A stretch of DNA of 22,908 nucleotides. Origin: Betaproteobacteria bacterium (GTDB lineage: Bacteria > Pseudomonadota > Gammaproteobacteria > Burkholderiales > Burkholderiaceae). Where the stretch lies: NCBI GenBank assembly GCA_947468785.1, contig CANIMS010000001.1, positions 1-22,908 of the forward strand, in the 5' to 3' direction. The notes beneath the pieces are model-generated. The model was not told the origin of the DNA. It did no database searches and worked only from the letters and a program-made list of their open reading frames with translations. Below are positions 1-22,908 of the stretch, piece after piece (within the stretch, counting starts at the first letter, position 1; each line of letters begins with the position of its first letter). The position numbers and the translations under genes are program-made.

Positions 1-683
1 GCTTCGTTTTTATTAAAAACTTTGTTCACACAAATACTGTTTCTTTGATAGCGTTACTAGGATTCTTTTTGATTCCGTTTGCAATCTTTGCAAGTCTTTC
101 TGGCGGTGGTGGCTTGCCACACTGGACAACACCCGCATGGTTTTGTATGGCACCTTTTGCTGGCATTGGCTTAGCAAAAATGTGGTCATCTCAACATCGC
201 CTTTGGATTCGTATTTTCTTTTGCATTCAAATCGCCTTGTGTTTCCTTGGCTTTGGATATGTCTTGTCTGGTGGCATTCAATCAGCAACCATTAAATCAA
301 ACCCAATCGCGGATTTATATGGATGGAAGGCTGCTGGTGCTAAGGCTGCTGAACTAGCCCGCGGAACGAACGCTAATGGAATTGCAGTGCAAAACTGGAC
401 GCTTGGAAGTAGAGCCGCTTGGTATGCAACACCGGTGCCTGTCTTTGTTTTAGACCAGCGGCAAGACCAATTTGACCTCTGGTTTGGAAAACTGCCCAAA
501 GGTGCTAATTTGGTACTGGTAAATTGGTCAGGCATGCCTTTTAGTGCCCCTGTTGGCCCTAATTTGGCCTTTGAAGCCTGCCAACCCTTGGATAGCCTAG
601 AAATACGGCATTTGGGCCAATATTTATCTAAATTTGAATTTAGTCTTTGCACTAACTGGCAAGATGCCAGTTTGAGAGACTAA
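1..683 (+). CDS. Glycosyltransferase family 39 (ArnT/PMT-like), C-terminal part, 5' truncated by window edge
   Basis: The reading frame is open from base 3 with no stop before 683, so the gene begins upstream of the window; the TTG at 45 is probably internal. The visible part contains the segment LPHWTTPAW, typical of the membrane region of polyprenyl-phosphate-dependent sugar transferases (ArnT/GT39), two or more hydrophobic segments (about residues 1-20 and 55-75 counted from the TTG), then a soluble C-terminal domain rich in Trp and Phe. Family members transfer a sugar from a lipid-linked donor to lipid A or another envelope acceptor on the periplasmic face. A flippase-like gene, a family-9 glycosyltransferase and a PAP2 phosphatase follow on the same strand, which supports an envelope glycolipid role. 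The catalytic N-terminal loop lies outside the window, so donor and acceptor cannot be named. Confidence 0.75.
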   Translation, partial: FVFIKNFVHTNTVSLIALLGFFLIPFAIFASLSGGGGLPHWTTPAWFCMAPFAGIGLAKMWSSQHRLWIRIFFCIQIALCFLGFGYVLSGGIQSATIKSNPIADLYGWKAAGAKAAELARGTNANGIAVQNWTLGSRAAWYATPVPVFVLDQRQDQFDLWFGKLPKGANLVLVNWSGMPFSAPVGPNLAFEACQPLDSLEIRHLGQYLSKFEFSLCTNWQDASLRD

Positions 684-725
684 TTCCCCAAATTCAAGGG
701 CTTATACGCGCTAGGCATTATCCTT

Positions 726-1775
726 ATGCCTATGAGCTTACATTCAGAATCAACTCCAAAACCCACTTCTGGGTGGAAATCAGCCCTCAAACGCGCTTGG
801 CCCACTATACGAATTCTGCTTTCCATTGGCCTTTTATGGAAAGCAACTAGCGGCATTGATTGGCATGCCATTTTTGAATCTGAAATTCAGATGGAGCCTT
901 GGTGGTTTCTAGCTGCCCTAGTTAGCGCCACAACAGCCTGTCTTTGCGGTGGATTACGTTGGGCATTTCTCATGCGTAAATCTGGCTTTCAAGGTCGTCT
1001 CAGAAATTACATCTTGCTTTACTTTACGGGCGCTTTAGTAAACCAGGGATTGCCAAGCACATTGGGTGGCGATAGCTATCGTGCTATTGCAGCTACCCAT
1101 TTGAATAATGCTGGATCAATAACAGGCAAAAAAGATTTAGATGAGGAATTACACCATGAGGTTGACCTTGAGCACGCCACACCACGCTTACGCTTAAGTT
1201 TTTCTATGGTCTTAGTGGATCGTTTGCTTGGGTTAGCGGGTAACAATCTGCTGGGTGGTATTGGCCTCATCATTGGAGGCGCCACTTTAGCAGCATGGGG
1301 TCAGGATTTAGGCTACCTTGTTACCGGCATCATGATTTCTGTTGGTTTGTTCATTGCACTTGGATTAGCGCTCACGCCTACCCAAAACTTACTCAACAAG
1401 ATCTTAGAGCGCTTCCAGATGAGTAGTGCGCTGCCAGGAATTCGGGTTGCGTTTTCGTGGCCGTATAACGTTGGACAAGCTTGCTATGCCATAGCCATAC
1501 ACTGCCTCTTGATCTTCACCTTCTTCTGCTGCCTAAGAGCTTATGGCGTTGTTGCTCCCATTGCTAGCCTCATGATTGGTTTGCCAGCCTTAAGCTTGTT
1601 GCTCATGCTCCCGATCAGTATTTCTGGATGGGGTTTGCGTGAAGCCACCCTTTCCTCCGTTTTAGCTTTGTGGGGCGTTAATCAATCCATTACCGTCTTA
1701 GCTTCCATTAGCTTTGGCGCTATCACCATTATTTCTGTATTGCCTGGCGCATACTTTTTACTAAAACGTAAATAA
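726..1775 (+). CDS. YbhN/LPG-synthase-TM-like (flippase-like domain) integral membrane protein
   Basis: This 349-residue protein has about eight hydrophobic segments and the family signatures NQGLPSTLGGDSYRA (about residues 106-120) and VDRLLGLAGN (about 164-173), plus a conserved SGWGLREA near residue 300. These mark the lysylphosphatidylglycerol synthase transmembrane-region family (YbhN, UPF0104). Members that lack the soluble aminoacyl-transferase domain, as here, are thought to move or help handle lipids, often beside glycosyltransferases. It lies 42 bases after the GT39 gene and 18 bases before the GT9 gene. The stretch at about 126-157, between the GGDSYRA and VDRLLGL motifs, is unusually long and acidic (KKDLDEELHHEVDLEH). 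The ATG at 726 is used; an ATG two codons later is equally possible because no clear ribosome-binding site is visible. The exact substrate is unknown. Confidence 0.8.
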   Translation: MPMSLHSESTPKPTSGWKSALKRAWPTIRILLSIGLLWKATSGIDWHAIFESEIQMEPWWFLAALVSATTACLCGGLRWAFLMRKSGFQGRLRNYILLYFTGALVNQGLPSTLGGDSYRAIAATHLNNAGSITGKKDLDEELHHEVDLEHATPRLRLSFSMVLVDRLLGLAGNNLLGGIGLIIGGATLAAWGQDLGYLVTGIMISVGLFIALGLALTPTQNLLNKILERFQMSSALPGIRVAFSWPYNVGQACYAIAIHCLLIFTFFCCLRAYGVVAPIASLMIGLPALSLLLMLPISISGWGLREATLSSVLALWGVNQSITVLASISFGAITIISVLPGAYFLLKRK

Positions 1776-1793
1776 TTTTTCAAAGCAAAAACC

Positions 1794-3053
1794 ATGGCTA
1801 TTAGCGTCAATACAATGCGAGCGATTGATCACTGGGTGGGCGTACCCCTCTGTGCTCTCATCAGTCCAGTAGTTGCACTCATGGACAGCATTAAAAATAT
1901 CTTTACAAGTGCTCCGCATACGCCAAAGAAGTTACTGTTTATTGAATTATCTGAAATGGGGAGTGCGATATTAGTTGACCCAGCGATGCGCAATGCACAA
2001 GCAAGGGGTGCTGAACTCTATTTTTTAATTTTCAAAAGTAATCGTGCCAGTCTGACTTTATTAAATACAGTGAAGTCAGAAAATATTTTTACAATTGATT
2101 CTTCTAGTATTGGCGGCCTGATTAAAGATACCTTAAGTTTTCTCATCCTTGCTCGCCGCCATCGCATTGATACCGTCATTGACTTAGAACTGTTTTCACG
2201 CTTTACAGCAATCTTGACAGGACTTTGTGGCGCTCGGCGTCGTGTTGGTTATCACATCTTTCATGGTGAAGGTCTGTGGCGTGGCTTTATGTTGACCCGC
2301 AAGGTGCACTACAACCCCCACATTCACATCACTAAAAATTTCCTCTCATTAATTCATGCAGCCTTTGCAACGAAGATAGAGCTACCGTTTAGCAAAATTC
2401 AAATTCCGGATTCTGAAGTGCGTCTAGAGCAGGCCGTCATTAATCCTGCAGCATTAGATACCGTTCGTGCACGTATTGACAAGCTTGCTAAGGAATCAGA
2501 TATTGCATTTACATCCGGAAAAGAACGTCTCATTCTGATTAATCCCAATGCCAGTGATTTATTACCGCAACGCAGATGGGCTCAGCAGCGCTTTTCCGAA
2601 CTGATTCAAGCTATTCATCAACGCTATCCACAGGATTTGATTCTGATTACTGGTTCGCCCGCCGAATTCAATTATGTTGAAAAAGTTCGCTCTGTCGCCA
2701 ATGTAAAGAATGCACTCAACTTTGCTGGAAAAGTTAGCTTCGCAGAATTACCTCCGCTCTATACCCTCTCAGATGTAATGGTGACCAATGATTCTGGCCC
2801 AGGACACTTTTCAGCTGTCACTCCTTTGAGAACGGTAGTACTCTTTGGCCCCGAGACACCTGCCCTGTATGGGTCTATTGGAAACTCAATACCGATTACC
2901 GCCAATTTGGCATGCTCTCCCTGCGTCAGTGCTGCTAATCATCGCAAGACTCCTTGTCAAGACAACGTTTGTATGCAGGCCATCAGCGTGGCCCAAGTAT
3001 TAGATAAAGTAAACCTACAACTAGAAGCCGCTGATCAAGCAAAAGGTCGTTAA
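1794..3053 (+). CDS. Glycosyltransferase family 9 (heptosyltransferase-like)
   Basis: This 419-residue protein has a GT-B fold pattern. An N-terminal hydrophobic helix (about 14-32) precedes the first Rossmann strand (LLFIELSEMGSA, about 46-57). The C-terminal half carries the nucleotide-sugar site: INPNAS (about 248-253), the LITGSPAE strand, and NDSGPGHFSAV followed by TVVLFGPETPALYG. A Cys-containing segment (CSPC...CQDNVCM, about 372-397) is seen in a subgroup of GT9 proteins. GT9 enzymes such as WaaC and WaaF add heptose to LPS core, but the first-strand motif IELSEMGS differs from the usual VRLxxxGDxL, so the donor may not be ADP-heptose. It sits in a probable operon with the flippase-like gene and, 5 bases downstream, a PAP2 phosphatase. 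Confidence 0.85.
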   Translation: MAISVNTMRAIDHWVGVPLCALISPVVALMDSIKNIFTSAPHTPKKLLFIELSEMGSAILVDPAMRNAQARGAELYFLIFKSNRASLTLLNTVKSENIFTIDSSSIGGLIKDTLSFLILARRHRIDTVIDLELFSRFTAILTGLCGARRRVGYHIFHGEGLWRGFMLTRKVHYNPHIHITKNFLSLIHAAFATKIELPFSKIQIPDSEVRLEQAVINPAALDTVRARIDKLAKESDIAFTSGKERLILINPNASDLLPQRRWAQQRFSELIQAIHQRYPQDLILITGSPAEFNYVEKVRSVANVKNALNFAGKVSFAELPPLYTLSDVMVTNDSGPGHFSAVTPLRTVVLFGPETPALYGSIGNSIPITANLACSPCVSAANHRKTPCQDNVCMQAISVAQVLDKVNLQLEAADQAKGR

Positions 3054-3058
3054 GCGGG

Positions 3059-3838
3059 ATGCGCAACAAGGAAATTCCGACAAGCGCTTGGTTTATTCCA
3101 GTCATCCCCATTGCTCTGGCAGCTGCAATATATTTTGGTGAAGTGCAAAGTAGTAGCTTTCTTTTTATCAATCGCTTCACTCAATTGCTGCCCGATACCG
3201 TTTGGGCATGGCTCACTTTTTTTGGGAATGGTTGGGGCGTCTTTGCGATGGCCTTTCCTTTGCTACTTCTGGCACCACGTTTATTGACAGCTGGAATATT
3301 TGCAGGTGGCTTTGCTGCTATAGCCAGCTTCTCCTTAAAGAATTTTTTTGATCTTCCAAGACCGGCGGGTATTTTGCTGGACGGCAGCTTTTATCGAATT
3401 GGAGAGCCGCTTCTCAATAGAGCACTTCCTTCAGGACACACCCTTACCGCCTTCGCAATAGCAAGCGCACTCTATTTTTCTGTTGATCAGAGTAAGCGCA
3501 GGCCAATGCTCTTGATATTTGTCTTTGCTAGCTTAATTGGTTTATCTCGGAATGCTGTTGGGGCACACTGGCTTACCGATGTTCTTGCGGGTGCCGGTGT
3601 TGGCATGTGGTGCGGCCTACTTGGTGCAACGCTGGCTCAGCATATCTCTGATGGCCGACTAAATCCTAAAAGCCTTTGGCCGCGGGTGATTGCCATCGCT
3701 GGCGCACTTTCCATCTACGTCCATCTAACGCAAATCATGGACCTTGAGCTAAACCTTCCGCTGCAGTACGCATCAATTACCATTATTGCGCTAACTTTGA
3801 TTTTATTTATCAAAGCACAATTTATTAAAACGAAGTAA
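3059..3838 (+). CDS. PAP2-family membrane phosphatase
   Basis: The 259-residue membrane protein contains all three parts of the PAP2 acid phosphatase active site: K94-X6-R101-P102 (KNFFDLPRP), PSGH at 124-127, and SRNAVGAHWLTDV at 163-175 with the nucleophile-associated His170 and Asp174. About six hydrophobic segments surround them. Family members remove phosphate from lipid phosphates such as undecaprenyl pyrophosphate, phosphatidylglycerol phosphate or lipid A. The position after GT39, a flippase-like protein and GT9 suggests either recycling of the lipid carrier or dephosphorylation of a glycolipid product in the inner membrane. The gene starts 5 bases after the GT9 stop and ends 4 bases before rlmJ, so it is probably co-transcribed. 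Substrate is not determined by sequence. Confidence 0.88.
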   Translation: MRNKEIPTSAWFIPVIPIALAAAIYFGEVQSSSFLFINRFTQLLPDTVWAWLTFFGNGWGVFAMAFPLLLLAPRLLTAGIFAGGFAAIASFSLKNFFDLPRPAGILLDGSFYRIGEPLLNRALPSGHTLTAFAIASALYFSVDQSKRRPMLLIFVFASLIGLSRNAVGAHWLTDVLAGAGVGMWCGLLGATLAQHISDGRLNPKSLWPRVIAIAGALSIYVHLTQIMDLELNLPLQYASITIIALTLILFIKAQFIKTK

Positions 3839-3842
3839 CTCT

Positions 3843-4724
3843 ATGTTTAGCTATCGACATGCATTTCATGCAGGCAGTCATGCTGATATCCTTAAACATT
3901 TAATTCTGATTCATTTGGTCGAGTATCTTCAGGAAAAGCCTGGGGCTCTCACTATTGTCGATACCCATGCTGGTGCTGGAATCTATAACCTAGAAGATGG
4001 GTTTGCCAAAGTTAGCAATGAAGCAGAGGGTGGTATTTTTCGTCTTGCGCAATATATTGCATCAGCAACTCAGGCCAAGGCTTTAGTAGGCTCTGGAGTC
4101 GAAAAATACTTTCAATGTATTCAGTCTGAAAATACGAATGATGTACTTTCAATCTATCCAGGATCTCCATTCATTCTGGCTCGCTTGCTCCGGCCGCAAG
4201 ATCGCTTGAAACTATTTGAATTACACCCCAAGGAAATTGATATTCTGCGGCACAATATCCAACAGCTGCCACAAGCAAAACAAATTGATATTTATGCGGA
4301 AAATAGCTTTGCGAGATTAAAAGGCTTACTACCACCCCCAAGCCGACGAGGTCTTATCCTTATCGACCCCTCATATGAAGACAAGCAGGATTATCGTTAT
4401 CTAGAAACAGCGCTTGAAGAGGCCTTACAACGCTTTGCTACTGGTTGTTATGCGATTTGGTATCCGATACTCTCTAGGCGAGACTCATCCGCCCTTCCTG
4501 ATCGCATCAAAAAAATTGCTACAGCTCACAATCGCTCATGGCTTCAAGCAGAATTACGGGTTGAAAATGCACCTGGTGAGCGACGTCTTCAGGCAAGCGG
4601 TATGTTGATCATCAACCCCCCGTGGACTCTTAAAGAACATCTTGCGGAAGCCTTACCGGCACTGGTAAAGATCTTAGGAGTTGGTGATGGTGCTCAGTTT
4701 TTATTGAAAAGTATCGAGATCTGA
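3843..4724 (+). CDS. rlmJ: 23S rRNA (adenine2030-N6)-methyltransferase RlmJ
   Basis: This 293-residue protein starts with the family signature MFSYRHAFHAGSHADILKH and has the SAM-binding motif DTHAGAGIY (about 40-48). RlmJ methylates A2030 of 23S rRNA (E. coli numbering) with S-adenosylmethionine. The catalytic N6-adenine methyltransferase motif IV, DPPY in E. coli RlmJ, reads D175-P-S-Y178 here (LIDPSYED). The FELHPKE segment at 125-131 is also typical. Its length is close to the E. coli enzyme (about 280). It starts 4 bases after the PAP2 gene and is probably read through from that operon, although the functions are unrelated. Its stop lies 8 bases from the stop of the convergent SOUL gene, with no obvious terminator between. 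Confidence 0.93.
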   Translation: MFSYRHAFHAGSHADILKHLILIHLVEYLQEKPGALTIVDTHAGAGIYNLEDGFAKVSNEAEGGIFRLAQYIASATQAKALVGSGVEKYFQCIQSENTNDVLSIYPGSPFILARLLRPQDRLKLFELHPKEIDILRHNIQQLPQAKQIDIYAENSFARLKGLLPPPSRRGLILIDPSYEDKQDYRYLETALEEALQRFATGCYAIWYPILSRRDSSALPDRIKKIATAHNRSWLQAELRVENAPGERRLQASGMLIINPPWTLKEHLAEALPALVKILGVGDGAQFLLKSIEI

Positions 4725-4732
4725 GCTAGCAA

Positions 4733-5371
4733 CTAGTTTCGAACATCAATCATCACCTCATTACGCCGCATAAACGGCAAGGTCCAAGGTGGGTTATAGC
4801 GTGCAAACTTCGGTGCACTAGCTGCTTCTAAATTCCGGGTTTTCATCCACTGCTCAAGTTCTAGTGTTTTATCTGCCACTTTCTGCGCATTATAAAAACC
4901 AGAAAACTGTATTACCGCTCTTTTAACTGCAGGAATCTCTCGCAATTGCACTTTTGGATTTAAGGGTTTTGGAAGACTATTTAAGGTGTATGTTGAAGGC
5001 ATCACAAAAGATACTGTCCATTGACCCGCATTGGGCTCAATATTTACAGGCGTAGTCATTGCTATCTTGGCGTTTTTAACATTCTGCTCCTCAATTGCAA
5101 CTGGTGAAGTCATTGATATTTTTTCGGTAACTTGATTCTGCCCAAAAATATAGGCTGCAATTAAGCGAAATCCCTGACTAGAGGCCTCATCCAGATCCCC
5201 TTCCACTTTGACTTCAGCCAAAATCATTGGCTCATATAGCCTTAACTCAAAGGGCTCCGTTTTTTCTATAACGGAATATTTTGGCTCTTCAGTTGCCATC
5301 ACCACTCCAGAAAATAGTTGGAGAACCATCCAGATGAGGATTGCAAAAAATTGGGATGGGGGCTTTCTCAA
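4733..5371 (-). CDS. SOUL-family heme-binding-like protein, exported
   Basis: The 212-residue product has an N-terminal signal peptide (hydrophobic core about 8-24, likely cleavage after Ala26 in VVMA-TEE). A SOUL/HBP domain follows: YSVIEKTEPFELRLYEP, GFRLIAAYIFGQNQ, EKISMTSPV, IAMTTPV and a C-terminal PPWTLPFMRRNEVMI. SOUL proteins bind heme or porphyrins in animals and plants; bacterial periplasmic members are mostly uncharacterised, so heme binding is a family inference. The start is a TTG (minus-strand triplet at 5371-5369), supported by an AAGGA six bases upstream that overlaps the ldcA stop codon. The next ATGs fall inside or at the end of the signal peptide. It is the last gene of the long minus-strand run. 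Confidence 0.85.
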   Translation of the reverse strand: MRKPPSQFFAILIWMVLQLFSGVVMATEEPKYSVIEKTEPFELRLYEPMILAEVKVEGDLDEASSQGFRLIAAYIFGQNQVTEKISMTSPVAIEEQNVKNAKIAMTTPVNIEPNAGQWTVSFVMPSTYTLNSLPKPLNPKVQLREIPAVKRAVIQFSGFYNAQKVADKTLELEQWMKTRNLEAASAPKFARYNPPWTLPFMRRNEVMIDVRN

Positions 5372-5377
5372 ATGGAA

Positions 5378-5382
5378 TCCTT
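5378..5382 (-). promoter_or_regulatory. Shine-Dalgarno AAGGA deciding the TTG start of the SOUL gene
   Basis: On the minus strand AAGGA lies six bases before TTG and shares two bases with the ldcA stop TAA. No ATG in the same frame keeps the signal peptide intact, so this site decides the start and suggests translational coupling with ldcA. Confidence 0.65.
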
Positions 5383-6325
5383 ACCACTGGGCATTCAGCG
5401 TAAAGCCATTAGCACTATACGCAAGATCAACCTTTGCACCCACTGGCAATGTCAACTTATCAGCTTGATGCCCAAAAGGCAAGCCCGTCAGGATGGGAAT
5501 GGTATTTGGTAGGCGATTACGAATCGCTCCAATCGCACTCTCTAAAGAATAGCCACGATCATGATCATGTAATCGATATGCTGAAAAGCCACCTAATAGG
5601 ATTGCCGCTTGGTTTATCAAAACACCTGCATCAAGCAATTGCATCAACATTCTTTCAATACGGTATGGATGTTCATTCACATCCTCTAGAAAAAGAACGC
5701 CGCCCTGTATCTGATTGGCAGAAGGCATATAGGGTGTGCCGATTAAACTCGTGATAACGGTTAAATTTCCACCCCAAAGCATTCCTGTAGTTGAATTGGC
5801 AGTTTGACTACCCAAGTAGGCTTGCGGGACAAGTATCTCGCAGTCAAGTCGACGCTGATCAACTGCATTTAGAAAATGTTTCCACATGAATTCATTTGGT
5901 GGGATGACTTGACCATCATCATTGGCTTGTCCAAAGTCATAGTTGAGCATCGGGCCTGATAAGGTGACTGCACCAGTCTTCGCCAACAAGGCTAACTCAA
6001 AGGCCGTGAAATCACTGTGGCCACAAATCTGCAAGCCATTCTGGATTGCTTTTGCAATTGCTGACCATTCAATATTCGGTAGTAAACGATGAATACCGTA
6101 GCCACCTCGCATGGCCATCACTAGATTTTGTGATGACAATTGAGCAAGCTGATTTAACTCAGTCAAGCGCTCTGCATCATTCCCTGAAAATCGCTCGGAA
6201 ACGCGTTTTACGCATGCAGCATTTTCAATTTGAATACCTTTAGCGCTGAGCCATTCGATACCTGCTAAAGGACTTTTTATATCTAGACTCGCACCGGAAG
6301 GAGCTATCAGGTGAATTGTTTTCAA
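5381..6325 (-). CDS. ldcA: LD-carboxypeptidase (peptidase family S66)
   Basis: This 314-residue enzyme has the S66 triad: nucleophile Ser104 in CGHSDFTA, Glu214 in FLEDVNEHPYRIERM and His286 in GLPFGHQADKLTLPVG. The family signature MAMRGGYGIHRLL (about 70-82) is also present. LD-carboxypeptidases remove the terminal D-Ala from tetrapeptide stems during peptidoglycan recycling in the cytoplasm; no signal peptide is seen, in agreement. The start is TTG (minus-strand triplet 6325-6323), which overlaps the tadA stop in TTGA and follows a strong AAGGAG at five bases spacing. It lies between tadA and the SOUL gene in the same operon. Some S66 members act on other substrates such as microcin C7 (MccF), but the peptidoglycan-recycling role is the usual one in Gram-negatives. 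Confidence 0.87.
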   Translation of the reverse strand: MKTIHLIAPSGASLDIKSPLAGIEWLSAKGIQIENAACVKRVSERFSGNDAERLTELNQLAQLSSQNLVMAMRGGYGIHRLLPNIEWSAIAKAIQNGLQICGHSDFTAFELALLAKTGAVTLSGPMLNYDFGQANDDGQVIPPNEFMWKHFLNAVDQRRLDCEILVPQAYLGSQTANSTTGMLWGGNLTVITSLIGTPYMPSANQIQGGVLFLEDVNEHPYRIERMLMQLLDAGVLINQAAILLGGFSAYRLHDHDRGYSLESAIGAIRNRLPNTIPILTGLPFGHQADKLTLPVGAKVDLAYSANGFTLNAQW

Positions 6326-6777
6326 CGTCGCTCCTTAAAGAAGTTTCTCAGTAATTGGCCGCATTCTTCACTCATCATGCCACCCTCAATGGTGGTTTGG
6401 TGATTAATCTGCTTCATAGCAAATACATCTAACACGCTACCTGCTGCTCCAGTTTTAGGATCTGGGGTTCCGAATACAATTCGATCTACTCTAGCATGCA
6501 ACATCGCACCTGCACACATAGTGCATGGCTCAAGCGTCACATATAAGGTCGTGCCAGGCAAGCGATAATTTTGCTCTGCAAGCGCCGCCTCGCGCAAGGC
6601 CAACATTTCTGCATGAGCGCTAGGATCATGATTGGTAATGGGCTTATTAAAGGCTTTGGCTATTACCTGCCCATCTCGCACTAGTACCGCACCAACTGGC
6701 ACCTCTCCTGCAAGAGCAGCCAATTGAGCCTGCTCAATGGCCTGTTGCATGAATTGGCGATCTAGCTCTGCTTGCAT
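6322..6777 (-). CDS. tadA: tRNA-specific adenosine deaminase TadA
   Basis: This 151-residue cytidine-deaminase-fold enzyme deaminates A34 to inosine in the tRNA-Arg(ACG) anticodon. The zinc site is complete: His55 and the proton-shuttling Glu57 in SAHAEMLAL, and Cys85 and Cys88 in LEPCTMCAGAML. The substrate-side segment DPKTGAAGSV (about 106-115) and the C-terminal helix ending in LLRNFFKERR are also typical of TadA. It starts 6 bases after the queD stop and overlaps ldcA by 4 bases. It thus follows queE-queD, grouping three tRNA-modification genes, since queuosine is also placed at tRNA position 34. Confidence 0.95.
   Translation of the reverse strand: MQAELDRQFMQQAIEQAQLAALAGEVPVGAVLVRDGQVIAKAFNKPITNHDPSAHAEMLALREAALAEQNYRLPGTTLYVTLEPCTMCAGAMLHARVDRIVFGTPDPKTGAAGSVLDVFAMKQINHQTTIEGGMMSEECGQLLRNFFKERR
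6331..6336 (-). promoter_or_regulatory. Shine-Dalgarno AAGGAG of ldcA with TTG start
   Basis: A full AAGGAG on the minus strand lies inside the 3' end of tadA, five bases before the TTG used as the ldcA start. The TTGA overlap of start and stop indicates translational coupling between tadA and ldcA. Confidence 0.7.
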
Positions 6778-6783
6778 GATGCG

Positions 6784-7245
6784 CTAAGCGCTCACATCCG
6801 CCCAACAATTGGGGGTCTCATAAAGACGAAGAGCCGTTAACTCTAAATGCCCACCAAAAGCTTGCTTGAAGATTGGCTGCAATATACCAAATGCGGTATT
6901 TGCTAAATTTTCTACTGTGGGAACATGCTCCATGATCACCGTCTTATGATTAGGCAGTGAATTCAGAAAAGAAACTAAACCCTCATCCTCTTTAGCCACT
7001 AAAAAGGCATGGTCCCATAGTTCGACTACATGCTGATTAGTCAAACGTTTGATATCACCAAAGTCAAGAACCATGCCGTCATCTGCTTTTCCAGGATGAT
7101 CAGCAACTTCACCCGTTAAGGTCACTTCAATGGCATAGCGATGACCATGCAAATGCCTGCATTGACCATCATGATTCGGAATACGATGCCCAGAATCAAA
7201 TTCAAGACGGCGGGTGATAGAGATAATAGGTTGTTTGGTAGTCAT
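6784..7245 (-). CDS. queD: 6-carboxytetrahydropterin synthase QueD
   Basis: This 153-residue protein of the 6-pyruvoyl-tetrahydropterin synthase family converts dihydroneopterin triphosphate to 6-carboxy-5,6,7,8-tetrahydropterin, the second step to preQ0 and queuosine. Zinc ligands are His20 (FDSGHR), His33 and His35 (CRHLHGH); Cys29 is the catalytic cysteine of the QueD type. The Asp78-His79 pair (LWDHAFL) and the C-terminal LYETPNCWADV with the pterin-anchoring Glu143 are all present. It lies 34 bases downstream of queE on the same strand. QueC and QueF, needed to finish preQ1, are not in the window. No preQ1 riboswitch-like element is visible upstream of queE. Confidence 0.94.
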   Translation of the reverse strand: MTTKQPIISITRRLEFDSGHRIPNHDGQCRHLHGHRYAIEVTLTGEVADHPGKADDGMVLDFGDIKRLTNQHVVELWDHAFLVAKEDEGLVSFLNSLPNHKTVIMEHVPTVENLANTAFGILQPIFKQAFGGHLELTALRLYETPNCWADVSA

Positions 7246-7279
7246 TCTGGCTTAAAAAATATTTCTGGCTAGTTCCAAT

Positions 7280-7933
7280 TTATCGAATTCCAATGAGTTT
7301 ATGGGATTGAAGGCTTAATCTCCATAGCGGACGTTTTTGACACAAGCTCACTGCTAACTCTGTATTTCTCGGAAGATCTGTTCCATCCATCGGCTGTAAA
7401 AATCGATGTCGATAGTCCATCTTTTCAAAGCGAGCTAATAAGGCCTCCAAAGCATGATGGCCAGATTGCGGAACTACAAGCTTGATCTCATCAGCCTGCA
7501 ATACGATTAATTCCGATCCAGCTTTAGGGCTGACACAAACCCAATCGACTCCTTTGGGAACTTTAATAGTGCCATTGGTCTCAATCGCTACCTCAAAGCC
7601 TTTTTGATGAAGCACCTCAATCAGTGGCGCATCCAATTGGAGCAAAGGCTCGCCTCCAGTGAAAACGACATAGCGTTGTTGCGGACCTGCCAGTGTGCTA
7701 TTCCAAGCCTGCTCAATCGCATTTGCAAGATCGATAGCATGCTCAAACTTACCGCCACCATCGCCATCACTTCCCACAAAATCCGTATCGCAAAATTGGC
7801 AAATTGCCGTTGCGCGATCTTCTTCTCTGCCACTCCACAAATTACAGCCAGCAAAACGACAAAAGATCGCAGCTCTCCCGCTATGCGCGCCCTCGCCTTG
7901 TAGAGTGGGGAAAAGTTCTTTAACGGTATACAT
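7280..7933 (-). CDS. queE: 7-carboxy-7-deazaguanine synthase QueE (CX14CX2C type)
   Basis: This 217-residue radical SAM enzyme rearranges 6-carboxytetrahydropterin into 7-carboxy-7-deazaguanine, the third step to queuosine. It begins with the family signature VKELFPTLQGEGAHSGR and has GGEP at 93-96. The iron-sulfur cluster cysteines are Cys30, Cys45 and Cys48, spaced CX14CX2C instead of the canonical CX3CX2C; the same insertion is known from the Burkholderia multivorans enzyme, whose structure has been solved. The end of the protein (LWRLSLQSHKLIGIR) matches the conserved QueE tail. It is the first que gene of the run and is separated from the upstream lipoprotein gene by 41 bases. Confidence 0.94.
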   Translation of the reverse strand: MYTVKELFPTLQGEGAHSGRAAIFCRFAGCNLWSGREEDRATAICQFCDTDFVGSDGDGGGKFEHAIDLANAIEQAWNSTLAGPQQRYVVFTGGEPLLQLDAPLIEVLHQKGFEVAIETNGTIKVPKGVDWVCVSPKAGSELIVLQADEIKLVVPQSGHHALEALLARFEKMDYRHRFLQPMDGTDLPRNTELAVSLCQKRPLWRLSLQSHKLIGIR

Positions 7934-7974
7934 GGTAATTGGCCTATTTTAAGCGCATTACCGATACCCTTCAT

Positions 7975-8676
7975 TTACTTCCAGGAGATCAACTCCCACT
8001 CAAGATAATCATCCCAGTACGCATTTGACCAAAAAACACCTTGGGTAATATACCGACCAAAGGATCTACGGACAACCCAACGCCCAATTTCTGGGGATAA
8101 CCAGATATCCTCTTCCCGATAGTTTCCGACTCTAAACGGATCATTGCTCTCAAAATAAGGATTCTCATTGTGATATTTGAGGACATTAAATTGACCGGCA
8201 GGTACAGAAATTCTCTCCCACTGAACTGCTTTGCTCAATAAACCCCAGTAATAACTTGCATTAGGATTATTGGGAATTTGATATCGGGTCCGATAAAAGC
8301 CAGACCATTCAGGAATCAGTTTTTCTGGCCACAATGGCAAAGCTTGTTGAAAGCGCTGTGGTGGATTCCATTGAGGATCTTGCAATACAAAACCCCAAGA
8401 CTCTTGAATTTCATCGGGCAATCGTCCTGACTTTTGTCCATTACGCTCTATCCGTATTTGTGGCTGAACTGACACTACAGTCTCGGTGACGATATCGACA
8501 ATCTCTTGATTGAAAACATTGCGTACTTGATAAACCCATTTCTGCCCTACTTGCGGTGGACGCATGCTTGGCACGTTCATCGGTGTAGCCAATGGAGTAG
8601 AAACGGGATAAGGCTGAGACGAAATACAAGCAACAAGAAGCAGCGGTAATGCTAATGAACATAATTTATGCAGCAT
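7975..8676 (-). CDS. Putative Sec-exported lipoprotein, paralog of the next upstream gene
   Basis: This 233-residue protein is not assigned to a characterised family. It has a short lipoprotein signal with lipobox LVAC (Cys17), then a Pro-rich linker (about 20-40). A beta-rich domain follows, with VGQKWVYQVRN, ISVPAGQFNVLKYHNENPYFES and IWLSPEIGRWVVRRSFGRYI. These last segments (VPAG-F, WLSPEIGRWV) resemble a pattern common in exported beta-barrel-like bacterial proteins of unknown function. It is clearly homologous along its whole length to the neighbouring 233-residue protein, from which it is separated by 2 bases, indicating tandem duplication. It lies between a diiron protein gene and queE. 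No function is proposed. Confidence 0.75.
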   Translation of the reverse strand: MLHKLCSLALPLLLVACISSQPYPVSTPLATPMNVPSMRPPQVGQKWVYQVRNVFNQEIVDIVTETVVSVQPQIRIERNGQKSGRLPDEIQESWGFVLQDPQWNPPQRFQQALPLWPEKLIPEWSGFYRTRYQIPNNPNASYYWGLLSKAVQWERISVPAGQFNVLKYHNENPYFESNDPFRVGNYREEDIWLSPEIGRWVVRRSFGRYITQGVFWSNAYWDDYLEWELISWK

Positions 8677-8678
8677 TG

Positions 8679-9380
8679 TTATTTATATGAAGTTAATTGC
8701 CATTGATAACTATCTTCTAAGTTGGGAGCGCCTAATTGACCCGCAATCATGTATGAGCCAGAAATCTCTCGCACAACCCAGCGACCAATACTAGGTGCAA
8801 ACCATATCGTTTCTTTACGAATACAGTTCACTTTATTCGCATCATCACTCTCATATTGAATCAGATTTTGATAGCGCAGGGTTAAAAATGTTCCCGCAGG
8901 GACTGTGATCTGCTCCCACCCATGAACACTCATATATTCCTGCCAAGCATATAAGTTGCCAGGATAGCCAGCGATTGAGTATTTTGTAATGAATTGCTTT
9001 GCCCACCTATCAGAAAGTTCTTGGGGCCACAAGGCAATGGGCGGGCTAAAACTGATCGTTCGCTCCCAATGCGGATCTGTAATCACCGTGCCCCAAGGGC
9101 CCTGAACTTCATTTGAAAATCTTCCGCCACTTTCATCCGTTCTTTCAATGGTAATCGTCGCGCCAATGCTCGCCACTCGATCAGTAACAAGCCCTAAATT
9201 TTTGCCATTAAATAAATCGCGCTGGTTATAGGTCCATTCCTGGCCCACCTTGGGTGCGCGGATAACAGGAGTAGGCTGAGGTTGGGTAATAGGCATACCA
9301 CTCTGATACCCTGACGGAGTACCACAGGCTATTGGAGTTAATGCAACGGAAGTGATAAAAGTTCGACGTGATAAGTTCAT
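8679..9380 (-). CDS. Putative exported protein/lipoprotein with Tat-like signal, paralog of the next downstream gene
   Basis: This 233-residue protein of unknown function is paralogous to the gene immediately downstream: VGQEWTYNQRDLFN, ITVPAGTFLTLRYQNLIQYES and IWFAPSIGRWVVREISGSYM align with its sister. Unlike the sister, it begins MNLSRRTFIT, which fits the twin-arginine consensus (S/T-R-R-x-F-I/L), followed by a short hydrophobic stretch and Cys19 in TPIAC. The lipobox is imperfect because Pro stands at -3, so lipid attachment is less certain. A GGGAA about seven bases before the ATG may serve as the ribosome-binding site. It follows the DUF455 gene by 36 bases. Confidence 0.75.
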   Translation of the reverse strand: MNLSRRTFITSVALTPIACGTPSGYQSGMPITQPQPTPVIRAPKVGQEWTYNQRDLFNGKNLGLVTDRVASIGATITIERTDESGGRFSNEVQGPWGTVITDPHWERTISFSPPIALWPQELSDRWAKQFITKYSIAGYPGNLYAWQEYMSVHGWEQITVPAGTFLTLRYQNLIQYESDDANKVNCIRKETIWFAPSIGRWVVREISGSYMIAGQLGAPNLEDSYQWQLTSYK

Positions 9381-9416
9381 TTTTAGTTTCCCAAATAGAT
9401 CGTATATAACAATACT

Positions 9417-10217
9417 TTAGTCAACACCTAAAAGCTCAAGCTCTTCATTAGTAAATCCTGCTTGCTTTCTTCCTTCAATATTAAAAGGTCCTCTTAAGAT
9501 TGGCGCACGATATTTTCTGGCTAATTCTTTATAGCTTGTGATGGCTGAGAGATTATTTTTCTCGCACAAAAAGTTAAACCATTTATTACCGATCAACACA
9601 TGACCAATTTCGTCTCGTAGAATAATTTCTAAGATCTCTACCGCCCGTACATCTTTAATTTGCTTAAATCGCTCACGAATCATCGGCACTGCATCTAAGC
9701 CTCTAGCTTCCATAGTTCTGGGCACCAAAGCCATACGGGCAATTACTGCATCCGCTGTTCTCTCAACCATCTCCCACAAGCTGTTATGTGCAAGAAAATC
9801 ACCATATGCATAGCCCATCTGCTTTAAATACGCCTCAAGCAAACTAAAGTGATAGGCCTCTTCTTTGGCAACTTTGAGCCAGTCCTCGTAATACGCTTTC
9901 GGCATTCCCTCAAAGCGCCAGATTGCATCTAAGGCGAGATTCATGGCGTTAAATTCAATATGGGCCAGCGAGTGAATTAATGAGGCACGACCTTGATCCG
10001 TATTCATCGCACGCTTGGGTACCTCTAATGGTGGGACCAGATCAGGTTTTTGTGGGCGCCCAGGAATACAGCGCATCCCAGCATCCAAATCATTATCAAT
10101 AGTCACGGTAATTTGACCAGCCTGATAGGCATCAAATAATTGACTAATACCACTGATCTTTAATTGCGGATCAGAACTGGCCAGTAATTCAAGGGCGGAT
10201 TGGCGTAGCTCAGACAT
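9417..10217 (-). CDS. DUF455 family ferritin-like diiron protein
   Basis: This 266-residue protein matches the DUF455 pattern HSLAHIEFNAMNLALDAIWRF (residues 82-102), with the later EEAYHF and ILRDEIGHV segments. The spacing gives a full set of ferritin-like diiron ligands: Glu88, Glu120-x-x-His123, Glu170 and Glu203-x-x-His206. Such sites bind two iron atoms and activate oxygen, but the reaction of DUF455 proteins is not established. No signal peptide is seen, so it should be cytoplasmic. It is the first gene of the minus-strand run that continues through the paralogous exported proteins, queE, queD, tadA, ldcA and the SOUL gene. A promoter candidate lies in the 152-base divergent region upstream. 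Confidence 0.85.
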   Translation of the reverse strand: MSELRQSALELLASSDPQLKISGISQLFDAYQAGQITVTIDNDLDAGMRCIPGRPQKPDLVPPLEVPKRAMNTDQGRASLIHSLAHIEFNAMNLALDAIWRFEGMPKAYYEDWLKVAKEEAYHFSLLEAYLKQMGYAYGDFLAHNSLWEMVERTADAVIARMALVPRTMEARGLDAVPMIRERFKQIKDVRAVEILEIILRDEIGHVLIGNKWFNFLCEKNNLSAITSYKELARKYRAPILRGPFNIEGRKQAGFTNEELELLGVD

Positions 10218-10369
10218 TTATATTGAAGGAGTATTGAACATGTATAGAGTTTAATAGCTTCGGGGTGAATGTAAAAAGTTCTTCCTAGCTAAAGAGGCAT
10301 GGTTAAATAGAATCTCTAAAAAGTAAATATTAGGGCCTGCCCATATCCACAACGCCAACTGGAGATCTT
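10218..10369. other. Divergent intergenic region (152 bases) between DUF455 and Bug genes
   Basis: This stretch must hold the promoters of both the minus-strand operon and the Bug gene. GGAG at about 10361 is the likely ribosome-binding site of the Bug gene. I see no clear dyad, terminator or small RNA. Only weak promoter matches are visible; the best is listed separately. Confidence 0.5.
10248..10275 (-). promoter_or_regulatory. Candidate sigma70 promoter for the minus-strand operon
   Basis: On the minus strand TTTACA (10275-10270) is followed after 16 bases by TAAACT (10253-10248), about 30 bases upstream of the DUF455 start codon. The -35 match is good (5 of 6) and the -10 match is weak (4 of 6). 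Confidence 0.3.
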
Positions 10370-11350
10370 ATGCGTATTTTTCCTAAACTGATATTGGCTG
10401 TAACTGCTCTACTGATTGTTTGTAGTCATATGGCAATGGCTCAAACAGGCTTTCCAGAACAAGCAATCAAGCTTATCGTACCTTTTGGCCCCGGTGGATC
10501 GACAGATCTGGCAGCGCGTTTAATTGCAGAATATGCTGGGCGAGAATTAGGTCAGTCCATTATTGTGGAAAATCGGGCCGGAGCAGGTGGTTCTGTTGGC
10601 ATGGAGTATGTTGCTAAATCCAAGCCTGACGGTTATACCCTTGGCATGGCCACTATGAGTACTCATGGCGCTAATTCAGCCGTATATGGTAATAAATTAA
10701 AGTACGACCCTATTAAAGATTTTGCTCCAATTACCAATGTAGCTGCAACCCCAAGTGTCTTTGCAGTTAATCCTAAAATTGCTGCAAACAATATGCAGCA
10801 ATTTATTGCGCTAGCTCAGGCTAATCCAAATAAATATAGCTTCGCCACTCCTGGAACAGGATCACTTGGTCATGCCAATGTGGAATACTTCGCAGCTCTA
10901 GCCAATATCCGCTTATTACATGTTCCCTATAAGGGCGCAGGAGCAGCAATGAACGATGCTTTAGCAGGACAGGTTGATGCCATCACCGACAACCTTCCCT
11001 CAGCATTGCCACATATCAAAGCAGGTCGTTTACGCGCCCTCGCAGTTCTGTCTGACAAACGTTCGCCTGCGTTACCCGATGTACCCACCTATGGGGAGCT
11101 TGGCTTTCCACAGATGGGCAACGGTGGGTGGTTTGGAATAGTGGCGCCGGCAGGCACGCCTCCGAGCGTTATTACAAAACTTAATAAAGCGATTCTGCAA
11201 GCCATGAAAAATCCAGAGTTAATCAAAAAGCTCGATGAGTCTGGTGCAATTGCCATCCCAGGAACGCCTGCTGAATTTGCTACACAGATTCAACAGGCCA
11301 TAGACCGCTATCAACGTATTGCAAAGATTGCCAAAATACAAATTGATTAA
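10370..11350 (+). CDS. Bug/TctC-family tripartite tricarboxylate-type periplasmic binding protein
   Basis: This 326-residue protein has a signal peptide (hydrophobic core about 7-20, cleavage likely after Ala24 in AMA-QTGFPE). The Bug family signatures follow: IKLIVPFGPGGSTDLAAR, VENRAGAGGSVGMEYVAKSKPDGYTLGM, HVPYKGAGAAMNDALAGQVDAITDNLPSALPHIKAGRLRALAV-like segments and WFGIVAPAGTP. Bug proteins bind small carboxylic acids or amides and are greatly expanded in Burkholderiales, mostly as orphans without TctA/TctB, as here. The N-formylglutamate amidohydrolase gene begins 4 bases after its stop, so the ligand may be an N-acylated amino acid; this is inference only. A GGAG precedes the ATG. Confidence 0.9.
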   Translation: MRIFPKLILAVTALLIVCSHMAMAQTGFPEQAIKLIVPFGPGGSTDLAARLIAEYAGRELGQSIIVENRAGAGGSVGMEYVAKSKPDGYTLGMATMSTHGANSAVYGNKLKYDPIKDFAPITNVAATPSVFAVNPKIAANNMQQFIALAQANPNKYSFATPGTGSLGHANVEYFAALANIRLLHVPYKGAGAAMNDALAGQVDAITDNLPSALPHIKAGRLRALAVLSDKRSPALPDVPTYGELGFPQMGNGGWFGIVAPAGTPPSVITKLNKAILQAMKNPELIKKLDESGAIAIPGTPAEFATQIQQAIDRYQRIAKIAKIQID

Positions 11351-11354
11351 CCAT

Positions 11355-12236
11355 ATGTCAAAAGCAATTATTCCCTTCACTTTATTGAATTCTGAACTAG
11401 GGGATATTCCCCTAGTTTGCGATTCACCTCATAGCGGAACTTTTTATCCTGAGGACTTTCGATATGCTGTTCCTCATTCATTGCTGAGAGCAGGAGAGGA
11501 TACCCATATTGATCAACTATGGTCTGCAGCACCTCATGTTGGAGCCACTCTCCTCGTGGCAAATTTTCCGCGAACCTATATTGATCCGAATCGAACATTA
11601 AATGATATTGACCAACTATTGTTAGATGATGCGTGGCCAGATCTACTTCAACCGTCAGAAAAAAGTCGCTTAGGGTTTGGGTTAATTTGGCGTCAACTCA
11701 ATGCTACAACGCCAATATACGATCGCCAACTGAGCATAGCTGAGGTCAAACATCGCATTGATCAGTATTACCTTCCATATCATGAAGCCCTTAATAGGGC
11801 TATTGAAAACAAAGTGAATCGTTTTGGTGGCGTTTGGCATCTGAATCTTCATTCAATGCCAAATAACGCATATGAACGTTTACAGATCAAAAACCCTCCT
11901 CATCCGCTAGCTGATTTTGTACTTGGTGATAGAGATGGCTCTACCTGCGAGCCCGAATTTATAGAATTAATTGAGAAAAATTTAAGATCAATGGGGTACT
12001 CCGTAAGTCGCAATGATCCTTATAAAGGAATGCAATTAATTGCCAATATAGGAAACCCAAAAGAAAATAGGCACAGCCTACAAGTTGAACTTCGCCGGCC
12101 TGTTTATATGGATGAGATAACTCGAGAACCTAACGATAATTTCCATATAGTGCAAAACGATATCAGTAAGCTACTTAAAACTATTGCGGCATATCTAGAG
12201 GATCGGAAGACCCGAAAAACTACTCCCACTCAATAG
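11355..12236 (+). CDS. N-formylglutamate amidohydrolase family protein
   Basis: The 293-residue protein from the ATG at 11355 carries the family motifs [10 protein letters not shown] (near residue 28), [32 protein letters not shown] and GDRDGSTC. Enzymes of this family (HutG-type) hydrolyse N-formyl-L-glutamate to formate and glutamate in one branch of histidine degradation; the His, Asp and Glu residues in these motifs bind the metal. The frame stays open further upstream (to a TTG at 11319), but the ATG sits 4 bases after the Bug stop and gives the usual N-terminus. No hut genes are nearby, so the substrate could be another N-acyl amino acid. Its last 17 bases overlap the 3' end of guaA on the opposite strand. 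Confidence 0.87.
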
Positions 12237-13827
12237 TAGCTGGTGGCTTACCGCTGATGTCATAGACAACGCGATTGAGTCCACGCACTTCATTGATGAT
12301 GCGATTTGAAACTCTTCCCAGCAGATCATGGGGCAAGTGTGCCCAGTGGGCCGTCATAAAGTCCTGAGTTTGAACTGCCCTGAGCGCAACGACATACTCA
12401 TAGGTACGCCCATCACCCATGACACCTACCGACTTCACCGGCAAGAAAACAGCAAAGGCTTGACTCGTTAAGTCATACCAAGACTTTTGACTGATTTCGT
12501 CAATCGTATTGCGTAACTCTTCTATGAAAATGGCGTCAGCCCGCTGGAGTAACTGCGCATATTCTGCCTTCACTTCACCTAGAATCCGAACACCCAGACC
12601 AGGACCAGGGAATGGGTGGCGATACACCATCTCTCTTGGCAATCCTAATGCAACGCCAAGCTCTCGAACTTCATCTTTAAATAACTCTCGTAGTGGCTCC
12701 AGCAATTTAAGGTGCATGTCTTCTGGTAGGCCGCCCACATTATGGTGGCTCTTGATCGTATGAGCACCCTTCTTACCTTTACCTGCAGATTCAATTACGT
12801 CTGGGTAAATGGTGCCTTGTGCAAGCCACTTCGCATTTTGAATTTTTCCTGACTCACTTTGAAATATTTCAACGAATTCTTTGCCGATAATTTTCCGTTT
12901 TGCTTCGGGATCTGAAACCCCAGCCAACTTCGACATAAATGTTTGTGCGGCATCTACTCGAATAACCTTGACGCCAAGGTTGCGAGCAAACATCTCCATC
13001 ACCATATCGCCTTCATTCAAGCGAAGCAGCCCATGATCTACAAATACACAAGTGAGCTGATCTCCAATCGCACGATGAATTAAGGCTGCCGCAACACTGG
13101 AATCCACACCACCAGACAAACCTAAAATAACTTCTTCATCCCCGACTTGCTTGCGAATATTCTCAACCGCCTCACTAATGTAATCACCCATTACCCAATC
13201 AGGCTTACAAGCGCAGATTTGATGTACAAAGCGCTCAATAATAGCGGTGCCCTGAATGGTATGCGTCACCTCAGGATGAAACTGGAATGCATAGAATTGA
13301 CGCTCTTCATCAGCCATACCTGCAATTGGACAGGACTCGGTTGAAGCCATCAGCTTGAATGATGGTGGCAAGGTGGTCACAGAATCGCCATGGCTCATCC
13401 AAACTTTCAGAATGCCGTGGCCTTCACTGGTTGAAAAATCCTGAATACCCTTGAGCAGATTAGTATGCCCATGTGCACGCACCTCTGAATAACCAAATTC
13501 TCTAGCTTTACCCAAGGATTCAGCTGAAGCAACTGCGCCGCCCAACTGGGTAGCCATTGTTTGCATGCCGTAACAAATACCTAATACGGGAACGCCGAGT
13601 TCAAAAACAATTTGCGGGGCTCGAGGACTTGCCTCTTCAGTAACAGAGCTTGGGCCACCAGAAAGAATGATGCCTTTTCCACCCTGCTCCTTTATGAACT
13701 TACGAATGAATTCCGGGTCGCAATCATAAGGATGAATTTCTGAATACACTCGTGCATCACGCACACGCCTAGCAATTAATTGAGTTACCTGGGAACCAAA
13801 GTCGAGTATCAGTATTTTGTCGTGCAC
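12220..13827 (-). CDS. guaA: GMP synthase (glutamine-hydrolysing) GuaA
   Basis: This two-part enzyme converts XMP, ATP and glutamine to GMP. The class I amidotransferase half carries the nucleophile elbow LGICYGMQ and the His and Glu of FQFHPEVTH. The ATP pyrophosphatase half has the P-loop LSGGVDSSV, followed by the dimerisation domain ending in [18 protein letters not shown], as in all GuaA. I chose the GTG (minus-strand triplet 13827-13825), giving 535 residues and the standard N-terminus (M)[16 protein letters not shown] longer frame starts at a TTG at 13860, which would overlap guaB by 8 bases and add 11 unconserved residues. It lies 25 bases downstream of guaB, so the two GMP-synthesis steps are co-transcribed. 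Confidence 0.95.
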
Positions 13828-13852
13828 GAAAGAAGCGGCCTTAAATTCAGTC

Positions 13853-15325
<1,473 letters not shown>

Positions 15326-15341
15326 CTAGTCGCAAAAACAG

Positions 15342-15347
15342 ATTATA
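15342..15347 (-). promoter_or_regulatory. Possible -10 element (TATAAT) for an internal guaBA promoter
   Basis: A perfect TATAAT on the minus strand overlaps the rnfH stop codon, about 25 bases before the guaB ATG. No good -35 hexamer lies 16-18 bases upstream, so this could also be chance. It would let guaBA be transcribed independently of ratA-rnfH. Confidence 0.25.
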
Positions 15348-15693
15348 GCCTCCTAGCCTTTCTTTTAGCTGCCGCAGCTTGGAATTTGGCATCTTGGTTC
15401 TGGTTGGCCTTCTTCCGCCGAACTGCTTTAGGGTCTATCAATAAGGCGGAATAGAGCTCTAAGCGATCCCCAGGATAAAGAGGGCTATCCCAATCCTTGC
15501 GCTTACCAAAGACCCCAAAACAGCCTTTTCTGAACAAAATGGGGTCATTAGGACCCTTGGCAATGCCTGCCTTCATGAGAGCCAAGCCCACGGTTGGTAG
15601 CTCGTCATTCTCTAAGATCACTTGGAATGGTTTTACAAGCGGCTCGCCCTGCCTAGCATCACAGAGCAGGATATCGATTGAACGCCTACTCAT
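15343..15693 (-). CDS. rnfH: RnfH family ubiquitin-like beta-grasp protein
   Basis: This small protein of the RnfH/UPF0125 (RatB) family has the pattern IDILLCDARQGEP, a central GIAKGPNDP, then CFGVFGKRKDWDSPLYPGDRLELYSALLIDPKAVRRKK, which is the conserved C-terminal half of the family. I chose the ATG at 15693 (116 residues, MSRRSIDILL), which overlaps the ratA stop in ATGAGTAG. A GTG at 15708 would add five residues. The tail after about residue 90 is Lys/Arg/Ala-rich. Members have a ubiquitin-like fold; their role is unclear, although one is encoded with the Rnf complex. Here it sits with ratA, as in E. coli, and precedes guaB. Confidence 0.88.
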   Translation of the reverse strand: MSRRSIDILLCDARQGEPLVKPFQVILENDELPTVGLALMKAGIAKGPNDPILFRKGCFGVFGKRKDWDSPLYPGDRLELYSALLIDPKAVRRKKANQNQDAKFQAAAAKRKARRL

Positions 15694-16117
15694 AAAGCTC
15701 TTCGGCACGTTTTACAAAACAATCCACAAAGGTTCCTGCAATATGCCCAAAAACTGGCCCAATGATCTTATCCAAAATGGCGCTCTTAAATTCCCAATGC
15801 AGCTTAAATTCAACTTTGCATGCATCTTCCTTTAATGGAATGAAGTTCCATTGCCCTGAAAACTGCTTAAATGGTCCATCAACAAACACCATATCAATCG
15901 TTTCAGGACGGTGGTTAACGTTCCGAGTATGAAAATACTGGTTTATTCCCTTGAAATGGATCATGATTTTGGCATCGAGCACGGTCTCGGTTTGCTCAAA
16001 GATTTCTACTCCACCGCACCAAGGGAGGAACTCGGGATAGCGCGCTACATCAGTCACCAAGCCATACATTCGGTCGGCTGATTGGCCAATTAAAACGGTC
16101 TTGTAGACGTCTGCCAT
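15686..16117 (-). CDS. ratA: RatA family protein (START/COQ10-like)
   Basis: This 143-residue protein has a START/polyketide-cyclase-like fold pattern and the family motifs YGLVTDVARYPEFLPWCGGVEI (about 18-39), FVDGPFKQFSGQWNF and GPVFGHIAGTFVDCFVKRAEELY at the C-terminus. E. coli RatA was described as a toxin that blocks 70S ribosome assembly. Close relatives (Coq10) bind ubiquinone and help respiration, so the toxin label should be treated with care. It overlaps rnfH by 8 bases and is divergent from smpB, the same arrangement as in many gamma- and betaproteobacteria. Confidence 0.9.
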   Translation of the reverse strand: MADVYKTVLIGQSADRMYGLVTDVARYPEFLPWCGGVEIFEQTETVLDAKIMIHFKGINQYFHTRNVNHRPETIDMVFVDGPFKQFSGQWNFIPLKEDACKVEFKLHWEFKSAILDKIIGPVFGHIAGTFVDCFVKRAEELYE

Positions 16118-16142
16118 AATCGTTCTTGAGAGCTAAATAAAC

Positions 16143-16595
16143 ATGAGTATCGTCGATAACAAAAAAGCCTTCTTCGATTATTTTATCGAGGAACGGTTTG
16201 AGGCAGGGCTAGTACTCGAAGGCTGGGAAGTTAAAGCCATTCGGGCTGGTCGCGTGCACATCAAAGAAGCGTATGTTGTCATTCGCAAGGCGGAGCTTTT
16301 TCTGATTGGCTGCCATATTACCCCCCTGCTCTCAGCCTCCACCCACGTCGTTCCTGAGAGCACTCGTACTAGAAAGCTACTTCTAAATGCTATCGAGATC
16401 CGGAAATTAATTGGCAAGGTTGAACAAAAGGGTTACACCCTCGTCCCACTGAACCTTCATTTCTCCAAAGGAAATGTGAAATGTGAAATTGGCTTGGCCA
16501 GAGGCAAAAAGCAGCATGACAAACGCGCTGCCACCAAAGAGCGTGAATGGGAAGTTCAAAAAGGGCGGATTGCTCGGGGCGATTTAAACGCCTAA
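16143..16595 (+). CDS. smpB: SsrA-binding protein SmpB
   Basis: This 150-residue protein binds tmRNA and brings it to stalled ribosomes for trans-translation. It begins [43 protein letters not shown] and continues with GCHITPL, RTRKLLL and KGYTLVPL, all conserved. The C-terminal tail [25 protein letters not shown] forms the helix that enters the mRNA channel. It is divergent from ratA with only 25 bases between start codons, so the smpB promoter must lie partly in ratA. No ssrA gene is found in the window. Confidence 0.97.
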
Positions 16596-16616
16596 AAACG
16601 GAGTAGACTGGCTCGA

Positions 16617-16646
16617 GGTCAATATTCCTCATTGACCAGTATTTTT
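16617..16646 (+). terminator. Weak candidate terminator of smpB
   Basis: A 7-base-pair hairpin (GGTCAAT, loop of seven, ATTGACC) is followed by AGTATTTTT. The stem is AT-rich and the T-tract is offset by four bases, so this is a poor intrinsic terminator, and it may instead be an operator. Confidence 0.25.
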
Positions 16647-16659
16647 GCACTAATAAAGT
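16632..16659 (+). promoter_or_regulatory. Candidate sigma70 promoter for the ATP-grasp/Anbu operon
   Basis: TTGACC (16632-16637, 5 of 6 to consensus) and TAAAGT (16654-16659, 4 of 6) are 16 bases apart. The -35 lies in the right arm of the first dyad and the -10 in the second dyad, so a protein bound to either could control it. A start site near 16667 would leave a leader of about 55 bases. Confidence 0.4.
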
Positions 16660-16662
16660 GCA
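16646..16662. promoter_or_regulatory. NtrC-like operator palindrome TGCACTAATAAAGTGCA
   Basis: This perfect 6-5-6 palindrome has the form TGCAC-T-N5-A-GTGCA. NtrC sites at enterobacterial glnA have the form TGCAC-Y-N5-R-GTGCA. It overlaps the candidate -10 element. No sigma54 promoter (GG-N10-GC) is seen between it and the gene, so a repressing role would be more likely than activation if NtrC binds here. Confidence 0.45.
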
Positions 16663-16722
16663 TACCAGCACCAAGCTGTTTCAAATACTAAACCTCAGTC
16701 TACATAAAGGCAGTAGTTTGTA

Positions 16723-18138
16723 ATGATGAAATTGCCTTTTGATGAAATGCTTGATGCCGCCGGTAAAGCGCGTCCCCACTACCAAATTTTTCATAATTGG
16801 TTGAAGCAGCAAAGTGACAGCTTAATGGGTCTCAAGCGAGCTGAAGCCGATCTCATTTTCAGGCGAGTAGGCATTACCTTTGCAGTCTATGGAGATGACT
16901 TAGGGTCAGAGAGAACCATTCCTTTTGACCAAGTGCCTCGTATTTTTACCGCCAAGGAATGGGAACAACTTGAGGCGGGTTTACGTCAGCGCGTTAAAGC
17001 ATTAAATCGTTTTATCTATGACGTTTATCACGATGAAGAAATTATTAAGGCAGGAATTATTCCTGCAGAACAAATTTTTAATAACGCTCAATATCGACCT
17101 GAGATGCGCAATGTTAGTGTGCCTCGCGATATCTATGCACAAATTGCAGGCATCGATATTGTGCGCGCAGGTGAAGGTGAATTTTATGTCTTAGAGGATA
17201 ACTTACGCGTACCCTCGGGAGTTTCCTATATGGTGGAAGACCGCAAAATGATGATGCGACTCTTTCCTGATCTCTTCCAAAAATATCGCGTTGCGCCAGT
17301 AGAGCACTACCCCGATCTTCTATTGGAATGCCTCAAGTCCGTAAAGCCCGATGACATTAAAAAGCCAACTGTTGTTGTTCTGACTCCAGGCATGTATAAC
17401 TCCGCCTATTTTGAACATAGCTATCTTGCTCAACAAATGGGTGTAGAACTAGTAGAAGGCAAAGATCTATTTGTAAAGAATGAACAAGTCTTTATGCGCA
17501 CCACGCAAGGGCCCCAGCGTGTTGATGTGATCTATCGTCGCGTAGATGATGATTTTCTCGATCCTCTGGCATTCCGCTCGGATTCAACTTTGGGTGTAGC
17601 TGGTCTACTCTCGGCGCATCGCGCAGGAAACGTAACCCTCGCCAACGCCATTGGTACTGGTATTGCTGATGACAAGTCGATCTATCCCTATGTGCCGGAG
17701 ATGATTGAGTTTTACCTCGGGGAAAAGCCTATTCTGAATAACGTCCCCACCTTTCAATGTCGGAAGCCAGATGATTTGGCTTATACACTCGCAAACTTAG
17801 AAAAACTGGTAGTTAAGCTCACTCATGGGGCTGGTGGTTATGGCATGTTGGTTGGCCCGGCCTCGACTAAAAAAGAAATCGAAGAATTTAGAAAGCATCT
17901 GATAGCTAACCCAGATAAATATATTGCTCAACCAACCTTAGCGCTCTCTACCTGCCCAACCTTTGTAGAGTCAGGTGTAGCCCCCAGGCATATCGATCTT
18001 AGACCTTTTGTCCTTTCAGGCAAAACCATCAAGATGGTGCCAGGTGGACTAACACGGGTTGCCCTCAAAGAAGGTTCTTTAGTGGTGAACTCGTCGCAAG
18101 GTGGCGGCACTAAAGATACCTGGGTGCTAGAGGATTAA
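16723..18138 (+). CDS. Circularly permuted ATP-grasp amidoligase (DUF404/DUF407, CP_ATPgrasp type)
   Basis: This 471-residue protein belongs to the DUF404-DUF407 family of circularly permuted ATP-grasp enzymes. Diagnostic segments are GITFAVYGD (about 50-58), LEDNLRVPSGVSYMVEDRK (about 158-176), HGAGGYGMLVGP (about 368-379, nucleotide-binding loop), RHIDLRPFVLSGKT and the C-terminal GGLTRVALKEGSLVVNSSQGGGTKDTWVLED. ATP-grasp ligases join a carboxylate to an amine through an acylphosphate. For this family the product is unknown, but comparative genomics predicts peptide or amide synthesis linked with alpha-E, transglutaminase and Anbu genes, exactly the set found here. The ATG at 16723 is chosen over the one at 16726 because it is nearer to AAAGG. 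It starts the cluster behind the structured leader. Confidence 0.9.
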   Translation: MMKLPFDEMLDAAGKARPHYQIFHNWLKQQSDSLMGLKRAEADLIFRRVGITFAVYGDDLGSERTIPFDQVPRIFTAKEWEQLEAGLRQRVKALNRFIYDVYHDEEIIKAGIIPAEQIFNNAQYRPEMRNVSVPRDIYAQIAGIDIVRAGEGEFYVLEDNLRVPSGVSYMVEDRKMMMRLFPDLFQKYRVAPVEHYPDLLLECLKSVKPDDIKKPTVVVLTPGMYNSAYFEHSYLAQQMGVELVEGKDLFVKNEQVFMRTTQGPQRVDVIYRRVDDDFLDPLAFRSDSTLGVAGLLSAHRAGNVTLANAIGTGIADDKSIYPYVPEMIEFYLGEKPILNNVPTFQCRKPDDLAYTLANLEKLVVKLTHGAGGYGMLVGPASTKKEIEEFRKHLIANPDKYIAQPTLALSTCPTFVESGVAPRHIDLRPFVLSGKTIKMVPGGLTRVALKEGSLVVNSSQGGGTKDTWVLED

Positions 18139-18149
18139 GGAAGAACAAT

Positions 18150-19127
18150 ATGCTAAGTCGCACTGCTGATTGTCTCTACTGGATGGCTAGATATACCGAG
18201 CGCGCGGAAAATACTGCCCGCATGATCGACGTAAATCATCAAACTTCCTTGCTACCTCAACCTGCCGAGTTTTTAGAGCAAAGCTGGAAAAAACTACTCA
18301 CGATTTCTAAATTAGAAGAAGTCTTTCTTAGAAAATATGATGTGATAAATCGTGAGAACGTATTGGACTTCATGATTTATGAGACCAGTAATCCATCTAG
18401 TATTGTTTCTTGCTTATTTGCTGCTCGTGAAAATGCCCGTGTCATTAGAAGCAAAATCACCTCTGAGGTATGGGAAACCCAAAATACCACTTGGCTTGAA
18501 TTGCAGCGGATTCTTGAGGCCAGAAATCAAGCTGATCCTAGTAGATTGCTTGAGTGGGTAAAGCATCGTTGCCATCTCTTTCGTGGGGTGCTCTATGGGA
18601 CGATGCTAAAAAATGAAGCCTTTTATTTCATTAGTGTTGGAACCCTGTTGGAACGCGCTGACAATACCGCCCGCATCCTGGAAACAAAATATGAGGATCA
18701 AGATACTCTAAAAGTCTTTACCCCGAAGAAAGGGTCTGAGGATGGGGCAGATGGTAAATTTTTTGACTTCTATCATTGGGCCGCCCTACTTCGTTCAGTT
18801 TCAGCATTTGAGATCTATCGACAAATCTATTCCGATCAAGTCACCCCAAAACAAGTCGCACAATTACTGATCTTTAACAAACAGATGCCACGCTCTTTGG
18901 TGTGTTGCATTAATGAACTAATCCCTCTCATGTCTGAGTTGAAGAATCAACAGTCAAAAGAAATTGAACGCCTCCTTGGAAAGCTGAAAGCAGGCTTGGA
19001 TTACTCTGATATCGACGAAGTCTTTGAACAGGGCTTAGAAGAGTTTATTGAAGCCTTCTTAGAGCGCATTAACCACATTGCAGATGAATTTAGTAACGCC
19101 TATCTCATTCCATTGGCTGTTGCTTAA
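18150..19127 (+). CDS. Alpha-E domain protein (DUF403)
   Basis: This 325-residue, mostly helical protein starts with MLSRTADCLYWMARYTERAENTARMIDV, the hallmark of the alpha-E (DUF403) family, and repeats the motif as GTLLERADNTARILE at about residue 165-180. The acidic and Arg residues in the ERAENTAR helices are the invariant positions of the family. Alpha-E proteins are almost always next to DUF404/407 ATP-grasp genes and may supply a substrate-binding or second catalytic unit; biochemical function is not known. It begins 11 bases after the ATP-grasp stop behind a good AAGGA (18137-18141) and ends 17 bases before the transglutaminase gene. Confidence 0.9.
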   Translation: MLSRTADCLYWMARYTERAENTARMIDVNHQTSLLPQPAEFLEQSWKKLLTISKLEEVFLRKYDVINRENVLDFMIYETSNPSSIVSCLFAARENARVIRSKITSEVWETQNTTWLELQRILEARNQADPSRLLEWVKHRCHLFRGVLYGTMLKNEAFYFISVGTLLERADNTARILETKYEDQDTLKVFTPKKGSEDGADGKFFDFYHWAALLRSVSAFEIYRQIYSDQVTPKQVAQLLIFNKQMPRSLVCCINELIPLMSELKNQQSKEIERLLGKLKAGLDYSDIDEVFEQGLEEFIEAFLERINHIADEFSNAYLIPLAVA

Positions 19128-19144
19128 GAAACGATAAAGACTAT

Positions 19145-19942
19145 ATGCATTTGAAGATTCGACACCGAACTGAATACCGATATGAAATGCCGGTGCGCTA
19201 CTCAATCCAAGAATTACGCTTAACGCCACCCACCACTTCTGGTCAACAAATTGATAAGTGGAAGATTAGTACCCCGATCAAAGCAACAACATCCATTGAT
19301 ATCTTTGGTAATCTTTGCAGCGTCTTTACCCAAGAGCGCCCATATACCTCCATGATGATTGAGGCAGAGGGAGAAATACATACTCAGGATGCCTTTGAGT
19401 TTATGGATACTGCAAAAGCAGTTTCACCGTTTTACCTCTTGCAGCAAACCAATCTTACTGAGCCCACAGGAGATATGCTGAACTATTTCTCCTCAAGTCT
19501 TCCAAAGAAAAATTCAGTAGATGCTGTTTTAACCTTAGCTGAATCTGTTCAGAAAACAATTGAGTATGTACTAGGTCAAACTAACTTTGCCACGACTGCT
19601 GCTCAATCATTCGCCATGAAGTCTGGTGTTTGCCAAGATCACGCCCACGTCATGCTGGGCCTACTTCGGGCATCTAATATTCCAGCTCGCTATGTGAGCG
19701 GGTATTTCTTTGCAGAAGAATCTCCCAATCTCGCCAGCCACGCATGGATTGATTTTTGTAGCGATATTGATAAAGGCCTCTGGACTAGCGTAGACATTAC
19801 CCATGCCTGCCTTATTGACTCTCGTCATATCCGACTGGCGATCGGACGTGATTATTATTCTGCCGCGCCCGTCAAAGGGGTACGTTCTGGAGGTGGAGGC
19901 GAAGAATTGACAGCCAATATCTCCATTCAACTCGCACCCTAA
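19145..19942 (+). CDS. Transglutaminase-like cysteine peptidase
   Basis: This 265-residue protein has the N-terminal bacterial transglutaminase beta domain (LKIRHRTEYRYEMPV...QELRLTPP, about 3-30) and a papain-fold core. The catalytic triad is visible: Cys163 in SGVCQDHAHVM, His199 in SHAWIDF and Asp217 in WTSVDITH. RLAIGRDYYSAAPVKG (about 230-245) is also typical. Bacterial members more often hydrolyse amide bonds than cross-link. With no signal peptide it should act in the cytoplasm, and beside an amidoligase and Anbu it is a candidate for removing or processing the bond the ligase forms. It follows the alpha-E gene by 17 bases and precedes anbu by 53 bases. Confidence 0.92.
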   Translation: MHLKIRHRTEYRYEMPVRYSIQELRLTPPTTSGQQIDKWKISTPIKATTSIDIFGNLCSVFTQERPYTSMMIEAEGEIHTQDAFEFMDTAKAVSPFYLLQQTNLTEPTGDMLNYFSSSLPKKNSVDAVLTLAESVQKTIEYVLGQTNFATTAAQSFAMKSGVCQDHAHVMLGLLRASNIPARYVSGYFFAEESPNLASHAWIDFCSDIDKGLWTSVDITHACLIDSRHIRLAIGRDYYSAAPVKGVRSGGGGEELTANISIQLAP

Positions 19943-19995
19943 AATCACTTAGCCATTTAAGGGATAATTCTTGGAACAATGAAAAGGGTAATAGT

Positions 19996-20865
19996 ATGAC
20001 GTATTGCGTAGGACTATGTCTAAAGGATGGCCTCGTATTTCTCTCAGATACCCGCACTAATGCCGGGGTAGATCAAATTGGCACTTTTAGAAAGATGACC
20101 TTATTCCAAGATAAGGATCGCTTTTTTACTCTCATGAGCGCTGGCAATTTGGCTGTTACTCAGGCAGTTAAAGAAATTCTGCTCCAAGGTCAATTACTTA
20201 ATCATGAGAATCTTTGGACCGTTAAAAATTCTCATGATGCTGCTGTCGTCGTAGGTGATGCTGTTAAACAAGTGTATGAACGTGATCATCTGGCCCTTGA
20301 AAAGGCTGGAATTGATTTCAACTGTAATTTAATATTTGGCGGGCAAATTAAAGGTGAAAGGCCACGCCTTTTTAATATTTACTCGGCTGGAAACTTTATA
20401 GAAGCCACACCTGAGACTTGCTACTTCCAAATTGGAGAGGCAAAGTACGGTAAGCCTATTTTAGATCGTGTGGTTAACTTTTCGACCGCACTTAACCTTG
20501 CTACAAAATGTGCCTTAATTTCAATGGATTCAACACTTAATAGCAACATTTCAGTTGGACTACCATTAGATCTCTTGGTGTACGAAAAGAATTCATTAAA
20601 GCCTAGTAAGCTAGTTACCCTAGATGAATCCAATCCCTACTTTCAGATGATTCATCAACTCTGGGGCGAGAAGCTCCGCGCTGCTTTTAACTCAATTGCG
20701 GAACCGAGCTGGAGTGGCGCACAAAAATCAAGTGCAATCTCAGCGCCTGCCAAAAAAATGGTTCCGGTTCCGGTTCATCATCGACCCCCAAAACCAAAGA
20801 GAGCGCAGTCTAGCGCTAAAACTAGCAAACCTGCCAAGAAGGCCTTATCAAAGAAAAAAGCCTAG
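19996..20865 (+). CDS. anbu: Anbu (proteasome-related Ntn-hydrolase peptidase) with Lys-rich C-terminal tail
   Basis: This 289-residue protein starts MTYCVGLCLKDGLVFLSDTR, the Anbu (ancestral beta subunit) N-terminus. Thr2 becomes the N-terminal nucleophile after Met removal, with no propeptide. Asp18 and Lys33 match the proteasome active-site Asp and Lys. SAGNLAVTQ and the GGQIKGERPRLFNIYSAGNFI segment are also family features. Anbu assembles into open, spiral-like rings; its natural substrate is not known. The core ends near residue 240. The last 50 or so residues form a low-complexity tail rich in Lys, Pro, Ala and Ser (about 16 Lys, ending KKALSKKKA), longer than in typical Anbu of about 245 residues. 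A GAAAAGGG precedes the ATG. It is the last gene of the cluster and its stop codon lies inside the terminator hairpin. Confidence 0.92.
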   Translation: MTYCVGLCLKDGLVFLSDTRTNAGVDQIGTFRKMTLFQDKDRFFTLMSAGNLAVTQAVKEILLQGQLLNHENLWTVKNSHDAAVVVGDAVKQVYERDHLALEKAGIDFNCNLIFGGQIKGERPRLFNIYSAGNFIEATPETCYFQIGEAKYGKPILDRVVNFSTALNLATKCALISMDSTLNSNISVGLPLDLLVYEKNSLKPSKLVTLDESNPYFQMIHQLWGEKLRAAFNSIAEPSWSGAQKSSAISAPAKKMVPVPVHHRPPKPKRAQSSAKTSKPAKKALSKKKA

Positions 20866-20884
20866 ATTCAATCTAGGCTTTTTT
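20854..20884. terminator. Bidirectional intrinsic terminator between anbu and ppsA
   Basis: GCCTAGAT (20860-20867) pairs with ATCTAGGC (20871-20878) around a three-base loop. The flanks are an A-run on the left and TTTTTT (20879-20884) on the right, so both strands show a stem followed by a T-tract. It can end transcripts of anbu (+) and ppsA (-). The left arm includes the last Ala codon and the TAG stop of anbu. Confidence 0.88.
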
Positions 20885-20902
20885 ACAGTGCTGCAGTCTT
20901 GC

Positions 20903-22908
20903 TTACTTCTTACCTAACATCTCCCAAGTAGCAACTACGCTATCTGGATTTAAAGAAATTGAAGTAATGCCCTTCTCTACCAACCAGCGGGCAAAATCAG
21001 GATGGTCTGATGGTCCTTGACCACAAATACCAACATATTTATTTTGTTTACGGCAAGCATTAATAGAGCGCTCAATCATGAACTCTACCGCCGGGTCACG
21101 TTCATCAAAATCGATTGCCAGCAACTCCATACCGGAGTCACGATCAAGGCCTAGCGTTAACTGGGTCATATCGTTAGAACCAATTGAGAAACCATCAAAG
21201 TACTCAAGGAACTGATCTGCCAGGATGGCATTGGAAGGAATCTCGCACATCATAATGAGACGTAAACCGTTCACCCCGCGCTTGAGGCCTAACTTTTCCA
21301 TCATATTAATCACGCGCTCTGCTTGTTTGATCGTACGAACAAACGGAACCATGATTTCAACGTTATCAAGACCCATATCTTCTCTAACGCGCTTCATTGC
21401 AGCGCACTCTAGCGCAAACGCTTCACCAAAATCCTCGGAAACATAACGAGATGCTCCTCGGAAACCGAGCATTGGGTTTTCTTCATCGGGCTCGTAACGT
21501 GAACCGCCAATTAGCTTCTTATATTCATTTGACTTGAAGTCGGATAAGCGGACGATAACGGGTTTTGGATAGAATGCCGCTGCAATAGTTGCAACGCCTT
21601 CGACCAATTTATCTTCGTAGAACTGGCGTGGACTAGCATAGCCACGAGCAACGCTTTCCACGGCACGCTTTAGCTCTGGATCAACATTAGGGTACTCCAA
21701 AACGGCACGTGGATGAACGCCGATGTAGTTATTAATAATGAACTCTAAGCGTGCTAGACCTACGCCGGCATTCGGAATTTGGCAGAAATCAAATGCCAAC
21801 TGAGGGTTGCCGATATTCATCGTGATCTTTACTGGAATCTCTGGCAATACCCCACGAGAAACTTCAGTCACCTCAGTCTCAATTAAGCCATCGTAAATAT
21901 GACCCTCATCACCTTCCGCACAGGATACCGTCACAACCATACCATCTTGCAATTGGTCAGTAGCATCACCACAACCTACTACCGCAGGCACGCCTAGTTC
22001 ACGCGCAATAATCGCTGCATGGCAAGTACGTCCGCCACGATTAGTAACAATCGCTGAAGCACGCTTCATCACTGGTTCCCAATTAGGATCCGTCATATCG
22101 GCAACCAATACATCGCCCGGTTGTACGCGATCCATTTCGCTTGGATCACGAATAATGCGTACAGGACCAGCGCCAATCTTTTGACCAATTGCGCGCCCTT
22201 TGGCTAATACTTTTGAGCTACCTTTGAGCTTGTAGCGCATTTCTACCTGCCCAGCAGCTTGGCTCTTGACAGTCTCGGGGCGTGCCTGGAGGATATAAAT
22301 ACGGCCATCTTGACCGTCTTTGCCCCACTCGATATCCATTGGACGACCGTAGTGCTTTTCAATAATGACAGCATACTTAGCCAACTCAGTAATATCAGCA
22401 TCTTCTAATGAAAAACGATTGCGTTTTTCTGGAGTCACATCAATCGTTTGAACTTTTTCAGCAGAACCCTTAGGGGCGAACTGCATCTGAATTAACTTAG
22501 AGCCTAAAGAACGACGAATGATCGCTTTCTTATTTTGGGCCAATGTAGTTTTAAAGACATAAAACTCATCGGGATTGACTGCGCCCTGCACTACTGTCTC
22601 ACCCAAGCCATAACTTGAAGTAATGAAGACTACATCCTCAAAACCTGACTCCGTATCTAAAGTAAACATCACGCCAGCAGCACCCAGATCTGAGCGCACC
22701 ATACGCTGAATACCAGCAGATAAGGCTACTTCTGCATGGGCAAAGCCCTTATGCACACGATAGGAGATGGCGCGATCGTTATATAAAGATGCAAATACTT
22801 CGCGAATCTTCTTCAAAACATCATCGATTCCTTCCACATTGAGGAAGGTCTCTTGTTGACCAGCAAAGGAAGCATCTGGCAAATCTTCAGCAGTGGCGGA
22901 AGAGCGCA
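20903..22908 (-). CDS. ppsA: Phosphoenolpyruvate synthase PpsA, C-terminal part, 5' truncated by window edge
   Basis: The frame is open to the window edge: codons before the in-frame TTG at 22882 read [19 protein letters not shown], the conserved ATP-binding region, so the true start lies outside. The enzyme makes PEP, AMP and phosphate from pyruvate and ATP. Visible parts are the rest of the ATP-grasp domain ([25 protein letters not shown]), the phosphohistidine domain with the catalytic His in [15 protein letters not shown], and the PEP-binding barrel. The barrel contains [16 protein letters not shown], the [17 protein letters not shown] substrate loop and the catalytic Cys of [14 protein letters not shown]. 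About 669 residues are present of the usual 790-800. It converges on anbu, 37 bases apart. Confidence 0.96.

Follow-up and report, generated by a model that had tools for sequence, protein, structure and literature searches.

The closest described counterpart of the locus considered here is the four-gene Anbu operon of Yersinia, Pseudomonas and other bacteria, in which, in the accessible text of the reports, the same four protein families are encoded in a conserved order (PMC5666114, PMC6376114). Both this gene set and the comparative-genomic prediction that it combines a ligase with peptidases are already in print; in the parts of the literature available, the prediction of ligation and amide cleavage is indeed found, as the preliminary description of the locus had said. 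Structures of Anbu have been solved and its function is left unexplained (PMC5666114, PMC6376114, PMC8665760, as far as the available text goes), and the accessible published accounts report neither peptidase activity of Anbu on standard substrates nor a specific interaction between the proteins of the operon. The preliminary description overlooked published nitrogen evidence: the available portions describe an NtrC-dependent cluster (PMC5491218) and place COG3484 within a sigma54 regulon (PMC12316311). Anbu is also reported, in the text at hand, to be up in nitrogen-limited P. putida.

Organization of the locus

The four-gene Anbu set examined here comes from a freshwater bacterium and lies within a stretch of 22,908 nucleotides (the window). 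Four consecutive plus-strand open reading frames, all intact, occupy positions 16723-20865 in the order of the Anbu operon, and the reading frames together with Pfam and PDB matches bear out the families earlier assigned to them. The first encodes a circularly permuted (CP) ATP-grasp ligase of 471 aa (16723..18138; PF14403, E = 3.7e-167, and PF04174), and is followed by genes for the all-helical alpha-E (DUF403) protein of 325 aa (18150..19127; PF04168, 8.3e-98), a transglutaminase-like (TG) protein of 265 aa (19145..19942; PF08379 and PF01841; PDB 3isr, 1.6e-13) and Anbu, of 289 aa (19996..20865; PDB 5loy, 8.7e-83). Curated Pfam cut-offs were passed with a wide margin by PF14403, PF04174, PF04168, PF08379 and PF01841, and only barely by the weak PF00227 match of Anbu (22.9 versus 22.4 bits). 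The cluster had been described as starting at 16596, which is directly after smpB (16143..16595, plus strand; PF01668, 1.9e-55, and synteny); the first reading frame, however, begins at 16723, and 16596-16722 is an intergenic stretch immediately 3' of smpB.

Downstream lies a convergent minus-strand gene (20903..22882), which from its translation we take to be ppsA-like and whose open frame continues to the window edge. This gene served as a profile in the synteny comparison of relatives, and smpB and ppsA flank the block in most of the genus loci read. The gaps within the block, of 11, 17 and 53 bp, are too small to hold a modifier-peptide gene of usual size, in agreement with the earlier remark that the cluster has none. 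No gene for an AAA+ unfoldase partner was found among the 15 window proteins scanned.

The catalytic residues named earlier are present and, counted on alignment rows covering at least 90% of the profile, conserved: TG Cys163 in 56/57, and His199 and Asp217 each in 57/57 rows, TG paralogues among them; Anbu Thr2 in 64/65 (one row is without the N-terminus), and Asp18 and Lys33 each in 65/65. The proteasome-beta-like Ntn-hydrolase domain of the window Anbu spans residues 1-240 (19996..20715), with Thr1, Asp17 and Lys32 in mature numbering. At the places aligned with the S1 pocket of the P. aeruginosa Anbu-1 type (Thr20, Phe30, Thr48, Leu52, Ser55) it has Thr, Phe, Ser, Leu and Thr, three identities and two conservative changes; the Anbu-2 pocket as published is unlike it.

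Distribution of the four genes and the fold of the ligase

Co-occurrence was compared across several hundred genomes, sampled at class (114 genomes), family and genus level; genome and upstream counts are raw and carry no kinship correction. ATP-grasp and alpha-E were found in an identical 31 of the 114 class genomes. All class genomes with a TG N-domain (25/25) or a full-length Peptidase_Mx (12/12) also hold ATP-grasp/alpha-E, as do 24 of the 25 with Anbu, the exception being an Anbu fragment. In the family sample alpha-E matches accompany Anbu in 59/59 genomes, although the match is broken in at least two (G202, G136). The hydrolases thus depend on the ligase/alpha-E core, and the hydrolase complement can vary, Anbu or TG each being absent in some cases: in one genome (G326) the locus carries ATP-grasp and alpha-E, TG lies at a different place and nothing matches Anbu, and five of the six class-sample core genomes without TG have Peptidase_Mx. 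This suggests that the ligase/alpha-E pair is the core of the set and that the cutting enzymes vary.

The alpha-E structure model is of good quality (pLDDT 88.5, pTM 0.88). The window ligase is modelled with a glutathionylspermidine-synthetase-like fold, nearest to the glutathione/glutathionylspermidine synthetases.

We prefer, at a little under even chances, to read the block as a system that makes and breaks amides under Ntr control. When nitrogen is limiting, NtrC, joined in many relatives by sigma54, would turn on the core pair; the glutathione-synthetase-fold ligase, with alpha-E as its obligate helical partner, would link an amine with the carboxylate of a peptide or amino acid; and amide hydrolases belonging to this pathway would reopen the product, Anbu as an N-terminal-Thr amidase and the TG-fold protein as a Cys hydrolase, a part that Peptidase_Mx or a class-II amidotransferase-TG fusion may take elsewhere. 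Amide-bound nitrogen could thereby be stored, carried or released. The gene set, the conserved catalytic residues, the reliance of the hydrolases on that core, the enrichment of control-like sites and the fold of the ligase model are established computationally; we infer the direction of each reaction, and the substrate is presumably a small molecule rather than a protein. The four-protein cycle proposed earlier survives as one evolutionary unit whose ligase and amide hydrolases fit make-and-break, but not as a complete cycle of four equal partners, given that Anbu or TG may be missing, that most TG-less core genomes of the class sample have Peptidase_Mx and that Anbu outside the operon is without control sites.

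Protein tagging and degradation is an unlikely alternative. The ligase would add a peptide tag, TG would trim or recycle it and the Anbu particle would degrade the tagged protein, a hypothesis that is already published, to judge from the accessible text, and that accords with Anbu being a proteasome beta homologue with conserved Thr, Asp and Lys. It is opposed by a block that lacks a tag-peptide gene, by a modelled ligase fold closest to small-peptide ligases and by the want of Anbu in 13 of the 72 family alpha-E genomes.

Sequences upstream of the ligase gene

A 17 bp NtrC-type palindrome, TGCACTAATAAAGTGCA (TGCAC-N7-GTGCA; consensus as given in the available part of PMC8743547), lies at 16646..16662 on the plus strand and is the sole window match at up to one mismatch. 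Since 0.81 such matches are expected in the window by chance, a single match is not above chance, and the case for the box is made by conservation: it is exact in 21 of 26 smpB-site upstreams, window included, at -90 to -102. The palindrome is on these grounds a candidate Ntr-regulon feature, at which NtrC would presumably bind and, in the preferred model, activate. It overlaps the -10 of a sigma70-like match (TTGACC-16-TAAAGT; 16632..16659, plus strand), a consensus match of a kind not above shuffles (6 found versus 12.1 expected), and could instead be a repressor site or the site of another protein. Canonical sigma54 -24/-12 elements (GG-N10-GC) occur in none of the 26 smpB-site upstreams, window included. 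Outside the smpB site, 50/94 upstreams have sigma54-like sites 5' of the ligase and 33/94 have neither these nor the NtrC-type box; the sigma54 signal arises partly from loci without Anbu. Control-like sites are enriched upstream of the ligase. Anbu genes that are solo or come first have them in 1/35 (sigma54-like) and 0/35 (NtrC-type) cases, so that Anbu itself need not be nitrogen-controlled. These low counts weigh against the preferred reading, as do the missing -24/-12 elements at the smpB site, the upstreams with neither kind of site, and the published failure to see Anbu peptidase activity or specific interactions of the operon proteins.

These site-less Anbu genes outside the operon, and four decaying genus loci (G202, G239, G243, G245) in which a readable Anbu domain stands next to broken ATP-grasp and alpha-E genes, argue against tight coupling. 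Both observations would suit an Anbu that is a general nitrogen-starvation peptidase merely adjoining a separate ligase/alpha-E/TG pathway, as would its being unlinked in 10 of the 59 family genomes and its published rise in P. putida. The near-constant presence of an alpha-E match in the Anbu genomes of both samples speaks against this explanation, which we consider improbable.

The Anbu tail and loss of the block

Five PDB Anbu sequences match the window protein only up to residue 232-239, near the end of 5loy; beyond this lies a Lys/Arg-rich C-terminal tail of about 49 aa (20716..20862), and such tails of Burkholderiales Anbu are absent from the solved structures. Lys and Arg make up 29% of 25 Polynucleobacter-type tails, and the motif Q[TYSLV]L[AS][QE] occurs in 29 of 46 non-Polynucleobacter tails against 0.09 in shuffles. 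Such features might mark the tail, QTLAQ-like or Lys-rich, as the protein target of a cross-linking or amine-transferring TG; this is very unlikely, as the tail is short or missing in many Anbu proteins, and the putative metallopeptidase that replaces TG in five of six core genomes suggests hydrolysis.

Within the genus the block has been lost repeatedly from between smpB and ppsA, the box sometimes being left behind; at one locus (G216) the Anbu start is lost and the other three genes are intact, a further point against the preferred reading. Co-occurrence even when unlinked, block loss and retained catalytic residues indicate that the four genes are one evolutionary unit. That they are neighbours without a common pathway, transferred and deleted together, is most improbable: empty genus sites do resemble linked-block deletions, possible in one event, but co-occurrence persists where Anbu or TG sits elsewhere in the genome.

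More tentatively, and with rather more doubt than confidence, the make-and-break reading may extend to a widespread proteobacterial nitrogen-starvation pathway, one not found described as a unit in the searchable literature. An NtrC/sigma54-controlled ligase and alpha-E would build an amide-linked nitrogen carrier, for which unrelated amide hydrolases (Anbu, TG, Peptidase_Mx, class-II amidotransferase fusion) would be interchangeable openers, and the Anbu particle would be a specialized amidase docked via a lineage-specific tail motif, not a protein-degrading proteasome. Membership of the ligase core and its varying hydrolases in the nitrogen-limitation response, if true, defines nitrogen limitation as the growth condition, ATP-grasp or alpha-E as the first gene to delete and amide conjugates under low nitrogen as the analytes. 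Polynucleobacter offers a natural experiment, with the whole block present or absent at one site in related genomes.

Comparison with known systems

The ligase shares about 14% identity with eukaryote-type glutathione synthetases (2hgs, 3kal), and nothing in the analysis points to glutathione as its product. Relative to E. coli glutathionylspermidine synthetase/amidase (GspS), the window ligase has no Pfam match to the GspS family at E 0.01, and the window encodes its hydrolases separately, in proteins with different folds. In Burkholderia cenocepacia H111, nitrogen regulates a cluster dependent on NtrC and sigma54 (I35_5080-5083) with DUF404/407, DUF403 and TG genes; in the accessible text its TG protein is large and Anbu is absent from its four listed genes, and the window has the NtrC-type box alone. 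From the four-gene Anbu operon the window block differs in its placement between smpB and ppsA, in the Lys/Arg-rich tail of its Anbu and in carrying an NtrC-type box without a canonical -24/-12 element.

The gene block and its homologues

In the window, smpB is followed on the forward strand by genes for an ATP-grasp ligase (16723-18138), an alpha-E protein (18150-19127), a transglutaminase-like protein (TG; 19145-19942) and Anbu (19996-20865), and then by a convergent PpsA-like gene; PpsA, GuaB and RatA are presumptive names for window genes. The spacers within the block are 11, 17 and 53 bp, and 127 bp lie between smpB and the ligase gene. Polynucleobacter proteins are the closest Anbu relatives among those with a named organism. 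Sequence relatives in the PDB were found for the ligase (3n6x, E 1e-218), Anbu (5loy, 5nyw, 5nyj, 5nyf and 5lox) and TG (3isr, and weakly 6g49), and none that convinces for alpha-E (best E 0.47).

The catalytic residues named in the preliminary description are indeed retained. When alignment rows spanning <90% of the profile are excluded, Anbu Thr2 is kept in 64/65 rows and Asp18 and Lys33 in 65/65, and the TG triad, in rows that take in paralogues, is kept at Cys163 in 56/57 and at His199 and Asp217 in 57/57.

Anbu extends beyond its structural homologues: the five PDB sequences end their matches at residue 232-239 of the 289 in window Anbu, leaving a tail encoded at 20716-20862. Tails beyond the PDB-matched part are mostly 25-69 aa in Burkholderiales (Anbu genes in loci L059-L255). 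The 71 distinct tails of at least 25 aa comprise 25 of Polynucleobacter type, with a Lys/Arg share of 29%, and 46 others, with 10%; the former were recognised from strings with Lys (KKMG, for instance), a criterion slightly biased to basic tails. A QTLAQ-like motif, Q[TYSLV]L[AS][QE], is present in 29 of the 46 others (mean for within-tail shuffles 0.09).

Co-occurrence and the varying hydrolases

The co-occurrence data point to a dependency order in which the ligase/alpha-E pair would come first. In raw genome counts, which ignore kinship, ATP-grasp and alpha-E mark an identical set of 31/114 class genomes (the core genomes). Of the 25 genomes with Anbu, 24 are core; the sole outsider, G020, has an Anbu fragment (query residues 1-123) beside a weak ATP-grasp-like scrap. 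The TG N-terminal domain (25 genomes; weak at 33-35 bits in G017 and G110) and full-length Peptidase_Mx (match >200 bits; 12 genomes) fall entirely within the core set, and weak partial Peptidase_Mx matches of 21-38 bits occur in six further genomes, one of them core (G033). Every core genome (31/31) encodes at least one of these three hydrolase families.

Within the family sample (100 genomes), alpha-E was matched in 72 and Anbu in 59, all 59 with an alpha-E match, albeit broken in G202 and G136. Anbu is unlinked in 10/59 (G126, G132, G135, G143, G147, G162, G166, G175, G184 and G190), the nearest full-length alpha-E lying far off on the same contig or on another. No partner genes surround Anbu where its neighbourhood was read in G126, G132, G135, G162 (copy at 754908), G166 and G175; ATP-grasp, alpha-E and TG are clustered elsewhere in G132, G135, G166 and G175, and G162 has a second Anbu adjoining remnants. 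A second protein, fusing ATP-grasp to alpha-E (about 850-918 aa), was seen in family and class genomes (e.g. G173:C1:632410 and L112:2733-5396); 40 genomes of the family set have it, and all 40 also encode a stand-alone alpha-E, in pieces in G172.

Among 80 named loci, over the stretch fetched, ATP-grasp accompanies alpha-E in 78: all four families in 31, the pair with TG in 31, with Anbu in 3, with TG and Peptidase_Mx in 3, and alone in 10. The remaining two have alpha-E alone, both near contig or fetch limits. Peptidase_Mx is present in 5/6 TG-less versus 7/25 TG-bearing class core genomes (p 0.02), and shares the locus in ten cases (L082, L084, L087, L090, L093, L096, L100, L111, L169 and L170). 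At one Anbu-less ATP-grasp/alpha-E locus (L110:11099-12844) the third gene fuses a class-II glutamine amidotransferase domain, an Ntn hydrolase like Anbu, to TG. At L160 (genome G224), which does have Anbu, that gene comes after alpha-E with no TG, and TG is found elsewhere in the genome.

Nitrogen-control-like sites

Upstream regions were taken as the 300 nt before stand-alone ATP-grasp genes at loci with and without Anbu, identical or short ones being removed. Outside the smpB site, the position between smpB and ppsA occupied in the window and most genus loci read, a sigma54-like element (at most two mismatches) precedes 50/94 genes. The background was 68/3550 other mechanical ORFs in the loci, and controls gave means of 1.5 (dinucleotide shuffles, 30 rounds; largest 5) and 1.0 (permuted consensus; largest 4), with 3 on the reverse strand. 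The element was found in 0/26 smpB-site upstreams and 0/17 upstreams of fused ATP-grasp genes.

Alignment of the smpB-site intergenic regions revealed a conserved palindrome, TGCAC-N7-GTGCA, exact in 21/26 and with at most one mismatch in 24/26, the exact copies at -90 to -102. This putative NtrC-type box fits the consensus TGCACCAnnnTGGTGCA quoted in an excerpt of PMC8743547. The other 94 upstreams hold 9 exact boxes and 26 with at most one mismatch (controls 1/3785 and 48/3785); four of the nine (L063, L155, L161 and L181, some of them genus members) lie at -90 to -93. In 13 of 15 relatives with both sites the box starts 34-117 bp upstream of the start of the -24/-12 element; it overlaps the element in one of the others (10) and lies downstream in the other (-12). 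The window has a single match at ≤1 mismatch (16646-16662), where 0.81 are expected by chance, so the weight of the box comes from its conservation. It overlaps a sigma70-like match and could serve either activation or repression.

Block history in the genus

Among 146 genus genomes, Anbu was matched in 119, ATP-grasp in 120 and neither in 26. The only discordant genome, G326, gave no Anbu match in the genome search; its smpB site (L154, judged by length to be on the same contig as locus L183) holds ATP-grasp and alpha-E only, with TG elsewhere. Of the 26 block-less genomes, 20 stand in both listings and six were deduced from handles missing there and then examined. None gave an ATP-grasp match, stand-alone or fused, and in 25 the gene after smpB is a convergent ppsA at a distance of 0-255 bp; in G217 no ppsA lies within the 1.5 kb read after smpB. 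The TG domain is missing from 25/26 (G268 has one) and present in 8/8 core genomes tested alongside.

A quick tree of 50 rows (26 block-less, 23 block-bearing and G326; midpoint-rooted for drawing) omitted five loci without marker genes and kept L151, an error-rich assembly. It gives 11 presence changes, at least seven forced by branches with SH-aLRT ≥95. L157 and L159, both on long branches, also have the block between smpB and ppsA, and 7/26 empty sites (L119, L124, L128, L130, L131, L132 and L138) keep an orphan box, exact in five and with one mismatch in two. Taken together, these observations make repeated loss the simplest reading. Joint loss of linked genes is by itself no proof of a joint pathway.

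Three loci were noted separately. Contig G320:C1 has both ATP-grasp and Anbu in duplicate, the copies ~22 kb apart (near 1112387 and 1134793); at L152 (G216) Anbu lacks an in-frame start region including the catalytic Thr, with ATP-grasp, alpha-E and TG intact; and at L163:6197-7716 (G319) ~1.5 kb of other DNA interrupts alpha-E between intact neighbours.

Weighing the readings

An Ntr-controlled system that makes and breaks an amide around a ligase/alpha-E core is the reading we favour, tentatively and at slightly under an even chance. An amide-linked nitrogen carrier with interchangeable hydrolase openers, Anbu being a specialised amidase, is possible but would be the less probable account. 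The block is decaying in six small genus genomes, possibly those of ciliate endosymbionts (loci L065 and L146-L150; genomes G202, G239, G241, G242, G243 and G245): ATP-grasp and alpha-E are broken in 6/6 and the Anbu domain in 2/6. The four loci in which a readable Anbu domain persists beside a broken core slightly weaken both readings and slightly strengthen the alternative that Anbu is a general nitrogen-starvation peptidase beside a separate ligase/alpha-E/TG pathway, which we still consider unlikely. Where Anbu stands alone or first, the near absence of sigma54-like sites (1/35) and the absence of boxes (0/35) argue against a tight link between Anbu and nitrogen control.

Comparison with known systems

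The system was reportedly proposed in a 2009 survey. Excerpts of later papers describe a four-gene Anbu operon with a proposed role in peptide synthesis (PMC5666114), phosphate release by the ATP-grasp protein of such an operon, and, for Anbu, a failure to cleave any of three standard peptidase substrates, with no specific interactions detected (both PMC6376114); Anbu-1 and Anbu-2 pockets are likewise distinguished in excerpted print. On nitrogen, similarly partial texts report an NtrC-dependent DUF404/407-DUF403-TG-TG cluster (PMC5491218), a sigma54 regulon cluster including COG3484 (PMC12316311) and a metagenomic correlation of urea metabolism with these domains (PMC3597751). The facts of the preliminary description hold, and its interpretation, a cycle in which the ligase adds and two proteases remove a modification, was largely known already. 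What is added to the papers searched, and makes the interpretation testable, is the control-like sites, the ligase/alpha-E-first dependency, the varying hydrolases, the repeated genus loss and the conserved Anbu tails.
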